Positions 1-64,000 of a stretch of DNA of 64,000 nt are shown here, piece by piece. The translations under genes and the position numbers were made by a program. Numbering within the stretch: position 1 is the first letter of the stretch; each line of letters opens with the position of its first letter. Origin of the DNA: Lachnospiraceae bacterium. GTDB lineage: Bacteria > Bacillota > Clostridia > Lachnospirales > Lachnospiraceae. The stretch covers positions 18,285 through 82,284 of the forward strand of contig JAMPFQ010000018.1 in assembly GCA_023664345.1 (NCBI GenBank), read 5' to 3'. The notes below the pieces were generated by a model that worked only from the letters and a program-made list of their open reading frames with translations, was not told where the DNA came from and searched no databases.

Positions 1-3000
1 TCGTCCGACTCGCCGTTCTCATAGAGCATCACATAATGGATGCAGGCCCTGCCGCCGGATGTGGCCCGATATTCGATGATGGTCTTATCAGTCAGTTCCT
101 GCTGCAGATCCGGATATTCCACATATTCGCGGAAAAACTTCAAGTGAATCCCCTCCGCCATCAGCTCCCGCAGAAAGCTTTCCGCCAGTTCCATCTGTTC
201 CCGCTGCCGCTCGCTCTTATTTTCCGCGTAGTACTTGAGGAACGCCAGCTTGCAGATCTTCTGCACCGGCTCGCTGCGCCTGCTCATATTGCCGATCTCC
301 TGATAGACATATCCTTCCGTGACCCGGTCATGGACAAAGTACTCATAAGCGCACTGCGCCAGGAACGCCTCCTCCACCTCCTGCTTGGCCCCCTGGGATA
401 CATAATAGCGGAAGATCTCCATCTTCTCTCCCACGAAAGCCCCGGAATAGAGCATCTGGACCAGCATCCTCTCGGACAGTTTATAGCAGTCCACGTCAAA
501 GGATTTCGCCGCTTTCCAGATATCCCGCATATTTTTTGTCATGCCCTCATAATATCTGGTCAGGTATTCCAGCACCGTGCTGTCATATTTCCCCCGCTGG
601 AACACGCTGCACGCCGCCGCTGTCAGCACGGGATCATCCACCATGCTCCGCCTTTCCATCAGCGGCCCCAGCAGACGCACAAGAATCTTCACATCCATAA
701 AATAAGGACCGTACTTTTCCAGCCACTGGCCAGCCAGGTCAATGTCCCCCCTGTAGACCATATACTTCATCACTGTGCCGCGCTCTTCCATGGTCAGTTC
801 ATCGCCGGGGATCCTTTTCAGATAGGCGTCCAACGCCTCCATGTTATCCTTTTCGTAATAATATTGCAGCACTTTCAGATACAGTTCCCGCTTGACCGGC
901 ACATCCACCTCCGGGGACCTCAGCACTCTCAGGGCTCTGTTGACACTCTCCTCAGAATCCGGCATGCTCTCCCTCTCGTTTTCACTAAGATACAGATCCA
1001 GTCCTGTGCAGTCATCCACAAAAGGAGAGACCATTCTCAGATATTTCCCCGGAAGCATCAGTTTCTCCATGGTATATTCCACGCTGTGGATAAAGCGGTT
1101 CCGCCACATATCCTCCAGCACAATGGTATATTCGTTCCCATACAGGGCCACCCATGTGCATCCGCCGTTCAGGACATACTCCGCCGGACGCAGATTGTAG
1201 GGCTGATAGACATAGACTTTCCGTATCCTGTCGTCCTCCACCCGGATCTGATGGGCAAAAAGCAGTTTCGAGAGCGGTTTCGCCGTCTGTTCATCGATCA
1301 TATCCGGGCGCAGCAGCTTATCATACAGATTCGCCAGATGCCTGTTGATATGTTCTTTTCTGATCTGATCCAGGATGAACCACTCCATGCGGGGCTGATA
1401 GGTAAGGTAAAGGTCGCCCAGTTTATCCCTGTTCTTCAGGATATAGTCGTAAAGGTATGCCGCCTGCTCATAATTCATGCTGTTCTGATAAGAAAAATAC
1501 ATCAGCACCTGCTTGGGCAGTTTACAGGAGGCGTTCATATCCAGCGACATCATATAATGCTCATACAGGTTCGTGATCCGAAGCTGCGCCTCCACACCGT
1601 CCTGATACCACCTGAAATACTTTCTTCCCGTTTTGCCTCCCTTGATCAGAAGCGTGCAGATTTCCTGCAGTATCCTGTGATCCTGCTTTTTCCGGTACAG
1701 GCGCTGTAAGATCCTGAACATAACGGGAGAAAATTCCCTGACACGTCCGATCAGATACAGCAGCTGCTCCACAACTTCCGAGTTCAGGAACTCCCGCTTC
1801 ATCCCATAATTTAAAAGCTGCCGCTCAAATCCGTCCAGTTTGCGCAGGAGCGCGGGATTATTGTTCAAAAGGATCAGCGCCTCTATATAGATCACCGGGC
1901 TGCGGCTGCCATGATCATACTGCTTTTCCAAAAACGCCCACTTCGCGGACGCCGATCTGTTATATTCCCCGGACAGGTAGAGCAAAAGCCACGCCACCCG
2001 CCAGTTGGAAGTGTCTTGTTTATATATCTGCTCCACGTCGGAAGCCACCCTGTTGATGTACTTCTCCTCCCTGTGGATCAGGGTGGTGAGGTACAGGTAA
2101 TAGGCCAGGCAGGTCTCCTCCCGGGGCTGTTCCTCCAGAAGTTCCGCCACATGATCCAAGATCCAGCCCGCTTCATTGTACTTCTCCTCAGTGATCAGAA
2201 GCTGCGCCTGGAACAGTCTTGTGGCAATGTCATTCTCGTTCTGGAACACCTGCCTTTCCACCAGTTTCCCGGTCTCTTTCAGCCAGGCGGAAGTACCGAT
2301 CTTCTTTAAACGGAACGACTGATAGAGTTCCATGATCTGAACAGTGCTCTGTTTCCGGGTCAGGCGGACCGACAGATCCGGCTGACGGTCTCCCGATGTT
2401 ACCGTCACCGGTATGGTCAGGGATACATGGGAATCATACAGGAAGATCTGTCCGAAATTTTTCCCCCTGCGGCATGACTTTCCGTCAATGAACACAGGCA
2501 GCCTGCAGCGGTTGCCCAGGAAATCATTGTCTGTCAGCACCTCTTTCTCCGTGAACAGGAAGTCGCCGCTGCACTCCACATGGAGCCGGGTATAACCCCA
2601 GCCGTTGCGCACAATGCTCAATCCGCTCTCCGTCACGCTGTAGGCGTTCTCGCCCAAGGCGCTCTCCAGCACAAGCTGCTTTTCTTCCACCAGATATTCA
2701 ATGCTCTGTTTCTTATTGATCCGGATCAGGAACTCATCCATATTCTGTTCCTGTCCGGGATAGGCGGACAGCCCCCTGTATACGTCCGCATACTGCGCGT
2801 CACTGCCTGTAAACACCCGAATGAAGTCGGACGAGTAGAACAGCTTCAGCGCCTCCTCCCAGCTGCTCTTGGCCAGATTGGCGAAATGGAACAGGTTCCT
2901 CACAGGTCCCACGGAAGATTCCAGCATCGTGTGCTCCACGGAAACCACAAAGGGCAGGTAATATTCCCCCTGATTGCTGACAATATAAAAGTTCCCCTTT

Positions 3001-3272
3001 ACCACTTCTCCTTCTTCCATATGCTCCCCATGAAAGCGGTAAGCGATCTCCTCATCCGTACCCACAAATTCTCCCGTCAGGCATTCCATCCGCAGATCCG
3101 ATGTGGTCACGCTGCCTGCCGTAAACTTCCCGGCGGGCGCATACACCCTGAAACTTCCCTCATAGTCCTCACCGCGGTGCAGGGAGATATCTATTTTTAA
3201 GCACGAAAAATCGAGAGAACCATTCTCGTAATCGAAGTTTCCCTCTAATATCTGGTCGATCATCTTCTGCAT
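1..3272 (-). CDS. Very large DUF5717-like protein, 3' end beyond window
   Basis: An open frame of about 1090 codons runs without a stop off the left edge, so the C-terminus is missing. The start chosen is the ATG at 3272, preceded by GGTGAG at about six bases; another in-frame ATG lies at 3263. The N-terminal ~300 residues look beta-rich. From ~residue 350 on the protein is helical with many Leu/Tyr/Arg repeats, resembling tetratricopeptide-type solenoids. No signal peptide or membrane segment is seen. The overall look and length match the DUF5717 family of Lachnospiraceae, whose role is unknown. The very long plus-strand frame over this region is its antisense shadow. Confidence 0.75.
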   Translation of the reverse strand, partial: MQKMIDQILEGNFDYENGSLDFSCLKIDISLHRGEDYEGSFRVYAPAGKFTAGSVTTSDLRMECLTGEFVGTDEEIAYRFHGEHMEEGEVVKGNFYIVSNQGEYYLPFVVSVEHTMLESSVGPVRNLFHFANLAKSSWEEALKLFYSSDFIRVFTGSDAQYADVYRGLSAYPGQEQNMDEFLIRINKKQSIEYLVEEKQLVLESALGENAYSVTESGLSIVRNGWGYTRLHVECSGDFLFTEKEVLTDNDFLGNRCRLPVFIDGKSCRRGKNFGQIFLYDSHVSLTIPVTVTSGDRQPDLSVRLTRKQSTVQIMELYQSFRLKKIGTSAWLKETGKLVERQVFQNENDIATRLFQAQLLITEEKYNEAGWILDHVAELLEEQPREETCLAYYLYLTTLIHREEKYINRVASDVEQIYKQDTSNWRVAWLLLYLSGEYNRSASAKWAFLEKQYDHGSRSPVIYIEALILLNNNPALLRKLDGFERQLLNYGMKREFLNSEVVEQLLYLIGRVREFSPVMFRILQRLYRKKQDHRILQEICTLLIKGGKTGRKYFRWYQDGVEAQLRITNLYEHYMMSLDMNASCKLPKQVLMYFSYQNSMNYEQAAYLYDYILKNRDKLGDLYLTYQPRMEWFILDQIRKEHINRHLANLYDKLLRPDMIDEQTAKPLSKLLFAHQIRVEDDRIRKVYVYQPYNLRPAEYVLNGGCTWVALYGNEYTIVLEDMWRNRFIHSVEYTMEKLMLPGKYLRMVSPFVDDCTGLDLYLSENERESMPDSEESVNRALRVLRSPEVDVPVKRELYLKVLQYYYEKDNMEALDAYLKRIPGDELTMEERGTVMKYMVYRGDIDLAGQWLEKYGPYFMDVKILVRLLGPLMERRSMVDDPVLTAAACSVFQRGKYDSTVLEYLTRYYEGMTKNMRDIWKAAKSFDVDCYKLSERMLVQMLYSGAFVGEKMEIFRYYVSQGAKQEVEEAFLAQCAYEYFVHDRVTEGYVYQEIGNMSRRSEPVQKICKLAFLKYYAENKSERQREQMELAESFLRELMAEGIHLKFFREYVEYPDLQQELTDKTIIEYRATSGGRACIHYVMLYENGESD

Positions 3273-3378
3273 CTCATACTCACCCACTCTTCTTCATGGT
3301 AGAATGACCTTATTCAGGGCAATCTGCGGCCGAATGGCCATCCATACCATGATCGGTCTGTGATCATGGTAGCATAAC

Positions 3379-3423
3379 AAAAAATACCCTATGACTGATT
3401 ATATCAAATAAACAGTCACAGGG
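3379..3423 (-). terminator. Rho-independent terminator
   Basis: On the minus strand CCCTGTGACTG pairs with CAGTCATAGGG (one G-T pair) across a 15-base loop and is followed by TATTTTTTG. It lies just after the stop codon of the membrane protein at 3437. Confidence 0.85.
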
Positions 3424-3436
3424 CAATTGATTTTCT

Positions 3437-5266
3437 TCAGGCAGCACTGCCGCGCAGGCTGTATGCGGCCCAGCCGATCAGAAGCGGCACTGCGGCAACG
3501 GTGGGCAGTTCATACCGGATGGCATTCGCCATCGGGGAATCCAAACAGACCAGGATGTTCATGAGACTGGGAACAAACATGATCAGTGCGCCATATCTGC
3601 GCTTTCTCAGCAGCATCAGCGAAAGCGCCAGAACGATCCAGGTATACAGCCCCGGAGTGCACAGATATCTGACCAGCGGCAATGTCATGCTGAGATTCCA
3701 GATCTGCACCAGGATCTGTGCCAGATCCCTGTTGAAAGCATGATAGATCCCCAGATCGGCAAAAAACCAGTCAGGCTCCGCTATCCCGATCCATCCTTCT
3801 ATATTCTGTGCCACCGGCGCAAGATATCCGTAAGCCTTGTTGATGAACGCGGCAACATAACAGCCGGGATGCTTCCAGAACATCCGGAACCACACTTTAT
3901 TGTATTCGGACAGATCCGCGCCAAAATAGTGGATCTTGACAGGATCCGTGAGCACGGGATCATAGTTTGTCAAGGCATCATAATGAAGGACGGAGCCGAT
4001 CACCTCTTTCTCATATTCCGTAACCTCGTCCCCGTATTCACAGACATATCTCGCGGTCTGCTGGAACGGGATGCCGTAGGCCTCCGCAGCCAGCGGCTTC
4101 GCTATCCCCAGCGAACCATAGATCCCTCTGGTGACGCCCTCGAACACTAACAGCGTTGCCACAAGGGCCAGAATCATCTTCTTCCTCTCGGCTCCCTTCA
4201 GCCAGAACACCAACAGCGCCAGCGCAGGAACGATGGCGTAGATGCCGTTATTGCGCAGCAGCGCCGCCAAGATCCCGAACACTGTCATAAGCGAAAGATC
4301 TTTTACGGTGCAGCGTCTGTTCCTTATGATCTCCAGCATGTAGACAGCCTGCAGCGTTGCCACAGCCGCGTAGAGGAGATCCTTTTCATACCATTGGGCA
4401 TAAGTTCCCCACAACGGCGTCAGCGCGAAATAGAGGATCCCCACAGTACACCATTTTGTGGGCACTCCCAACTGCTGCAGCTTTCTCATGCTGAGAGCAA
4501 AGGCCCATGCTCCCACGCAGCTGTGGAACAGGCAGTACAGGAAAAAGCCGAAATTCGCATCCACAAGCCAGCGTCCCAGGGTAAACAAAACTCCCATGAC
4601 TGCCGAGGACAGCGGCGGATGGGCTGCTCCCCATTCCTTTACTCCCATAAACTGTTCCAGCTGCAGGGAACTGTCCGGGCATCCCGTTCCGGGATAATTG
4701 AACAAGATCCACACCATCCAGCACACAAAAATGACCGCAGTTCCAAACGCCAGAAAATGCGTTTCATAAAAGGACTGCTTTCCCCCGGACGCCGCCGGGA
4801 GCTGCCAGCCCTTTTCCAGAGAGAACGCTGCCAGCCTGAAGAGCAGATAGAACAGGATCGTAAAGCCCAGAATGCAGAACAGCGCCAGCATGAACTGGAA
4901 AGAATTGGCAAACAGGAAACCCGCATGGTCATACTTCATGAAACTGATGCAGGACACCATAAGGACCGCGAACAGCGCTGAGACCATCCCTGTTCCCGCA
5001 TAAAATCTCTTATCCCGCGCCTCAACGGTGCGCAGCATCATAAATACTGCCGCCGCCACCATCATGTCCGCAAAATCCAGATCATAAAACGCATCTAAAA
5101 GCTTGTTCAGCCCATTGAGCAGCTTCATGTCAACAAAACCGCCAGTGCAGATGACAAATCTGCACTGAAGCGTAAATGTAACGATGCACGACAGCAAAAA
5201 AAATATCACGCCGCGGCATCCATGAATGTTCAAATGTAGTTTTTGGGGCTCAAACGACCTTTTCAA
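3437..5266 (-). CDS. Polytopic membrane protein, DUF6020-like
   Basis: The start chosen is TTG at 5266, with GGAGAG nine bases upstream. This gives 609 residues and puts a hydrophobic segment near the N-terminus. A later ATG at 5128 lacks a good ribosome site and would remove that segment. The protein has about a dozen membrane segments and a short loop, NYPGTGCPDSSLQ, followed by HPP; that loop arrangement resembles DUF6020 and other GT-C-like membrane proteins of Firmicutes. It lies 29 bases after the ABC permease gene and may be cotranscribed with it. A strong terminator follows. Substrate and function are unknown. Confidence 0.7.
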   Translation of the reverse strand: MKRSFEPQKLHLNIHGCRGVIFFLLSCIVTFTLQCRFVICTGGFVDMKLLNGLNKLLDAFYDLDFADMMVAAAVFMMLRTVEARDKRFYAGTGMVSALFAVLMVSCISFMKYDHAGFLFANSFQFMLALFCILGFTILFYLLFRLAAFSLEKGWQLPAASGGKQSFYETHFLAFGTAVIFVCWMVWILFNYPGTGCPDSSLQLEQFMGVKEWGAAHPPLSSAVMGVLFTLGRWLVDANFGFFLYCLFHSCVGAWAFALSMRKLQQLGVPTKWCTVGILYFALTPLWGTYAQWYEKDLLYAAVATLQAVYMLEIIRNRRCTVKDLSLMTVFGILAALLRNNGIYAIVPALALLVFWLKGAERKKMILALVATLLVFEGVTRGIYGSLGIAKPLAAEAYGIPFQQTARYVCEYGDEVTEYEKEVIGSVLHYDALTNYDPVLTDPVKIHYFGADLSEYNKVWFRMFWKHPGCYVAAFINKAYGYLAPVAQNIEGWIGIAEPDWFFADLGIYHAFNRDLAQILVQIWNLSMTLPLVRYLCTPGLYTWIVLALSLMLLRKRRYGALIMFVPSLMNILVCLDSPMANAIRYELPTVAAVPLLIGWAAYSLRGSAA

Positions 5267-5295
5267 AATATCTTTCTCTCCTGTCTTTCTTTCAC

Positions 5296-6162
5296 TTACT
5301 CCATGTTCAGTTTCCTGCTGGTCACATAGTAGGACACAAAGTACAGGATCACCGCCTCCATGATGGAAAGGACAACGGATATCCACATCGTGGTGTTCAC
5401 ATAGCTTCCAGCCATGGCGTTGTCAAAAGTATAGCTCATCATCCGGTTGACGGAAAAGAAACTCCGTATTACGGATGAAATGATATTGGCGACGATCATG
5501 ATGCCCACATAGCTGACGATCGCCATCAGCACCCTGTGCTTCGTAAACAGCTGCCCCATGGAGATCGCTCCGAAGAGGATGATCATGGTGCAGAAGGGCG
5601 AGATCAGCGAGACTGCCAGCACCATCCCGAAATAACCGCCCGCGCTCATGCCGAAGATGTCCCGGAACGCTTCATTCACATACCCCATCTCAGGTTCTAT
5701 CGTCTCCCACATATCCGCCCAGGTGTATCCCTCGGGCAGGAACGCGCCTATCATGGAAAACATCAGCAGGAACACGGACAGAAAGACGCCCAGCTCCATC
5801 AGCAGATACCACAGGCCGCTGTTCAGGATCTTGCTTGCCAGGATCTGGTGCTTGGACACGGGCAGGGTGTGGGTCAGATATCCCTCGTCCGTATACATGG
5901 TCCTGTAAAAATGCACGCCCATATAAATGAGGATCCCATAATTCAGGCCTATGAGCATAATGATATACATGAACAGAGTGCCCACGCTCACCAGATCCCA
6001 CATGCTGAACCTTGTGTAATAAGAGTCATTGGCTATGGAACGCCACATGGGCGCCTGAAAGGAAAGCCATCCGAAAAAGCTGACCAATACAACTCCCAAC
6101 AGCATCATGCCGCCTGCTTTCCACGTGCTTTTCCACTCATGCTTCAACAATTTCCCTAACAT
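5296..6162 (-). CDS. ABC transporter permease (ABC-2 type)
   Basis: This 288-residue integral membrane protein has about six membrane segments: one near residues 17-37, others around 60-85, 105-140, 170-195, 210-235 and a last at ~260-280. It lacks an ATPase domain. It starts inside the end of the ATPase gene (7-base overlap), so the two are translationally coupled and form one exporter. GntR (YtrA type)-ATPase-permease operons of this kind in Firmicutes are usually linked to cell-envelope stress or bacitracin-like compounds; that role is inference here. Confidence 0.85.
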   Translation of the reverse strand: MLGKLLKHEWKSTWKAGGMMLLGVVLVSFFGWLSFQAPMWRSIANDSYYTRFSMWDLVSVGTLFMYIIMLIGLNYGILIYMGVHFYRTMYTDEGYLTHTLPVSKHQILASKILNSGLWYLLMELGVFLSVFLLMFSMIGAFLPEGYTWADMWETIEPEMGYVNEAFRDIFGMSAGGYFGMVLAVSLISPFCTMIILFGAISMGQLFTKHRVLMAIVSYVGIMIVANIISSVIRSFFSVNRMMSYTFDNAMAGSYVNTTMWISVVLSIMEAVILYFVSYYVTSRKLNME

Positions 6163-6857
6163 GCAAACACCTCCCTGAAATAAGCGTCCACAGACTTGCC
6201 GTGCTGCTCCCTGATATTGTCCACAGAAGTATAGAGGACCAGATGGCCGTACCGCATGAAGACAACCTCATCCAGTACCTGCTCTATATCCCCGATCAGG
6301 TGGGTGGAGATGATCACTGTGGCCTCCGGATTGTAATTGTTGATGATGGTCCTGAGGATATAATCCCTGGCCGCGGGATCCACACCCGCGATGGGCTCGT
6401 CCAGAACATACAGATCCGCATTGCGGCTCATGACCAGGATCAGCTGGACCTTTTCCTTGTTGCCCTTGGAAAGAGTCTTCAATTTCGTCTCCGGATCGAT
6501 GTTAAGGCTCCGCAGCATCTCCTCCGCCTTATCCCTGGAAAAGTCCGCGTAAAAATCCACAAAATAATCCAGTATCTCACGGATCTTCCTATTTCCCGCC
6601 AGGTAGGTCCGGTCCGGCAGATATGCCACATGGGCCTTACTCTCCACACCCACATAATGTCCGTTGATCATAATGCTGCCCTGTGTGGGGGTCAGCAGTC
6701 CGTTCAACATTTTGATCAGTGTCGTCTTTCCACTTCCGTTAGGTCCCAAAAGTCCGATGATCTTGCCCCTGGGAAGCGTCAGGGTGATATTGTTCACCGC
6801 GACATGCTTTGCGTCATAGGCCTTGGTCAGCCCTACGATCTCAACCAACTCGTTCAT
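6156..6857 (-). CDS. ABC transporter ATP-binding protein
   Basis: The start is placed at the ATG of MNELVEIVGL, six bases after GAGG; longer frames upstream have no ribosome site. The 233-residue protein has Walker A GPNGSGKTT (~res 37-45), an ABC signature LSKGNKEK in place of LSGGQ, Walker B YVLDEPIAGVD and the switch-region His in ISTHL. The altered signature (SKGNK) is typical of YtrB/EcsA-type ATPases that work with ABC-2 permeases. It follows the GntR gene and overlaps the permease gene. Confidence 0.92.
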   Translation of the reverse strand: MNELVEIVGLTKAYDAKHVAVNNITLTLPRGKIIGLLGPNGSGKTTLIKMLNGLLTPTQGSIMINGHYVGVESKAHVAYLPDRTYLAGNRKIREILDYFVDFYADFSRDKAEEMLRSLNIDPETKLKTLSKGNKEKVQLILVMSRNADLYVLDEPIAGVDPAARDYILRTIINNYNPEATVIISTHLIGDIEQVLDEVVFMRYGHLVLYTSVDNIREQHGKSVDAYFREVFAC

Positions 6858-6937
6858 AGTATCCCTCATTTCTGCGCCGCTCTTGCAATCTGTATCCCTG
6901 TGCCAGGCAGCGCACCGGCACAGAGCGCAATGTGGCT

Positions 6938-7303
6938 TCATTTTTGCGCGGTCTCGCTATCGACCAGCTGTTTGATCTCTTCGCCGGTATAGCCCAGTTC
7001 TTTCATCCTGGAAAAAAAGAACTTTATATGTTCCCGCGCCATTACCTGTCTGATATTCGCGATCAGTTCCGTATCTTCCGTAACATTCCTGCCATTGGTG
7101 CGCTGGGTGATGATCAGTCCGCTCCTCTCCAGTTCCACAAAAGCTTTCTGCATCGTGTTAGGGTTCACTGCCGCGGTGGACGCCAGTTCCCTGACGCTGG
7201 GCAGTTTTCCGCCCGGCTGGTAATATCCGGAAACGATCTGCATCTGGATCCTCTCTACCAGCTGTGCGTAGATTGGCCGGTCATTATCCAATTCCCATGC
7301 CAT
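6938..7303 (-). CDS. GntR-family regulator, YtrA type
   Basis: This 121-residue protein starts at MAWELDND, nine bases after AAAGG. An N-terminal winged helix carries the GntR signature (PIYAQLVERIQ, then PSVRELA, NPNTMQKAFVELE) and a short C-terminal tail replaces the large effector domain, which defines the YtrA subgroup. It is first in the operon with the ABC genes and probably represses it. A near-palindrome just downstream of the predicted -10 is a plausible own operator. Confidence 0.92.
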   Translation of the reverse strand: MAWELDNDRPIYAQLVERIQMQIVSGYYQPGGKLPSVRELASTAAVNPNTMQKAFVELERSGLIITQRTNGRNVTEDTELIANIRQVMAREHIKFFFSRMKELGYTGEEIKQLVDSETAQK

Positions 7304-7340
7304 CTGCATCATCCTTTCTGATTTTATGATTTTGCCGTCT

Positions 7341-7388
7341 GTATTAAATTTATAGTACAACAATACACCTGTTTTGATGATACGTCAA
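7341..7388 (-). promoter_or_regulatory. Promoter and likely GntR operator of the ABC operon
   Basis: TTGACG (7383-7388) and TATTGT (7360-7365) are separated by exactly 17 bases. Just downstream, 7341-7358 reads GTACTATAAATTTAATAC on the minus strand, with six of nine base pairs symmetric. This resembles AT-rich YtrA-type operators and lies where a bound repressor would block transcription. The operator role is inferred. Confidence 0.6.
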
Positions 7389-7481
7389 TACCTTTTTTTA
7401 CAAAAGACGCGGAACGGTTCTGCACAATCTGTCTGTTTCCGCATATGATAATCTAACAAATCCATGAGGTAGGTTCAACCC

Positions 7482-8765
7482 ATGCCTGAAAATAATCTGA
7501 CAGCGGCACAGGAACCTGTGCCTGCGGACACCCCCGCCAATGGCTCCATACAGGTCAGCGTAGTGTCATCCATCGGACTGATACCGGTGGAAAACGCCAC
7601 CGTCACCATTTCCTATACGGGAGATCCCGATTCTCCCCTGCAGGTACTTACCACGGACAGTTCCGGACAAACGCCCACGGTACAGCTTCCTGCGCCTCCG
7701 CTGGAACTGTCGCTGGATCCGGAAGCCACGCAGCAGCCCTACTCCGAATACAACATTTATGTCACCGCGGAGGGATATGAGCCCGTCTATGTGTCCGGGT
7801 CGGAGATCTTCGCGGACGAACTGTCCCTGCAGCCCATCCGCATGGATCCTCTGGCCACCACGGAGGAAGAGGAAAAAAGGATCTTCATCCCGGTACACAC
7901 CCTGTTCGGCGACTATCCGCCCAAGATACCCGAGGATGAGATCAAGCCCGTGGATGAGACCGGCGAGATCGTCTTGAGCCGCGTGGTGATCCCCGAATAC
8001 ATCATCGTCCACGACGGCGTTCCCAATGACTCCACCGCTCCCAACTACTGGGTCCGCTACCGGGATTATATCAAGAACGTGGCCTCCTGCGAGATCTACT
8101 CCACCTGGCCGGAAAGCGCCATCTACGCGAATATCCTGGTGATACAGTCATTTACATTGAACAGGGTGTATACGGAGTGGTATCGGAACCAGGGCTATAA
8201 TTTCACCATCACCTCATCCACCGCCTATGACCAGAAGTGGATCTATGGCCGGAATATTTTTGAAAATATCGATTATCTGGTGGATACCATTTTCGCCAAC
8301 TACCTCTCCCGCCCCGGCGTGCGCCAGCCCATCTTCACCTCCTACTGCGACGGGCAGAGAGTGACCTGTCAGGGCTTGAGCCAGTGGGGCTCCAAATATC
8401 TGGGCGATCAGGGATATTCAGCCATCGATATCATCCGGTATTATTATGGCAATGATATGTATATCAATTCCGCAGACATCATCTCCGGGGTTCCCTCCTC
8501 CTGGCCGGGGTATGACCTGACCATCGGCTCCTCCGGGGAAAAGGTCCGCCAGATGCAGAACCAGCTGAACCGCATCGCCCGCAACTACCCCGCCATCCCT
8601 ACGGTCACCGCCGACGGGATCTACGGGCCTGCCACGGCGGACGCGGTGCGGACGTTCCAGCGCATCTTCAATCTGCCCGCCACCGGCGTCACCGACTATC
8701 CCACATGGTATGAGATATCAGAAATCTATGTGGGCGTTTCCAGGATCTCGGAGCCCGGGACATAG
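7482..8765 (+). CDS. SpoIID-like domain protein with peptidoglycan-binding domain
   Basis: GAGGTAGG lies eight bases before the ATG. The 427 residues fall into three parts. Residues ~20-110 form a carboxypeptidase-regulatory-like beta domain (VTISYTG, YNIYVTAEGYEPV). Residues ~185-345 resemble SpoIID amidase-enhancer proteins: VRYRDYIKNVASCEIYSTWP ends with the conserved Glu-x-x-x-x-Trp-Pro, and SQWGSKYLGDQGYS...IIRYYYG matches the family's C-terminal signature. Residues ~350-415 are a PG_binding_1 domain (GSSGEKVRQMQNQLN, DGIYGPATADAVRTFQ). There is no signal peptide or membrane anchor, so any wall role would need another export route or mother-cell release. Confidence 0.75.
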   Translation: MPENNLTAAQEPVPADTPANGSIQVSVVSSIGLIPVENATVTISYTGDPDSPLQVLTTDSSGQTPTVQLPAPPLELSLDPEATQQPYSEYNIYVTAEGYEPVYVSGSEIFADELSLQPIRMDPLATTEEEEKRIFIPVHTLFGDYPPKIPEDEIKPVDETGEIVLSRVVIPEYIIVHDGVPNDSTAPNYWVRYRDYIKNVASCEIYSTWPESAIYANILVIQSFTLNRVYTEWYRNQGYNFTITSSTAYDQKWIYGRNIFENIDYLVDTIFANYLSRPGVRQPIFTSYCDGQRVTCQGLSQWGSKYLGDQGYSAIDIIRYYYGNDMYINSADIISGVPSSWPGYDLTIGSSGEKVRQMQNQLNRIARNYPAIPTVTADGIYGPATADAVRTFQRIFNLPATGVTDYPTWYEISEIYVGVSRISEPGT

Positions 8766-8797
8766 CGCTCTTCCCACAGACGATCCGCGTTATGGAA

Positions 8798-8832
8798 AAG
8801 GCAGGCGCCCCTTGCGGGCGGCCTGCCTTTTT
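8798..8832 (+). terminator. Rho-independent terminator
   Basis: AGGCAGGC and GCCTGCCT form a GC-rich stem with a GCCC/GGGC inner helix, followed by TTTTT. It lies 35 bases after the stop codon at 8765. Confidence 0.85.
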
Positions 8833-8940
8833 GCGGTCCCGTCATCCCTGCTTTTGTTCTTTTGCCATTGCGATCTTGTCAAGCAGTTCATGATCAATGC
8901 ATCCCCATCAGTATCCTGCTCTCCAGCAGCGCAGATACTT

Positions 8941-9846
8941 CTATTTTTCCTCCGGATAAAGTTCCCTGTACTTTCCCGGCGAAATGCCGAAAACATCCCG
9001 GAAATTGCGCAGATAAGAGGTGTAGTCTGAAAATCCCGTGCGCTGCCAGCTTTCCGTCACTCCCGCTCCCTCCCGCAGGAACTCGCAGGCCCTGATCAGC
9101 CGCTTGTTGACTACAAAGGAATGGACCGTCATACCGGTCAGTTCCTTGAACTTTCTCAGGAAATGGTATTTGCTCATATGTACCTGCCCCGCCAGGCAGT
9201 CCAGGGAGATGCTTTCCTCCATATGGGCATCAATGTAGTCCGCCACCTGTTCCACCAGAGGATGCTCCACCAGTTCCTCCTGAGCGAACAGGTACTCCTT
9301 TCCGGCACAGAGGATGTTCAGGTAGGCAAAAAATAAGGTCAGATACCCCCTGTCCAGCACTTCTTTCACGCCCGGCTGTTTCGTTTCCACTGATTCCGTC
9401 ATGGCAAGCTTTAACAGATATCCCTGTAACATTTCCTCATAATGGATGGGAAAATGATAGGCGCAGGGTCCGCCGCCGCGAAAGCACGCCGACAGATCCA
9501 TATCTCCGCCCGACAGTTCCGCCAGCATCCTGGACGTGACCCAGAGGATGATCCTCCTGGAACTGTCATGCCTGTCCTCCACATAATGATACTTGTGCAT
9601 GACATTCTGGTCGATCAGCAGGAAATCCCCCTTTTTCATATGATAGGTCTGGGTCTCCAGCATAGAAGAATACTCTCCCTCCAGCACATAGATGATCTCA
9701 TAAAAATTGTGGTAATGGAACATCATGGCCCCCGTGGGCGCCCCCTGCTTCTCGTACACCTCATAATCCTCGCCGATCATATACTGCCTCTCGTCAGCAG
9801 CATCCATCATGCGGATCTTTTTATCTATCTTGCCCGTTTTTTTCAT
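8941..9846 (-). CDS. AraC-family regulator, probably of uxuAB
   Basis: This 301-residue protein has an N-terminal cupin domain (FHYHNFYEIIYVLEGE, then KGDFLLIDQNVMHKY) and a C-terminal pair of helix-turn-helix motifs (~res 195-298; MSKYHFLRKFKELTGM and the signature FSDYTSYLRNFRDVFGISPGKY). It is transcribed divergently from uxuA across 151 bases that hold a long inverted repeat. By position it should control mannonate/fructuronate breakdown, with a hexuronate-derived effector bound by the cupin; this is inference. Confidence 0.9.
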   Translation of the reverse strand: MKKTGKIDKKIRMMDAADERQYMIGEDYEVYEKQGAPTGAMMFHYHNFYEIIYVLEGEYSSMLETQTYHMKKGDFLLIDQNVMHKYHYVEDRHDSSRRIILWVTSRMLAELSGGDMDLSACFRGGGPCAYHFPIHYEEMLQGYLLKLAMTESVETKQPGVKEVLDRGYLTLFFAYLNILCAGKEYLFAQEELVEHPLVEQVADYIDAHMEESISLDCLAGQVHMSKYHFLRKFKELTGMTVHSFVVNKRLIRACEFLREGAGVTESWQRTGFSDYTSYLRNFRDVFGISPGKYRELYPEEK

Positions 9847-9887
9847 AAGAAACCAGCCTTTCAGGATTTTGTGCCGAATCTGCTCCT

Positions 9888-9972
9888 TATCTCCACACTA
9901 CAGCAATTTTTGCAACATATCAAGCAATATATGCGCTTTTCATGCATTTTATTTTCCTGTACAGTGGAGATA
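9888..9972. promoter_or_regulatory. Inverted repeat in the araC-uxuA control region
   Basis: TATCTCCACACTACAG (9888-9903) and CTGTACAGTGGAGATA (9957-9972) are inverted repeats with 14 of 16 matches, 53 bases apart. The right arm overlaps a TATAAA at 9970-9975, a likely -10 of uxuA with no good -35. Two matching half-sites flanking the divergent promoters fit binding by the adjacent AraC-type protein. Confidence 0.6.
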
Positions 9973-9997
9973 TAAATTCAGAACAGGAGGTTCCATC

Positions 9998-11068
9998 ATG
10001 CAGATGACTTTGCGCTGGTACGGCAGCAGGTACGACACCGTAACTTTGAAACAGATCCGGCAGATTCCCGGCGTCACAGGGGTCATTTCCACCCTTTACG
10101 GCACAAAACCCGGCGAGGCATGGGAGACAGCAGACATCCTGGCGTTAAAAAAGGAGATTGAGGACGCCGGATTACAGCTTGCGGGCATTGAGAGCGTGAA
10201 TATCCATGATGCCATCAAGGTAGGCACTCCCGACAGGGAGCAGTATATCGACAATTATATCACCACCCTGGAACGTCTGGGACAGGCCGATATCCATATG
10301 GTATGCTACAACTTCATGCCCGTCTTCGACTGGACCAGGACGGAACTGGCAAGGGTGCGCCCCGACGGCTCCACCGTGCTGGCTTACACCCAGGAGGCGG
10401 TGGACGCCCTGAACCCCGAGGATATGTTCGCCTCAATAAGCGGCGATTCCAACGGCTCAATCCTGCCCGGCTGGGAGCCCGAGCGCATGGAACATATCAG
10501 GGAACTGTTCGAGATGTACAGAGATGTGGACGATGAGAAGCTGTTTGCCAACCTGAAATATTTCCTGGAGCGCATCATGCCGGTCTGCGACAAATACGAC
10601 ATCAACATGGCCATCCATCCCGACGATCCCGCCTGGAGCGTGTTCGGTCTGCCCCGCATCATCATCAACAAGGAAAACATCCTGCGGATGATGAAGATGG
10701 TGGACGATCCCCACAATGGCGTCACATTCTGCTCCGGCTCCTACGGCACCAACCTGGAGAACGACCTGCCCGATATGATCCGTTCTTTAAAAGGCAGGAT
10801 CCACTTTGCCCATGTGCGCAACCTGAAGTTCAACTCTCCCACGGATTTCGAGGAATCCGCCCATCTCTCCAGCGACGGCACTTTCGATATGTATGAGATC
10901 ATGCTGGCGCTGTACGACATCGGCTTCACCGGCCCCATCCGCCCCGACCATGGACGCATGATCTGGGACGAGGTGGCGATGCCCGGATACGGACTCTACG
11001 ACAGGGCGCTGGGCGCGGCCTATTTAAACGGGCTGTGGGAAGCGATCGAGAAGCAGCACAGGAAATAA
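9998..11068 (+). CDS. uxuA: Mannonate dehydratase
   Basis: UxuA dehydrates D-mannonate to 2-keto-3-deoxygluconate in hexuronate catabolism, in the cytoplasm. The start at 9998 has AGGAGG seven bases upstream; a longer in-frame ATG at 9809 lacks one and lies in the promoter region. The 356-residue protein has the UxuA barrel with LRWYGSRYDTV at the N-terminus, AIHPDDPAWSVFGLPRI, GVTFCSGSYG, HFAHVRNLKF and GPIRPDHGRM, whose His, Cys and Asp residues form the metal site. Next is the fructuronate reductase gene, giving the last two steps from fructuronate to KDG. Isomerase UxaC, KDG kinase and aldolase are not in this window. Confidence 0.95.
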   Translation: MQMTLRWYGSRYDTVTLKQIRQIPGVTGVISTLYGTKPGEAWETADILALKKEIEDAGLQLAGIESVNIHDAIKVGTPDREQYIDNYITTLERLGQADIHMVCYNFMPVFDWTRTELARVRPDGSTVLAYTQEAVDALNPEDMFASISGDSNGSILPGWEPERMEHIRELFEMYRDVDDEKLFANLKYFLERIMPVCDKYDINMAIHPDDPAWSVFGLPRIIINKENILRMMKMVDDPHNGVTFCSGSYGTNLENDLPDMIRSLKGRIHFAHVRNLKFNSPTDFEESAHLSSDGTFDMYEIMLALYDIGFTGPIRPDHGRMIWDEVAMPGYGLYDRALGAAYLNGLWEAIEKQHRK

Positions 11069-11152
11069 GAAAGAAGCAAAGAACCACAAACATTGTGCCT
11101 GCGGCAGCACATGCCGGGAATCCGCAGGCTACGGAAAGGCATGGTCATTATC

Positions 11153-12769
11153 ATGAAACTGACATTAAAAGGCTTACAGGCCCAGCGTGCCGATTATGAG
11201 GCGGCAGGCTACAGACTTCCATCCTTCGACTATGAAGCCATAAAGAAAAACACTTACGAGCACCCCGTCTGGATCCACTTCGGCGCAGGCAATATCTTCC
11301 GCGCCTTTCATGCAAATGTAGTGCAGAACCTGTTGAACGACGGCATCATGGACACCGGGCTCATCGCTGCGGAGGGCTATGATTACGAAATTATCGAGAA
11401 GAGCAACCGTCCCCACGACAACCTGTCCATCCTTGCCACCCTGAAAGCGGACAATACCGTGGAAAAGACCCTGGTAGCAAGCATTATGGAATCCCTGATC
11501 CTGGACAGCGGCAATGAAAAGGAATTTGCCCGCTTACGGGAAATCTTCGCCGCGCCCTCCCTGCAGATGGCAAGCTTTACCATCACGGAAAAGGGCTACG
11601 CCGTCACTGACGCAAGAGGCAGCGTGCTTCCCGCCATTGCGGCTGACTTTGAAAAGGGCCCCGAAAAGCCCGACAGCTATCTGGGCAAGGTGGTATCCCT
11701 GTTATACCATCGCTATGAAAACGGCAGACTGCCCCTGGCCATGGTCAGCATGGACAACTGCTCCCACAACGGCGATAAGCTGCAGGCCGCGGTACTGGCC
11801 TTTGCCGACGCATGGTGCGAAAAAGGCCTGGCGGAACAGGGCTTCCTGGCCTATGTGAAAGACGCCTCCAAAGTCTCTTTCCCCTGGACCATGATCGACA
11901 AGATCACTCCCAGGCCGGACGCCAAGGTGGAAGCCATGCTGGCACAGGACGGCATGGAGGAACTGGACGCCGTGGTCACCTCCAAAAATACCTACATCGC
12001 GCCTTTCGTCAATGCGGAAGAATGTGAATATCTGGTCATCGAGGACGCGTTCCCTAACGGCAGGCCTCCCCTGGAAAAGGGCGGCATCATCTACACGGAC
12101 AGGGAGACTGTGGACAAGGTGGAGAAGATGAAAGTCTGCACCTGCTTAAATCCCCTCCACACCGCCTTGGCTGTTTACGGATGCCTGCTGGGCTACACCC
12201 TGATCTTTGAGGAGATGAAAAATCCCCTGTTAAAGAAGATGGTGGAAACCATCGGCTACAAGGAGGGACTTCCCGTGGTGGCAGATCCCGGCATCCTTGA
12301 TCCAAAAGAGTTTATCGATCAGGTGGTAAATGTGCGCATCCCCAATCCTTTCATGCCGGACACCCCTCAGAGGATCGCCACCGACACCTCCCAGAAGCTT
12401 GCCATCCGCTTCGGCGAGACCATCAAGGCTTACGAGAGATCTTCCAAACTGCATACAGCCGACTTAAAGCTGATTCCTCTGGTATTCGCGGGCTGGCTGC
12501 GCTACCTCATGGGCGTGGATGACAAGGGTAATGTTTTCACCCCCAGTTCCGACCCCCTGCTGGAAACCGCCGGCGCTTATGTAAAGGATCTCAAGCTGTC
12601 AGACGAACCCAAGGACTTAAGCACACTGGATACGCTCCTCTCCAATGAAAAAATATTCGGTGTGGATCTGGTGAAGATCGGGATGGCTGAAACCGTGAAA
12701 GGATATTTTGCGGAGTTGTCCGCCGGAACCGGCGCTGTGGAAGCTGTTCTGGAGAAATATGTGATATAA
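11153..12769 (+). CDS. uxuB: Fructuronate reductase (mannitol dehydrogenase family)
   Basis: This NAD-dependent enzyme interconverts D-fructuronate and D-mannonate. The protein of 538 residues has the Rossmann motif WIHFGAGNIFRAFHA near residue 40, the family signature VSMDNCSHNGDKL, FPWTMIDKITP and the catalytic Lys region NPLHTALAVYGCLLG. The start is uncertain: GGAAAGG lies 14 bases before the ATG at 11153 but only two bases before an in-frame ATG at 11141. The 11153 start agrees with the usual family N-terminus. It lies 84 bases after uxuA on the same strand. No terminator is evident before the convergent gene at 12793. Confidence 0.93.
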   Translation: MKLTLKGLQAQRADYEAAGYRLPSFDYEAIKKNTYEHPVWIHFGAGNIFRAFHANVVQNLLNDGIMDTGLIAAEGYDYEIIEKSNRPHDNLSILATLKADNTVEKTLVASIMESLILDSGNEKEFARLREIFAAPSLQMASFTITEKGYAVTDARGSVLPAIAADFEKGPEKPDSYLGKVVSLLYHRYENGRLPLAMVSMDNCSHNGDKLQAAVLAFADAWCEKGLAEQGFLAYVKDASKVSFPWTMIDKITPRPDAKVEAMLAQDGMEELDAVVTSKNTYIAPFVNAEECEYLVIEDAFPNGRPPLEKGGIIYTDRETVDKVEKMKVCTCLNPLHTALAVYGCLLGYTLIFEEMKNPLLKKMVETIGYKEGLPVVADPGILDPKEFIDQVVNVRIPNPFMPDTPQRIATDTSQKLAIRFGETIKAYERSSKLHTADLKLIPLVFAGWLRYLMGVDDKGNVFTPSSDPLLETAGAYVKDLKLSDEPKDLSTLDTLLSNEKIFGVDLVKIGMAETVKGYFAELSAGTGAVEAVLEKYVI

Positions 12770-12792
12770 GGAATACGGAGCCGGGCTGCAGC

Positions 12793-14409
12793 CTACAGCA
12801 GACTCTCCAGCACCCCCTGCAGCCCTTTCTCCGCATAGATTCCCTTATAATAATTCACCTCATCCATGATCAGGTCGTCGATCACACGCATTCCAAGCAG
12901 TTCCACCGGCGCTTTGTCATCCGTCATAAGATAGCTTCCCGCCTCATAGGCCGCAAGCCCTCCGGATACTCTCGCCATCATATCCGTCAGTTCCTGGTTC
13001 TCCAGCTTCTCCAGCCCCGCCGCCAGGTTGTCCGTCATGGCTCCATTATCGGAGGCAAACAGTTCCCGGTTGGTGGAACCCTGCACGTCAATGGTATATA
13101 CATGGTCAAAAACGGAAGCGATGGTGTCGGCCAGGTACTGATTGATATTGCCCTCTTCCCTGCCCCGCATGTTCATGTTCACCACCATGACGCCATCCTC
13201 CGCCAGGTGCTCCTTTACCAGCGTGAAAAATTCCACCGAGGACATCTGGAACGGGATCGTGATATCCTGATAGGCGTCCACCATGATCACGTCATATTTC
13301 TCGTCCACCGCGTTCAGATACGCCCTGCCGTCATAGGTGGTCACAGGCACCGATTCGGGCAGTTCAAAATAAGTCCGCGCCAAATCCGTGATCTTCTCAT
13401 CGATCTCCACGCCCTCTATCTCCATTTCCCCGAAATAACGGCTGCACTGTGTGGCATAAGTCCCCGTGCCCATGCCCAGGATCAGCACGCTGCAGTCGCC
13501 GGGCTGCTCCCGCCCCGCCATCAGCGGCGCAGCCATGGCATAGTCATAATACATCCCCGTCAGGGCCTGCTCTTTCACCAGCACGGACTGCACCCCGAAA
13601 AGCACATTGGTGGACAGAATCACCCTGCGGCTGTCCTCTTTTACCTGCAGATAATTATAGATCGATTCTCCCTCATAGGTCAGATTGCGCTCCCAGAAAG
13701 CGAAACTGTCAGAAGCCCCAAGGCCGCAGCATGACAGGAACAGGACCAAAGCCGCCGCGCTTTTCCCTTTTCCCGCCCTGCTGCTGATAAAATACACAAG
13801 GCACAGCGCCAGCAGGATCCCTGCGAAGATCAGGAACGTCACGGAAGTCCCCACCGCTGGTATGGTGATAAAGGTGGGCACGAAAGTGCCGATGATGCTC
13901 CCGATGGTGTTGAAAGCGCCCAATGTCCCCACGATCTTGCCGCTGTCCTCCAGGCTGTCCACGGAATACTTTGCCAGCGAGGGCGTCACAGTGCCCAGCA
14001 GGAACAGAGGGAACACAAAAATGACCATGCACGCCGCAAACGCCGCCCATATCAGGAAATTGCTGTTCACCGCCAGGATCAGCAACGCCGAAATGCCAAG
14101 GATGATATATTTTCCCACCACCGGTATGGCTGCGATCCATATGGCGGCGATCAGGATCCTCCCGTAGAGCCTGTCCGGATCCGGCTTTTTGTCCGCGCTC
14201 CTGCCCCCGTAGAGATTTCCCAGCGCCATAGCGATCATGATGGTGCCGATGATGATGGTCCAGACGATCTGGGAAGAACTGAAATAGGGCGCCAGAAGCC
14301 TGCTTGCCCCAAGCTCCACCGCCATCACGGACATTCCTGCGAAAAATTCCGTCAGATATAAAAACAACCTGTTTTTCAAGATAGGTGATCTCTTTACAGC
14401 TTCTGCCAT
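12793..14409 (-). CDS. Membrane-fused spermidine synthase-like protein
   Basis: About 538 residues. The N-terminal ~220 residues have about seven membrane segments (start LYLTEFFAGMSVMAVELGASRLLAPYF). The C-terminal ~300 residues form a spermidine-synthase-type Rossmann methyltransferase fold: VLILGMGTGTYATQC (nucleotide loop), MEIEGVEIDEKI with the acidic ribose-binding residue, DGRAYL and YDVIMVDAYQ. Such fused MFS/SpeE proteins are common and mostly uncharacterised; whether it makes a polyamine is not shown. It begins 16 bases inside the end of the aminotransferase gene, with AGGAGG upstream, so the two are coupled. Confidence 0.85.
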   Translation of the reverse strand: MAEAVKRSPILKNRLFLYLTEFFAGMSVMAVELGASRLLAPYFSSSQIVWTIIIGTIMIAMALGNLYGGRSADKKPDPDRLYGRILIAAIWIAAIPVVGKYIILGISALLILAVNSNFLIWAAFAACMVIFVFPLFLLGTVTPSLAKYSVDSLEDSGKIVGTLGAFNTIGSIIGTFVPTFITIPAVGTSVTFLIFAGILLALCLVYFISSRAGKGKSAAALVLFLSCCGLGASDSFAFWERNLTYEGESIYNYLQVKEDSRRVILSTNVLFGVQSVLVKEQALTGMYYDYAMAAPLMAGREQPGDCSVLILGMGTGTYATQCSRYFGEMEIEGVEIDEKITDLARTYFELPESVPVTTYDGRAYLNAVDEKYDVIMVDAYQDITIPFQMSSVEFFTLVKEHLAEDGVMVVNMNMRGREEGNINQYLADTIASVFDHVYTIDVQGSTNRELFASDNGAMTDNLAAGLEKLENQELTDMMARVSGGLAAYEAGSYLMTDDKAPVELLGMRVIDDLIMDEVNYYKGIYAEKGLQGVLESLL

Positions 14410-15440
14410 GTCTCAATGAGCCTCCTGTTTTCCTTTCTGGTGCGCACGGCGATCCTGAAATACTTATTGGACAGATTTCTGAAATTGCCGCAGCTTCGAA
14501 TCAATATTCCCTCCTGCTGCAGACGACTGGCAAGGTCAGGCCTCGCCTGGAAGAGGATAAAGTTGGCATGGGTGGGATACACCTTGTCCGCCAGCCCGTC
14601 CCTGAGGGCGTCGCAGAGATAAGTGCGCTCCCTGGCGATCAGCATCCTTGTCTTTTCCACATACTCCTTATCCTGCAGGGCCGCCACACCTGCCAGCTGG
14701 GCAGGCAAAGAAGTGTTCCAGGGCTGCATGCTGTTGCGCACCGCGCTCAAGATAGTGCTGTTGCCACTGATCATATAGCCCAGCCGCATGCCCGGCATAC
14801 CGAACAGCTTAGTGAAAGCCCGGAGCACGATCAGCCTGGAGAAGCGGCCCATCATCCGCTTCATGCTGTAATTTTCCTCATCCGGCAGAAAAGGCAGGAA
14901 ACACTCGTCCACACAGAGCCATGTTCCAGTGGCCTCGCACTTTGCAGCGATCCGGAACAACAGAGACTGCTCCGTCATCTGCCCCGTGGGATTATTGGGA
15001 TTGCAGATGAACACGATGTCCGTATCCTCTTCAATGGCCGCCAGAATGGAATCCGGCGTATGGAAGCAGTCCCTCTCTTTCAGGTCCACAAACTCCGTCT
15101 GACCGCCCACCGCCTGTACCGCTTTCGCGTACTCCTGGAAAGTAGGCGCCAGCGTGAGGCACTTTTTCGGCTTCACCGCCACGCAGAGGGAATAGATCAG
15201 TTCCGCCGAACCGTTTCCCAGCAGTACATTTTCCGGGTGGACTTTCTCCCACACCGCCAATTCCCGGCAAAGTTCCTCCCCCCGATGATCGGGGTAGCGG
15301 CCCGACAGCTTGACTCCCCTGACCGCCTCGCCGATACTCCGCCTGGGCATGCCAAGGGGATTGCTGTTCACGGAGAAATCCAGCGCCACCGGATTATGAT
15401 AAACATCCCCGCCATGTAAATATTCTGATCTCTCTTTCAT
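14394..15440 (-). CDS. PLP aminotransferase, CobD/HisC type
   Basis: The start is the ATG at 15440, with AGGAGG eight bases upstream. The 348-residue protein is a class I/II fold-type I PLP enzyme: LDFSVNSNPLG at the N-terminus, GNGSAELIY (phosphate-binding), ICNPNNPTGQ, VDECFLPF, and the PLP Lys in RAFTKLFGMPGMRLGY. LHGGD near the start is typical of clostridial proteins labelled threonine-phosphate decarboxylase (CobD). No other cobalamin genes are nearby, so histidinol-phosphate-type transamination is equally possible. It is translationally coupled to the spermidine-synthase-like gene. Confidence 0.85.
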   Translation of the reverse strand: MKERSEYLHGGDVYHNPVALDFSVNSNPLGMPRRSIGEAVRGVKLSGRYPDHRGEELCRELAVWEKVHPENVLLGNGSAELIYSLCVAVKPKKCLTLAPTFQEYAKAVQAVGGQTEFVDLKERDCFHTPDSILAAIEEDTDIVFICNPNNPTGQMTEQSLLFRIAAKCEATGTWLCVDECFLPFLPDEENYSMKRMMGRFSRLIVLRAFTKLFGMPGMRLGYMISGNSTILSAVRNSMQPWNTSLPAQLAGVAALQDKEYVEKTRMLIARERTYLCDALRDGLADKVYPTHANFILFQARPDLASRLQQEGILIRSCGNFRNLSNKYFRIAVRTRKENRRLIETWQKL

Positions 15441-15503
15441 GCCGTTTCCCTCCTGTTCCCGCATTTTCTCTTTACCGTGTCTTATAATCTCAGCGCCAGT
15501 ATG

Positions 15504-15532
15504 AATATAAGTCCCATAAAACGGACTTTAAA
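15504..15532 (-). promoter_or_regulatory. Candidate promoter with palindromic spacer
   Basis: TTTAAA (15527-15532) and TATATT (15504-15509) are 17 bases apart, about 65 bases before the aminotransferase start. The spacer contains AAGTCC-N8-GGACTT, a small perfect inverted repeat that could be an operator. Confidence 0.4.
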
Positions 15533-15692
15533 CAGCGTCCCTTTTTTAGTATTCAATCTGATGTTCCCCAGAAAACCACATTCTCTTTACTTCCATGAAA
15601 CACCCTTCTGTCACCATATATCATACACCATCTGCGGCATGAAAGCAAACCATACTGGCTGCCCCCCCGCTCTTCCTGACTCTGCACGCCCG

Positions 15693-16145
15693 CTACGCCC
15701 GTCTCTTCAACAGTCTTTTCACCGCCGCCACAGCCAGGCTTACAGGCCGCCTTACCGGTCTCATGAAAAGCCATATGGCGCAGGGAATCCTGTAACGCAG
15801 CATCCTGACATCTATCTCTCTTCCGTTTTTTATCAGAACGGTCATTTTCCCTTTGATCTGTTCCGGCCGCAGGGGACCCTCAATCTCTGTCTGGTTATCT
15901 CCCACCATAAAGAATCCTTTTTCGTCCTTTCTGTAGATCCTGTGAATCACCAGGATACTCTGCTCACGCCGGTACAACGCCACATCCCCGCGTTTCAGCT
16001 TCGCGGTATCCGCTTTCTGCACGATCACTTCGTCCCTTCCCGGTACGATCACAGGATACATGCTGTAACCCCGGGGCTTTATCTGCACCGCACTGCCCGA
16101 TTCCAGCAGTTCTTCAATATTCTGTTCCTGTATCTCTTTCCCCAT
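15693..16145 (-). CDS. S24/S26-type peptidase, likely peptide-maturation protease
   Basis: The start is the ATG at 16145, seven bases after GAGG, giving 150 residues. It has the signal-peptidase/LexA-like core: GYSMYPVIVPGRDEVIV, whose Ser28 is the usual nucleophile, KRGDVALYRRE, then VIHRI with His68, and FFMVGDNQ. The Ser/His pair resembles SipW/archaeal-type enzymes rather than the Ser/Lys pair of typical bacterial enzymes. A C-terminal hydrophobic basic segment (IPCAIWLFMRPVRRPVSLAVAAV) may dock at the membrane. It follows the Cys-rich small peptide gene on the same strand, past an attenuating hairpin. I infer that it removes the leader of that peptide. Confidence 0.8.
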   Translation of the reverse strand: MGKEIQEQNIEELLESGSAVQIKPRGYSMYPVIVPGRDEVIVQKADTAKLKRGDVALYRREQSILVIHRIYRKDEKGFFMVGDNQTEIEGPLRPEQIKGKMTVLIKNGREIDVRMLRYRIPCAIWLFMRPVRRPVSLAVAAVKRLLKRRA

Positions 16146-16263
16146 TCCGGTTCCTCGCTCCAAAAATTTCCTCCGATCATCAGTGCACGGCATCGACTTT
16201 CACCCACTCTGACAGTACTGCAGAGACCGCCCGCGCTTCCGAAAAAGATTCGCTGTTTTCCTG

Positions 16264-16301
16264 CATAAAGAAAGCAGGATAGTATAAGGCTACCCTGCTT
16301 T
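16264..16301 (-). terminator. Terminator/attenuator after precursor gene
   Basis: On the minus strand AAAGCAGG pairs perfectly with CCTGCTTT over a 15-base loop, followed by CTTTATG. It sits between the small peptide gene and the peptidase gene. The weak U tract suggests partial read-through, which would give much more peptide message than peptidase message. Confidence 0.65.
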
Positions 16302-16321
16302 TACAGCCTACAGTATCAGAA

Positions 16322-16555
16322 TCATTGCTTCAAAGGCATGCCATCCGGACATCCTGCAAAATCCTCTTGATAATTCTTGCCTTCGGACTGTGTACCGCCT
16401 GATGCAGAACATGCCTGGCAGGTATCTCTGCCCGGATTACAATCGGTAAAGCCAAACCTGCATCTTACTTCCCCTTCCGCAGCCCCGCTTGCGGCAAAAA
16501 CACCCTCTGCCTTCTCATTCATCGTGACAACAACCGGTTTCACATACTCTCCCAT
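16322..16555 (-). CDS. Cys-rich small peptide, candidate RiPP precursor
   Basis: A GGAGAA ribosome site lies six bases before the ATG at 16555; the longer upstream frame is not needed. The 77-residue product has a leader-like N-terminus, MGEYVKPVVVTMNEKAEGVF, followed by AASGA. The YVKP...EGVxAASG pattern is one I recall from Clo7bot-like and related small Cys-rich peptides of Lachnospiraceae. The C-terminal part has five cysteines (32, 39, 46, 49, 69) and many Gly, Ser, Thr and Asp residues. No export signal is present, consistent with leader-guided export by the nearby ABC transporter. The gene is divergent from the PqqD-kinase and transporter genes. The precursor role is inferred from context. 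Confidence 0.7.
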   Translation of the reverse strand: MGEYVKPVVVTMNEKAEGVFAASGAAEGEVRCRFGFTDCNPGRDTCQACSASGGTQSEGKNYQEDFAGCPDGMPLKQ

Positions 16556-16702
16556 CTTTAGTTCTCCTTTCCCAATACAAAAATATCTTATCAATAACGC
16601 ACCTGTATATGTGTCTGACAAAATTATTATAGCTACGCTTTCTTTTGTTTGTCAAGTATCACGGATATTTTTTTCATACTTATGGATTTTTGTCGTATAA
16701 AC

Positions 16703-16711
16703 TGATATAAT
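16703..16711 (+). promoter_or_regulatory. Extended -10 promoter for the PqqD-kinase/ABC unit
   Basis: TGATATAAT (TG at 16703, TATAAT at 16706-16711) is a consensus extended -10. There is no good -35. It lies 70 bases before the small upstream frame at 16781. Confidence 0.55.
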
Positions 16712-16780
16712 GTCCCCTGAAACAACAGCGAGATGGCATGTGAACCTGCCAGGGAACCCATAATTCTGAATAAAGGAGAA

Positions 16781-16810
16781 ATGCGCGGACAGCGCACGTC
16801 GCAAACATGA
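16781..16810 (+). CDS. Nine-codon upstream reading frame
   Basis: AAAGGAG directly precedes an ATG that opens the frame MRGQRTSQT and stops at TGA overlapping the ATG of the next gene (ATGA). The next gene has no ribosome site of its own, so translation is probably coupled through this leader peptide. Alternatively the small hairpin TGCGC-GGACA-GCGCA at 16782-16796 brings the ribosome site closer to the ATG at 16807. Confidence 0.4.
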   Translation: MRGQRTSQT

Positions 16811-17964
16811 TCCGGACTTCTGACGACTATATTTTACGCAGCTTTCACGGCACAGACTATCTGATACCCATCGGTCAAAAGATTGCCCTGGGGCGTCCCT
16901 GTCTTGAACTGAACGAAAGCGGCGTCCTTCTTTGGAACGCAGTCAAATCCGGCGTACCGGAACACCAGCTGGAAGACATGCTCCGGAAACGCTTCCCTAC
17001 CGACAGTACAGCGGAAGCAGACATAGCGGGAGATGCAGGGGCATTTATCTCTCGGCTGATTCAGGTCGGCGCCTTGACTGACGACCGGAACCTTCCCACG
17101 CCTCCCTGCAGATACTTCCGCATTGCAGGACTGTCCATCGCATTCACCGGGCATACCCCCTGTCTCCATGATTCTCTCTCTGCTTTTGCAGGTGATGCAT
17201 GCGATGAGATCTTGCAGCGCTGGATTCTCCGACCGCTCATATTTATGCCTGCTTTCTCCGGAGAGATCATTATCAACAACAGGCAGCTCACTCTCTTTTT
17301 GTGCGAAGAATATTACATCCTCATGTTTCCGGAAAATAAACATCTGCTGATGAGCAGGATATCAAAAGATGGGAGCGCCGCAGAATTTTATTACGACCAC
17401 CTTGTCACAGATGACGCCAGAACAGAACTTTTTTACGGTATGCGAAACGCTTTTCTGATCATGGCACAGAATAACGGTCTCTTCGCCCTCCATTCCGCAT
17501 CCGTTGATTACGGCGGCATGGCATGGCTGTTTTCCGGCAAATCCGGCATGGGGAAATCCACGCATACAGCGTTATGGAACAGTCTCTATCATGTGGAGAT
17601 CATCAACGGGGACATTAACCTGATCGGTATGGAAGATGGGGAACCCATGGTATATGGCACTCCATGGTGCGGCACATCCGGGATCTTTTCCCCGAAAACA
17701 TACCGACTGGGAGGCGTTGTGCTGCTGGTACAGTCAGCCCGGAATGAAGTACAGGAACTTTCGGAGGGACTCCGTCAGCTGCTCCTGTTTCAACGACTTA
17801 TTTCACCCACATGGTTTGCCTGGCAGGTGGATAAAAACCTGGAGTTCGCCGATCGGCTGCAGCAGCAGGTAAAAGTATGCAGGCTGTTGTGCACTCCTCT
17901 TCCCGAAGCCGTGCAGGTCATGAAATCATATATCGATTCCTTGCCTGAAAATCATAACTGTTGA
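16807..17964 (+). CDS. PqqD domain fused to HPr kinase-like domain
   Basis: 385 residues. The N-terminal ~90 residues match PqqD/RRE-type peptide-recognition domains (YLIPIGQKIALGRPCLELNESGVLLWNAV, then SRLIQVGAL). Residues ~225-385 match the HPr-kinase/PEPCK-like kinase fold: LFALHSASV with His229, P-loop FSGKSGMGKSTH (~243-253), INGDINLI with Asp269, and GTPWCGTSG. Stand-alone HPr-kinase homologues phosphorylate the C-terminus of some lasso peptides such as paeninodin. Here recognition and kinase domains are fused, which suggests a leader-binding peptide kinase. Its likely substrate is the Cys-rich peptide at 16322. It is ten bases before the ABC exporter gene. The function is inferred. Confidence 0.8.
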   Translation: MIRTSDDYILRSFHGTDYLIPIGQKIALGRPCLELNESGVLLWNAVKSGVPEHQLEDMLRKRFPTDSTAEADIAGDAGAFISRLIQVGALTDDRNLPTPPCRYFRIAGLSIAFTGHTPCLHDSLSAFAGDACDEILQRWILRPLIFMPAFSGEIIINNRQLTLFLCEEYYILMFPENKHLLMSRISKDGSAAEFYYDHLVTDDARTELFYGMRNAFLIMAQNNGLFALHSASVDYGGMAWLFSGKSGMGKSTHTALWNSLYHVEIINGDINLIGMEDGEPMVYGTPWCGTSGIFSPKTYRLGGVVLLVQSARNEVQELSEGLRQLLLFQRLISPTWFAWQVDKNLEFADRLQQQVKVCRLLCTPLPEAVQVMKSYIDSLPENHNC

Positions 17965-17974
17965 CGAGGTTGCT

Positions 17975-19753
17975 ATGGCTGAAAAAGAAAAACTCCTCAC
18001 ATTCTATATTCGCCGGATCAAAGAAGGACGCCTGCGGGAACTGATCGCGCAGACCGCATGGCTGTACTCTTATGTGCGCAGGTATCGGAAATCCATTATA
18101 GCTTATACTCTCATCGGCCTGACCGGAACCGCCGTTTCTCTCATAAGCAGCATTATTTCGAAAAACATGGTGGATATCATCACGGGACATCAGACAGGCG
18201 GGCTTGTCAGGACTTTCTGCCTGTTTATAAGCGTCACCATAGGGACAATACTGATCAACCAGCTGTCCAATTACGTATCAGGCATCATTTCCCTGCACGT
18301 TGACACAGACATGAAAGCTGACGTTTTCGATAAAATGCTGATTACGGATCTGGAAGCCTTTACCTCCTACCACACCGGTGACCTGATGACCCGGTGGAAC
18401 ACGGACGTTTCCGTCATTTCAAAAGGAATCCTCAACTGGATTCCTGACCTTGTTATATTTTCCGTAAAATTTATAAGCGCCTTCGCCGTCATCATATATT
18501 ACGACCCCACATTCGCGCTTCTTGCAATGATGGGAATTCCGGTGGGTATCATTATGTCCCGTTCCGTTTTAAAAAGAATACAGGACAATAATAAAGAAGC
18601 CGCCGCCATGAACGCGCGCATGTCCGGCTTTAATCAGGAAGCATTTTCCAACATACAGACTATCAAAGCTTTTGACCTGCTCAGGGCATACTCCCTTAGA
18701 CTGAGACAGTATCAGCAGGAATACCGACAGATGCGCTCCACCTATCTGCGCCTGAGCATGCTTACTTCGCTGATTATGTCAATTGTCGGAGTAGCGATTT
18801 CCTACAGCTGTTACGCGCTGGGAATATACCGCGTCTGGAGCGGTGCGATCTCATATGGCACCATGACCCTGTTCCTGTCTCTCGCAAACACCCTTACCAG
18901 CACGCTGAACAGTCTCATTTCACTGGTTCCCACGGCAATATCCATAACCACTTCCGCCAGTCGTCTCATGGATATTCTCGCCATGCCGAAGGAAGATTTC
19001 TCCATGCGCGATAAGATCAGTGATTTTTACAGCCGACATATACAGGAGGGGCTTTCCGTAAAGCTTCAGGATATCACCTACTCCTATCATACTGGAAAAA
19101 CCGTATTTAAAAACATTTCCTTCGAGGCGCATCCTCACCAGATCACCGCCCTTGTGGGACCCTCCGGCGAAGGAAAAACAACCATGCTGCGCATCATTCT
19201 CTCGCTGCTGAAACCTCAGTCCGGGAATGTAACGATCACCGCAGGTTTTTCCGGCAGGGAAAGCATTCCGTCTTCACCTGCAGTCAGGCAGTTATTTTCA
19301 TATGTGCCACAGGGCAACACCATGTTTTCAGGAACGATAGCCGATAATATGCGTATTGTAAAGCCGGACGCTTCCGACGAAGACATAGTGCGGGTACTGA
19401 GATCAGCCTGCGCATGGGATTTTGTATCCGCGCTTCCCGACGGTATCAACAGCAAAATAGGCGAACGTGGACACGGTTTTTCCGAAGGGCAGGCGCAACG
19501 GCTTGCCATTGCAAGGGCGCTCCTGCGAAACTCGCCGATCCTTCTTCTGGATGAAGCGACATCCGCGCTGGATGTCGCCACCGAGCGCCGCATATTAAAA
19601 AATATTCTGAAAGACACTTATCCAAGAACGTGCATCATCACCACGCACCGCCCCACCGTCCTCACCATGTGCGATTATGTTTATTCCATATCCAGCAGAC
19701 AATGCCGACTGTTGAGCGGCGTGGGCGTTGAGGAACTGATCAGACAGTTTTAA
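17975..19753 (+). CDS. ABC exporter, fused membrane and ATPase domains
   Basis: GAGG lies five bases before the ATG. The 592-residue half-transporter has a type I exporter domain (six membrane segments, ~res 40-320) and a C-terminal ATPase. Walker A is GPSGEGKTT (~394-402), the signature is degenerate (FSEGQAQR instead of LSGGQ), and Walker B is ILLLDEATSALD with ITTHRPT as H-loop. There is no N-terminal C39 peptidase domain, so leader removal would need a separate enzyme such as the S24/S26 peptidase at 15693. Position directly after the PqqD-kinase gene suggests export of the modified peptide. Confidence 0.88.
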   Translation: MAEKEKLLTFYIRRIKEGRLRELIAQTAWLYSYVRRYRKSIIAYTLIGLTGTAVSLISSIISKNMVDIITGHQTGGLVRTFCLFISVTIGTILINQLSNYVSGIISLHVDTDMKADVFDKMLITDLEAFTSYHTGDLMTRWNTDVSVISKGILNWIPDLVIFSVKFISAFAVIIYYDPTFALLAMMGIPVGIIMSRSVLKRIQDNNKEAAAMNARMSGFNQEAFSNIQTIKAFDLLRAYSLRLRQYQQEYRQMRSTYLRLSMLTSLIMSIVGVAISYSCYALGIYRVWSGAISYGTMTLFLSLANTLTSTLNSLISLVPTAISITTSASRLMDILAMPKEDFSMRDKISDFYSRHIQEGLSVKLQDITYSYHTGKTVFKNISFEAHPHQITALVGPSGEGKTTMLRIILSLLKPQSGNVTITAGFSGRESIPSSPAVRQLFSYVPQGNTMFSGTIADNMRIVKPDASDEDIVRVLRSACAWDFVSALPDGINSKIGERGHGFSEGQAQRLAIARALLRNSPILLLDEATSALDVATERRILKNILKDTYPRTCIITTHRPTVLTMCDYVYSISSRQCRLLSGVGVEELIRQF

Positions 19754-19763
19754 ATGCGCATGT

Positions 19764-20360
19764 TCACAGTTCGATATCAAAGATATACTTTTCATAGGCA
19801 TTTACGACCTGGGTCTCGTTATACTTGGACAGACGCGGAAATTTCCTCCCATAATTCATATGCACATGACCGTGGATAAAATAGGCCGGTTTATATTTGT
19901 CCATCAGTTCCGGGAAAGCGTCAAATCCCCTGTGGGGCAGATCCTCGCCGTCATTCACATGATAAGCGGGGGCATGGGCCACCAGGATATCAAAGCCCTT
20001 GTGGCGCCACAGCTTCCACCAAAGCTTCCGCACCCGCTTGCGCATCTCTTTCTGGGTATACTGATGGATGCCTGGCTTGTAGCGCAGGGATCCTCCCAGC
20101 CCCAGGATCCGCACTCCGTTATGGACATAGATATCATCCTCGATACTGATGCAGCCGTCGGGCGGAACCTGTTCATAGCGATCGTCGTGATTGCCATGCA
20201 CATACAGCACCGGCGCATGGGTAAAGGTGGCCAGAAAGGAAAGATACTGCGGTTTCAGATCCCCGCAGGATATGATCAGGTCGATGCCCTCCAGATAGCT
20301 TCTGTCAAAATAATCCCACAATAACTCGGACTCATGGTCAGCGATAGCCATTATTCTCAT
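19764..20360 (-). CDS. Calcineurin-like metallophosphoesterase
   Basis: 198 residues, with AGG eight bases before the ATG. It has the metallophosphoesterase motifs: MAIADHE (the first Asp-x-His site is altered to D-H-E), ISCGDLK, YVHGNHDD, LVAHAPAYH and IHGHVHMNYG. Size fits the YfcE/MJ0936-like phosphodiesterases. It is convergent with the ABC exporter gene, only ten bases away, and follows the BMP-fusion gene by 18 bases, so it probably shares that operon. The substrate is unknown. Confidence 0.85.
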   Translation of the reverse strand: MRIMAIADHESELLWDYFDRSYLEGIDLIISCGDLKPQYLSFLATFTHAPVLYVHGNHDDRYEQVPPDGCISIEDDIYVHNGVRILGLGGSLRYKPGIHQYTQKEMRKRVRKLWWKLWRHKGFDILVAHAPAYHVNDGEDLPHRGFDAFPELMDKYKPAYFIHGHVHMNYGRKFPRLSKYNETQVVNAYEKYIFDIEL

Positions 20361-20378
20361 CAGATGTACCTACTTTCC

Positions 20379-22313
20379 TCATGCATCGGTCTCCTGTGTT
20401 TTGTCCAGACCCTGCATTTTTGCCACTGCCTGCGCGTTTTCCGTCAGATCGGAGATCTTGGGGATGCTGCCCACCACATTGTCCAACAGCCAATCCATGG
20501 TAATGATATCCTGAGGCGGTATGACCTGATCCGCCGTATTCATCACCGTCCCGTCCTGGGCGCACAGATCGCCGGAAAAAGGAATCAACGTGTCCGAACA
20601 GATATTATTGCGCAGCAGATCCACCAGACGCCTGGTATCCCGGGGCAGATCCTGGGAACAGATCAGATCCACCACTCCGGCGGATATCCCCCACCAATAG
20701 CTGGTAGCGCGGCTTCCCGCCGCAGCGTCCTCTTTCCAGGTGCCGTTGAGCACGATGCGGATGATCTTCTCATATAGTTTGCCCCAATGCCATGTAGTCA
20801 TAGCCAGATTATCGGGAATTTCCCCGTTGATATGATAAAGACCGAAATGCCGGGATCCCTTGTCAGGGGAAGTCATATCCTGTCCCATCACATATTCGAT
20901 CTCGGGATTGTCCCTGATATCGATCTCATGCTGCTTCAATGTGCTCCAGTCCAGATACACTTTCGCATGCGGGTTCACCATCCTTGCGCCCATGGCGAAA
21001 GCATTGATGTTTGCCGCCATGCCATAGATCGGGTAGTCGGCGATATAGCCGATCTTGTCGGTAGTGGCCATGGAGCCTGCGATAATGCCCGCCAGGAACT
21101 TTGCCTCGTACATCCTGGCATAATAAGTGCGCAGGGTGGGATGGGACGTGTTCAAGGAGCAGTTCAGTACTTTTACTTCCGGATATTTCGCCGCGATCTT
21201 CAGGCTGGCGGGCATCATCACCGGGGAAGTGGTAAAGAGCATGGTATGGCCGTCCCTGATGGCCTCCTCCATGCATTCCTGATCGTTCTCGCCTGCCACG
21301 ATGTTCTCAAACGCGGTAGTCTCTATCTGTCCGGGAAATACATTGTCCAGATAGAGCCGCCCCAGTTCGTGGCTGTAAGTCCAGCCGGAGGTTCTGTGGG
21401 TCTTCTCGTACAGGAACGCGATCTTGACCTTGCCGGAATTATCCGGGAGGATCAGGTTCAGCAGGTTCCTGTAACGGTTCGGGGAAGCGCTCTCCCTGGG
21501 CGGATCCATGCGCAGTTCTATGGACTGCTCCTCCGTCAGCACCACAAATTCGTCCCAGATCTGGGTGAGATCCCGCTTCAGTTCCTGGGCGGATTTCTGC
21601 TTTGTCTCCTCATAGCCGAACACAGTGAGGAATGTAAGCAGCGCATCGCCCACGGTGATAGGCAGCTTGCCCCCTCCCTTGGATTCGAACACCTTTCGGA
21701 AACGGGTGTAGACAGCGTCGAATTCCTGGCGGTCCTCGGAAGTCCACCTGGCCCCTTTGGGCGTGCCCACCTGCTCCAAAAACTGCGCGAACCGGCCTTT
21801 CTCACTGAAATAAATGGAATAAATGCCAGTCACTTCATAAAAGTCCATGAATTCAAAATAAATGGCGTTTTCCTTTGTGTCATTTCGCTTGGGCACCACC
21901 CGGATGACAGAACAGGGAACGCTGTAAGCATCCAGGAATTTCAGGACGCTGACCCGTTTATTGCCCTCCATCACATAAAAACGCCCCATGAACTCATACG
22001 CTTTCACAGGATCTCTCAGGCCCTCTTCCAGCAGATTGGTATGTAAGCTGATCCACTTGGCGGCAAATTCCGTATTGGTATCCAGCAGGGGCATGAAATT
22101 GGCCGCAAAGGAATTGGTGCGGCCCCTGGTCTTGGTTCCCACGATCAGTTCCAGCGGAATCTCGCACAGACCGATGTTCACTTCATATTCCACTTTTGTA
22201 TAAGATAAGATCTCATCCAGCACCGGCAGGTAAGGGTAATAACCCTTTGTCAGGCGGGCACGGTATTCTTTCTGCCCGGACTTCAGGGCGTTCGTATATT
22301 GTTCGTATGACAT
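20379..22313 (-). CDS. ParB-like domain fused to BMP (PnrA-like) domain
   Basis: AGGAGG lies before the ATG; 644 residues. The N-terminal ~140 residues look like a ParB/sulfiredoxin-type fold (IPLELIVGTKTRGR, then EFMGRFYVMEGNKRVSVLKFL). A linker helix region (~150-290) follows. Residues ~295-640 are a BMP family nucleoside-binding domain like PnrA (KIAFLYEKTHRTSGWTYSHELGR, LFTTSPVMMPASLKIA, FLAGIIAGSMATTDKIGYIADYPIYG, SAGVVDLI). BMP proteins are normally secreted lipoproteins of transporters. This one has no signal peptide or lipobox, and no permease genes are adjacent. A cytoplasmic sensor of nucleoside-like ligands is an inference. Confidence 0.8.
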   Translation of the reverse strand: MSYEQYTNALKSGQKEYRARLTKGYYPYLPVLDEILSYTKVEYEVNIGLCEIPLELIVGTKTRGRTNSFAANFMPLLDTNTEFAAKWISLHTNLLEEGLRDPVKAYEFMGRFYVMEGNKRVSVLKFLDAYSVPCSVIRVVPKRNDTKENAIYFEFMDFYEVTGIYSIYFSEKGRFAQFLEQVGTPKGARWTSEDRQEFDAVYTRFRKVFESKGGGKLPITVGDALLTFLTVFGYEETKQKSAQELKRDLTQIWDEFVVLTEEQSIELRMDPPRESASPNRYRNLLNLILPDNSGKVKIAFLYEKTHRTSGWTYSHELGRLYLDNVFPGQIETTAFENIVAGENDQECMEEAIRDGHTMLFTTSPVMMPASLKIAAKYPEVKVLNCSLNTSHPTLRTYYARMYEAKFLAGIIAGSMATTDKIGYIADYPIYGMAANINAFAMGARMVNPHAKVYLDWSTLKQHEIDIRDNPEIEYVMGQDMTSPDKGSRHFGLYHINGEIPDNLAMTTWHWGKLYEKIIRIVLNGTWKEDAAAGSRATSYWWGISAGVVDLICSQDLPRDTRRLVDLLRNNICSDTLIPFSGDLCAQDGTVMNTADQVIPPQDIITMDWLLDNVVGSIPKISDLTENAQAVAKMQGLDKTQETDA

Positions 22314-22324
22314 ATCTGCCTCCT

Positions 22325-22475
22325 ATTCCAGTTCCGTTTCTGCGCTTCAGTGCCCCTGCTCTGAAAGAAATTTCATCTGCAAAAAACGCAGCTGAGAATT
22401 TCTTTCATGTGCCGCCTTTGGCACATTGCACTTCTGCACCAAAACTGTTTTTATTCCAGTTCCGTTTCTGATTTT
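22325..22475. repeat. Palindromic 5'-leader repeat (type A), copy 1
   Basis: Contains ATTCCAGTTCCGTTTCTG at the left and a hairpin whose arms are GAAAGAAATT and AATTTCTTTC with inner CTGC/GCAG pairs. The left end merges with the ribosome site of the minus-strand gene starting at 22313. Related copies lie at 26103, 30481, 32297 and 59973. Confidence 0.75.
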
Positions 22476-22560
22476 GTCACTTGATATCATGTTTATTTTG
22501 CCGTCCAAATCATATCACACTTTACATGGATTTTCCACCTTTTTATGCAAGTCCCCGCAT

Positions 22561-23016
22561 TCAAGATCCTCCTCTGCTTTCCCTGCCACAGTTCTGCTTC
22601 CTTTCCATATACAACAGCGCACCCAAAGCGGCGCCTGCGGTATTTAAGATCAGGTCGTCCAGTTCCGAGATCCCTGTGCCGAAGACATACTGCATGGCTT
22701 CTATCAGCAGGGACAGTGCAAAGCCAAACACTGCCGCCCGCAGGACGCCCCGCTCTGCCCGCCTGTACCGCACATATACGCCCAACGGCATGAACCAGAC
22801 GATATTGCCCGCAAACAGGTAAAGGAACCTGTCCCAGTCATGAGTACGTATCAGCGGGATATATTCCGCAAACAGATCCGGATTGACCACGCCGTCCCTG
22901 CAGAAGCCGTGGGTGCCAAATCCGCTGCGGAATACCGTGATCCGCAGGAGTACCGCCAGATAAGATAAAAACAAGATAGTGATCGCGTGTTTTTTCTTCG
23001 TCCTTTTCATCGGCAT
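22561..23016 (-). CDS. VanZ family membrane protein
   Basis: 151 residues with four to five membrane segments. The family features are VNPDLFAEYIPL, NIVWFMPLGVYVRYRR and FALSLLIEAMQYVFGTGISELDDLILNTAGAALG. VanZ-like proteins are small membrane proteins; a few raise teicoplanin resistance but most have no known role. It overlaps the end of the RNA methyltransferase gene by ten bases. A second ATG two codons later is an equally good start. Confidence 0.9.
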   Translation of the reverse strand: MPMKRTKKKHAITILFLSYLAVLLRITVFRSGFGTHGFCRDGVVNPDLFAEYIPLIRTHDWDRFLYLFAGNIVWFMPLGVYVRYRRAERGVLRAAVFGFALSLLIEAMQYVFGTGISELDDLILNTAGAALGALLYMERKQNCGRESRGGS

Positions 23017-24203
23017 GTTTCCAGCAGGGTCACGCTCTCGATCGCACCCGTAAAGGGGAACATATCCACCGGCACCGATCGCTTTACCGCGTAACCGTGC
23101 CTGGTCAGGTATTTCAGGTCACGGACCAGCGTCTCCGGGCTGCAGGAAATATAGACCACCCTGTCAGGCCTGATCCGGCATACTGCGTTCAAGAACGTCT
23201 CGTCGCTCCCACTTCTGGGCGGATCCATGAAAAGCACATCCAGCTTATGCCCCTGTTCCGCCATATCCAGCATAAATTTCCCCGCGTCGTTCTGATAAAA
23301 TTCCACGTTTAAGATCTGGTTGTTTTTGGCGTTGGATCTGGCGTCCTTTACCGCATCCGCGTTTGATTCCACGCCCAGTACCTTTCCCGCGTGATCGCTG
23401 GCTATCATGCCGATGGTTCCGGTGCCGCAGTAAGCGTCCAGCACCGTTTCCTTCCCTGTCAGCCGGGCGTACTCCATGGCTTTTTTGTACAGCTTTTCCG
23501 TCTGTATGGGATTGACCTGATAAAAGGATCTGGGAGAGATGCGGAACCGCTTGCCGCCCAGTTCGTCCTCGATGTACCCCTTTCCGTAAATAACCTGTTC
23601 TTTCGTCCCCAGGATCATGCTGGTATCGCGGTCGTTGACATTAACCACCACTGTGGTGATCTCCGGATGCAGCTTCCGCAGCGCTTTCACAAAATTATTC
23701 TTGGAGGGCATGATGGAGGAGCACAGCACCAGCACCACCATGATTTCACCCGTCACATGCCCGGTGCGGATCAGCACATGCCGCAGCAGGCCGTAACCGG
23801 TATCCTCGTTATAAGGACGTATCTTAAAAGATCTGAGCAGTTCCCGGATGGATACGATGATTTCATCTGCTTTCCGGTTCTCGATGAGGCAGCTGTCCAC
23901 CGGCACGATCCGATGGCTCTTCTCCTCGTATATGCCGGAAATGATCGCATGGCTCCTCCTGTCCTCCCCGAACACCGCGTGAACCTTGTTGCGGTAGTGG
24001 ACAGGATCCTCCATGGCGATCATGGGCTCCGGTCTGCAGTAAGGCTCCATAAGCTTCCTGAAGATCGTGGCCTTGGCAGCCAGCTGTTCCTGATAATCCC
24101 TGTCTATCCACTGGCAGCCGCCGCATTTTTTTGCCACGGGACAGCGGTGTCTGCTGTCAGGTTTTGCGGTATTTTTCTGTTTTCTGTTCTGATCGCTCAT
24201 CAT
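23007..24203 (-). CDS. RNA uracil-C5 methyltransferase, RlmD/TrmA family
   Basis: 398 residues; GAGG lies before the start and a second Met follows the first. A 4Fe-4S motif CPVAKKCGGCQW (Cys21, 27, 30) with a later Cys in VDSCLI marks the RlmCD/RlmD branch. The SAM domain has VLDAYCGTGTIGM and FMDPPRSGSD. The catalytic Cys is in VYISCSPETLVRDL and the general base region is FPFTGAIESV. It lacks the N-terminal TRAM domain of many homologues. Target is probably 23S rRNA uridines, using SAM. A terminator separates it from the ParA cluster. Confidence 0.92.
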   Translation of the reverse strand: MMSDQNRKQKNTAKPDSRHRCPVAKKCGGCQWIDRDYQEQLAAKATIFRKLMEPYCRPEPMIAMEDPVHYRNKVHAVFGEDRRSHAIISGIYEEKSHRIVPVDSCLIENRKADEIIVSIRELLRSFKIRPYNEDTGYGLLRHVLIRTGHVTGEIMVVLVLCSSIMPSKNNFVKALRKLHPEITTVVVNVNDRDTSMILGTKEQVIYGKGYIEDELGGKRFRISPRSFYQVNPIQTEKLYKKAMEYARLTGKETVLDAYCGTGTIGMIASDHAGKVLGVESNADAVKDARSNAKNNQILNVEFYQNDAGKFMLDMAEQGHKLDVLFMDPPRSGSDETFLNAVCRIRPDRVVYISCSPETLVRDLKYLTRHGYAVKRSVPVDMFPFTGAIESVTLLETCR

Positions 24204-24218
24204 TCAGCCCTCATATCC

Positions 24219-24262
24219 ATAAAAACGAAAGACCATTCCATTTTGATCCGAATGGCCTTTCC
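24219..24262 (-). terminator. Rho-independent terminator of the ParA unit
   Basis: On the minus strand GAAAGGCCATTC pairs with GAATGGTCTTTC over an 11-base loop and is followed by GTTTTTA. It lies 30 bases after the stop of the small basic protein at 24293. Confidence 0.85.
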
Positions 24263-24292
24263 GTTATTTCCCATTACTTTTCAAAACCGATC

Positions 24293-24553
24293 TTACATCA
24301 GATAAACCGGTAATTCCTGTCCAACGCCGTATGCCACATAGTCGGTGGCGGCTTTTTCGTCGGACTTTACAGCAGAAGCTGCCTTACTGCCTTTCGCTGT
24401 CTTAGATCTTGCATTATCCTTCGCTGTTTCTGCTGTCTTTGTTACTGTGCTCTTCTTCACCGCCTTAACCTCCGCGCTCTCCACGGCCTTTGTCTCCACG
24501 CTTCCCTCTGCGGCTTTCGCCGCCCTCTTGATACTACCTGCTCCTACGGACAT
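24293..24553 (-). CDS. Small Lys/Ala-rich protein after ParA
   Basis: 86 residues with a perfect AAAGGAGGT ribosome site; the start lies 20 bases inside the parA-like gene. Residues 1-70 are strongly enriched in Lys, Ala, Thr and Ser with no predicted fold, like histone-type or other nucleic-acid-binding tails. The C-terminus changes character: DYVAYGVGQELPVYLM. I do not recognise a named family. The coupling to ParA suggests it is a partner, perhaps a basic DNA- or surface-binding factor in place of ParB. That role is inference. Confidence 0.7.
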   Translation of the reverse strand: MSVGAGSIKRAAKAAEGSVETKAVESAEVKAVKKSTVTKTAETAKDNARSKTAKGSKAASAVKSDEKAATDYVAYGVGQELPVYLM

Positions 24554-25340
24554 TCTTGTCTACCTCCTTTGCAAGCTCCAGATACTCTCCGGCGCTCCGC
24601 GCATTTTTCTTATGTACCATAACGGGCTTACTGTTATCCTGCGCCCATTCGATCTCACTGTCCACACGGATCACCGTGTCAAACACCGTCACTTCCTCAA
24701 ACTCATTTAAAACTTCCATGGTCTGTCTGCCATAATTCTTTCTGGCGTCCAGCTTGGTGATCACCACTCCCAGCAGTTCCAGGCCGGGGGCAAGCCTTTT
24801 CACATTCTCCAGGAACTCAAACATATTGGCCACGCCGAAAAGCCCCCAGGGACTTGCCTCCACGGGCAGGATCACATAGTCGGAAGCGCAGAGGATGTTC
24901 ATGACCCAGCCGCCCAGCGTAGGGGGCGCGTCGATCAGGATATAATCATATTTTCCGCTCTGCCTGATCTTCTCCAGCCCCCTGGTGAGGATCAGTTCCC
25001 TCTGCCATTTGGTGAAAAGTTCATATTCTATGCCGCTCATCAGCGTGGAGGACGGAATCAGATCCACATTCTCATAAACTGTATGTACCACATAATCCGT
25101 CAGGTCTTTCTCGCCGCAGACGGCGTTATACAGGTTCTTTTCCCCCGCTGCGAACTCCAGCACCTGCTCCTCCGTGAAAAAGGAGAGGGACAGGTTCAGC
25201 TGCATATCCCCGTCCACCAGCAGTACCTTTTTGCCCAATGTGGAAAGGGAATAGCCTATATTGGCACATGTAGTAGTCTTACCGCTTCCGCCCTTATTAT
25301 TCGCAAAGGCTATTGTCTTCGTCTGTCCTGCCATAGAGAC
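24534..25340 (-). CDS. ParA family ATPase
   Basis: About 268 residues. The deviant Walker A is NNKGGSGKTTTCANIGYSL, switch I/Walker A' region LLVDGDMQLNLS, and Walker B YILIDAPPTLGG. The start is either GTG at 25340 (five bases after AAGGA) or ATG at 25334. No ParB with a typical fold is adjacent. The gene begins within the end of the DeoR regulator gene and could be cotranscribed with the microcompartment operon. ParA/MinD-type ATPases position carboxysomes in other bacteria, so a compartment-positioning role is a speculative option; chromosomal or other cargo is equally possible. Confidence 0.85.
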   Translation of the reverse strand, partial: VSMAGQTKTIAFANNKGGSGKTTTCANIGYSLSTLGKKVLLVDGDMQLNLSLSFFTEEQVLEFAAGEKNLYNAVCGEKDLTDYVVHTVYENVDLIPSSTLMSGIEYELFTKWQRELILTRGLEKIRQSGKYDYILIDAPPTLGGWVMNILCASDYVILPVEASPWGLFGVANMFEFLENVKRLAPGLELLGVVITKLDARKNYGRQTMEVLNEFEEVTVFDTVIRVDSEIEWAQDNSKPVMVHKKNARSAGEYLELAKEVDKNVRRSR

Positions 25341-26088
25341 ACTCGATTCCTTTCTCTGCAAAGTAACTCATCCATTCCTCCGAGGGCCGTACATCCGTCA
25401 CTACCATATGGATGGCGGACAGCTTACAGATCTGTGAGAAAGCTATATTGTCAAATTTCGTGTGATCCACAGCCAGGATCCGCTGTTTCGCACACTTCAA
25501 CATGGTCTGCTTTACCTGTGAAAACATTTCGTTGGCATCCGTGATGCCCTTTTCCATATCAATCCCCTTGCAGGACAGGATCACCTTGTCGGCGTTAAAG
25601 GAACTGATGCCCTCCATGGCCTTGGGGCCCACCAGCGCCAGATAATTCTCCCGCAGGGTCCCTCCGGTGGATATGATATCCCAGCCGTGGACATCGGACA
25701 ACTCCACCAGCACCTCAATGGAATTGGTGATCACCGTCAGGCGTTTCCGGCTCTTCAACGCTTTCACGATGGAAACCGCCGTGGTACTGGGATCCACAAT
25801 GATATGCTCCCCCTCCTGCACCAGGCTGCTGACCAGTTCCGCGATCACCTGCTTGCCGCCCATATTCCGTTTCTTGCGGATATTGAAAGGCATGTCGATA
25901 CCGGCATTTTCGTTCAGGATGGCGCCTCCGTAGCTTTTGGTGGCAAGGCCGTCCCGGTCAAGCTTATCCAAATCCCTGCGGATGGTCTCCTCCGAAACAT
26001 CAAAGAGTGTGCTCAGTTCGCTGACAATGACCTTTTTCTCATCCTGCAATTTTTCTAAGATCAGATTCCTGCGCTCGGCTGCCAGCAA
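25297..26088 (-). CDS. DeoR/GlpR-family regulator of the microcompartment operon
   Basis: 263 residues from a TTG start at 26088, with AGGGGG eight bases upstream. The N-terminal HTH (RRNLILEKLQDEKKVIVSEL, VSEETIRRDLDKL) is followed by the DeoR sugar-phosphate sensor domain (IVDPSTTAVSIVKAL, VITNSIEVLVEL, ISTGGTLR, ILAVDHTKF). It is the last gene after PduT in the BMC operon. DeoR proteins respond to phosphorylated sugars, so fuculose- or rhamnulose-1-phosphate or DHAP are plausible effectors. Confidence 0.9.
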   Translation of the reverse strand: MLAAERRNLILEKLQDEKKVIVSELSTLFDVSEETIRRDLDKLDRDGLATKSYGGAILNENAGIDMPFNIRKKRNMGGKQVIAELVSSLVQEGEHIIVDPSTTAVSIVKALKSRKRLTVITNSIEVLVELSDVHGWDIISTGGTLRENYLALVGPKAMEGISSFNADKVILSCKGIDMEKGITDANEMFSQVKQTMLKCAKQRILAVDHTKFDNIAFSQICKLSAIHMVVTDVRPSEEWMSYFAEKGIECLYGRTDEDNSLCE

Positions 26089-26102
26089 TATAATGCACCC
26101 CC

Positions 26103-26158
26103 TATTCCAGTTCCGAGGCTGTTTTTTTTCCAGTTCCGCCTCTGCACTTCAGCGCCTT
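26103..26158. repeat. Type A leader repeat, truncated copy
   Basis: ATTCCAGTTCCGAGGCTG and TTCCAGTTCCGCCTCTGC match the ends of the type A repeat, but the long hairpin is missing. It lies just upstream of the TTG start of the DeoR gene. Confidence 0.55.
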
Positions 26159-26166
26159 ATAAATCC

Positions 26167-26715
26167 TCACAGGATCGACTTGATGATCTGCTCATCGGGG
26201 TGTGCGATCACGGTGGAATCCAGGTACATCCCGCTCTCCGCCACAGCCGCCTTGGCTCTGGCGATGGCCGCGTCCACGGCGGATACCTCGCCGCACAGGT
26301 ACACGTAGGACTTGCCGCACATGCCCTTTGCCACACGCAGTTCGATCAACTCTACCTCGGAAGTCTTTGCCGCCACATCAGCCGCCACGATAATGGACGC
26401 CGCGTCAAATGTCTCCAGCACTCCCAGGGAACTCACCTTCTCAATGTGGGTGGTGCCGTAGATGGCGGGGAAGATCCCCTCGTCCGGATTGCCCAGCACA
26501 AAGCTGTCGATCAGCTGCTCGCCGTACTGGGTCTTCGCCGTTGCCACCGCCGCGTCCACAGCGCTGAGATCGCCGGTGATCAGCGCGATATATTTGCCGG
26601 GGCATACCACCTGTGCCTCCACCAACTCCACTGCCGCCGTCTTTACCATGGCATCCGCCGCAGTGACACCTGTGGAAACCGTCTTAAATTCTATCATTCC
26701 TAACGCTCTGCTCAT
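26167..26715 (-). CDS. pduT: BMC-T shell protein, PduT type
   Basis: 182 residues with two tandem BMC domains (~4-85 and ~95-180), the mark of trimeric BMC-T shell proteins. Each has the ALGMIEF/SLGVLET start and the ALITGDLSAVDAA/VYLCGEVSAVDAA helix region. Cys38 in VVCPGKY matches the pore cysteine that holds a 4Fe-4S cluster in Citrobacter PduT. It follows pduS by six bases, in line with PduS passing electrons through this shell protein. GAGG lies nine bases before the ATG. Confidence 0.93.
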   Translation of the reverse strand: MSRALGMIEFKTVSTGVTAADAMVKTAAVELVEAQVVCPGKYIALITGDLSAVDAAVATAKTQYGEQLIDSFVLGNPDEGIFPAIYGTTHIEKVSSLGVLETFDAASIIVAADVAAKTSEVELIELRVAKGMCGKSYVYLCGEVSAVDAAIARAKAAVAESGMYLDSTVIAHPDEQIIKSIL

Positions 26716-26721
26716 GGTCCG

Positions 26722-28065
26722 TTACCTCTCTGTGATCACAATGTATTTTTCAGTTACTTCCCTGACGATCCCGTCCATGGAGGCATGTATCGCCACACTT
26801 AATCCGTTGCCCGGTTTGGCGATCATATCGCCTGCTTTCACTTTCGCCCCGGTCTCCACCGTAGGAACCGCAGGGGCTCCGATATGCTGGCTTGTCAGGA
26901 TCTTTACTTTATGTATGATATCCTGTCCTTTCCAGTAGCCGTCCTCCTGCAGGGGAGCCTCCACATCATAGCGGGAAAGTCCCAGCCTTGCCGCCAGCCG
27001 CTCCTCCGGCACTTTGCGGTACTGCCTGCTCTCCTTTACGGGTGCGGGCTTTACATCCGCCGGAGGCTTTACGCCCGCTTTCCGCAGCCCCAGCTTATAA
27101 TCAGCGATCAGGCTCCTTGGGGATAAGCCCTGGGGGCAGGAAAAATTCTCGCAGAGCCCGCAGGAACTGCAGAACATGGTGTTCAGGAACACACTGGTAT
27201 CCTGGAAATCCTGATTTGCCGCGCTCCGCATGAATTTATGAGGTTCAATGGGGTGTCCCAGCGCGTGTCTGGGGCACAGGTTCGTACAGGTCTCACACTG
27301 ACAGCAGGAAGAGGCCGCACGTTTTAAGTCAATGGCCGCGTTCCTGTTCTTCCGCCGTATCAGGGAATGGGACTGATCCAGCACGATCACCGCGTTGGTG
27401 GTCTTGGTTACCACCGCCGTTTCCGCCGCCAGATTGCCCATCATGGGGCCGCCCACCAGATAGGCGGGATTCCCGGTGGTCACTTTTCCCGCATATGCCA
27501 CCACATCCTTGATCGTCGCTCCCAGCGGAACCCTGACGGTAATGGGGTGTTCCACCTCTCCCACAACCGTCACCAGCTTGTCGATCACGGGGGTGTCCCT
27601 CTCTACCGCACGATATACATTGTAGACCGTCTCCACATTGAACACCGCCACGCCCTCCTCGATGGGCAGTCCTCCGGGACGGATCACTCTTCCCGTGGCC
27701 TCGTAGATCAGCACCACCTCATCCCCCATGGGATACGCACCGTCCAACAGCTGGACGCGCATATTGGGATATGCGTCTATGTATTTATCTATAGCTTTCA
27801 AAGTTGCCTTATATTCTCTTTTAATACCGATTACAGCCTCTTTCGCGCCCACCGTCTGAGCAATCATATCAAAGGCTTTTAAAATCTCTCCGGCGCACTG
27901 TTCCAGCAGCTGCCTGTGAAGTTTGAGCAGGGGCTCGCACTCCGCACAGTTCATCAGTATCACCTCGGCACGTTCATCCAGTTTCGCGTAGGTCGGGAAA
28001 CCTGCGCCGCCCGCGCCCACTGTGCCCACATTCTGTAAAATCTGCTTTAACTCCTGAATCTCCAT
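26722..28065 (-). CDS. pduS: PduS-like flavin/Fe-S electron carrier (RnfC family)
   Basis: 447 residues from the ATG at 28065; an in-frame ATG at 28074 is possible. The N-terminus has the Gly-rich nucleotide motif VGTVGAGGAGFPTYAKL and MNCAECEPLL of the RnfC/NuoF flavin domain. The SLBB-like domain lies at ~155-235. Two 4Fe-4S motifs follow: CCQCETCTNLCP and CSSCGLCENFSCP. The C-terminus is a barrel-sandwich domain. In B12-dependent Pdu compartments PduS is linked to cobalamin reduction. There is no B12 enzyme here, so NADH re-oxidation by electron transfer across PduT is more likely. Confidence 0.92.
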   Translation of the reverse strand: MEIQELKQILQNVGTVGAGGAGFPTYAKLDERAEVILMNCAECEPLLKLHRQLLEQCAGEILKAFDMIAQTVGAKEAVIGIKREYKATLKAIDKYIDAYPNMRVQLLDGAYPMGDEVVLIYEATGRVIRPGGLPIEEGVAVFNVETVYNVYRAVERDTPVIDKLVTVVGEVEHPITVRVPLGATIKDVVAYAGKVTTGNPAYLVGGPMMGNLAAETAVVTKTTNAVIVLDQSHSLIRRKNRNAAIDLKRAASSCCQCETCTNLCPRHALGHPIEPHKFMRSAANQDFQDTSVFLNTMFCSSCGLCENFSCPQGLSPRSLIADYKLGLRKAGVKPPADVKPAPVKESRQYRKVPEERLAARLGLSRYDVEAPLQEDGYWKGQDIIHKVKILTSQHIGAPAVPTVETGAKVKAGDMIAKPGNGLSVAIHASMDGIVREVTEKYIVITER

Positions 28066-28129
28066 GATAATCATCCATTCTGAAATATTATTGATCTGTT
28101 CTTCTCATTCTGTCTCAGCTTCCATACGA

Positions 28130-28378
28130 TCACTTCTCGTCCACGATCCCCACAATTGCCGCGTCCACGGGCACATTCTCCATGCCCACCCTGGCGCCGC
28201 TTCCCGTTACCACCAGGACCGTTTCCCCGATCCCCGCACCGATATTGTCGATTGCCACGAACCTGGAAGCGCCTGCGGCCATTTCCTCCAAAGGCTCAAT
28301 GATCATGAACTTATTGCCGATCAGATTTTCACATTTGCGGGTGGAAACAATACTTCCCACTACCTTACCTATCACCAT
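28130..28378 (-). CDS. BMC pentameric vertex protein, EutN/CcmL family
   Basis: The start is the ATG at 28378, nine bases after AGGAG; 82 residues. MVIGKVVGSIVSTRK, LIGNKFMIIEPL, FVAIDNIGAGIGETVLVVTGSGAR and DAAIVGIVD are the standard BMV fold features. Pentamers of this family cap the vertices of the icosahedral shell. It lies between pduL and pduS. Confidence 0.95.
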   Translation of the reverse strand: MVIGKVVGSIVSTRKCENLIGNKFMIIEPLEEMAAGASRFVAIDNIGAGIGETVLVVTGSGARVGMENVPVDAAIVGIVDEK

Positions 28379-28451
28379 GGCATCCATCTCCTGTTGTACG
28401 GACGGACAGCGATTTTGCTGCCCGCCCGCCAGTTGTTTTGCTTTCCGTTCC

Positions 28452-29096
28452 TTACTTGATGATCGTGACCTTATCGCCGGTCTTGATCTTGCTGGCATTC
28501 GCCTCGTCGGTATCGATGTGCATTTCCAGGGTAAAGCTGTCGTCCACGCGGATCTTCACCTGATTGAACACCGTACCTCTCTCATTGTCCGCTTTTACGG
28601 ACACGATATCACCGTCATGGACTCCGGCTGCCGCCGCGTCCGCAGGCGACATATGGATATGGCGCATGGCTATGATGCAGCCCTCTTTCATGTAGATCGC
28701 ACCCTTGGGTCCCACTACCGCGATAGGAGCGCTGGCAGCCACATTTCCGGACTCCCGGATGGGCGCCGCGATGCCAAGCTTCATGGCATCCGTGGCAGAG
28801 ATCTCCACCTGGGATGCTTTCCTCACAGGTCCCAGAACCCTCACATTCTCAATCGCACGAAGCTTGATGCCAACGATGGTGACAGTCTCATTGCTGGCAA
28901 ACTGTCCCCCCATCAGATCTTTCTTCTTCGTCAGATGATAACCCTCACCGAACAGGGTCTCCACATCCTGCTGGGTCAGGTGGATATGCCTTGCGGACAC
29001 ACCCACCGGAACCTGATAGCCATTGGTCTTATTCTCCATCCTGTTGATGGTCTCAAGGACCGCTTTTGTGATCGATTCGATTGTCTGTTGTTCCAT
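28452..29096 (-). CDS. pduL: Phosphate propanoyltransferase, PduL type
   Basis: PduL converts propionyl-CoA and phosphate to propionyl-phosphate and CoA inside the compartment, recycling CoA and feeding acetate/propionate kinase. 214 residues with GGAGGATAAAC before the ATG. Residues 1-20 (MEQQTIESITKAVLETINRM) form an amphipathic helix of encapsulation-peptide type. Two zinc-binding motifs, VGVSARHIHL and AMRHIHMSP, are present, as are GPVRKASQVEIS and VKIRVDDSFTLEMHIDTDEAN. It follows the BMC-H gene at 29165. Confidence 0.95.
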   Translation of the reverse strand: MEQQTIESITKAVLETINRMENKTNGYQVPVGVSARHIHLTQQDVETLFGEGYHLTKKKDLMGGQFASNETVTIVGIKLRAIENVRVLGPVRKASQVEISATDAMKLGIAAPIRESGNVAASAPIAVVGPKGAIYMKEGCIIAMRHIHMSPADAAAAGVHDGDIVSVKADNERGTVFNQVKIRVDDSFTLEMHIDTDEANASKIKTGDKVTIIK

Positions 29097-29164
29097 GTTT
29101 ATCCTCCAAATTTGCGACTTGTCACAAATTTTCCCAATTTCCTCTCACATTCACTCTGAAAGAG

Positions 29165-29443
29165 TTATTTGATCTTGGGAAGGATCATCTCAACATCCGT
29201 ATGAGGACGAGGAATCACATGGGTAGCTACCAACTCGCCCAGCTTGGACGCGCTTGCGGAGCCTGCTTCTACGGAAGACTTCACTGCCCCTACATCACCA
29301 CGCACCATTACGGTCACCAGACCGGAACCAATCTTCTCCGTACCTACCAGCGTAACATTTGCTGCCTTACACATTGCATCCGCTGCCTCGATCGCTGCAA
29401 CCAGACCTCTTGTTTCCACCATTCCTAATGCTTCCTGTGCCAT
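29165..29443 (-). CDS. BMC-H shell protein, PduA/PduJ type
   Basis: 92 residues from the ATG at 29443 (GGAGG upstream). [51 protein letters not shown] and [10 protein letters not shown] are the canonical hexameric shell motifs; the pore-loop region is KIGSG. It is nearly identical to the protein at 30192, differing at about a dozen positions, so one probably arose by gene duplication. It lies directly before pduL and after a type B hairpin. Confidence 0.95.
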
Positions 29444-29524
29444 TTCTTTTCCTCCTGATTTTTGTGTTTGTTTATTAACTGCTTTCGCAGTTTGTGATAT
29501 CTTAGAATTTCTAACACTTTCAAA

Positions 29525-29662
29525 CATGCCGCTTCAGCGGCACAAACAATCCATAAACTGGTGCAAGGCCGGAAGAATCCGCCTTGCGGATTCTTCCCGG
29601 AATGACTTAGATTTTCTTAGACGGCGTCCTTTGACGCCTTAGAAAATCTTCATTCCGTTCAC
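29525..29662. repeat. Palindromic 3'-trailer repeat (type B), copy 1
   Basis: Read on the minus strand it begins directly after the stop of the shell gene at 29665. It contains a long stem (AGAAAATCT with AGATTTTCT, flanked by ATTCC/GGAAT) around GACGCC/GGCGTC, then a second hairpin GGAAGAATCCGC/GCGGATTCTTCC. The far end, GCGGCACAAACAATCCAT, is shared with the copy at 58218. It could act as an attenuator or an mRNA-stabilising structure between shell genes. Confidence 0.8.
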
Positions 29663-29664
29663 AC

Positions 29665-30000
29665 TTATACTTCCTGGATCGTCTGGGCATCCAGCGTGCT
29701 CAGATCCTGTTTATCCCTGAAGCGGCTGGCGCTCAATCTCACAAGGCGCCATATCTCTTCGTGAGGATTGGCGATCACGCCGCTTGCCACGGGCTTCTTG
29801 ATCGCGCTCTTTGAGGCGTTTTCCACCGCCTCCGTGACGGATGCCACGTCACCCATGACCACAATGGTGACGAGTCGGCCGCCAAGTTTTCTCTCCCAGG
29901 TGACAAACTCCACGCCGGATGTCTTGCACATGATATCCAGCGAATCCACCGCGGCAACCACGCCTGAGATCTCGATAAAGCCTAATGATGTATTGCTCAT
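29665..30000 (-). CDS. BMC-H shell protein with C-terminal extension
   Basis: 111 residues, with AAGGAG seven to eight bases before the ATG. The BMC core (~3-87) has SLGFIEISGVVAAVDSLDIMCKTSGVEFV, LGGRLVTIVVMGDVASV and VIANPHEEIWRLV. About 25 extra residues (SASRFRDKQDLSTLDAQTIQEV) extend the C-terminus. The pore loop differs (KLGGR), so it should have another pore chemistry. It lies between two PduA-like genes and is flanked on both sides by type B hairpins. Confidence 0.92.
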   Translation of the reverse strand: MSNTSLGFIEISGVVAAVDSLDIMCKTSGVEFVTWERKLGGRLVTIVVMGDVASVTEAVENASKSAIKKPVASGVIANPHEEIWRLVRLSASRFRDKQDLSTLDAQTIQEV

Positions 30001-30060
30001 TGACTGGCTCCTTCTTCTACTTTCCCGTTATCCATTTCCCGCGTTTTTCACATATTGCTG

Positions 30061-30190
30061 ACAACAGCATGAGCAATCTGAGAAGCTATGCGAGCTTGGA
30101 AGAATCCGCAAAGCGGATTCTTCTCGGAATGACTTAGATTTTCTTGGGTCGGGTACTTTCCGACCTTAGAAAATCTTCATTCCGTTCACA
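30061..30190. repeat. Type B trailer repeat, copy 2
   Basis: Lies between the shell genes at 29665 and 30192. It has the AGATTTTCT/AGAAAATCT outer stem with a GGTCGG/CCGACC inner pair, and GAAGAATCCGC/GCGGATTCTTC as second hairpin. Its minus-strand start is directly after the stop codon at 30192. Confidence 0.8.
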
Positions 30191-30191
30191 C

Positions 30192-30467
30192 TTAGATTTT
30201 GGGAAGAATCTTCTCCACATCCGTATGAGGACGGGGAATCACATGTGCCGCTACCAGTTCGCCCAGTCTGCTGGCCGCCGCGGAACCGCTCTCAACGGAT
30301 GCCTTGACAGCGCCTACGTCGCCGCGCACCATAACGGTTACCAGACCGGATCCGATCTTCTCAGTGCCTATCAGAGTAACCTCCGCTGATTTGGTCATGG
30401 CATCAGCGGCTTCGATCGCTGCTGTCAGACCTCTTGTTTCTACCATTCCCAATGCTTCCTGTGCCAT
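30192..30467 (-). CDS. BMC-H shell protein, PduA/PduJ type
   Basis: 91 residues with AAAGGAG before the ATG. It has the same canonical motifs as its paralogue at 29165 ([18 protein letters not shown] pore loop, [16 protein letters not shown]) but Thr in place of Cys in [13 protein letters not shown]. Such PduA-like hexamers build most of the shell facets and let propanediol and propionate pass. Confidence 0.95.
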
Positions 30468-30480
30468 AAAATACTCCTTT

Positions 30481-30718
30481 CTATTCCAGTTCCGTCTCTA
30501 CACTTCAATGCCCCTCTTCTGAAAGAAATTTCATCTGCATAGAGCGCAGCTGAGAATTTCTTTCGGGCATTTCCGTTCCGAGACTGTTTTTTGTTCCGTC
30601 TCTACACTTCAATGCCCCTCTTCTGAAAGAAATTTCATCTGCATAGAGCGCAGCTGAGAATTTCTTTCATGTGCCGCTTTCTGGCACATTGCATTTACCG
30701 TTCCGAGACTGTTTTTCC
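30481..30718. repeat. Type A leader repeat, two tandem copies
   Basis: Two near-identical units each carry CGTCTCTACACTTCAATGCC and the GAAAGAAATT...AATTTCTTTC hairpin with CTGC/GCAG inner pairs. The left end joins the ribosome site of the shell gene starting at 30467. The two units differ in the segment after the hairpin (one adds GTGCCGC...GGCAC). Confidence 0.85.
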
Positions 30719-30733
30719 AGTTACAAACCACTT

Positions 30734-31048
30734 TCAGTTTCTGTCAAATGCGTTCAGCTTCAGCATCTTTTCCGTATCTTCCGTGGGTCTCGCGATGATA
30801 TGCCTCTGCACGATGCCGGTCAGGGATTTGGCCATCGCCTCGCCCGCCGCCATGGCAGCTTCCACATCCGCCACGGAACCCCGGAACTTGACCGTTACCA
30901 GCAAAGGCACCGGCAATGCGTCCGCGTTCGCAGGTTTATTTTTATCGAAAGTCTCAAGCCTGACGTTTGCCGCCTTGCACCCTGCGTCCGCCGCGAGGAA
31001 AGCGCATGCCAGTCCGTATACTTCCAAAAGTCCTACCGCCTCTTCCAT
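30734..31048 (-). CDS. BMC-H shell protein, divergent
   Basis: 104 residues, with GAGG before the ATG. MEEAVGLLEVYGLACAFLAADAGCKAANVRLETFD and LLVTVKFRGSVADVEAAMAAGEAMA identify the BMC domain. The loop between strands 2 and 3 is expanded (KNKPANADALPVP), which should change the hexamer face or pore. HIIARPTEDTEKML ends the domain. It is the first shell gene after the alcohol dehydrogenase. Confidence 0.92.
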   Translation of the reverse strand: MEEAVGLLEVYGLACAFLAADAGCKAANVRLETFDKNKPANADALPVPLLVTVKFRGSVADVEAAMAAGEAMAKSLTGIVQRHIIARPTEDTEKMLKLNAFDRN

Positions 31049-31071
31049 AGCTGCCTCTTTCTCTACTGTCG

Positions 31072-32283
31072 CTATTTATTGATGATAGCGATCTTCAATC
31101 CTGTCATGGCAAGATTGGTCTTTAACGCCTCGTTGATCTCCTCCAGAGGATATGTATGGGTGATCAGCTTGTCGATGGGAAGACCGATCTTCTTCGCGCT
31201 CTTCAGGAAATCAAAGGTAGTTGCGTAATCTCTCAGCGTGTACACCCAGGAACCCACCGTGGTGATCTCCTTGGAGCAGATATCAAAGTGAGGATTGATG
31301 GTCGCGTCGCCGCCGTTGATGAAGAATCCCAGTTCACAAAGTCCGCCGCCGTTGCGGATGAACTTATAGATATTGGAATGTCCCGCGGGGGAACCGGTAC
31401 ACTGGAACGCGAAATCAGCCAGATGACCGTCAAACTTCTCCGCCACAGCCCCGGCAAGAGCCTCGATCCCCTTGTGATCCTTGAAGTTCACATAATCGGA
31501 AGCGCCCAACTCTTTCGCAAATTCCAGACGCTTGTTCTCGCCGTCCACCGCAATGATATTGTTGATGCCCATGGTGCGCAGGATCGCGATACAGATCAGG
31601 CCGATGGGGCCGCATCCCTGTACCACCACCCTGGAGTTGAAGCGCAGGATGCCTGTGCTCTTAGCCCGCTCCACAGCATGGACCAGAACCGCGCAGGGCT
31701 CGATCAGTACCCTGGAATACAGATCCAGGTCGCTCACGTTAAATACGGTGGAGCCGCCCCTGATCAGGATGTAATCGGAGAACCATCCGTTCAGATGGAT
31801 ATCGTCATCGGGAAGCAGTCCGTAAACATCCGCGCCCCCCACATTCTGCTTGTTCAGGTCGAACATGGTAATGTCAGGATTGTCCTTGAAGATCATACAG
31901 GTAACAACCTTGTCGCCCAGCTTCAGGTCCTTGCCCGCGCTGTCTTTCTTCACGTTCTTGCCCATCTTCACGATCTCTCCGGTGCCCTCATGTCCCAATG
32001 CTACGGGAATCAGGCTAAAAGGATCCCTCTTGAACTCATGTGCGTCCGTACCGCAGACGCCGCAGCCCTCCACCTTTACCAGCATGTCGTCGTCGCCGAC
32101 CTCCGGCATGGGGAATTCTTTTACATCAAAATGCTCCAGGCTTGTGAGCATGGCAACGTGCGCCGTCTTGGGGATCGCACCGTTTGACACGCTGCTGCCC
32201 GCAGCGGGCGCTGACGCGCCGGAACCCGCCATATTGGCAAGCACCTGCTTTACGATAGCTTCAATCTGTGCTGTATCAGCCAT
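31072..32283 (-). CDS. Zinc-type (MDR) alcohol dehydrogenase of the microcompartment
   Basis: 403 residues with AAAGGAG upstream. Residues 1-18 (MADTAQIEAIVKQVLANM) form an encapsulation helix, joined by a Gly/Ser/Ala linker to the catalytic domain at ~40. Zinc-enzyme motifs are GCGVCGTDAHEF, ALGHEGTGE and IEPCAV; the Rossmann motif is VVQGCGPIGL. It probably reduces propionaldehyde (or lactaldehyde) with NADH, recycling NAD for PduP. An MDR enzyme in this place, instead of the iron-type PduQ, is typical of GRM5 loci. Confidence 0.9.
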   Translation of the reverse strand: MADTAQIEAIVKQVLANMAGSGASAPAAGSSVSNGAIPKTAHVAMLTSLEHFDVKEFPMPEVGDDDMLVKVEGCGVCGTDAHEFKRDPFSLIPVALGHEGTGEIVKMGKNVKKDSAGKDLKLGDKVVTCMIFKDNPDITMFDLNKQNVGGADVYGLLPDDDIHLNGWFSDYILIRGGSTVFNVSDLDLYSRVLIEPCAVLVHAVERAKSTGILRFNSRVVVQGCGPIGLICIAILRTMGINNIIAVDGENKRLEFAKELGASDYVNFKDHKGIEALAGAVAEKFDGHLADFAFQCTGSPAGHSNIYKFIRNGGGLCELGFFINGGDATINPHFDICSKEITTVGSWVYTLRDYATTFDFLKSAKKIGLPIDKLITHTYPLEEINEALKTNLAMTGLKIAIINK

Positions 32284-32296
32284 TCTATTAACTCCT

Positions 32297-32372
32297 TTCT
32301 ATTCCAGTTCCGCATCCGCCCTCTCCAGGCTGATGCTGTTTTCCAGTTCCGCATCCGCCCTCCCAGGCTAAT
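32297..32372. repeat. Type A leader repeat, degenerate
   Basis: Two tandem CCAGTTCCGCATCCGCCCTC segments match the outer ends of the type A element without the long hairpin. They lie just before the ribosome site of the alcohol dehydrogenase gene. Confidence 0.5.
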
Positions 32373-32375
32373 GCG

Positions 32376-32463
32376 GCTTTAGCAGAAAGAATCGCCCCGC
32401 GATTCTTTCCGGTGAGACTTAGAAAATCTTAGAAAACGTACTTTGTTTTCTTAGATTTTCTTC
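32376..32463. repeat. Type B trailer repeat, copy 3
   Basis: Begins directly after the pduP stop codon on the minus strand. GGTGAG/CTCACC closes a long stem of AGAAAATCT-x-AGAAAAC with GTTTTCT-x-AGATTTTCT. A second hairpin AAAGAATCGC/GCGATTCTTT follows. Confidence 0.8.
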
Positions 32464-33852
32464 TCACCGTATGCAGAGGCTGTCCGCCATAACGCACCGT
32501 CTGCTCTTGGTGAATGACTTTGCGCTGGTCAGGCCCTCGCCGGTACGGCTGGCAATGGTAAAGGTACAATATCCTTCGCCGCCGAAACCGAGCGCCGCAT
32601 AAGAGGGTGCGTTCTTCACCAGGATCGCCGTGTCGATGGCTCTCGCATACTTTGTGATATTGTCAATGTTCTTGGAGTGGATATGCGCGGAATGACGGTT
32701 TCCATGCTCCAGCCATACGGCTTTCTCAATAGCGTCGTCAATATCCTTTGCGCGTACCATGCCCAGGATGGGCATCATCAGTTCCTCCGCGATCAGCGGA
32801 TGCTCTTTCTCGCCCTCGAACACGATACAGCGAATATTATCGGGAACAGTAACGCCGATCATACCGAGCAGCGTCTTTGCGTCACGTCCCACACACTTAC
32901 GGTTCAGTCCCTTGGGCGTCAGCACGATGGAAGTCAGCTTATCCTGCTCCTCCTTGGAGATCAGGTAGCAGCCCTGCTCGGAGATCATATAATGCATCAA
33001 CTCGTCCGCAATGGTATCCACCGCCACAATCTCTTTCTCCGCGATGCAGGGAAGATTGTTGTCAAAGGTACATCCGTTTACGATATCCTCCGCCGCCTTG
33101 CGCACATCCGCCGTCTCATCCACCACTGCGGGAGGATTGCCTGCGCCTGCGCCGATGCCTCTCTTGCCGGAAGAAAGAACCGCGGTGACCACGCCGGGGC
33201 CGCCTGTGGCCGCAAGCAGGGGAATGTCCTTATGCTTCATCATGATATTGCTGGTCTCCAGCGTAGGTTTCTCAACGGTGCAGGCCACGTTATCGGGGCC
33301 GCCTGCCTCCAGGGAAGCCTCGTTGATCATGTTCAGCGCAAAGATGGATGTCTTGATCGCCGCGGGATGAGGATTGAACACTACCGTATTGCCTGCCGCG
33401 ATCATGCCGATAGAGTTACAGATGACCGTCTCGCTGGGATTGGTGGTAGGGGTGATTGCCCCGATCACGCCAAAGGGCCCCATCTCGATCAGGGTCAGGC
33501 CTCTGTCGCCGGACCATGCAGTCGTCTTTAAATCCTCCGTGCCCGGAGTCTTATCCGCCACTAAATGATGCTTTAAGATCTTATGCCCCACATTGCCCAT
33601 TCCTGTCTCGTTTACGCCCATTCTGGCCAATGTCTCCGCATTTTCATGGGTTTTTCTGCGGATATTGCTGATGATCTGCTCTCTCTGGTCCAGGGACATT
33701 CTCCGTACGATCGCCTGCGCTTCCTTTGCAGCCGCAATGGCCTGGTTCATATCAGGGAATACGCCATGGCTCTTCGTCACAGGCTCGGCGATCTGAAGCT
33801 GCGCCACTACTTCCTGTACAATGTCCTGTACCATGCTTTCGTTTACAAGCAC
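32464..33852 (-). CDS. pduP: CoA-acylating propionaldehyde dehydrogenase
   Basis: It oxidises propionaldehyde with NAD and CoA to propionyl-CoA. The start is a GTG at 33852, placed seven bases after AAGGAGG and overlapping the previous gene by ten bases. 462 residues. Residues 4-20 (NESMVQDIVQEVVAQLQ) form the encapsulation helix. The aldehyde dehydrogenase motifs are GVIGAITPTTNPSET, NTVVFNPHPAA, ATGGPGVV and the catalytic Cys269 in FDNNLPCIAEK. It pairs with the MDR alcohol dehydrogenase gene that follows. Confidence 0.95.
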   Translation of the reverse strand: MLVNESMVQDIVQEVVAQLQIAEPVTKSHGVFPDMNQAIAAAKEAQAIVRRMSLDQREQIISNIRRKTHENAETLARMGVNETGMGNVGHKILKHHLVADKTPGTEDLKTTAWSGDRGLTLIEMGPFGVIGAITPTTNPSETVICNSIGMIAAGNTVVFNPHPAAIKTSIFALNMINEASLEAGGPDNVACTVEKPTLETSNIMMKHKDIPLLAATGGPGVVTAVLSSGKRGIGAGAGNPPAVVDETADVRKAAEDIVNGCTFDNNLPCIAEKEIVAVDTIADELMHYMISEQGCYLISKEEQDKLTSIVLTPKGLNRKCVGRDAKTLLGMIGVTVPDNIRCIVFEGEKEHPLIAEELMMPILGMVRAKDIDDAIEKAVWLEHGNRHSAHIHSKNIDNITKYARAIDTAILVKNAPSYAALGFGGEGYCTFTIASRTGEGLTSAKSFTKSRRCVMADSLCIR

Positions 33853-34391
33853 GCTATTACCTCCTTCAAAACGGAACGTCCGTAAGCCGCCAGATCCGTG
33901 TCCTGTTTCGCAGAACCGCCGCTGACTCCCAGCGCCCCGATGATCACATCATTATGTTTTAAGACTTCACCGCCGCCAAAAATAGTGATCTTGCCGTCAT
34001 TGGTAAACTGGATGCCGTAGAGGGATCCGCCCGGCTGGCTCAATTTTCCCAGTTCTGCGGTTGACATCTGAAAAGCGATGGATGTGTAGGTCTTGTTTAA
34101 TGCCACGTCAAAACTTCCTATGTAGGCGCCGTCCATACAATGGATGGCAACGGGTCTCCCTGCCGCGTCCGAAACGGCTGTCACCACTCTCATATCCCAC
34201 TCCGCCGCTTTCGCCTCGATCCGCTCGATCAGCTTCACTGCAAGTTTCAGGGGCATGGTGGGAATGACGGTTCCTCCGTTTGCCGCCACAGGCTCCGCGG
34301 GCAGACTCTGCTGCGCCGCCGTCCCGCCCTGGCCGCCTGCCGCCCGGTCCAAGACCTGACGGACAATGGTTTCGATTTCTGTATGATTCAT
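33843..34391 (-). CDS. GlcG/HbpS-like (PduO C-terminal-like) protein with targeting helix
   Basis: 182 residues from MNHTEIETIVRQVLDRA, which is itself an encapsulation-type helix. A Gly/Ala/Gln linker leads to the GlcG/HbpS domain (~45-180; MPLKLAVKLIERIEAKAAEW, VTAVSDAAGRPVAIHCMDGAY, GSFDVALNKTYTSIAF, GGGEVLKHNDVIIGALGVSGGSAKQD). Members bind haem or flavin-like ligands or are of unknown function; the same fold is the C-terminal half of PduO. There is no adenosyltransferase half, in line with a B12-free pathway. The ribosome site at 34391 is weak; coupling to the aldolase gene is likely. Confidence 0.88.
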   Translation of the reverse strand: MNHTEIETIVRQVLDRAAGGQGGTAAQQSLPAEPVAANGGTVIPTMPLKLAVKLIERIEAKAAEWDMRVVTAVSDAAGRPVAIHCMDGAYIGSFDVALNKTYTSIAFQMSTAELGKLSQPGGSLYGIQFTNDGKITIFGGGEVLKHNDVIIGALGVSGGSAKQDTDLAAYGRSVLKEVIACL

Positions 34392-34413
34392 GATCGGTCT
34401 CTTTTTCTGAGGA

Positions 34414-35220
34414 TTATTTGCCAAGCTGCTCCAATACTTTCTTGGTGATCTCCGCTACCAGTTCCGGGGAAGCGGAAGACGCATCCTTATGCTCGCCGCA
34501 GCTTCCGCCACAGTTATGGCAGCTGGGCTTGCCTTCCTTTAATGCAGGGCAAAGGTTAGCGGGATGACGGCCTTTCATGCCGAACTGTCTTCTGATCTCA
34601 TACAGATCCTCCACCTGCTGGGGAGTGAACTCCTTGGGGCCGCCCAGCATTCTGGACTGATACAGCAGCTGTGCGTAGAACTCAACAGACTCCATCTTCA
34701 GATATGCGCTCAACAGGGAATCAGAATAAGTCAGAGCACCATGGTTCTCAAGCAGAACCGCATCAAAGTACTGTACATACTCGGACACCGCGTCAGGGAT
34801 CTCCATGGTGGAAGGCCTGCCGTATTTTGCGATGGGCACGCAGCCAAGGGCGATAACTGCCTCGGGCATGATGGGCTGGGTCAGAGGAATGCCAGCGATC
34901 GCGAAAGTGGTAGCATACATGGGATGAGCATGTACAACGCTGTTCACATCAGGTCTCTCCTGGTACACTCTCATATGCATCTTGATCTCGGATGAAGGCT
35001 TAAAATTACCGTTTGCCTGGATCACGTTGCCCTGCGCGTCAACCTTGCAGATATACTCGGGGGTCATGAAGCCTTTGGACACGCCGGTAGGGGTGCAAAG
35101 GAACTCGTTATCGCTGAGTTTGACAGAGATATTACCGTCATTTGCGGCAACCATGTTTCTGTTGTAGATCCTTTTTCCGATGTCACAGATCTCTTTTTTG
35201 ATTTCATACTCGTTTTGCAT
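34414..35220 (-). CDS. Class II aldolase, fuculose-phosphate type, BMC-targeted
   Basis: 268 residues from the ATG at 35220 (AGGAGG upstream). The class II aldolase fold shows NDGNISVKL, TPTGVSKGFM, the zinc site VVHAHPMYATTFA and LLENHGALTY. After a Cys/His cluster (CHNCGGSCGEH) the C-terminus ends in SPELVAEITKKVLEQLGK, an encapsulation helix at the C-terminus rather than the N-terminus. It would cleave fuculose- or rhamnulose-1-phosphate to DHAP and lactaldehyde. This gene is the hallmark of GRM5 loci and heads the second transcript. Confidence 0.92.
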   Translation of the reverse strand: MQNEYEIKKEICDIGKRIYNRNMVAANDGNISVKLSDNEFLCTPTGVSKGFMTPEYICKVDAQGNVIQANGNFKPSSEIKMHMRVYQERPDVNSVVHAHPMYATTFAIAGIPLTQPIMPEAVIALGCVPIAKYGRPSTMEIPDAVSEYVQYFDAVLLENHGALTYSDSLLSAYLKMESVEFYAQLLYQSRMLGGPKEFTPQQVEDLYEIRRQFGMKGRHPANLCPALKEGKPSCHNCGGSCGEHKDASSASPELVAEITKKVLEQLGK

Positions 35221-35254
35221 TTTGATTCCTCCTGTTTTTGTTGTTTCTTGTTTC

Positions 35255-35283
35255 ATTATAAGTCTATATACCACACAAGTCAA
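35255..35283 (-). promoter_or_regulatory. Strong promoter of the second BMC transcript
   Basis: TTGACT (35278-35283) and TATAAT (35255-35260) with a 17-base spacer, 35 bases before the aldolase start. It separates the GRE/activase unit from the aldolase-shell unit. Confidence 0.85.
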
Positions 35284-35404
35284 CATGTATAATGTTGGAA
35301 TTGTGTCGTTTTCCTAAAATAATTCCGCCTGTTCTTGATCTGGTATATTGCAATATCAGCGGACTTGTCATATTTCAATCCTGCCACAATATCACATCCC
35401 AAAT

Positions 35405-35827
35405 TTACTGCAGGTAATCCAAAACATCCCTGACTCCCTCGCCTGTCACGGAATCCACATGGAAGATGGTCCTGCAGCCGGAATTCTTCAGCCACCGTTC
35501 CGCCAGCGGTATGTTCGCTTTCGGCTCATTGATCTTAGTGATGATGCCGATCACATCCCGGTTCACCATACAGGTGATATTGGGCGGGAACAGCGTGTAG
35601 CTTTCCGTTGCCGCCACCAAAAGGCCCACCACATCCGCCTCATAAGCGTAGAGTGCAAGCGCGTACCCCAAATGCTTCGTCTGGGCATATTCCCCCGGCG
35701 TGTCTATGAGCACGTCATGGTAATGGACGTACTGTGTCTTATAATAATGGACTTTTTCTCCGTTGAGCGCCTGCTTCAAAGTAGTCTTCCCACTTTCGCT
35801 GCGCCCCATGAGTATCAGTTTTTTCAT
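35405..35827 (-). CDS. EutP/PduV-like GTPase
   Basis: 140 residues, starting four bases inside the NUDIX gene end (ATGA). P-loop [14 protein letters not shown], switch region DTPGEY and the guanine motif TKINE are visible. EutP/PduV proteins accompany microcompartment operons; PduV links compartments to filaments in Salmonella, and EutP has also been reported as an acetate kinase. Its role here is not determined. No terminator is evident before the promoter at 35283. Confidence 0.92.
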
Positions 35828-36255
35828 TCTTTCAATGCCTGTATCACTTTTTGCACTCTTTCCAGATCCTGTTTTTCCTCCTCGGGGTCGTAGGTATAAT
35901 TTTCCGGCACAGAATCAAAGAACTCTATCCGGCCCATTTCACTTTCCGGCAGCTTTCCCAGGGCATGGACTTCCGCATGGAAAACCCGCCCATTATTCTT
36001 TCCCCTGCCGTCCGGCCATATAAATTCATAATCCCAAAGAGGCGTCAGTCTGTGATCTGTGATCCCCGTTTCCTCATATAATTCCCGCCTTGCCGCCTGC
36101 ATGGGAGTCTCGCCGGGTTCCACATGGCCGCCCGGATGCTCAAAGCTTTCCCGGCGCGTATGCCAGCAGTATACCCATTTGCCCTGATATTCTGCAAAGA
36201 TCGCTACAAATCCAATATCATCCAACATGCCCGCGGGATAGATCGTTTTCGCCAT
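35824..36255 (-). CDS. NUDIX hydrolase inside the BMC operon
   Basis: 143 residues with AGGAGG before the ATG. The Nudix box is complete: [20 protein letters not shown] followed by TG, with the catalytic Glu pair. FEHPG before it and an aromatic [10 protein letters not shown] loop after it suggest an IDI/8-oxo-dGTP or ADP-ribose-type pocket, but the substrate cannot be read. It overlaps eutP and follows the PduU-type shell gene by 18 bases. NUDIX genes are not standard members of such loci. Possible roles are cleaning of nucleotide cofactors. Confidence 0.9.
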
Positions 36256-36273
36256 AACTCTGCCTCCTGCCCG

Positions 36274-36642
36274 TTAAGTGCGGGTGATCCCACAGACCGT
36301 ATATCCCAGTGTATCCTTCACATAATCCAGGATCGCCTGCTCGGAAGCTTCCACTTCCGACACCGTTCCCGATATGATCAGGGAACCGCTGAACCTGTCC
36401 ACAAACCCCAGATCGATGGACGCCGCTTTCATGGCCACATCCGCCATGATGATCGCCGTCTCCGCAGGGGATACAGTCAGGATGCCGATCGCCGCCCTGG
36501 CGTAATCGATGCTCGGGTCAAGTCCCAGCTTCTCATATAATATCCTGTCAGGACTGGCTATGATATGGGCCAGCGTGATCTGCTTGCCGGGCACCAGCTC
36601 CTGCACGATCCTCTGTTTACTTTTCTCGTCAAGCCAATCCAT
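36274..36642 (-). CDS. BMC-H shell protein, EutS/PduU (permuted) type
   Basis: 122 residues from the ATG at 36642, with GGAGG upstream. RIVQELVPGKQITLAHIIAS at the N-terminus and AIGILTVSPAETAIIMADVAMKAASIDLGFVDRFSG, then YTVCGITRT, match the circularly permuted EutS/PduU hexamers, whose N-terminal strands form a small barrel over the pore. It lies after the activating-enzyme gene, with a type B hairpin between. Confidence 0.93.
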   Translation of the reverse strand: MDWLDEKSKQRIVQELVPGKQITLAHIIASPDRILYEKLGLDPSIDYARAAIGILTVSPAETAIIMADVAMKAASIDLGFVDRFSGSLIISGTVSEVEASEQAILDYVKDTLGYTVCGITRT

Positions 36643-36734
36643 ACTAACCTCCGTATCGCTGCTTTGCAGTGACTCACAAATCCGGATGAAAATACCCAAG
36701 CAGCACCCCTGCTCAAATCCGGATGAAAAACGCC

Positions 36735-36852
36735 AAGCCCCCCTGCTCACACCCGGGAAGAAAAACGCCGTGTTTTAGGCGTTTTTCTGGGTGAAACTTA
36801 GAATTTCTTTGCGAAACGCCCTCTGGCGTGAGCATTAGAAATTCTTTTCACC
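36735..36852. repeat. Type B trailer repeat, copy 4
   Basis: Starts directly after the activating-enzyme stop codon on the minus strand. GGGTGAAA/TTTCACCC and AGAATTTCT/AGAAATTCT form the long stem around ACGCC/GGCGT. Behind it lie AAAACGCC-x-GGCGTTTTT and short near-repeats of CATCCGGATTTG. Confidence 0.7.
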
Positions 36853-37650
36853 CTAGCCACCGATCTGGCACCGCAGCTTCGAGCAGGTCTCCACTACCTT
36901 TTTCAGCATCTGCATATGCTCCGGCTCCGGCGGAAGGATGTCCGGCAGTTCGTATTTCCTGCCAAGCCCCTCATATTTATCCTGTCCCAGCCTGTGGTAA
37001 GGAAGCAGGTAAATATCATCCACACCGGGCAGTTTGTCCGCAAACGACGCAATATCCCGTATCTCCTCGGGACTGTCGTTAAAGGTAGGGATCACCGGCA
37101 CCCGGATGCTTAACCTGGTTCCCTGATAAGCGGCGACCTTCCTGGCATTTTCCAGCATCAGTTCATTGCCTTTTCCGGTAAATTCCTTATGCTTTGCACT
37201 GTTCATATGTTTAATGTCCATCAGGTAATGATCCAGATAGGGGAGGATCTGCCCGATCACTTCCCATTTGGCGCAGGCCATGCTCTCCATCGCCGTATTG
37301 ATGCCCACCATCTTCGCCGCCCGGAGCAGGTCCCTGGCAAACTCCGGCTGACAGAGGCTCTCGCCTCCCGACAGCGTCAGACCGCCGCCGGAACGGTTAT
37401 AATAAGGCCTGTCCTTCTCCACGGTCTCCATGACCTCCGCCACGGTCACATCCTGCCCTATGACCTTGGCCTTTCCCCGGACCATCATCTCCTGGATGCC
37501 ATATTCCTGCGATTCCGGATTACAGCACCATTTGCACCGCAGGACACACCCTTTTAAAAAGCAGATCGTCCGGATGCCTGTGCCGTCATGTATGGAATAT
37601 CTCTGAATATCAAAGATCCGTCCCTTTGTCTGTAAATAATCCATTGTCAT
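36853..37650 (-). CDS. Glycyl-radical enzyme activating enzyme (radical SAM)
   Basis: It uses SAM and a 4Fe-4S cluster to put the glycyl radical on the diol dehydratase. 265 residues from the ATG at 37650 (GGGAG upstream). The radical SAM motif is Cys35-x3-Cys39-x2-Cys42 in GCVLRCKWC; TLSGGES and IPTFNDS are also typical. The segment that in most dehydratase activases holds two extra 4Fe-4S clusters is missing: CNPESQEY runs almost directly into DVTVAEVME. It thus resembles the shorter PFL-activase architecture. It lies between the nucleoside phosphorylase and the PduU-type shell gene. Confidence 0.94.
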   Translation of the reverse strand: MTMDYLQTKGRIFDIQRYSIHDGTGIRTICFLKGCVLRCKWCCNPESQEYGIQEMMVRGKAKVIGQDVTVAEVMETVEKDRPYYNRSGGGLTLSGGESLCQPEFARDLLRAAKMVGINTAMESMACAKWEVIGQILPYLDHYLMDIKHMNSAKHKEFTGKGNELMLENARKVAAYQGTRLSIRVPVIPTFNDSPEEIRDIASFADKLPGVDDIYLLPYHRLGQDKYEGLGRKYELPDILPPEPEHMQMLKKVVETCSKLRCQIGG

Positions 37651-37673
37651 ATTCTTTCTCCCAGCCAAAACTG

Positions 37674-38447
37674 TCACAGCATGCAGAGCGCTTCCAGCGC
37701 AAGGTCAAACAGCCTTTCCCTGGCAGTCACATTATGATTCCAGTCCCTCTCATCATACTCGTCCGCATTTCCCGTCAAAATATCCCCGCTGTAAAGCAGC
37801 TGGCCGAACATCTTCCCGCGGAACTGTGCGACTGCAGCCATGGCGGCGCATTCCATCTCCACCACCTTACAGCCCTCCTGCTTCCGATGATCCGCCATCT
37901 CCCTGGTCTCCCGGCAAAAGCCGTCCGTGCTCCATGTGGCACACTCGATATAAGGGATCCGATGCCCGTCGAGCACATGCCTGAAGCACTCTACAGGCCT
38001 TTCGGGGAGTTCCACAAAACGGGCGGGCGGCAGATAGTGATAGGATGCCCCCTCGTCCCGCAGGGCACGCACGGGAATGATCACGTCCCCCGCCGGGATA
38101 TCATCCAGCACGCCGCAGGCTCCGCAGCAGACGATCACTTCCACACCGCCGCCGTAGAGCCAGTCCGTCAGCATGGCGATGGATCCGGAAGCCACCACCG
38201 CCTGGATGGCGCAGACCTCCATCCCGTCCACCTCCAGCCGATACAGAGGAAAATCCCTCATCTCGGAGACATAGGTTCCGATCACGGTCCCTTTATACTT
38301 TTCAACTGCTTCTTTCAGCACCTCTCCAAAGAAAGTCACCAGGCAGAGCCGGGGAACAGGCTCTTCCTTGGCAAACCTTTCCGGGTTGATGATGGCGGTC
38401 TTTTCCGTGCTGTATTCCAGTATCGGATAGTCATTTTTTATGATCAT
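37674..38447 (-). CDS. Nucleoside phosphorylase family protein inside the BMC operon
   Basis: 257 residues from the ATG at 38447, with GGAG nine bases upstream. It has the PNP/UDP-family core: VVASGSIAMLTDWLYGGGVEVIV (phosphate site), GACGVLDDIPAGDVIIP, TWSTDGF and the base/ribose motif VVEMECAAMAA (~195-203). It lies between the glycyl-radical enzyme and its activase, 22 bases after one and 23 before the other. Activation by SAM releases 5'-deoxyadenosine, an inhibitor, so phosphorolysis of that nucleoside is an attractive job. Uridine or other nucleosides remain possible. Confidence 0.88.
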   Translation of the reverse strand: MIIKNDYPILEYSTEKTAIINPERFAKEEPVPRLCLVTFFGEVLKEAVEKYKGTVIGTYVSEMRDFPLYRLEVDGMEVCAIQAVVASGSIAMLTDWLYGGGVEVIVCCGACGVLDDIPAGDVIIPVRALRDEGASYHYLPPARFVELPERPVECFRHVLDGHRIPYIECATWSTDGFCRETREMADHRKQEGCKVVEMECAAMAAVAQFRGKMFGQLLYSGDILTGNADEYDERDWNHNVTARERLFDLALEALCML

Positions 38448-38469
38448 TCCGCTCTTCTCCTCTGCATCC

Positions 38470-40995
38470 TTAAAAGCCCTGCTCTGTCCTGCGGATGATA
38501 TCATCCTGGAGCGACTTGGAAAGAGTGGTGAAAAGTGCGCTGTAGCCAGCTACCCTGACCACCAGATGGGCATACTTCTCGGGATGCTTCTGGGCATCCA
38601 GCAGCGTCTCCCTGTCCACCACATTGAACTGCATATGGCTTCCTTTCTGGTCAAAATAGGAACGGATCAACGCCACGAAATTCTCCAGTCCCCTCTCCCC
38701 GGAAAGCGCCGTGGGATGGAACTTCTGGTTAAACAGCGTGCCGTTGGAGGCAATGCCGTGATCCAGCTTGGACACAGAATTTGCCGCCGCGGTAGGGCCG
38801 TGCACATCCTTGCCCGCGGAGGGCGATACGCCGTCCGCCACGGGAGTGTGCGCTAACCTGCCGTCAGGCGTTGCGCCTGTCTGGGCGCCCAGGGGCACAT
38901 TGGCCGACACGGGATACAGTCCCGCCTGGAACTGTCCTCCCCTGGGATTCCTGTAATGTAACAGAGGCCTGGTGTATGTGTATGCCACATCCCTGGCAAA
39001 CATGTCCACTTCCTCGATATCATTTCCAAATTTGGGCACTTCGTCGATCATAGCGCGGAGAGCCTCATATTTCTGCTTCTCTTCCGCGGGAAGTTCCGTG
39101 TCCATGACGGTGGCGATCATGGCAGCGATCTGATCCTCGCCCACTTTCATGCCTTTCGCTTCCATCTCTTTCACGATCTGGGTCACGATCTCCGCCGCCG
39201 TAATCGCGTCAAATCCCTGTCCGTAATTCATGGCAAGGGCGCGCTTGTACTCGGCCAGGGTCACTTTCTTCTCCTCAAATACCAGCTTCTTGATGGCATA
39301 GAGGGAATCCGCCATGTTGGCAATACCGAAACCCTGTGGGCCGGTAAAGTTATAGATGGCTCCGCCCTCCTGCACGGTCTTGCCCCTCTTGATGCAGTCG
39401 TCCACCATACAGGAAAGGAAAGGCAGGGGACAGCGTGTGGCATGAGCCACGTCGATGGCGTTATCCGCGTTCACCAACAGGGAAATATTGTAATCCATCT
39501 GCTTCTTGTAAGCGTCGTAAAACTCCTCGAAGCTGGTCATTTCCTCCACGCGGCCGGTCTCGATACTGATCTTCTCGCCCTTGTCATAACCATTGGAAAA
39601 TACCAGTTCCAGGGGACGGCACATATTATAGAAAGCAGCGTCATGCCAGCCCTCCGTCTTGCCCGCTTTCTGGGGTTCCACACAGCCGATGATATTATAT
39701 TCCCTGGCATCCGCCATGGTCAGTCCCATGCTCAGCAGGGAGGGAATGATCACCTCGTCATTATAGTAGGCGGGAAGACCGATGCCCGTCCTGGTCAGGT
39801 CAGCCGCCTTTAACATCAGCGCGTGGGGCGTCTTGTTCCACACACGGATGGACAGGGAAGGCTGGGGCAGGAACACATGCTTTGCGGCAGTGATGCACAT
39901 AAAGGACAAATCGTTGGTCACGTCGTTGCCGTCCTTGTCCTGGCCGCCCACGATCAGGTTCTGGAACAGGCTGTAACCTGCGAATCCCTCCGCGCTGGCC
40001 GCGTCGCGGCACTTGTTCAGGTCGTTCAGTTTTACCCAGATGCAGTCCAACAGTTCCTGGGCAAACTCCCTGGTCAGTTTTCCGCCGTCCAGATCTTTCT
40101 TATAATAGGGATACATATACTGATCGAAACGTCCGGGGGAAATGGAGTGTCCGCTGGACTCGATCTGTAACAGCTGCTGCACGAACCAGAAACTCTGGCA
40201 TGCCTCATAGAAGCTGGCGGCCCCTTTTGCAGGCACGCGGCGGCAGTTGGAAGCGATCTGTAACAGTTCCTGCTTTCTCACCGGATCGGCGCAGCCCGCA
40301 GCCTCTTTCTCCGCCAGCACGGCGTAACGCTGTGCATAACGGATCACCGCACGGCAGCTGATCAGCACGGCCTGCAGGAACTGGCTTCTGGTGCAGTAAT
40401 CCTGGTCGCCGGGATCGCATTTCGCCAGTTCATCCTCCACCTGCGCGATAATGCCCTCGTAACCGATGGCAAGCACTTTATCGTACTGCACAGTCACGTG
40501 CCCGACACCGTTATAAAAATAATTTCCGGGGGTAAAAATGTTATGTTCGATGGCTTTCAAGGTTTCTTCCGACATCAGGGAAGTGGCCAGTTCGCTGGTG
40601 GTCTTGCCCTCCCAGTAGGCGTCCGCCTCCAAAAGTTCTTTTTTCGTCCGATCTGCTATGTAAAAAGGATCCGCCTTGCGGGTGGCCACGGTCTCGAATT
40701 CCGCCTCCAGCCATTTATAAGAAAATTCAGGATAGGTCTGGCACCCTCTGGGCGCGATGGTGGTGCTCCCCACGATCAGTTCATTCTCCCTGATGATGAT
40801 GGGAATGTTGTCCAAAATATGCTCAAACGCTTTCGCCCGGCGCATCACAATGGGCAGCGCCTCCGTCTCCTTGTAGGACTCCGTGATCAGCCTGGCCCTG
40901 GCCGATTCGATCTCCGGCATCTTTGCATACAGATGCTCCACCAGCTTCGGAATCCTGTCTGTCTTGGGAATTTCAAGAGTGTAATACTTCTCCAT
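38470..40995 (-). CDS. Glycyl-radical diol dehydratase (B12-independent)
   Basis: 841 residues from the ATG at 40995, behind GAAAGGAG. It is the signature enzyme of the compartment, dehydrating 1,2-propanediol to propionaldehyde by radical chemistry. The thiyl Cys438 and Glu440 are in NIIGCVEPQ, the diol/glycerol dehydratase signature. The radical Gly817 is in VVRVAGYSALF near the C-terminus. QSFWFVQQLLQIESSGHSISPGRFDQYMYP lines the pocket. There is no N-terminal encapsulation extension, so it may enter through a partner. Extreme oxygen sensitivity is expected. Confidence 0.95.
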   Translation of the reverse strand: MEKYYTLEIPKTDRIPKLVEHLYAKMPEIESARARLITESYKETEALPIVMRRAKAFEHILDNIPIIIRENELIVGSTTIAPRGCQTYPEFSYKWLEAEFETVATRKADPFYIADRTKKELLEADAYWEGKTTSELATSLMSEETLKAIEHNIFTPGNYFYNGVGHVTVQYDKVLAIGYEGIIAQVEDELAKCDPGDQDYCTRSQFLQAVLISCRAVIRYAQRYAVLAEKEAAGCADPVRKQELLQIASNCRRVPAKGAASFYEACQSFWFVQQLLQIESSGHSISPGRFDQYMYPYYKKDLDGGKLTREFAQELLDCIWVKLNDLNKCRDAASAEGFAGYSLFQNLIVGGQDKDGNDVTNDLSFMCITAAKHVFLPQPSLSIRVWNKTPHALMLKAADLTRTGIGLPAYYNDEVIIPSLLSMGLTMADAREYNIIGCVEPQKAGKTEGWHDAAFYNMCRPLELVFSNGYDKGEKISIETGRVEEMTSFEEFYDAYKKQMDYNISLLVNADNAIDVAHATRCPLPFLSCMVDDCIKRGKTVQEGGAIYNFTGPQGFGIANMADSLYAIKKLVFEEKKVTLAEYKRALAMNYGQGFDAITAAEIVTQIVKEMEAKGMKVGEDQIAAMIATVMDTELPAEEKQKYEALRAMIDEVPKFGNDIEEVDMFARDVAYTYTRPLLHYRNPRGGQFQAGLYPVSANVPLGAQTGATPDGRLAHTPVADGVSPSAGKDVHGPTAAANSVSKLDHGIASNGTLFNQKFHPTALSGERGLENFVALIRSYFDQKGSHMQFNVVDRETLLDAQKHPEKYAHLVVRVAGYSALFTTLSKSLQDDIIRRTEQGF

Positions 40996-41163
40996 AACGG
41001 CTCCTTTCACGATTCTGTTTTATTAGATAAAGCTGTTCTGTTTCTGACAATATATGATTTGCGGCTGTCGGTATGCCTGCGCTAATGCCACCGGTTCCAG
41101 ATCGCCTGATGATCCGTCAGGTCCGTTACCTCGCCTGTCCGGATCTGCAAGACCCATATATCC

Positions 41164-41192
41164 AGTATAGACTTCCGTCTGCCATATGTCAA
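41164..41192 (-). promoter_or_regulatory. Strong promoter of the diol-dehydratase transcript
   Basis: TTGACA (41187-41192) and TATACT (41164-41169) with a 17-base spacer. The leader to the ATG at 40995 is about 160 bases and holds a small CCTGA/TCAGG inverted repeat. Confidence 0.85.
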
Positions 41193-41282
41193 CAAAACCA
41201 CGAGTTATTTTATTATTTTTTGTGGATTTATTTTGGTTTTTGTTGGTTTTGCCGTGAGGATTGTTTTGGGTTTTGTTGGTTT
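41189..41282. promoter_or_regulatory. Repeated GGTTTTGTTG motif around the dehydratase promoter
   Basis: GGTTTTGTTGG occurs at about 41269 and, with one extra T, at 41235 on the plus strand, 33 bases apart. GGTTTTGTTGA occurs on the minus strand at 41189-41199, overlapping the -35. The spacing of about three helix turns suggests bound activator or repressor molecules on one DNA face. The 41011-41475 gap otherwise holds only promoters. Confidence 0.45.
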
Positions 41283-41374
41283 CTCAATATTTCAATGCTT
41301 TACATGGCCTGCTTGCTTTATACTTATTTTGACAGGATAATTTTTGCAGGCTCCCGCTTCCTCAACAACACCCC

Positions 41375-41403
41375 TTGCCCATCGCACGAACCCGGAGTAT
41401 AAT
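41375..41403 (+). promoter_or_regulatory. Promoter of the GNAT-PHP pair
   Basis: TTGCCC (41375-41380) and TATAAT (41398-41403) with a 17-base spacer, 73 bases before the GNAT start. Confidence 0.55.
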
Positions 41404-41475
41404 AACAATTATAATATGTGTCCGCCTGCCGGGCGGATAAAGAGGCCCACAACATCCCACGGGAGATTGACGCTC

Positions 41476-41895
41476 ATGCTGACGATCCGCTACGCCGAAC
41501 CCGGCGACAAACCCTTTTGGTTCACACTGGACAGACATATTTCGGAGACAGAACTTGACAGGAAGATCCGGGACAAAATGTGCTATGTGCTTCTGGAGGA
41601 CGATATCCCCGCAGGCCTGCTGCGCTACAATCTCTTCTGGGACAGCACACCTTTCTGCACTCTGCTCTATATCGCTCCCGGCCATCAGCGCAGGGGATCG
41701 GGGAAAAAGCTGCTGCTCCACTGGGAAGCCGAAATGAAGCATTTCGGATACGAATGGGTCATGGTGTCCACCCAGGCGGACGAGGACGCGCAGCATTTTT
41801 ACAGAAAGACAGGCTATCAGGACGCCGGCGCCCTGGTCCTGAACCTTCCCCAGGCTGCCCAGCCCATGGAATTGTTCTTTGTCAAGCCGCTCTGA
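41476..41895 (+). CDS. GNAT acetyltransferase
   Basis: 139 residues from MLTIRYAEPGD at 41476, with GGGAG ten bases upstream; the longer in-frame start crosses the promoter. The GNAT core has LLYIAPGHQRRGSGKKLLLHWE, the acetyl-CoA loop (R/Q-x-x-G-x-G/A is QRRGSGK here), and QHFYRKTGYQDAGALVLNLPQ. The target is unknown. It shares a promoter with the PHP hydrolase that starts 63 bases later. Confidence 0.88.
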   Translation: MLTIRYAEPGDKPFWFTLDRHISETELDRKIRDKMCYVLLEDDIPAGLLRYNLFWDSTPFCTLLYIAPGHQRRGSGKKLLLHWEAEMKHFGYEWVMVSTQADEDAQHFYRKTGYQDAGALVLNLPQAAQPMELFFVKPL

Positions 41896-41958
41896 CAGAC
41901 CGCGCCGTGCCAGCCACATTGACCAATATAGCCACAGAAAGAAACGGAAACCCTGATC

Positions 41959-42717
41959 ATGGATAAATACATCTTGACCACAAGAAACCCTGATAAAACC
42001 GACAAAGCAGCAGATATCGAAACCGCAGCGCCCATATACGCCAAAACCGACCTGCACACCCACACCTGCGCCAGCGGGCATGGCACAAACGACAGGATCA
42101 CCGATCTGGCAAAGGAAGCCGCCAGGCGGCATATGGAGACGCTGGGGATCAGCGACCATGGCCCCGCCACCATGGGCAGCGCCGGACTGTCCTATTTCCG
42201 CAGCCTGTTCCTGTGCGAGAGAAAACGCTTTGGCATAAAGCTTCTCTACGGCGCCGAGGCCAATATCCTGGATAAGGACGGCAATCTGGATATCCCCGAC
42301 GATATCCTGCGCGGGCTGGACTACTGCATCATCAGCGCCCACCGCCCCATCTATGCCTCCGGCTCCGCCGCCGAGAACACCAGAGCTTATATCCGCGCCA
42401 TGCGCCATCCCGGGGTAAAGATCATCGGCCACTGCGACGACTCCCGCTTTCCTGTGGACTACAGGGAACTGATTCAGGCCGCCCGGGCCATGGGGGTCAT
42501 GCCCGAACTGAACAACGTCTCCCTGCTGCCGGACAGCTACCGCAGAGACTGCCGCGTCAATGCCGCCGCCATGCTCCGCGCCTGCGAAGCCCTTTCCTGC
42601 CCCGTGATCCTCTCCAGCGACAGCCATGGCAGGGAACATGTGGGGGATGTAGCGGAAGCAGAAAAGCTGCTCCGGGAAGCGGATTTCCCGAAACAGCTTG
42701 TAGCGACAGGTTTATAA
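41959..42717 (+). CDS. PHP-domain phosphatase (YcdX/HisK-like)
   Basis: 252 residues. The PHP metal motifs are TDLHTHTCASGHG (~res 30-42), ISDHGPATMG, YGAEANILD, IISAHRP, IIGHCDDSRF and SSDSHGREHVGD. This set matches YcdX-type trinuclear zinc phosphatases more than full histidinol phosphatase. The ribosome site is weak, so translation may depend on the GNAT gene before it. The stop overlaps the convergent NhaC gene by six bases. Confidence 0.88.
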   Translation: MDKYILTTRNPDKTDKAADIETAAPIYAKTDLHTHTCASGHGTNDRITDLAKEAARRHMETLGISDHGPATMGSAGLSYFRSLFLCERKRFGIKLLYGAEANILDKDGNLDIPDDILRGLDYCIISAHRPIYASGSAAENTRAYIRAMRHPGVKIIGHCDDSRFPVDYRELIQAARAMGVMPELNNVSLLPDSYRRDCRVNAAAMLRACEALSCPVILSSDSHGREHVGDVAEAEKLLREADFPKQLVATGL

Positions 42718-44268
42718 AGATCTATCACGCTTCTGCCACAACACGATTCCGCCCAGCACACCAAAAAGCAGCGCCACCGACACAGCCACCGTGATCCAGG
42801 GATTCCTGGAAAATCCTGCCACCAGATAACCCGCAAAGCACACCGCAGCCACCAGCGTGGCATAGGGCAGCTGGGTCTCCACATGACTCAGATGGTCACA
42901 CTGCGCTCCCGTGGACGCCAGAATGGTGGTGTCAGAGATCGGGGAGCAGTGATCCCCATACACGGATCCCGCCAGGGTAGCTCCCAGGGCCGGGATCAGG
43001 ACAGCAGCGCCTGCATTTCCCACGCAGAGCATGGACACGATGGGAAGCAGGATCCCGAAAGTCCCCCATGCCGTTCCCATGGAAAAGGACAGAAACGCGG
43101 CCACCAGAAATACGATGGCAGGCAGAAAACTGTAAGGCAGGTTCACAGCAGTCACAAAATTGCTGACAAAGATCCCTGTGCCGATCATCTCCCTGCATAC
43201 TCCGCCCAGCGCCCAGGCCAGGATCAGGATCGTCAGGGCGGGGATCATGGTCTTGATCCCGTCGATCACTCCCGTCATAAACTGCCTCAGGCTCATGATC
43301 CGGCGGGGGATATATAAGGCCATCGCCACCACCAGCGCGGCAAAAGTTCCAAGGGTCAGGCCTGCCGTGGGATTTTCTCCGATGGCTTCCGTGAAAGGTC
43401 TTCCCTCAAAGTACCCTCCCACATATGCCATCCCCAGGATTGCGCAGACGATCAGGGTCAGGACCGGCAGGATCAGGTCGGGCACGCTTCCTTTCTTCTT
43501 TTCCCGCTTTCCCGGCTTCACATCCGCCTCCGATCTCGCCCCTGCCTCATCCGCTGACTCCATCCCGGCTTCTGGCATCGGCAGTCTTTCTCCCCGCCTG
43601 CCCCGCTCCGCTTTCTGCATGGGGCCAAAATCAAAATCCGTTGCGCTTAAGAAAAATACCATAACGATCGTCAGGATCGCATACAGATTATACGGTATCG
43701 TCCTGACAAAGGCATTCAGCCCCCCGGCCTCTTCCACCTCCGAAGCCACGGCCACTGCCCAGCTGGAGATCGGTGCGATGATGCACACCGGAGCGGCGGT
43801 AGCGTCCAGCAGATAAGCCAGCTTTTCCCTGGAGATCCTGCATTTATCGGTAATGGGGCGCATCACGGTGCCCACCGTGAGACAGTTGAAACCGTCATCC
43901 ACGAAGATCAAAAGCCCCAGCAATGCCGTGGCCAGCTTGGCGCTGACGGTCTTCCTGATCCGTTTTCCCGCCCATTGTCCGTAGGCATCGGAACCTCCTG
44001 ATCTGGTCACGATCACCACCAGGGAGCCCAGGAGCACCAGGAATATGATCATATATCCATTCTCGCCTATCTTCAGCGCCATCATGTCAAACACACAGGT
44101 GACAGCCTGCAGGAGGTTTCCTCCGGTGGAAAAGCAGTATACGCACATTCCCGACAGGATCCCCAGAAAAAGGGATGAATATACTTCCTTGCTGATCAGA
44201 GCCAATGTGATCGCGATCAGAGGCGGCAAAATGGAAAGCCACCCCGCGTCTATCATTTCCAGTCCCAT
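42712..44268 (-). CDS. NhaC family Na+/H+ antiporter
   Basis: 518 residues with about 12-13 membrane segments and AAGGA before the start. Family signatures include FVDDGFNCLTVGTVMRPITDK, ATAAPVCIIAPISSWAV, ILAWALGGVCREMIGTGIF, SFSMGTAWGTFGILLPI and YGDHCSPISDTTILASTGAQCDH. A charged loop (~res 220-255) separates the two halves. NhaC-type carriers exchange sodium for protons, or in some cases malate/lactate or amino acids. It has no close operon partner. Confidence 0.92.
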   Translation of the reverse strand: MGLEMIDAGWLSILPPLIAITLALISKEVYSSLFLGILSGMCVYCFSTGGNLLQAVTCVFDMMALKIGENGYMIIFLVLLGSLVVIVTRSGGSDAYGQWAGKRIRKTVSAKLATALLGLLIFVDDGFNCLTVGTVMRPITDKCRISREKLAYLLDATAAPVCIIAPISSWAVAVASEVEEAGGLNAFVRTIPYNLYAILTIVMVFFLSATDFDFGPMQKAERGRRGERLPMPEAGMESADEAGARSEADVKPGKREKKKGSVPDLILPVLTLIVCAILGMAYVGGYFEGRPFTEAIGENPTAGLTLGTFAALVVAMALYIPRRIMSLRQFMTGVIDGIKTMIPALTILILAWALGGVCREMIGTGIFVSNFVTAVNLPYSFLPAIVFLVAAFLSFSMGTAWGTFGILLPIVSMLCVGNAGAAVLIPALGATLAGSVYGDHCSPISDTTILASTGAQCDHLSHVETQLPYATLVAAVCFAGYLVAGFSRNPWITVAVSVALLFGVLGGIVLWQKRDRSL

Positions 44269-44342
44269 ATGTAATCCATCCTTCTCTCATTTTATATATA
44301 TCCGCCGCTACAGCAGCCGATCCGAAAATATCAGTTGACCTG

Positions 44343-44380
44343 CCAAAAGCATAGGATAATCCAAGACCACCCTATGCTTT
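44343..44380 (-). terminator. Terminator of rhaBD
   Basis: Perfect 10-base arms AAAGCATAGG and CCTATGCTTT with a 15-base loop, followed by TTTTGG on the minus strand, about 90 bases after the rhaD stop. Confidence 0.75.
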
Positions 44381-44472
44381 CCATGCAGTTCCGCTATTCC
44401 TTTATCTCGTCAAAGCCTGTTCCTGATATGCCCAGCAGATGCCACCGCCTGCATTTCCCGCGCTGTCCTCCA

Positions 44473-45333
44473 TCAGAATATATCATCATTCTCAGGCTTG
44501 TAATTCAGGATCTCCTCATTCAGTTCCACGCCGAAATCCCTGCCAATGGCGCGGATATTGTCATCGGTGATCATCTGGCGGGGTGCCCTGCCGCCGCTTG
44601 CGGACAGCGCGATGGATGCGATCTGCGCCGCTTTCTCGATGGTGTGCATGAGGCCGAAAGCGGTGTCAAAGTCGGGGCCGGATACGAACAGGCCATGGAA
44701 AGACCAGATCGCCGCGTCATACTTCTCCATGAGCACACAGGTCGCTTTCGCGATCTCAGGGCCGCCCGGCACCATCCAGGGCACAACGCCCACGCCGCCG
44801 GGGAATACCACACAGCACTCGGTAGCGCTCTTCCAGAGCATCCTGGTGAACACTTCCGCTTTCAGGGGAAGCACATAAGTCAACGCGATCACATAGGGCG
44901 TATGGGCATGATAGATCACACGGTTTGCGCCATTGGTCACACGCTTTCTCACGGAATGGTTCATAAAGTGGGTGGGAAACTCGCTGGTAGGCCTGCCGCC
45001 GTTCTCCAGTCCCCAGACGATACGGTAGGAATCGCCCTTATCGTTGATCTCCACGATACAGATGCTGTTCTGAGGCTCCAGGCCTACATTCTGCAGGAAC
45101 TTTCCGCTCCCGGTAGAGATGAAGTACTCGCCTTTCAGGTTGTCCGCCTGTACGCCGAGTTCCACCCAGGGACCGGGCTCCACCTTGAAATAAGGGCGGC
45201 ACTCCGTCACCTCTTCCTCCGTCATGCGGTAAGTCAGATTACCGCCATTCCTCTCATGCCAGCCCTGCCTTACGCCGTCATGGCACATACGGATATAATC
45301 ATCCATTACTTTTACACCGAAAATATTATTCAT
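44473..45333 (-). CDS. rhaD: Rhamnulose-1-phosphate aldolase
   Basis: It cleaves L-rhamnulose-1-phosphate into DHAP and L-lactaldehyde. 286 residues from the ATG at 45333 (AGGAGG upstream). GWHERNGGNLTYRM, FISTGSGKF, the zinc site IYHAHTPYVIALT (His142 and His144), WKSATECCVVFPGGVGVVPWMVPGG and the third zinc His in WSFHGLFV identify RhaD. It follows rhaB by 20 bases. The lactaldehyde formed is the precursor of propanediol used by the microcompartment. Rhamnose isomerase is not in this window. Confidence 0.95.
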   Translation of the reverse strand: MNNIFGVKVMDDYIRMCHDGVRQGWHERNGGNLTYRMTEEEVTECRPYFKVEPGPWVELGVQADNLKGEYFISTGSGKFLQNVGLEPQNSICIVEINDKGDSYRIVWGLENGGRPTSEFPTHFMNHSVRKRVTNGANRVIYHAHTPYVIALTYVLPLKAEVFTRMLWKSATECCVVFPGGVGVVPWMVPGGPEIAKATCVLMEKYDAAIWSFHGLFVSGPDFDTAFGLMHTIEKAAQIASIALSASGGRAPRQMITDDNIRAIGRDFGVELNEEILNYKPENDDIF

Positions 45334-45353
45334 GATACCCTCCTGATATATGA

Positions 45354-46751
45354 TCATTTATATGTTGCAATAGGGAAAGAACGGAACACACACGCTCTCG
45401 CGTCTTTTAAGTCCCCTAAATCTCCCAACGCCATCATCTGAGCCGCCAGATTGCCGATGGCCGTGGCCTCGGTGGGACCCGCATAAACAGGAAGCCCCGT
45501 GGCTTTTGCGGTGAGCCTGTTCAGATAATCCGCGTTGGAGCCGCCGCCTACAATGTGGATCCTGTCATAATCCTGCCCCGTGATCGCCGCGATTTCCTGA
45601 ATGGTCTTTCCGTAGCACTGCGCCAGGCTGTTGTAAATGACACATGCCACCTCCGCAAGCCCCTCGGGCACCTGCTGCCCGGATTCCCTGCATGCGGCCC
45701 GGACTTCCTCCGTCATGTTTGCAGGGGCAAGGAAACGGTCGTCATTACAATCCACTATGGATGCGATCGTACATTGGGACGCCTGCTCGCTGATCTCACC
45801 AAATCCCAGACTGCCGCCGATCTCTTTTTTCACGGACTGTATCATCCAGAGCCCCATGATATTCTTCAGATAGCGGAACCGATAGTCGTAACCGCCCTCA
45901 TTGGTCAGATTGTTGGCCTTGCTCTCCTTAGAGCAGTTTGCCCGGAACAGTTCCGTGCCCATCAGGGACCATGTGCCGGAACTGATATAAAGCGTATTAT
46001 CGCTGTCGGTAGGCACCGCTATCACGGCGGAACCAGTGTCGTGTGTGGCAGGAGCGATCACCTTGCAGTTAAAGCCCACCTCGTTCTGGATCTCTGCGGT
46101 CAGGTCGCCCAGCACCGTGCCGGGGGTCACGATCTTCTGGAAGATTTCCTCCGGATAACCCAGCTTCCGGATCAGTTCCATATCCCAGTCTTTCGTTTCC
46201 GGATCCACCAGCTGGCCGGTGGTCGCGTTGGTGTATTCCGTAGCCGCCACACCTGACAGCAGGAAGTGGAAATAATCCGGCATCATCAGCATGGTCTTAG
46301 CATTTGCAAGCTGCTCCGGCTTCTTTGTCTTTAACGCCATCAGCTGATAAATGGTGTTAAAGATCTGTTTCTGGATACCGGTCCTGGCATACAGTTCATC
46401 CTCCGGGATGATCTTATATACCTCCTCGTCCATGCCTTTCGTGCGTCCGTCCCGGTATGCCACTGCATTGCCGATGCGGTTTCCATCCTCATCCAGCAGA
46501 ACGAAGTCAACGCCCCAGGTATCGATCCCCACACTGACAGGAATCTTGCCCAGTTCAACGCATTTCTTCATACCTGCCTTGATCTCTCCAAAAAGCCCCT
46601 CCACATCCCAGACGTTCTCCCCGTCCTTTTCCACCATTCCGTTGGGAAAACGGTGGATCTCCTCCAGTACCATCCTGCCATCTTCCAGATGCGCGAGGAT
46701 GTGTCGTCCGCTGGATGCTCCGATATCAATTCCCAGATAATACGGATCCAT
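45354..46751 (-). CDS. rhaB: Rhamnulokinase
   Basis: It phosphorylates L-rhamnulose at O1 with ATP. 465 residues from the ATG at 46751, behind AAAGGAG; the longer frame upstream covers the promoter region. The FGGY fold shows YYLGIDIGASSGRHIL, VGIDTWGVDFVLLD, YRDGRT, the central PATHDTGSAVIAVP, SSGTWSLMG and IHIVGGGSNADYLNRLTA. It is first of the rhaB-rhaD pair. Confidence 0.95.
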   Translation of the reverse strand: MDPYYLGIDIGASSGRHILAHLEDGRMVLEEIHRFPNGMVEKDGENVWDVEGLFGEIKAGMKKCVELGKIPVSVGIDTWGVDFVLLDEDGNRIGNAVAYRDGRTKGMDEEVYKIIPEDELYARTGIQKQIFNTIYQLMALKTKKPEQLANAKTMLMMPDYFHFLLSGVAATEYTNATTGQLVDPETKDWDMELIRKLGYPEEIFQKIVTPGTVLGDLTAEIQNEVGFNCKVIAPATHDTGSAVIAVPTDSDNTLYISSGTWSLMGTELFRANCSKESKANNLTNEGGYDYRFRYLKNIMGLWMIQSVKKEIGGSLGFGEISEQASQCTIASIVDCNDDRFLAPANMTEEVRAACRESGQQVPEGLAEVACVIYNSLAQCYGKTIQEIAAITGQDYDRIHIVGGGSNADYLNRLTAKATGLPVYAGPTEATAIGNLAAQMMALGDLGDLKDARACVFRSFPIATYK

Positions 46752-46803
46752 AGTTACTTTCTCCTTTCTTAACTGCTTGTTTTCTATATTATGCCATATT
46801 CTC

Positions 46804-46872
46804 GTGCGCTCCAGCGCACATGGAATCAGAAGTTGACACAATGCCTTTCTGTGTCAACATTTTACCATAATT
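46804..46872. repeat. Palindromic promoter-proximal repeat (type D), copy 1, before rhaB
   Basis: Two perfect palindromes lie upstream of rhaB: GTGCGCT-CC-AGCGCAC (46804-46819) and GTTGACACA-N9-TGTGTCAAC (46832-46858). On the minus strand TATGGTAAAAT, an extended -10-like sequence, comes just before the second. About 60 bases including the loop recur at 63386-63446. It may be an operator or a 5'-leader hairpin. Confidence 0.65.
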
Positions 46873-46886
46873 TTGTGTGCCAAAGT

Positions 46887-46922
46887 ATAAAAAAAGGACA
46901 CCCTGCTATGAAAAAGTGTCCT
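46887..46922 (-). terminator. Rho-independent terminator of the MIP-channel unit
   Basis: On the minus strand AGGACAC and GTGTCCT form the stem over a 14-base loop and a run of seven T follows. It lies about 230 bases after the channel stop codon, beyond the repeat at 46943-47157. Confidence 0.85.
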
Positions 46923-46942
46923 CATTTGTAATGTTCCGCCTA

Positions 46943-47157
46943 CAGTTCACACGTCAGGCTGATCGGGACAGATCCCATGCTCGCAGGGAGATCTGGACTG
47001 TCAGGCTGACGCAGGGAGCGCCATTTCATGAGCAAAAACAGCTGCAAAGCAGCGAGGAGTGCGATAGCACGATTTTGCGAATGGCGCGGATGTGAACAGT
47101 TCACACGCCAGGCTGATCGGACAGATCCCATGCTCGCAGGGAGATCTGGACTGTCAG
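46943..47157. repeat. Composite element: 61-bp direct repeats flanking a cloverleaf
   Basis: 46943-47004 and 47097-47157 are direct repeats of 62 and 61 bases with one substitution and one single-base gap. Each holds a CAGATCCC/GGGAGATCTG hairpin. Between them 47018-47087 can fold as a cloverleaf: outer arms GCGCCATT/AATGGCGC, then GCAAAA/TTTTGC, with inner hairpins GCTGC-AAA-GCAGC and GTGC-GATA-GCAC. TGTGAAC-A-GTTCACA follows at 47091. The right repeat overlaps the stop codon of the channel gene. Confidence 0.75.
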
Positions 47158-47867
47158 AACAATCCTGTCACAAGGACCGCCAGAATACCACCGATAGAAG
47201 AACCTACCAGATTCACGATCAGCTGGTACGGCCAGTCTACCTTTTCTCCGTTCTTGTTCGGGAAAGGCAGGATCGCGAACCACACGCTGCTGAATACGGA
47301 GCGCATCGCGTTCATGCTGAATCCGGTGCTGTTCAGAGTCAGCGCCAGGATAGCGACCGCTGCAAAGCCCACCACACCGATCTGCAGCGCTGCGGAATCA
47401 CCGCTGGTAGCTTTCAGGCAGGTAAACACAAGGAACAGGAAAGCAAAAGTCGCCATGATCTCCTGCACAAAATTCAGCACCATATTCTTCTCCACCGGAT
47501 ACGCAGAGAAAATGCCTCTTTTGGGCATATTGGGAGATGCCTTGAAAGAATCCCAGAAAAATACCATGCACAGAATCTCAGCCGCGCCTGCCGCCAGGAA
47601 TTCCATCAGCAGATAAATCAGCGCTTCCGTCACAGGCAATGCCCCGGTAATGATATTGCCGAACACCACGCCGGGATTCAGATAAGCGGGGCCGCCCATG
47701 ATAACGGCTGTGGTAAGTCCCAACCCCACCGCAAGGCTCCACGCAATGACCAGTTCCACATAATTCAGGGTTGATACCAGGGTCTTTTTCAAGGACACAT
47801 TGCACATATACGCGTAACCGCCCAGCAAAAACACAAGGCTTCCCGCAAACTCAGCCACATATCTCAT
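47154..47867 (-). CDS. MIP (aquaglyceroporin-like) channel with altered NPA motifs
   Basis: 237 residues with six membrane segments and GAGG before the ATG. The first half-helix motif is AYLNPGVVFG (NPG at 64-66 instead of NPA) and the second is GFSMNAMRS (NAM at 186-188, with Arg189 kept). Both are changed from the usual NPA/NPAR, so pore selectivity should differ from glycerol facilitators. It follows the PocR-domain gene and is near rhaBD and the BMC locus, which suggests transport of propanediol or its products, as PduF does. The last codon and stop lie in a repeated sequence. Confidence 0.85.
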   Translation of the reverse strand: MRYVAEFAGSLVFLLGGYAYMCNVSLKKTLVSTLNYVELVIAWSLAVGLGLTTAVIMGGPAYLNPGVVFGNIITGALPVTEALIYLLMEFLAAGAAEILCMVFFWDSFKASPNMPKRGIFSAYPVEKNMVLNFVQEIMATFAFLFLVFTCLKATSGDSAALQIGVVGFAAVAILALTLNSTGFSMNAMRSVFSSVWFAILPFPNKNGEKVDWPYQLIVNLVGSSIGGILAVLVTGLF

Positions 47868-47908
47868 ATCATTATCCTCATCATTCTTTTGTACCAGGCA
47901 TCCGTGGA

Positions 47909-48679
47909 TCAGTCTTTCATGGCTTCCACTTCCGCGGAGATATTGGAGACGATCTCCTCGATCTCTTTATTGACCACCGTACTCTGTTCGGACAGCTTGC
48001 CTACTTCCTTTGCGACCACCGCGAAGCCCGCGCCCTTTTCTCCCGCTCTCGCCGCCTCAATGCTGGCGTTCAGGGCCAGGATCTTCTGCTTGTTCTGCAA
48101 TGCCTTTAATTCGGAGGTCTTCAGAGTGATGCGCTCTACCAGCTTGTTGGTGCTCTCCGCGCCGCGGGAAAGCTTCTCGATGATCTTACCGTTGACTTTC
48201 TTCGCATACTCCGCGTTGATGAAGTTGTTCAGCACTTCGCCCAACAGTTCCGCTGAAGCGTTGATCGCCTCCTCCGTGCGCACGTTCACTTTATGTAATG
48301 CCTCGATATAAAGATCCTCATTAACGCCAATCTCCCTGGCCACCCTGCGGAATTTGTCCTCGTCGGGATTCTCGGGGAGCACCTGTCCGCCGATCACGGA
48401 GCCCACCTGCTTACCTTCCACAATAAGGGGAATGCCAAAATCGATCAGTCCCGCGTGACAATGGTACACGCCTTTTCCCTCTCTGTCACACTTCTCACAT
48501 CTCGCACACCCCTCCGCGCTTCCACGTGTCAGTTTGATACAAAAATCAGTAAAATTATAACACTCAGAGATATATTTGCCGTCCCCGCCTACTGCAACCG
48601 TAGCCAAACCGGTAGATTTCGCCCAGCTTGACATGATATGCTCAAATTTCGCCATATCAGTGAATTCTTTGATTTCCAT
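47909..48679 (-). CDS. PocR-domain soluble chemoreceptor-like sensor
   Basis: 256 residues, no membrane segment; GGAGG lies before the ATG. Residues ~5-150 match the PocR ligand-binding domain, known from the propanediol regulator Poc[57 protein letters not shown] and GGQV. Its cysteines at 58, 61, 64 and 74 could bind metal. Residues ~165-256 are the tip of a methyl-accepting signalling domain ([32 protein letters not shown]). The coil is too short for a full array receptor. It probably senses propanediol or a related diol. Confidence 0.88.
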
Positions 48680-48729
48680 TCCCCGCTTACCTCCAATGTT
48701 GTTTTTTGTGAATTTTGTCTGGCATGAAT

Positions 48730-48794
48730 ATTATACCATAAGTGTAGCACAAAAATATAGTACATTTTTAACTTTTTTTGTCTAATCTGTCAAT
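48730..48794 (-). promoter_or_regulatory. Candidate promoters of the PocR-channel unit
   Basis: Two options lie here: TTGACA (48789-48794) with TAAAAA at 17 bases, and a TATAAT at 48730-48735 preceded by no clear -35. The region is very AT-rich. Confidence 0.4.
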
Positions 48795-48862
48795 TTGTTT
48801 CTCCGAAAGAACTTTTCTGCATGTCATATTGCATTTTCATGCCGGAAAACGCCGCCTGTGAT

Positions 48863-48891
48863 TTGACCAAATCCCCACAAACTGCTATAAT
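48863..48891 (+). promoter_or_regulatory. Promoter of the GT39-like gene
   Basis: TTGACC (48863-48868) and TATAAT (48886-48891) with a 17-base spacer, 36 bases before the ATG; CCGGAG is the ribosome site. Confidence 0.8.
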
Positions 48892-48927
48892 ACGAACAAA
48901 ACAATCTCATCTGACCGGAGAACAGTT

Positions 48928-50547
48928 ATGATATCTTTCAAAAAAACGCTCCTCAAAGACCATACCCGCGTACTCTTCTTCCTGTTCATGGCCATGGGAA
49001 TCTTTGCCCGTGTCTGGAAGTTCGGAATTGTCCCCGGCGACATCAATCCGGACGAGGCGTTCGCGGGGTATGACGCATATAATCTGCTGCATTATGGCAT
49101 GGATTCTGCGGGCTACCGCTTTCCCGTCTACCTGACCACATGGGGAAGCGGCACCAGCGCGCTCAACACTTATCTGATGATCCCCTTTATGGCAGTCTTC
49201 GGGGCAAAGATATGGGTGATCCGTCTCCCGCAGGTCATCGTGGCATGTCTTACCCTGTGGGTGACCTATCTGCTCGTGAAAAGGCTTTTCTGTGAAAAAG
49301 CCGCTCTCTGTGCGCTGTTCCTGCTGGCCATCTCCCCCTGGCATATCGGGATGTCCCGCTGGGGCATGGACTGCAATATGGCACCGGGATTCATGATCTT
49401 CGGGCTTTACTTTTTCGTAAGGGGATTGGAAGACAATAAATATCTGATGCTGTCCGCGCTGATGTACGGGCTTTCGCTGTACTGCTATGCCACCATATGG
49501 CCCATCGTCCCGCTGGTAGTGCTGCTCCAGCTGATCTATGGCCTGGCATGCAGGAAGATCCGTTTTGACCGTTATCTGCTCCTGTCCGGGCTGATCCTGG
49601 GCGTGCTGGCGATGCCGCTTTTGCTGTTCCTTCTGGTCAATATGGATGTGATAGGGGAGATCCGGCTTCCTTTCCTCTCCATACCCAGGCTGGTGGTCAT
49701 GCGCGGCAGTGAGATCTCTTTCTCAGGACTGCCCGAAAAGGCACGGCGGCTCTGGTCCATCCTAAAGTTCCAGTCCGATGATATGCCCTGGAACGCTACC
49801 GGCAAATACGGGATCTACCATGCAGGCACTCTCTCCTTTTTCGTTCTCGGACTGTTTTACTGCGTCAAGACATCCGTGGAAAAAATGCGCCGCAGCGAAG
49901 AAGCCCCTGAGCTTCTCCTGCTGATCCAGACCGGGGGCGGCGTCCTGTTGGGGTTATTGGTATACACCAATATCAACCGCAACAATATCCTGTTCATCCC
50001 CATGATGATCGTCGCGGCGCTGGGAATCTGTTATCTGTGCAGCCTGATCGATCTGCGCTATCTGATCCTGCCCGCCGCATTTTACCTGTGCATGTTCATT
50101 GGATTTGAGCGTTACTACTTTACGGAATATGATGAGATCCTAAAATACCATTTCTGCTATGGCCTGAAGGACGCGGTGAAAGAAGCCGTCTCCTATGACG
50201 GGCAGATTTATGTCAGCTATGGCCTGAAACACCCCGATATTCTCTTTCTGGCACAAGTGCCGGTGACGGAATTCATCGAGACCGTGGAATATTATAATTA
50301 CCCGGACGCCTATCTGGAGACGCGCTCTTTCAGCCGGTTCAGCTATGATTTCGACCCCACGGCTCCGGACACGGATGCCACCTATATCCTGAGCCAGAGC
50401 GTTGACACCGTTCCTTTCGAACAGACAGGCTTCACGCTGCACACTTATGGTTTCTATACGGTGGCTCATTGCCCGCAGGAGTCAAAGACCCCGCAGCAAG
50501 CTGACGGGGTATCAATCTTGCAACGCAGCAAGCTGCGGGGTCTTTGA
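48928..50547 (+). CDS. GT-C membrane glycosyltransferase, PMT/ArnT-like
   Basis: About 539 residues with 11-12 membrane segments. After the first segment comes GDINPDEAFAGYDAYNLL, whose Asp-Glu pair marks the PMT/ArnT (GT39/GT83) catalytic loop. FPVYLTTWGSGTSALNTYLMIPF and ISPWHIGMSRWGMDCNMAP follow; a ~130-residue soluble tail ends the protein. It probably moves a lipid-linked sugar onto an envelope acceptor. The last ~25 codons lie in a repeat: the natural end may have been ...VAHCPQE, since the same codons plus TAA occur again at 50597-50620. Confidence 0.85.
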   Translation: MISFKKTLLKDHTRVLFFLFMAMGIFARVWKFGIVPGDINPDEAFAGYDAYNLLHYGMDSAGYRFPVYLTTWGSGTSALNTYLMIPFMAVFGAKIWVIRLPQVIVACLTLWVTYLLVKRLFCEKAALCALFLLAISPWHIGMSRWGMDCNMAPGFMIFGLYFFVRGLEDNKYLMLSALMYGLSLYCYATIWPIVPLVVLLQLIYGLACRKIRFDRYLLLSGLILGVLAMPLLLFLLVNMDVIGEIRLPFLSIPRLVVMRGSEISFSGLPEKARRLWSILKFQSDDMPWNATGKYGIYHAGTLSFFVLGLFYCVKTSVEKMRRSEEAPELLLLIQTGGGVLLGLLVYTNINRNNILFIPMMIVAALGICYLCSLIDLRYLILPAAFYLCMFIGFERYYFTEYDEILKYHFCYGLKDAVKEAVSYDGQIYVSYGLKHPDILFLAQVPVTEFIETVEYYNYPDAYLETRSFSRFSYDFDPTAPDTDATYILSQSVDTVPFEQTGFTLHTYGFYTVAHCPQESKTPQQADGVSILQRSKLRGL

Positions 50548-50620
50548 CCCTCGCGGCATTCGCCAAGGTCCAAGGGAATCATGATTCCCTGGACTTGTGG
50601 CTCATTGCCCACAGGAATAA
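50461..50620. repeat. Palindromic repeat (type C) at the 3' end of the GT39-like gene
   Basis: GTGGCTCATTGCCCGCAGGA (50461) recurs with one change at 50597. Between them are a perfect 17-base inverted repeat, GTCAAAGACCCCGCAGC with its complement at 50532-50548, then CCTCGCGGCATTCGCCAAGG and a GTCCA...TGGAC palindrome around GGGAATCATGATTCCC. Parts recur at 54823-54874 in inverted orientation. Confidence 0.8.
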
Positions 50621-50655
50621 GGGCAGAAGAGAGAACCCCGTCTCTTCTGCCCTTT
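50621..50655. terminator. Bidirectional terminator
   Basis: GGGCAGAAGAGA and TCTCTTCTGCCC form a perfect 12-base stem over GAACCCCG, followed by TTTCC on the plus strand. It separates the GT39-like gene from the convergent htpG. Confidence 0.85.
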
Positions 50656-50682
50656 CCTCAAATATAAACCGATATTCTGTCC

Positions 50683-52818
50683 CTATTTCGCCAGCATCAT
50701 CATGATATCGTTGCTGCGGGCAATGAACTTCGTCATGGCCTCAGGCGCAAGGGGCGCATGCTGGATCTTTGCCAGATCGTAAAGCTGCTCGCAGATCATC
50801 TCCACGTTCTCCCCGTCCTGATGCTCCGTCACATACTGAACCAGAGGATGGTTCGCGTTCAGGATCAGCGTCTCTCCCTCGCCGCCGAACCCGTCCATGT
50901 TCATGCCAGGCATGGAGTACATCTTCATCATGTCCTGCATACGCCTGCTCTCCTCGGACAGCGTGATCATGGAAGAAACTTTCTTATTCTTCAGCTTTTC
51001 CACCTTGATCGTGATCTTGTCGTTCTTCAGCGCTTTCTTCATGATCTTGGAGATGGCCTCCGCCTGCTCCTCCATCTCTTTCTCCGCCTTTTTAGAAGTC
51101 TTGGACTTCAGAGCGTCCGTCACATCGGCGTCGATGCGCTGGAACTTGATCCCTTCATTTTTGGCCTCCAGCTGTGATACGAAAGGCTGGTCGATATTGT
51201 GGGTCAGGATCACGGCGTCCATCTTCGCGGCCTTAAACATATTGATATACTGGCTCTGCTGCTGCTCGTCGGTAACGTAGTAGATGATCTTCTCTTTCTT
51301 TTCCTCCTCGGCGGCTTCCGCGTCCTCCGCTGCTCCGCCCTCCGCGTTTTCTTCGGAAGTCTCCTCCGTGACGATCTCGGCCTCCACTTTCTCACCGTTC
51401 TCATCCACAGCGCTCTCAGCCGGAGCCTCTCCGTCCTTTCCGCTTTCCTCCTCCGTGTCCACAGGCTTTACCTCCAGACATTCGGGCAGTGTCAGGTATC
51501 TGCCCTCCAGATTCTTGAACAGGATGTAGTCCGTCATCTTCTCACAGAACTTGTCGTCTTTCAGACAGCCGAACTTGATAAAGGGACTGATATCATCCCA
51601 GTATTTATCATATTCTTCTTTCTCCGTCTTGCACATACCGGACAGCTTGTCCGCCACTTTCTTGGAGATATACTCGGAGATCTTCTTCACAAAGCCATCG
51701 TTCTGTAGCGCACTCCTGGATACGTTGAGAGGCAGGTCAGGACAGTCGATGACACCCTTTAACAGCAGCAGGAACTCCGGAATGACCTCCTTGATGTTAT
51801 CCGCGATAAAGACCTGATTATTGTACAGCTTGATGGTGCCCTCAATGGATTCGTACTCCATATTGATCTTGGGGAAATACAGGATGCCTTTCAGATTAAA
51901 AGGATAATCCATGTTCAGATGGATCCAGAACAGAGGCTCCTTGTAATCCTGGAATACCTTCCGGTAGAACTCCAGATATTCCTCTTTCGTGCAGTCGTTG
52001 GGATGCTTTGTCCACAGGGGTGTGGTCTCGTTCAAAAGTTCGGGACGCTTTTGGATCTTAAGCTTTTCTTCCCCTTCCACGGTCTTGGTCCCATCCTCCG
52101 CGGTCTTTTCCTCGGGATGGATCTCCTCCAGGACCACATCACCCTCTTTCAGTTCCTCCGCCTTGATGATCTGGGTCTCTTTCGTGTCCGCTTTGGACAG
52201 ATAGATCTCTGTGGGCATGAAAGAACAGTATTTCTTGATGACCTCACGGGCCTTGTACTCGTTGCAGAACTCCAGACAGTCCTCGTTCAAAAACAGGGTG
52301 ATGGTAGTTCCCACCTCCTGCCTGTCACCATCCTCCATGGAGAATTCCGTGCCGCCGTCACATTCCCAGTGAACGGGCGCCGCGCCCTCCTTGAACGAAA
52401 GGGTGTCGATATGCACCTCGTCCGCAACCATGAAAGCGGAGTAGAAGCCCAGGCCGAAATGGCCGATGATCTGGTCCGAACTGCTCTTATCCTTGTATTT
52501 CTCAATGAAATCCGCCGCTCCCGAAAAAGCGATCTGATTGATATACTCTTCCACCTCTTCCGCGGTCATTCCCAGACCGTTATCGCTGAAAGTCAGGGTC
52601 TTGTGCTCCGGATCGACTACCACATCCACCCGTGCCTTATAACCCTCGGGCAGGGCATACTCTCCCATCATATCAAGCTTTTTCAGCTTTGTCACCGCGT
52701 CACAGCCGTTGGAGATCAACTCCCTGTAGAAAATATCATGATCCGAATAAAGCCATTTTTTGATGATCGGAAAAATATTTTCGCTGTTAATTGATAAACT
52801 GCCGCTCTTTGCTGCCAT
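50683..52818 (-). CDS. htpG: Chaperone HtpG (Hsp90) with an acidic insert
   Basis: 711 residues, longer than the usual ~620-640. The N-terminal ATPase has YRELISNGCDAVTKLKKL, DNGLGMT, IGHFGLGFYSAFMV and GTTITLFL; the middle domain holds PLNVSRSALQND. An extra low-complexity acidic stretch (~452-510; runs such as EEESGKDGEAP, AAEDAEAAEEEKKEK) sits between middle and C-terminal domains. A smaller charged insert is at ~233-258. A promoter with a perfect CIRCE box lies upstream, so HrcA should repress it. The role is general protein folding under stress. Confidence 0.95.
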   Translation of the reverse strand: MAAKSGSLSINSENIFPIIKKWLYSDHDIFYRELISNGCDAVTKLKKLDMMGEYALPEGYKARVDVVVDPEHKTLTFSDNGLGMTAEEVEEYINQIAFSGAADFIEKYKDKSSSDQIIGHFGLGFYSAFMVADEVHIDTLSFKEGAAPVHWECDGGTEFSMEDGDRQEVGTTITLFLNEDCLEFCNEYKAREVIKKYCSFMPTEIYLSKADTKETQIIKAEELKEGDVVLEEIHPEEKTAEDGTKTVEGEEKLKIQKRPELLNETTPLWTKHPNDCTKEEYLEFYRKVFQDYKEPLFWIHLNMDYPFNLKGILYFPKINMEYESIEGTIKLYNNQVFIADNIKEVIPEFLLLLKGVIDCPDLPLNVSRSALQNDGFVKKISEYISKKVADKLSGMCKTEKEEYDKYWDDISPFIKFGCLKDDKFCEKMTDYILFKNLEGRYLTLPECLEVKPVDTEEESGKDGEAPAESAVDENGEKVEAEIVTEETSEENAEGGAAEDAEAAEEEKKEKIIYYVTDEQQQSQYINMFKAAKMDAVILTHNIDQPFVSQLEAKNEGIKFQRIDADVTDALKSKTSKKAEKEMEEQAEAISKIMKKALKNDKITIKVEKLKNKKVSSMITLSEESRRMQDMMKMYSMPGMNMDGFGGEGETLILNANHPLVQYVTEHQDGENVEMICEQLYDLAKIQHAPLAPEAMTKFIARSNDIMMMLAK

Positions 52819-52875
52819 CTTACAACATTCCTTTCTTTTTCATGATCTTTTAGGAACCATTCCTTACTAAAGACA

Positions 52876-52904
52876 AGTTTAGATCTGTCAAAAATAAAAG
52901 TCAA
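52876..52904 (-). promoter_or_regulatory. htpG promoter
   Basis: TTGACT (52899-52904) and TAAACT (52876-52881) with a 17-base spacer, directly downstream of the CIRCE box and about 58 bases before the ATG. Confidence 0.75.
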
Positions 52905-52911
52905 GGCAAAA

Positions 52912-52938
52912 TTAGCACTCATTTTGAACGAGTGCTAA
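52912..52938 (-). promoter_or_regulatory. CIRCE operator (HrcA site)
   Basis: TTAGCACTC-N9-GAGTGCTAA, an exact match to the CIRCE consensus. HrcA binding here would repress htpG at normal temperature. Confidence 0.95.
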
Positions 52939-53007
52939 TAATTCTCCTCAAATGCCCTGTTTTCAGGCATTTCCGCAATTCTAAAATTTTTGTGAACTCA
53001 GTTGGAT

Positions 53008-54099
53008 CTACGAAAAATATTCCGCATATATCTCAAAGAATCCGGTGGTGGTGACCTCCGGGTCATGGATCAGCGCGATCTCCTCCCAGAGTTTTGTGTT
53101 CAGGTTCCTGACCAGCGTATCCACGAACTCGTCATATTCCTGCCCGAAGACTTCCCTGCGGCGTTCCTCCACGATCTGCTGCTTGCTGATATCCGTCTGT
53201 TCCCTGTCAAAGGTATTGATGCATTTGATGATGTGATAACCGCTCTCGCTCTCCACCACCTGGCTGATCTCGCCCGTCTCCAGCGCGAATGCCGCCTCCT
53301 CGAAAGCCGCGTCCATCTCTCCCTTTCCAAAAGAATAAGTGATGGTGGGATCCTCACTATAGCGGGATGCCAGATCCACGAAGTCATTTTCACCGTTCAC
53401 CGCCATTTCCCTGACCTCAAGGGCCTTGCTGTAGACCGCCTGTCTCAGGTTTTCCGGCAGGGGCACCCTGCTGCCCGCCCCGTCCGTGGTATAGGTGCGG
53501 ATCAGGATATGCTGCACGGTGATCGTCCTTGCCTCATCATCACTGATCTCCGGATTCACATCCTGGATGATATACTGATATACCTTGTCCGCGAGAGCAT
53601 ACTCTGTGTAAAGCTGTTCGATGGTCTCCATGTCCGCTCCCATCAGTTCCCGTTCCCGGTCATTCAGGGACCGGAAAAAGTCCTCTGCTGCCTGGCGCAC
53701 TTTCTCCTGCTCCTGGGCATCCAGGGCAACCTCTTTTTCCCCGGCCAGCAGATACATGGTCTTGATCTGGGCGATCTTGGCAAGCACGGTCTCCTTGACA
53801 TTTTCTTCCAGCGTCATCCCGTCCAGCGCCACATTCCACACCTCAGGGCCATATACGCTCTCATACTGGTTCTGCGTGGTGGTCAGATATACCATGACCT
53901 CCGGGACGGTACAGGACACGCTGCCGATACGGAATACCTCATCCTTATCAAATCCGGTGGTAAACACCACTTTCGTGCCGCTTCCGTCGCCGCCGCAGGC
54001 CGTAAGTCCGGCCAGCGCCATAATCGCTGCCAGCGTTACCGCTGCCAGCGTCCGCGCATATCTCCATCTATTGCCATATCCCTTACAGTGAGATCCCAT
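53008..54099 (-). CDS. PrsA/SurA-like foldase lipoprotein (PpiC)
   Basis: 363 residues. The signal sequence (RTLAAVTLAAIMALAGLTAC) ends in a lipobox LTAC, so the mature protein is a lipoprotein outside the membrane. A SurA-type N-terminal helical region (~60-190) is followed by a parvulin-type PPIase domain (~195-310; TVQHILIRTY, DFVDLASRYSEDPT, GKGEMDAAFEEAAFALETGEIS, SGYHIIKCI). It probably helps exported proteins fold. GGAG lies 11 bases before the ATG. The gene is not in an evident operon. Confidence 0.92.
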   Translation of the reverse strand: MGSHCKGYGNRWRYARTLAAVTLAAIMALAGLTACGGDGSGTKVVFTTGFDKDEVFRIGSVSCTVPEVMVYLTTTQNQYESVYGPEVWNVALDGMTLEENVKETVLAKIAQIKTMYLLAGEKEVALDAQEQEKVRQAAEDFFRSLNDRERELMGADMETIEQLYTEYALADKVYQYIIQDVNPEISDDEARTITVQHILIRTYTTDGAGSRVPLPENLRQAVYSKALEVREMAVNGENDFVDLASRYSEDPTITYSFGKGEMDAAFEEAAFALETGEISQVVESESGYHIIKCINTFDREQTDISKQQIVEERRREVFGQEYDEFVDTLVRNLNTKLWEEIALIHDPEVTTTGFFEIYAEYFS

Positions 54100-54151
54100 A
54101 CCTGCATCCGCTCCGTTGACTCTGATCGTTTCTGATATCCGTTGTATTAGA

Positions 54152-54180
54152 TTCTAACACAGGTTCAGGGATATTTACAA
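54152..54180 (-). promoter_or_regulatory. Candidate promoter of the foldase gene
   Basis: TTGTAA (54175-54180) and TTAGAA (54152-54157) with a 17-base spacer, about 50 bases before the ATG at 54099. Confidence 0.45.
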
Positions 54181-54223
54181 GACAAGGATCATTTTGGCTT
54201 CGCGGCACCGTATGGCCAAACGG

Positions 54224-54802
54224 TCACTCGCCCTCCGGCACGGCAGGCTCGATCTCTTCCGGCATGGCGATATCGACTTCTGCTTCTTCCGCCTTGCCCT
54301 GAGGATCGTACTCTTCCTGTTCCTCATCCTCATCCGCCCAGAGCGAGTCATATTTCTTTCTCTTCTCTTCCATTTCTTTCAGCATTGCAAGATTCTTTGC
54401 CGACATATACAGTTCCATGCTGTAGTCCATCAGCTTCCGCTCGTCTGTCGCCGGCACCTTGCCGCCGGTGGAAATGCGCCGCGCCACTTCCATGATCTTT
54501 GCCATATCGAGGGCCTGGTCGCTCATGACGTCACTCTGCTGCCTGCAGACTTCCGCATTCCATACCGCAGCTTCCTGTTCCGCCAGCCTGTTCAGGACTT
54601 TCAGGTTTTCCTCAAATCTCTCTTTGTTCGCGTCAATGGATAATTCCAGAGTCGCCGCTTCCTCCGCAAACAGTTCCTTTCCGTCAACAGTGGCGTTCAT
54701 CTTCCGTTCCAACGCTTTCCGGCTGTTTTCCAGTTCCTTTCTCTGGCTGATCAGTTCCTGCCTTTGGGCACGATATGCCTGCTGTGCTTCTTTCAGTTTC
54801 AT
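54224..54802 (-). CDS. Coiled-coil protein of unknown function
   Basis: 192 residues, no recognised family. Residues 1-150 are almost entirely helical heptads rich in Glu, Lys, Arg and Ala (QAYRAQRQELISQRKELENS, NLAMLKEMEEKRKKYD). The tail is very acidic (ADEDEEQEEYD, PEEIEPAVPEGE). There is no signal peptide or membrane segment. AAGGAAG lies before the ATG. A type C repeat lies just upstream. The gene is isolated between the foldase and an HTH regulator. Confidence 0.75.
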   Translation of the reverse strand: MKLKEAQQAYRAQRQELISQRKELENSRKALERKMNATVDGKELFAEEAATLELSIDANKERFEENLKVLNRLAEQEAAVWNAEVCRQQSDVMSDQALDMAKIMEVARRISTGGKVPATDERKLMDYSMELYMSAKNLAMLKEMEEKRKKYDSLWADEDEEQEEYDPQGKAEEAEVDIAMPEEIEPAVPEGE

Positions 54803-54822
54803 TCTGCCACTTCCTTATGGTT

Positions 54823-54874
54823 TACTCCCGCGGGCAATGAGCCAATGAGATCGGCTTGGCGAATGCCGCGAGGC
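54823..54874. repeat. Type C repeat, inverted partial copy
   Basis: On the minus strand CCTCGCGGCATTCGCCAAG and GGCTCATTGCCCGCGGGAGT recur from 50461-50620, here 11-17 bases apart instead of flanking hairpins. Beyond it 54875-54950 holds only a GGCGC-TAC-GCGCC hairpin. Confidence 0.7.
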
Positions 54875-54950
54875 CGTGTTTCTGTAAATGATATCGGCAT
54901 TTCCCATAGAAAACTGAATATCCGGAACGCAGGCGCTACGCGCCGGACTT

Positions 54951-55274
54951 TCAAAAAGACTTGCACATATCGGAAAGCATCAGGAGCACGTTCTGTATCC
55001 TCATCACCTGCTGATGCCCTAAAGTTTCCAGAAGACAGCTGATCTGCTCCGAACCTTGATTGGAAATATCTTCTCCCAGCATGATATAATCGCAGCTGAC
55101 TGACAGCGCCCTGGACAGCCTGCACAGCACCTCCGCGGAAAACCCTTTTTTACCGGTCTCTATCTCATAAAGGAATTTGGAAGAAATATCCACTTTTTCC
55201 GCCAGCGCTTCCCTCGTATAACACTGGATCTCCCTCAACTCTCTGATCCGTTCACCCACATACCTATCTGACAT
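54951..55274 (-). CDS. XRE-family HTH regulator
   Basis: 107 residues, GGAGG before the ATG. The HTH_3 domain spans ~6-65 (IRELREIQCYTREALAEKVD, SSKFLYEIETGKKGFSAEVLCRLSRALSVSCDYIMLG). The ~40-residue C-terminus is helical, likely for dimerisation. Target genes cannot be read from the sequence; the second HTH protein is 94 bases upstream on the same strand. Confidence 0.9.
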   Translation of the reverse strand: MSDRYVGERIRELREIQCYTREALAEKVDISSKFLYEIETGKKGFSAEVLCRLSRALSVSCDYIMLGEDISNQGSEQISCLLETLGHQQVMRIQNVLLMLSDMCKSF

Positions 55275-55368
55275 ATCAATCCTCCATCTGACAGAATTCT
55301 ACAATTTTCCACAAGGATTAATAAACCGTCAATAGTTCCGGGCATCACTACCATCTGTTCACATAGTG

Positions 55369-56058
55369 TCAGCGGCGCAGCAATCTGTGCATGTCCGTCA
55401 GAATCCGGACCGCGATCTTCCTGTCATCCTCCTCCAGAAGATCCAGGGAATAATTCAGTTCTTTCCACAATCCTTTTGTATCTTCCAGGATAAACGCAGG
55501 CGATACCCGGAACAGATCGTACATTTTCCAGATCATCTCACTGTCAGGCAGTATCCTCCCGTTTTCCAGTTCACGCAGCTTTTTGATATCGACTCCCAGA
55601 AGATCCGCCATCTTCTGCTGCGTATAATCTTTCTGGATTCTGACACAGTAGAAGATATTGTTCTTTGCTCCGGCGCTGCTGCTTCCGCACTGTACGAACT
55701 CCAGCTGTCTGCGGATCGCCCCGAAAGCGGTCTCTCTCGCATCCGTCGGTTTCACGGCCTTCGCCAGCGAATATAACGTGTTCAGGTAGCAGATCAACTC
55801 CTCCGGACCACATTCCTGTAATTCGGACAGTTCTTCTCCGTCAGTCGCTTTCTTGCCTGTAAACACATAAAGCACATCCACATCGGAAGTGCACAGTCCC
55901 TTTATCTCATAATAGGAAAAGCGCTTGTTTCCTGATTCCGCCCTGCTGTAGTGGCTCTGCAGCATCTTCATGCGGTAACACAGCAGACGCTGGGTCAGGT
56001 TCAGTTTCTCTCTTTCTTCCTTCAATCTGCGCAAAACATTCTGGTACTTACCGTCCAT
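55369..56058 (-). CDS. Protein with two XRE-type HTH domains
   Basis: 229 residues. The first HTH-like region lies at ~5-65 (LKEEREKLNLTQRLLCYRM, SHYSRAESGNKRFSYYEI) and a second at ~140-195 (RIQKDYTQQKMADLLGVDIKKLRELENGRILPDSEMIWKMYDLFRVSP). The linker includes Cys-rich bits (LQECGPEELICYL). It is probably a DNA-binding regulator; a closely following XRE gene may be its partner. No ribosome site is strong. Confidence 0.8.
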   Translation of the reverse strand: MDGKYQNVLRRLKEEREKLNLTQRLLCYRMKMLQSHYSRAESGNKRFSYYEIKGLCTSDVDVLYVFTGKKATDGEELSELQECGPEELICYLNTLYSLAKAVKPTDARETAFGAIRRQLEFVQCGSSSAGAKNNIFYCVRIQKDYTQQKMADLLGVDIKKLRELENGRILPDSEMIWKMYDLFRVSPAFILEDTKGLWKELNYSLDLLEEDDRKIAVRILTDMHRLLRR

Positions 56059-56522
56059 GGGGCATCTTCTTCCTTACTGTTTAGAATCGGCGCATTTCCG
56101 CGCTCTCAGGCACTTTATATGTTACCTATTCTAAGTTTTCTTTATTCCCCACGGTGCGCCTATTGGTGCATACGCCTGTCCACGCACGTCCCGCCGAAGA
56201 TCTGCGGACACAAAAACAGCGGACGGTACAACGTGCCACCGCCCGCCCTGTAGCCATTAACCTTAAAGTACGGACAACACTACACAGACATGGTTCACCG
56301 CAACGGTATGAATCTGGAGAAGACCCAACGACACAATCGTCTGACTACAGAACATCATATGACTGCCATAGATGAAAACAGGATTAACACAAGAAATATT
56401 TATCATGTTATACAGACATTTCAGCAAACCACATAACAATATTATATCATAAATATAGTCTTTAAAAACCTGCTATGGTTCCTGAACTGACATACTAATG
56501 GTAATAAGAGAGTTATTTTCCC
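56059..56522. other. Gene-free stretch
   Basis: No convincing gene. The only notable frame is 56290-56436 (plus, 48 codons, starting MVHRNGMNLEKTQ) and it has no ribosome site. Base use shifts from mixed to very AT-rich at 56440-56500. No tRNA or known RNA motif is recognised. Confidence 0.5.
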
Positions 56523-56558
56523 ACAAAAAGAAGACCGCTCCGTTTTCGGAAGCAGTCT
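56523..56558 (-). terminator. Rho-independent terminator of ilvE
   Basis: On the minus strand GACTGCTTCCG and CGGAGCGGTC form the stem over AAAA, followed by TTCTTTTTG. It lies about 20 bases after the ilvE stop. Confidence 0.85.
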
Positions 56559-56575
56559 CCTGTTTTCTCTGCTGC

Positions 56576-57601
56576 TTATTGGATCACATGGATCCAGCCC
56601 TCAGGCGCTTCGATCCTGCCCATCTGGATGCCGGTCAGCGTGTCATACAGCTTTTTGGTGACAGGCCCCATCTCCGTCATGCCGCTGGGCAGGCAAATCT
56701 CCCTGCCATGATCCACGATCTTGCCCACAGGGGAGATCACCGCCGCCGTGCCACAAAGGCCGCATTCCGCAAAATCCTTTACCTCCTCCAGCAGGACTTC
56801 TCTCTCCTCCACCTCCAGGCCCAGGTACTCCTTTGCCACATGTACCAGGGAACGGCGGGTAATGGACGGAAGGATGCTGTCGGACTTGGGGGTGACTACC
56901 TTGTTATCCCTGGTCACGAACAGGAAGTTGGCGCCGCCGGTCTCCTCCACCCTGGTGCGGGTGCCGGGATCCAGGTACATATTCTCATCATAGCCCTCCT
57001 CATGGGCGCTTACGATGGCATGCAGGCTCATGGCATAGTTCAGGCCAGCCTTGATATGGCCGGTCCCATGAGGCGCCGCGCGGTCAAAATCACTGACGCG
57101 GATGGTCAGGGGCTTTACGCCGCCCTTAAAATAAGGTCCCACGGGCGTACAGAAAACGCGGAACTGATATTCGTCCGCAGGCTTCACGCCGATCACAGGA
57201 TTAGAGCCGAACATATAGGGGCGCAGATACAGGGTCGCCCCGCTGCCGTAAGGAGGGACGAAAGCCGCATTGGCATCCACCACTTTCGTGACCGCATCCA
57301 CAAAGCGCTCTTTGGGGAACACAGGCATCTCCAGCCTCTCGGCGGATGCCATCATACGCTCCGCGTTCAGATCGGGACGGAAAGTGACGATATGCCCGTC
57401 GTCGGTGGTATATGCTTTCAGGCCCTCAAAGATGGTCTGGGCATACTGCAGGACGCCGGCGCACTCATTCAGCACTATATTGGCGTCTTCGGTGAGGACG
57501 CCCTCGTCCCACGCGCCGTCCTTAAAATTGGACACATATCTGTAATCTGTCTGAACATAGCCGAAACCAAGATTACCCCAGTCGATATTTTTCTTCTCCA
57601 T
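56576..57601 (-). CDS. ilvE: Branched-chain amino acid aminotransferase
   Basis: It transfers amino groups between 2-oxoglutarate/glutamate and Val, Leu or Ile. 341 residues, AAGG before the ATG. This is the type-II BCAT form: YAQTIFEGLKAY, FRPDLNAERM, GSGATLYLRPYMFGS, the PLP Lys in GTGHIKAGLNYA, ETGGANFLFV and CGLCGTAAVISPVG. The terminator is directly downstream, and the promoter overlaps the end of the DHFR gene, so it is transcribed alone or by read-through. Confidence 0.96.
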   Translation of the reverse strand: MEKKNIDWGNLGFGYVQTDYRYVSNFKDGAWDEGVLTEDANIVLNECAGVLQYAQTIFEGLKAYTTDDGHIVTFRPDLNAERMMASAERLEMPVFPKERFVDAVTKVVDANAAFVPPYGSGATLYLRPYMFGSNPVIGVKPADEYQFRVFCTPVGPYFKGGVKPLTIRVSDFDRAAPHGTGHIKAGLNYAMSLHAIVSAHEEGYDENMYLDPGTRTRVEETGGANFLFVTRDNKVVTPKSDSILPSITRRSLVHVAKEYLGLEVEEREVLLEEVKDFAECGLCGTAAVISPVGKIVDHGREICLPSGMTEMGPVTKKLYDTLTGIQMGRIEAPEGWIHVIQ

Positions 57602-57653
57602 TGGTATTACCTTCTTTCCTTGATCTGGTCATAGTATTTTTCTGGTAACAATT

Positions 57654-57679
57654 ATTATACTTTTGTACTTAAAAGTCAA
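57654..57679 (-). promoter_or_regulatory. Candidate ilvE promoter overlapping the DHFR stop
   Basis: TTGACT (57674-57679), formed by the last codons of the DHFR gene, is followed by TATAAT (57654-57659) after only 14 bases; AATAAT at 17 bases is the alternative -10. Confidence 0.45.
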
Positions 57680-58172
57680 TGCTTTTCCTACGTTCGTATT
57701 TGAAAAAGGTATAGGCGATATCAAAATATGTCTGCTCATCGCTGTCCGCCGTGATCTCCCACTCCGGGTCATTATCCAAATCGGGGAAATATGCGTCCGC
57801 CTCATATGCGTGATCGATCCTGGTCACATGGGCGGTGTCGCAATATGGGAGCAGCTGACGGTAGACGCTGCCGCCGCCTGCCACATAGATGTCTTTGGAA
57901 TCATACTGCTTTAACTCCTCGAACAGCTCCTCCAGGGAATGTGCCACCGTGGCGCCTTTTACCCGGTAATTCCTGTCCCTGGACAGGATGATGTTGGTAC
58001 GGTTCTGCAGAGGCTGGCCCTGGGGAAAAGTCTCCAGGGTCTTTCGTCCCAGCACGATCACCTTGCCTGTGGTTTCCTCCCGGAAATGCTTCTGGTCCCG
58101 GGGGATGCTGACCAGGAGCCTGTTCCTGCTGCCAATGGCCCAGTTATTGTCTGCCGCTACGATCAAGTTCAT
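57669..58172 (-). CDS. folA: Dihydrofolate reductase
   Basis: It reduces dihydrofolate with NADPH. 167 residues from MNLIVAADNNWAIG at 58172; GGAAAGG is 12 bases upstream, and an ATG at 58184 is too close to it. NWAIGSRNRLLVSIPRDQKHF, VIVLGRKTLETF, NIILSRDRNY, IYVAGGGSVYRQLLPYCDTAHVTRID and FKYERR are the DHFR motifs. The usual acidic active-site residue (Asp/Glu in the L-x-x-D/E-x-x-x-F motif) is Asp in PRDQKHF. Confidence 0.95.
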   Translation of the reverse strand: MNLIVAADNNWAIGSRNRLLVSIPRDQKHFREETTGKVIVLGRKTLETFPQGQPLQNRTNIILSRDRNYRVKGATVAHSLEELFEELKQYDSKDIYVAGGGSVYRQLLPYCDTAHVTRIDHAYEADAYFPDLDNDPEWEITADSDEQTYFDIAYTFFKYERRKSIDF

Positions 58173-58217
58173 ATGAATAACCATACCTTTCCGGGACCTG
58201 CGAAAAATTCTTCCAGT

Positions 58218-58353
58218 CATGCCGCCTGTGGCGGCACAAACAATCCATGAACCTTCGCAAGTCCGGAAGAATCGCTGCTCTTGCGATTCTTCTGTGTGAG
58301 ATTTAGGGTTTCTCCGCGAAGCAGCCCTTGCTGCGAGCGGCTAGAAACTCTTC
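58218..58353. repeat. Type B trailer repeat, copy 5
   Basis: Directly follows the stop codon of the beta-CASP gene on the minus strand. GTGTGAGA/TCTTCTCACAC and GGTTTCT/AGAAAC close the long stem; GAAGAATCGC/GCGATTCTTC is the second hairpin. The far end GGCGGCACAAACAATCCATG matches copy 1 at 29525. Confidence 0.8.
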
Positions 58354-59955
58354 TCACACTTTCCATTTGTCGCACAGTGAGTTGATCTGGCTGGTGAATT
58401 TCGCCATATCCTTGTTGGCCAGGCCGTCGCTCTTCTGTACCAGCGCCAGCAGTCTCTGCGCCGCTGCCAGCAGTCTCGCGTAAACACCGGATACCACGGC
58501 CCTTGCCGTCTTCTTAACGGGCACGGGCTCCGCCTCATATTCAAACTGATTGGAAAGCAGGTTAAATACCGTGCCGCTGTAAGGTGCGTAAGCCCTCTGT
58601 CCATATTCCATCTTCAAGCATTCGGTAAAGCTGATGCAGACGCTGTCCTCGCCATGTACCACAAACACCTTTTTCGGCTTTTCCTGAAAACCGTTCAGCC
58701 AGTCCAGCAGGCCGTCCCTGTCCGCGTGACCGCTCATGCCGACCAGCTGCCGGATCTGCGCCCTCACCTGGATCGGCTCCCCGAACAGCCTCACCTCTTC
58801 CGCGCCCTCGATGATGGCCCTGCCCAGCGTGCCCACAGCCTGATATCCCACAAACAGGATGGTGCTCTCCGGTCTCCAGAGATTATGCTTTAAATGATGG
58901 CGGATACGGCCCGCCTCGCACATGCCGGATGCGGAAATGATGACCTTGGGGGTATCGATAAAGTTGATCTCCTTGGATTCCTCGCTGGTAATGGTAAGCT
59001 TCAATCCCGCAAAGGCAATGGGATTGATTCCCTCCCTTACCAGTTCCATAGCCTCCTCATCAAAGCATTCATGCCGGTTTTCCTGAAAGATCTGGGTGGC
59101 CTCCACGGCCAAGGGACTGTCCACATATACGGGAAAATTCTCATGCCCCTCCACCATCCGGTCAACCTTGATCTTCCGCAGGAAGTAAAGCATCTCCTGG
59201 GTACGCCCCACGGCAAAAGAAGGGATCACCACATTGCCTCCCCGGTCGAAAGTCTCCTTTAAGATGGATGCCAGCTCCCCGATAAAATCGGGATGTCCCT
59301 CGGAATGGAGCCGGGTGCCGTAGGTGGACTCCATCACTACATAATCCGCTTCCTCCGTGCGCATGGGATCCTTTAAGAGAGGCTGGTTCTTGTTTCCGAT
59401 ATCTCCCGAAAAGACAATCTTCTTCGTCCTGCCGTCCTCTGTCAGCCACACCTCTATGCTGGCCGAGCCCAGCAGATGGCCGATATCCGTGAAGCGGATC
59501 TTTACGCCCTCGCATACCTCCACCATGGCGTTATAGCGGCATGGCACGATCCTCTTGATGATGCCGTCCGCGTCCTCCATGGTGTAAAGGGGCTCGGATG
59601 CCGTCACCGATTCGCTCCTTTTCGCTTTCCGGTTCTTCCATTCCGCCTCCATCATCTGGATATGGGCACAGTCACGGAGCATGATGCTGCACAGATCCGC
59701 CGTGGCGTCCGTCATAAAGACCTGTCCCCTGAACCCTCTGGCATACAGCAGGGGAAGCAGGCCCGAATGATCCACATGGGCATGGGTCAGGAAGACAAAG
59801 TCTATCTTCGCCTCCTCCACCGGAAGAGGAACATTCTCAAAGACGTTCACCCCCTGCTCCATCCCGTAATCCACCAGAATGTGCCTGCCTCCTGACTCCA
59901 GATAATGGCAGCTTCCCGTTACCTCGTGATCCGCACCAACAAATACAAGCTTCAT
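58354..59955 (-). CDS. Beta-CASP metallo-beta-lactamase fold hydrolase
   Basis: 533 residues from the ATG at 59955, with GGAGG upstream. The metallo-lactamase motifs are LTHAHVDHSGLLP, TDIGHLLGSASIEVW and VFSGDIG. The beta-CASP domain has PSFAVGRTQEMLYFLRKI, VYVDSPLAVEATQIF, VIISASGMCEAGRIRHHLKHNL and VGMSGHADRDGLLDWL. Bacterial members of this YSH1/CPSF-like branch are predicted RNA-processing exo- or endonucleases. A C-terminal ~70-residue helical extension is present. A type B hairpin follows its stop. Confidence 0.9.
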   Translation of the reverse strand: MKLVFVGADHEVTGSCHYLESGGRHILVDYGMEQGVNVFENVPLPVEEAKIDFVFLTHAHVDHSGLLPLLYARGFRGQVFMTDATADLCSIMLRDCAHIQMMEAEWKNRKAKRSESVTASEPLYTMEDADGIIKRIVPCRYNAMVEVCEGVKIRFTDIGHLLGSASIEVWLTEDGRTKKIVFSGDIGNKNQPLLKDPMRTEEADYVVMESTYGTRLHSEGHPDFIGELASILKETFDRGGNVVIPSFAVGRTQEMLYFLRKIKVDRMVEGHENFPVYVDSPLAVEATQIFQENRHECFDEEAMELVREGINPIAFAGLKLTITSEESKEINFIDTPKVIISASGMCEAGRIRHHLKHNLWRPESTILFVGYQAVGTLGRAIIEGAEEVRLFGEPIQVRAQIRQLVGMSGHADRDGLLDWLNGFQEKPKKVFVVHGEDSVCISFTECLKMEYGQRAYAPYSGTVFNLLSNQFEYEAEPVPVKKTARAVVSGVYARLLAAAQRLLALVQKSDGLANKDMAKFTSQINSLCDKWKV

Positions 59956-59972
59956 GATCACACCTCCTATTT

Positions 59973-60164
59973 TATTCCAGTTCCGTCTCTTCACTTCTGC
60001 GCCCTTGGCGGGGAAGAAATTTTCATCTGCAAAATACGCAGCTAAAAATTCCTTCCGGGCGCCTCCGTTACGAGACTGTTTTTTCTATTCCAGTTCCTGC
60101 TTGCAGGAACTTGTTCCGGTCTCTTCACTTCTGCGCCCTTGGCGGGGAAGAAACGAGACTGTTT
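59973..60164. repeat. Type A leader repeat, two units
   Basis: ATTCCAGTTCCGTCTCTTCA begins unit 1; the hairpin GAAGAAATTTTCATCTGC with GCAGCTAAAAATTCCTTC follows. A shortened second unit shares the GTCTCTTCACTTCTGCGCCC segment. A short hairpin AGTTCCTGC-TTGCAGGAACT lies in between. It lies directly upstream of the beta-CASP ribosome site. Confidence 0.8.
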
Positions 60165-61925
60165 TTATTTCAATGCATTGGCGGTTTCATAGAAATGATA
60201 GTACATGCCCCTCTTCTCGATCAGCTGGTCGTGGTTTCCCTCTTCCACGATCCCCTCTTCCGTCAGCACCAGGATCCGGTCGGAATTCCGGATGCTGGAA
60301 AGCCTGTGGGCTATGGTCAGGGTGGTCCTTCCCTCGGACAGCTTTGCCAGGGACTTTGCCACGGCGAACTCACTCTCGTTGTCCAGGGCGGAGGTTGCCT
60401 CGTCCAGGATGATGATAGGGGGATTCTTCAAAAATACCCTTGCAATGCTGATCCGCTGCTTCTGCCCGCCGGAGAGTTTGACGCCCCGCTCTCCCACATA
60501 GGTCTCGTAACCGTCTTTCAGCGCCATGATAAAGTCATGTGCGCCCGCCCGCTTCGCCGCGTCCATGATCTCCTCCCGTGTCGCTTTGGGTCTCCCGTAG
60601 GATATGTTTTCATAGATGGTCCCTGAAAAAAGGTACACATCCTGCTGCACGATGCCGATGCTGCTCCGCAGGCTCTTCAGCGTAAAATGCTTCACATCCT
60701 CGCCGTCCAGAGTGATCTTTCCCTTTGACACATCATAGAATCTGGGGATCAGGTTGCAGAGCGTGGTCTTGCCGCCTCCCGAGGGTCCCACGATAGCCAC
60801 CTTTTCTCCAGGCTTTATCTCCAGGTTCAGATTGCTGAACACCTGATTGTGGTCGTCAGGATACTCAAAGCTGACGTCCTCAAACACGATATTCCCTCTG
60901 GGGTTCTTCAACTCCACCGCGCCCGGCTCATCAAAGATCTCAATATCCGCGTCCAGGATCTGCAGGAAACGCTCGATCCCCGTAACGCCCCTCTGGAACT
61001 GCTCCGCAAATTCGATGATGCGGCGGATGGTAGCGATCAGTGTGGAAACATAGAGCATATAGGCCACCAGGTCGCCGGGCTCGATCAGCCCTTTTATCAT
61101 GAAAGTCCCTCCCGCCACCAGCACCAGCAGATACATCAGCCCGTCAAACATCTTCACCGCCGTCTGGAAAGCGGCCATATAGCGGTAGGTCAGCTTCTTG
61201 ATATCCAAAAACACGCTGTTGTCCTTCTCAAACTTGGACTCTTCCACCGCCTCATTGGTAAAGGCCTTTACCACTTTATGCCCCAGCAGGCTGTCCTCTA
61301 TCCTGGCATTCAGTTCTCCGATCTGGTTCCTCTGCTTTCGGAAAGCGGCCCGCTGCCGGAAATTCAGTATCATGCAGACGATCAGCATCAGAGGCACGCA
61401 TAAAAAGATGATCACTGTCAGCAGCAGATCGATGTTCGCCAGAATGACAAAAGCGATCACCGTCTTGATCCCTGCTATGAAGAACTCCTCCGGGCAATGG
61501 TGGGCAAACTCCGTCACGTCGAACAGGTCGTTGGTGATGCGTCCCATGATCTGCCCCACCTTGGTGTTATTATAGTATGTGTCGGATAGCTTCTGCAGGT
61601 GGCTATAGGCGTCCCGGCGCATGTCCGTCTCGATCTTCGCCCCCATCACATGTCCCATATCAGCCATATAATAGCTGGCAAAGCAGTCGATGATCCGCAG
61701 GCCGAGATAGAGCAGCCCCAGACCCCCTATGGTCTTCACGGAGAGGGAGGCCAGATCCCTGATCCCCTCATTGGTAATGTATCTCATGATCATGGGAAGC
61801 ACCAGTTCGCAGACCGTAGTCAGCGCGGCGCAGAACAGATCCATGACCAGCGTTCCCTTATATCTGCCAAAGTAAGGCACGAAGCGCCTGAGCAGTTCTT
61901 TTGTGCTGTATTGTTTTGATTCCAT
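60165..61925 (-). CDS. ABC exporter, multidrug/lipid type
   Basis: 586 residues from the ATG at 61925 (GGAAAGGG upstream). The N-terminal exporter domain has six membrane segments (~20-310) and the ATPase follows: Walker A GPSGGGKTT, Q-loop IGIVQQDVYLFSGTI, signature KLSGGQKQRISIAR, Walker B IIILDEATSALD, H-loop IAHRLS. All motifs are complete, unlike the degenerate exporter at 17975. It resembles MsbA/YknU-type half-transporters; the substrate is unknown. It ends at the type A repeat. Confidence 0.93.
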   Translation of the reverse strand: MESKQYSTKELLRRFVPYFGRYKGTLVMDLFCAALTTVCELVLPMIMRYITNEGIRDLASLSVKTIGGLGLLYLGLRIIDCFASYYMADMGHVMGAKIETDMRRDAYSHLQKLSDTYYNNTKVGQIMGRITNDLFDVTEFAHHCPEEFFIAGIKTVIAFVILANIDLLLTVIIFLCVPLMLIVCMILNFRQRAAFRKQRNQIGELNARIEDSLLGHKVVKAFTNEAVEESKFEKDNSVFLDIKKLTYRYMAAFQTAVKMFDGLMYLLVLVAGGTFMIKGLIEPGDLVAYMLYVSTLIATIRRIIEFAEQFQRGVTGIERFLQILDADIEIFDEPGAVELKNPRGNIVFEDVSFEYPDDHNQVFSNLNLEIKPGEKVAIVGPSGGGKTTLCNLIPRFYDVSKGKITLDGEDVKHFTLKSLRSSIGIVQQDVYLFSGTIYENISYGRPKATREEIMDAAKRAGAHDFIMALKDGYETYVGERGVKLSGGQKQRISIARVFLKNPPIIILDEATSALDNESEFAVAKSLAKLSEGRTTLTIAHRLSSIRNSDRILVLTEEGIVEEGNHDQLIEKRGMYYHFYETANALK

Positions 61926-62086
61926 TTCAATCCCTTTCCAGCCGAGGGCATTCCGCTCCTGCGCTGCCACTGACATCCTGTCTGTTTTACGGCTGCCTTC
62001 CTTTTATGTCCTGTCACGCTTCGCCCTGGACACAACACCCGTTTTCCTGTTCATGCCGCTCCAAAAACGGATATCGGCCCTGCAGT

Positions 62087-63283
62087 TCATGACAGATGGC
62101 TTTCCTGCGGCCTTTTCCTATCCATGGCATTGTCCTTTCCACGAATGACAGCACGTCCGCTGCCGTGCAGGCCTTCTCTGTACGCCGCACACATCTTTTG
62201 CACGGCCCATTCCGCAAAGAACCAGAAATATCTGGACAGATAGTACAATAGCAGCGCCGCTGTCGTAATAACGACAAACAGAATCATATTGGCCACAACA
62301 TTGCCATATTGCGAGATCCGGGGCAGGAGCCTTGCAAGCAGCCATTCCTGCACGCAATAAAACTCCAGGGTAAACTTTCCAAAAAAGGAAAATATCCCTG
62401 CCAGCCCTTTCCCTAATGGCCTGCAGTATCGCTTCCCACAGAGGAACGACAGAATCCCCACAAACAAAAACGATGTCGAAACAGCCAGGAATATATTCGG
62501 CAGACAGCAGTTTGACGTGGGCACAAGAATATACATATCTGCATAATTGGTCAGATAGGCCAGATAAATCCCCAGCAGGAATGTGAGCGCCATCCCGACC
62601 CACGCCAGACCGTCAAAGACCATATCACTGTTCTGGATGAACCATCCTGCCAGGATCCCTATGAGGAAAATGGGGATGCGGTTGGTAAATCCAAACATAT
62701 CATAACGCAGGGTATCCCGTACATACAGGGTACACAACAGCCATATGACCAGTGCGCAGAAAGTAAACCGGACCTTGCCGGATGCTCTTGTGAACAGGCG
62801 GTAATACAGGGGCGCGAAAAAGTATAACGTCAGTATGGCCGGAACGAACCACAGACAGGAATAGATGCTCGTTTTATAAAAACTGACGCATAAGATATTT
62901 TTCCAGAACTGCGCGGACGTCCATCCTTCGGACCAACAGTTCAGGATACCGACCAGAACGAAAGGTATAATGATCCGTTTGATCTTTTTATAATAAAAAA
63001 ACAGGACATTCTTTGACTTTTCAAGCGAATATGTTATCCCTATGCCCGAAAGGAACAGGAATATATCAACACCGAAAAACCCTATCGTTGTGACAAAGTT
63101 CTCGATCTTGGGGATCTTTCCCGGATAACTGCCAAAAACAGGCTGCCATATATGGAAAAGATAGATCAGCAGCGCCGCAAAGCCCATCAGGGCGCCTCTG
63201 TAGCGGCTGAGAAGCTTTATGCCGTTTTCCATGGATCGTTCCGGCAGATCATGTGTCTGCGCCGTATTTCTGCTGTGTTCCAT
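62087..63283 (-). CDS. Acyltransferase 3 family membrane protein
   Basis: 398 residues from the ATG at 63283, with GGAGG upstream. About ten membrane segments. Family motifs are GALMGFAALLIYLFHIW (His for acyl transfer), FFGVDIFLFLSGIGITYSLEKSKN, FYYKKIKRIIIPF, SCLWFVPAILTLYFFAPLYY and FTLEFYCVQEWL. Members O-acylate sugars or wall polymers at the membrane. A type D palindrome lies ~100 bases upstream. Confidence 0.9.
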   Translation of the reverse strand: MEHSRNTAQTHDLPERSMENGIKLLSRYRGALMGFAALLIYLFHIWQPVFGSYPGKIPKIENFVTTIGFFGVDIFLFLSGIGITYSLEKSKNVLFFYYKKIKRIIIPFVLVGILNCWSEGWTSAQFWKNILCVSFYKTSIYSCLWFVPAILTLYFFAPLYYRLFTRASGKVRFTFCALVIWLLCTLYVRDTLRYDMFGFTNRIPIFLIGILAGWFIQNSDMVFDGLAWVGMALTFLLGIYLAYLTNYADMYILVPTSNCCLPNIFLAVSTSFLFVGILSFLCGKRYCRPLGKGLAGIFSFFGKFTLEFYCVQEWLLARLLPRISQYGNVVANMILFVVITTAALLLYYLSRYFWFFAEWAVQKMCAAYREGLHGSGRAVIRGKDNAMDRKRPQESHLS

Positions 63284-63385
63284 CTTTATCCTCCGTATAT
63301 CACAGTTTTTTCTCTCCGTCAGGCATGGACATTGTTTTATATGCCCGCGAGTCATAGGGCAGCGATCCTGAAAACCGTTGGCTTT

Positions 63386-63446
63386 CAGCGCACACTTGAT
63401 TCAGAAGTTGACACAATGCCCTTCTGTGTCAGCATTATATCATGAT
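63386..63446. repeat. Type D repeat, copy 2, before the acyltransferase gene
   Basis: Matches the element at 46812-46872 (GCGCACA, TTCAGAAGTTGACACAATGCC, TTCTGTGTCA). The GTTGACACA arm is exact; the other arm is TGTGTCAGC. On the minus strand TGATATAAT (extended -10) with TTGCGG 16 bases upstream lies immediately before it. Confidence 0.7.
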
Positions 63447-63459
63447 TCCATGTTTCCGC

Positions 63460-63594
63460 AAGTTCCGGGCAGAGACCCGAAAAGTCCCGGGCAGAGACCC
63501 GAAAAGTCCCGGGCAGAGACCCTGAAAAGTCCCGGGCAGAGACCCGAAAAGTCCCGGGCAGAGACCCTGAAAAGTCCCGGGCAGAGACCCTGAA
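63460..63594. repeat. Six-copy tandem repeat of 22-23 bases
   Basis: Six consecutive units of AAGTCCCGGGCAGAGACC plus CGAA or CTGAA, the first with one T. Each has a short CGGG-CAGAGA-CCCG hairpin. A CTGAAAA-CCGTTGG-TTTTCAG hairpin (63590-63610) closes the array. Confidence 0.9.
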
Positions 63595-63624
63595 AACCGT
63601 TGGTTTTCAGGGTTCGCTTCGCTC

Positions 63625-63687
63625 GTCAAATCCCCGAAAGAGCATCTGCTCGTGCAAGCACGGCATCTGCTTTTTCGGGCACTTGAC
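63625..63687. repeat. Nested hairpin
   Basis: GTCAA/TTGAC and CCCGAAA/TTTCGGG form an outer stem and CGTGC-AA-GCACG an inner one. Arrangement resembles the type B trailers but the sequence is different. No gene ends nearby inside the window. Confidence 0.6.
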
Positions 63688-63808
63688 TCTGCCCTTTGCG
63701 GACATTATATCATAAGCCGTCCGGCACGTCACGAGTTATTTTGATCTCCGCTCCAGGGGCGTAACTATTCAGCCGCGATGGTACCTGGTGGCTTGCAGAT
63801 AAAGGGAC

Positions 63809-63988
63809 GGAGCCGGGACAGCAGGGGCATCTTTCCGTGACGGCTCGATAGGCGTTCCGATGAGCCTCGTTCACGGCACATGCCCAAAGAGGGGTGTTTC
63901 ACACCCTCTTCATTGGACGGGCATCGCCGGAGTCTCCTCTCCACATCTCGCTCACGCCACGGAAAGATGCCCCTGCTGTCCCGGCTCC
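63809..63988. repeat. Long inverted repeat reaching the window edge
   Basis: 63809-63839 and 63958-63988 are perfect 31-base inverted copies (arm starts GGAGCCGGGACAGCAGG, ends CATCTTTCCGTG). Imperfect pairing continues outward to 64000 (TTGCA-GATA against TATC-TTGCAA). Inside, ATGCCC/GGGCAT, AAGAGGG/CCCTCTT and GGCTC/GAGCC can form further hairpins. No reading frame fits this region, so a structured RNA or a small mobile element is likely. The gap 63284-64000 has no gene. Confidence 0.8.
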
Positions 63989-64000
63989 TGTATCTTGCAA

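Follow-up and report, generated by a model that had tools for sequence, protein, structure and literature searches.

A fused RRE-kinase locus of a Lachnospiraceae bacterium as a probable variant of the linear polyphosphorylated peptide pathway

What is made by a compact set of four genes that encodes a small Cys-rich peptide, a serine peptidase, a kinase-like fusion protein and an ABC exporter? The set lies within the 64,000-nucleotide stretch of Lachnospiraceae DNA analysed here (the window), and open reading frames together with family scans confirmed the four genes where the preliminary description had placed them (Table 1). That description regarded the class as unrecognised, which no longer holds, since the parts list matches the pathway for linear polyphosphorylated peptides (LPP) reported in May 2026 by Popov et al. 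from the lpp cluster of Paenibacillus alginolyticus (PMC13381572). LPP makers comprise a discrete RRE, an HprK-like kinase, a SipW-like peptidase, an MsbA-like exporter and an NTP-transferase; RRE binding, phosphorylation of core Ser by the HprK-like kinase and leader cleavage by the SipW-like peptidase were demonstrated for this discrete-RRE pathway (PMC13381572). Sequence comparison, a structural model and analogy make it fairly probable that our locus yields a linear, Ser-phosphorylated, exported peptide through a variant of the LPP pathway with a fused RRE, and the mechanism suggested in the preliminary description was largely right. By analogy we infer that the window proteins act as the LPP enzymes do, which residue accepts phosphate, where the precursor is cut and that the product is exported.

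Table 1. Coordinates of the predicted features of the locus, numbered from the first letter of the window.
Feature	Position	Strand	Basis
S24/S26 peptidase gene	15693..16193	-	ORF list
12-pair hairpin in the precursor/peptidase gene interval (terminator or attenuator)	16271..16301	-	-16.4 kcal/mol, z -4.1
Precursor gene, 77 aa, stop codon included	16322..16555	-	ATG at 16555
Residues after AASG: 53 aa, 5 Cys, 4 of them conserved (C32, C46, C49, C69)	16325..16483	-	Alignment
Leader-like segment MGEYVKPVVVTMNEKAEGVFAASG	16484..16555	-	Leader alignment
Ser23 codon, candidate phospho-acceptor	16487..16489	-	Ser conservation and analogy with LppA S3
YxKP, predicted RRE-binding motif within the leader	16535-16546	-	YxxP role from PMC13381572
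Promoter-like TTGACA-18-TATAAT, 5' of the precursor gene	16626..16655	-	12/12 consensus match only
RRE-kinase fusion gene, 385 aa	16807..17964	+	ORF and family scans
RRE (PqqD-like) domain, residues 2-94	16810..17088	+	Fold
HprK/PEPCK-fold kinase domain, residues 97-384	17095..17958	+	AlphaFold2 fold, alignment
Walker A, S243-T252	17533-17562	+	Alignment
MsbA-like ABC exporter gene without peptidase domain (LppD-like)	17975..19753	+	Pfam/NCBIfam scans

In the proposed pathway, the fusion would bind Tyr-x-Lys-Pro in the precursor leader through its RRE half, and the HprK-like half of the same chain would phosphorylate Ser23, the serine of AASG, once or several times. While bound to the RRE, the precursor would be handed to the S26 peptidase and cut N-terminal of AASG, after V19 or F20, and the ABC exporter would carry the product out. 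The least certain step involves an NTP-transferase, encoded in many relatives and elsewhere in the window genome, which may then attach a sugar or nucleotide to that phosphate.

The same four-gene neighbourhood, which the preliminary description suggested seeking elsewhere, recurs chiefly in Lachnospiraceae: of 62 loci bearing a fusion gene, the exporter is present in 56, a precursor with the window-type leader in 48, the S26 peptidase in 47 and the complete set in 39. A locus from a different genus (L172) shares the gene order of the window and a homologous Cys-rich precursor, and homologues of the window precursor are also present in G033, G325 and G446. Across 61 genomes, counted once G054, whose leader hit was spurious, and the unfused G046 had been removed, fusion and leader occurred together in 16, fusion only in 1, leader only in 1 and neither in 43, which exceeds chance (Fisher 1.4e-12). 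Linkage of the small peptide to the other three genes, as proposed, is supported, and unlinking was not found. Of the 25 leader hits retained, 18 are at most 5 kb from a fusion gene, 2 further ones at most 12 kb, and 5 on other contigs. The contig search returned zero matches with a single protein query, and matches were obtained with an alignment query. Two genome scans used thresholds of 1e-5 and 1e-50; misses in the latter are upper bounds, because it scored at most 7 candidate frames per genome. Rows L077 and L110 (copies of L029 and L040) were removed along with G054, the leader list omits L078 (two precursors, YEAP) and L039 (no YxxP), and near-identical pairs, e.g. L103/L104 and L034/L090, are retained in the counts. 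Plasmid carriage was considered and rejected: 72,556 plasmid records gave 3 weak matches, none spanning 80% of the query.

Around the precursor gene, an AAGGAG resembling a Shine-Dalgarno sequence stands ahead of the ATG (16555, minus strand), and the region has 5 promoter-like sites, whereas shuffled sequences average 1.9. The hairpin described earlier between the peptide and peptidase genes was recovered with the stability given in Table 1; it is absent from the output of a separate terminator scan.

NTP-transferase genes are present in 33/62 fusion loci and absent from the window locus, the sole one found in the genome being on another contig among glycan-assembly genes. Locus L086, of Anaerobutyricum hallii, has both a fusion gene and an NTP-transferase gene. 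Related loci are often located among sugar-polymer genes; the window locus lies outside any glycan locus. In some relatives the NTP-transferase forms one protein with a Stealth transferase, a GT2 or a flippase-like partner. Such fusions suggest a surface glycan and hint at a question left open in PMC13381572, namely the role and partner of LppN. A tentative and rather unlikely extension is that the fused system carries out protein-to-glycan conjugation: an N-terminal Ser-(poly)phosphate on small domain-sized proteins, sometimes carbohydrate-binding-like, would be the handle for attaching surface polysaccharide, a reaction assigned to an NTP-transferase that is paired with a flippase, GT2 or Stealth phosphotransferase, with the Cys-rich peptide of the window as a short cargo version.

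The window precursor matched zero Pfam or NCBIfam families, and other precursors (9 searched against Pfam, 7 against NCBIfam) gave chance-level matches only; two further precursors gave weak, sub-cut-off CBM_2 matches (1.4e-4 and 9.8e-4). The precursors of fused-type loci share the leader consensus YxKPxV...EGV[YF]AASG. Cys-richness is untypical of the cargo: 38/60 cores are longer domains in one large cluster with 0-7 Cys. Cores are between about 53 and 147 residues long, and many resemble folded domains in their alignments. That CBM_2-like, 4-Cys and larger domains all follow one leader suggests that whole small proteins are handled, beyond linear peptides. Exceptions to the motif exist: the L039 and L176 precursors have no YxxP, the L116 precursor has no Tyr, yet its fusion retains D76, and the L038 precursor retains Tyr, yet its fusion lacks D76.

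AASG was read in the preliminary description as part of the leader, and it is indeed a conserved segment. Its Ser is found in 61/61 precursors and in 5/5 weak hits, Thr was never seen there, and each Ala position is Ala in 55/61. For Ser invariance we used the 61-precursor tally, whose training rows were picked by patterns permitting Ser, Thr or Asn at this position, because the pattern of the 60-precursor tally required Ser and is circular in this respect. Ser23 is therefore our best candidate for the phosphorylation site, as conservation and the LPP analogy suggest. An unlikely reading treats everything as far as AASG as leader sequence, removed by cleavage after Ser or Gly, with Ser/Thr of the core phosphorylated. 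Signal peptidases favour small residues at -1 and -3, a small-x-small rule that AASG satisfies, and the window core holds several Ser/Thr. However, the rule predicts interchange of Ser, Ala and Gly, against the invariance of Ser beside the looser Ala positions, and LppA is cut ahead of A1-Q2-S3, S3 being the phosphorylated residue (PMC13381572). By this analogy, AASG is probably not the end of the removed leader, and the cut would fall ahead of it, after V19 or F20.

The fusion protein, earlier described as joining PqqD-type and HPr-kinase-like domains, shows both in its AlphaFold2 model, where a lasso-type RRE at the N terminus is followed by an HprK/PEPCK fold at the C terminus; the outcome of no kinase fold was not found. 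Family scores were lower than the cut-offs, slightly for PqqD (PF05402, 1.3e-4) in the N-terminal half and far for HprK_rel_A (0.0017). Residues N36, D76, F80 and L84 align with N33, D70, F74 and M78 of LppB, which contact YxxP, and the N-terminal half is accordingly of the lasso/LPP RRE type and a putative leader binder. It is improbable that the kinase-fold half acts in regulation or as a scaffold without peptide phosphorylation, the locus then serving leader-guided export of small secreted proteins. The domain-like alignments of many cores, the two weak sub-cut-off CBM_2 matches and a fold-match list topped by PEPCKs, with HprK lower, would suit such a role, but the Walker A residues, H229 and D269 are invariant in 35/35, the invariant precursor Ser agrees with the strict Ser requirement of LppK (PMC13381572), and the close pathway homologue, LPP, phosphorylates. 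Under the preferred phosphorylating reading, having recognition and catalysis in one protein perhaps makes purification and assay easier.

The S24/S26 protein was expected to cut the leader, and we predict from its sequence an archaeal-type SPase I/SipW-like leader peptidase (LppS-like). Ser44, His84 and Asp99 are invariant in 15/15 aligned sequences; TIGR02228 matches at 4.6e-11, yet under its curated cut-off, and Pfam gave no match. The window gene is the sole match to the peptidase profile in its genome. Searched against solved structures, the S26-protein profile found no signal peptidase and unrelated chains only, with E 0.005 or worse. The gene is missing from 15/62 loci, some having long flanks (e.g. 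L095). The exporter consists of ABC_membrane and ABC_tran domains (Pfam); as described earlier, it has no peptidase domain of its own, and C39 double-glycine export was rejected as the Pfam scan found no C39 domain.

An ordinary lasso-peptide cluster with an overlooked cyclase is highly improbable: paeninodin-type clusters likewise contain an RRE, HprK kinase, NTP-transferase and exporter, but 0/16 fusion genomes have an Asn_synthase match on the fusion contig, these contigs being 6 to 220 kb long, and the window genome (G000) has no match at all, in agreement with the earlier statement that no lasso cyclase is present. A radical-SAM system was likewise considered, and none was found by Pfam and NCBIfam among the window genes scanned beside the locus. 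By eye, radical-SAM-looking genes occur in the stand-alone-kinase relatives L119, L121, L127, L149 and L155. The cysteine peptidase B2 of lasso clusters is transglutaminase-like; among neighbour families in at least 4 loci, only one 530-aa family (4 loci) showed a transglutaminase domain, in its single scanned member.

Several observations stand against the LPP-like reading: the second half of the leader, the Ser spacing, the loci without S26 peptidase, the PEPCK-topped fold list, the lack of an NTP-transferase in the window locus and the motif exceptions of L039, L176, L116 and L038.

With the HPr kinase/PEPCK superfamily, fusion residues 97-384 share the fold and Walker A, and the fusion differs in carrying an N-terminal RRE. 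HprK has an Asp pair where the fusion has an N-G-D motif. Paeninodin-type phosphorylated lasso peptides share the PqqD-type RRE, HprK-like kinase, NTP-transferase, exporter and a [Y/W]xxP leader; in contrast to them, no macrolactam cyclase was found with our system, an S26 serine peptidase apparently replaces the cysteine peptidase B2, and the motif is of the Tyr rather than the Trp type.

The likeness to LPP covers the RRE, the HprK-like kinase, a SipW-like serine peptidase with a Ser/His/Asp triad, the MsbA-like exporter and the lack of a cyclase, as well as the NTP-transferase and the capsule or glycan setting of many relatives. Both systems have a YxxPxV leader half and variable C termini, LPP precursors being 35-200 residues long (PMC13381572). 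LPP products are linear and carry a polyphosphorylated Ser close to the start of the core, for which the invariant precursor Ser is the sign seen in sequence here. The second half of the leader is EGV[YF]AASG here, whereas the LPP consensus, YxxPxVLxHQxIxFETxxS, has FETxxS (PMC13381572), and Ser stands at P+16 (58/60 precursors) rather than at P+15 as in LppA, a spacing derived from the data of PMC13381572. Cores here include CBM_2-like and 4-Cys families, and in some relatives the NTP-transferase is joined to glycan-assembly proteins. The RRE is fused to the kinase here, whereas PMC13381572 describes discrete RREs, passages with 'fused' there concerning expression tags. With the RRE forming the N-terminal part of the kinase protein, we file the locus as a variant working like LPP and not as a plain member. 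The fused clade is mainly from Lachnospiraceae, and neither 'Lachnospir' nor 'Clostridi' appears in the main text of PMC13381572; a peptide-phosphorylation pathway backed by one biochemical study (PMC13381572) is now extended to many Lachnospiraceae.

All four genes of the preliminary description, encoding an S26 peptidase, a precursor, an exporter and the 385-residue fusion of a PqqD-like RRE to an HprK/PEPCK-fold kinase, were found at the locus. Inspection of the sequence revealed a Shine-Dalgarno-like element at the precursor gene, together with a 12/12 match to the promoter consensus and a strong hairpin 3' of the gene. The flanking genes appear not to belong to the peptide system; they encode a CobD-like aminotransferase, a spermidine-synthase-like protein, a metallophosphatase and a Bmp-type binding protein. 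The window locus lacks an NTP-transferase gene and a glycan-locus setting.

Positions of the window genes and of features at related loci
Feature	Locus	Position	Strand	Remarks
S26 peptidase gene	window	within 15693-19753	-	
Precursor gene	window	within 15693-19753	-	77 residues
PqqD/HPr-kinase-like fusion gene	window	within 15693-19753		divergent from precursor and S26 genes
ABC exporter gene	window	within 15693-19753		divergent from precursor and S26 genes, like the fusion
Relic of window-type core	L158	1501-1656	-	leaderless; directly upstream of longer precursor gene
Precursor retaining E-G-I-Y-x-x-S-G	L039	6086-6577		YxxP motif absent
Precursor retaining E-G-I-Y-x-x-S-G	L176	5681-6169		YxxP motif absent
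Second fusion and exporter cluster, window's own genome	L043	G000:C33:180500-196000		three precursors
HprK, PqqD and S26 genes	L042	G046:C15, 6535-8013		three adjacent separate genes

The proposed linkage of the peptide gene to the rest of the system held in related genomes. Matches were obtained in 18 of the 61 genomes searched, 17 with the fusion and one (G046) with separate genes; the leader profile matched 18 of the 61, the match in G054 being left out as spurious. Fusion and leader occurred together in 16 of the 61 (Fisher 1.4e-12). In the leader-only genome, G001, the contig stops just past the exporter gene adjoining the precursors, and the fusion gene of the fusion-only genome, G012, sits on a 4.4-kb contig. 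A family-wide sample of 250 genomes gave 13 with both, five with the fusion only, two with the leader only and 230 with neither. Among its exceptions, G595 has a fusion gene adjoining S26, exporter and precursor genes, unreported in the 250-genome scan, the precursor of G409 has diverged, and that of G544 is an orphan within the stretch read. The complete four-gene set recurs in 39/62 loci, the exporter being present in 56, a leader precursor in 48 and S26 in 47; S26 was not found within the DNA examined at the other 15. L172, a locus from another genus of the family, keeps the window's order, S26(-), homologous Cys-rich precursor(-), fusion(+) and exporter(+); past the exporter come genes for another precursor, for an NTP-transferase and for flippase-like and Stealth proteins.

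Alignment of the precursors brought out the anticipated conserved leader and variable core. The leader, M-x-x-Y-x-K-P-x-V ... E-G-V-[Y/F]-A-A-S-G, is nearly invariant (n = 53), while 60 cores fall by their post-leader residues into nine unrelated clusters, a sign of leader-directed processing. These comprise 38 cores of 100-147 residues, nine of 80-100 residues with 4-5 Cys, four of 53-61 residues, the window type, with four invariant Cys, a further three of which the two scanned match CBM_2 weakly, one pair and four singletons. With a profile model built without the AASG columns (E 0.01 or better), the third AASG position was Ser in 61/61 matches and each Ala position was Ala in 55/61; five weaker listed matches also carry this Ser. 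The fusions of L039 and L176 lack the Asp predicted to bind the leader Tyr.

The second cluster in the window's genome has no S26 gene, and the genome's only S26-profile match is the window gene. A histidine-kinase-like gene (named by eye) adjoins the system in six of six loci (L034, L035, L040, L090, L105, L114), with a response-regulator-like gene, also named by eye, at all of these except L105; L034, L035, L040 and L090 encode an additional stand-alone PqqD protein.

Kinase matches were seen in 29 genomes of the family of G046; near its separate genes (L042), neither an exporter nor a YxxP peptide was found. Among peptides of stand-alone-kinase loci, chosen by inspection from 31 listed ORFs, many of them chance, short YxKP-type peptides with Ser at P+15 to P+17 occur in L123, L125, L127, L135, L136, L143 and 2/3 in L155; such a Ser is absent from those of L119, L121, L144, L062 and 1/3 in L155. 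Radical-SAM-like genes (by eye) lie in the stand-alone-kinase relatives L119, L121, L127, L149 and L155, with [YW]xxP peptides in all but L149, where none was seen.

NTP_transf_5 (PF14907) was found in 33/62 loci. Among 59 loci compared, it shares one reading frame with a flippase-like protein in nine (L026, L027, L028, L029, L032, L035, L079, L082, L112), with GT2 in L034, L040 and L090, and with a Stealth transferase in L087. Pfam confirmed the NTP_transf_5 half in L026, L029, L034, L079 and L087, the other assignments being based on N-terminal similarity, and the partner half for GT2 in L034 and Stealth in L087; the flippase half gave a single weak, below-cut-off match (L029, PF01943, 9.9e-5). 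The sole PF14907 match in the window's genome sits on a different contig, where neighbouring proteins resemble flippases and Stealth proteins by eye. Partners of three glycan-assembly types suggest that a lipid-linked glycan may be attached to the phosphorylated product or handled together with it.

By homology, the RRE half would bind Y4-x-K-P7 of the leader, the kinase half would phosphorylate Ser23, the third AASG residue, the S26 protein would cut just N-terminal of AASG, and the exporter would carry the product out. The model for comparison is the linear polyphosphorylated peptide (LPP) pathway, which, in the available text of Popov et al. (PMC13381572), comprises a discrete RRE (LppB), a kinase (LppK), a SipW-like peptidase (LppS, residues S29/H68/D93), an exporter (LppD) and an NTP-transferase (LppN), whose partner is left open, and is set in capsule loci. 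There, precursors of 35-200 residues carry YxxPxVLxHQxIxFETxxS leaders, cleavage depends on the RRE and falls after T-1 to give A1-Q2-S3..., and S3 phosphorylation is abolished by S3A and S3T. LppA has Ser at P+15 and Thr at -1, whereas Ser stands at P+16 in 58/60 precursors here, so the cut register is uncertain: cleavage may follow V19, keeping the Pro distance of LppA, or F20, keeping its A-x-S pattern.

The fused RRE-kinase form was not found in the main texts of the accessible literature, including the available text of PMC12710340, PMC7470986, PMC7533575 and PMC13381572. The earlier impression of an unrecognised class was not borne out: since every enzyme class of the LPP pathway, as described in that text, has a counterpart in this family, with the RRE discrete in LPP but joined to the kinase here, the locus is probably a fused-RRE variant of that pathway.
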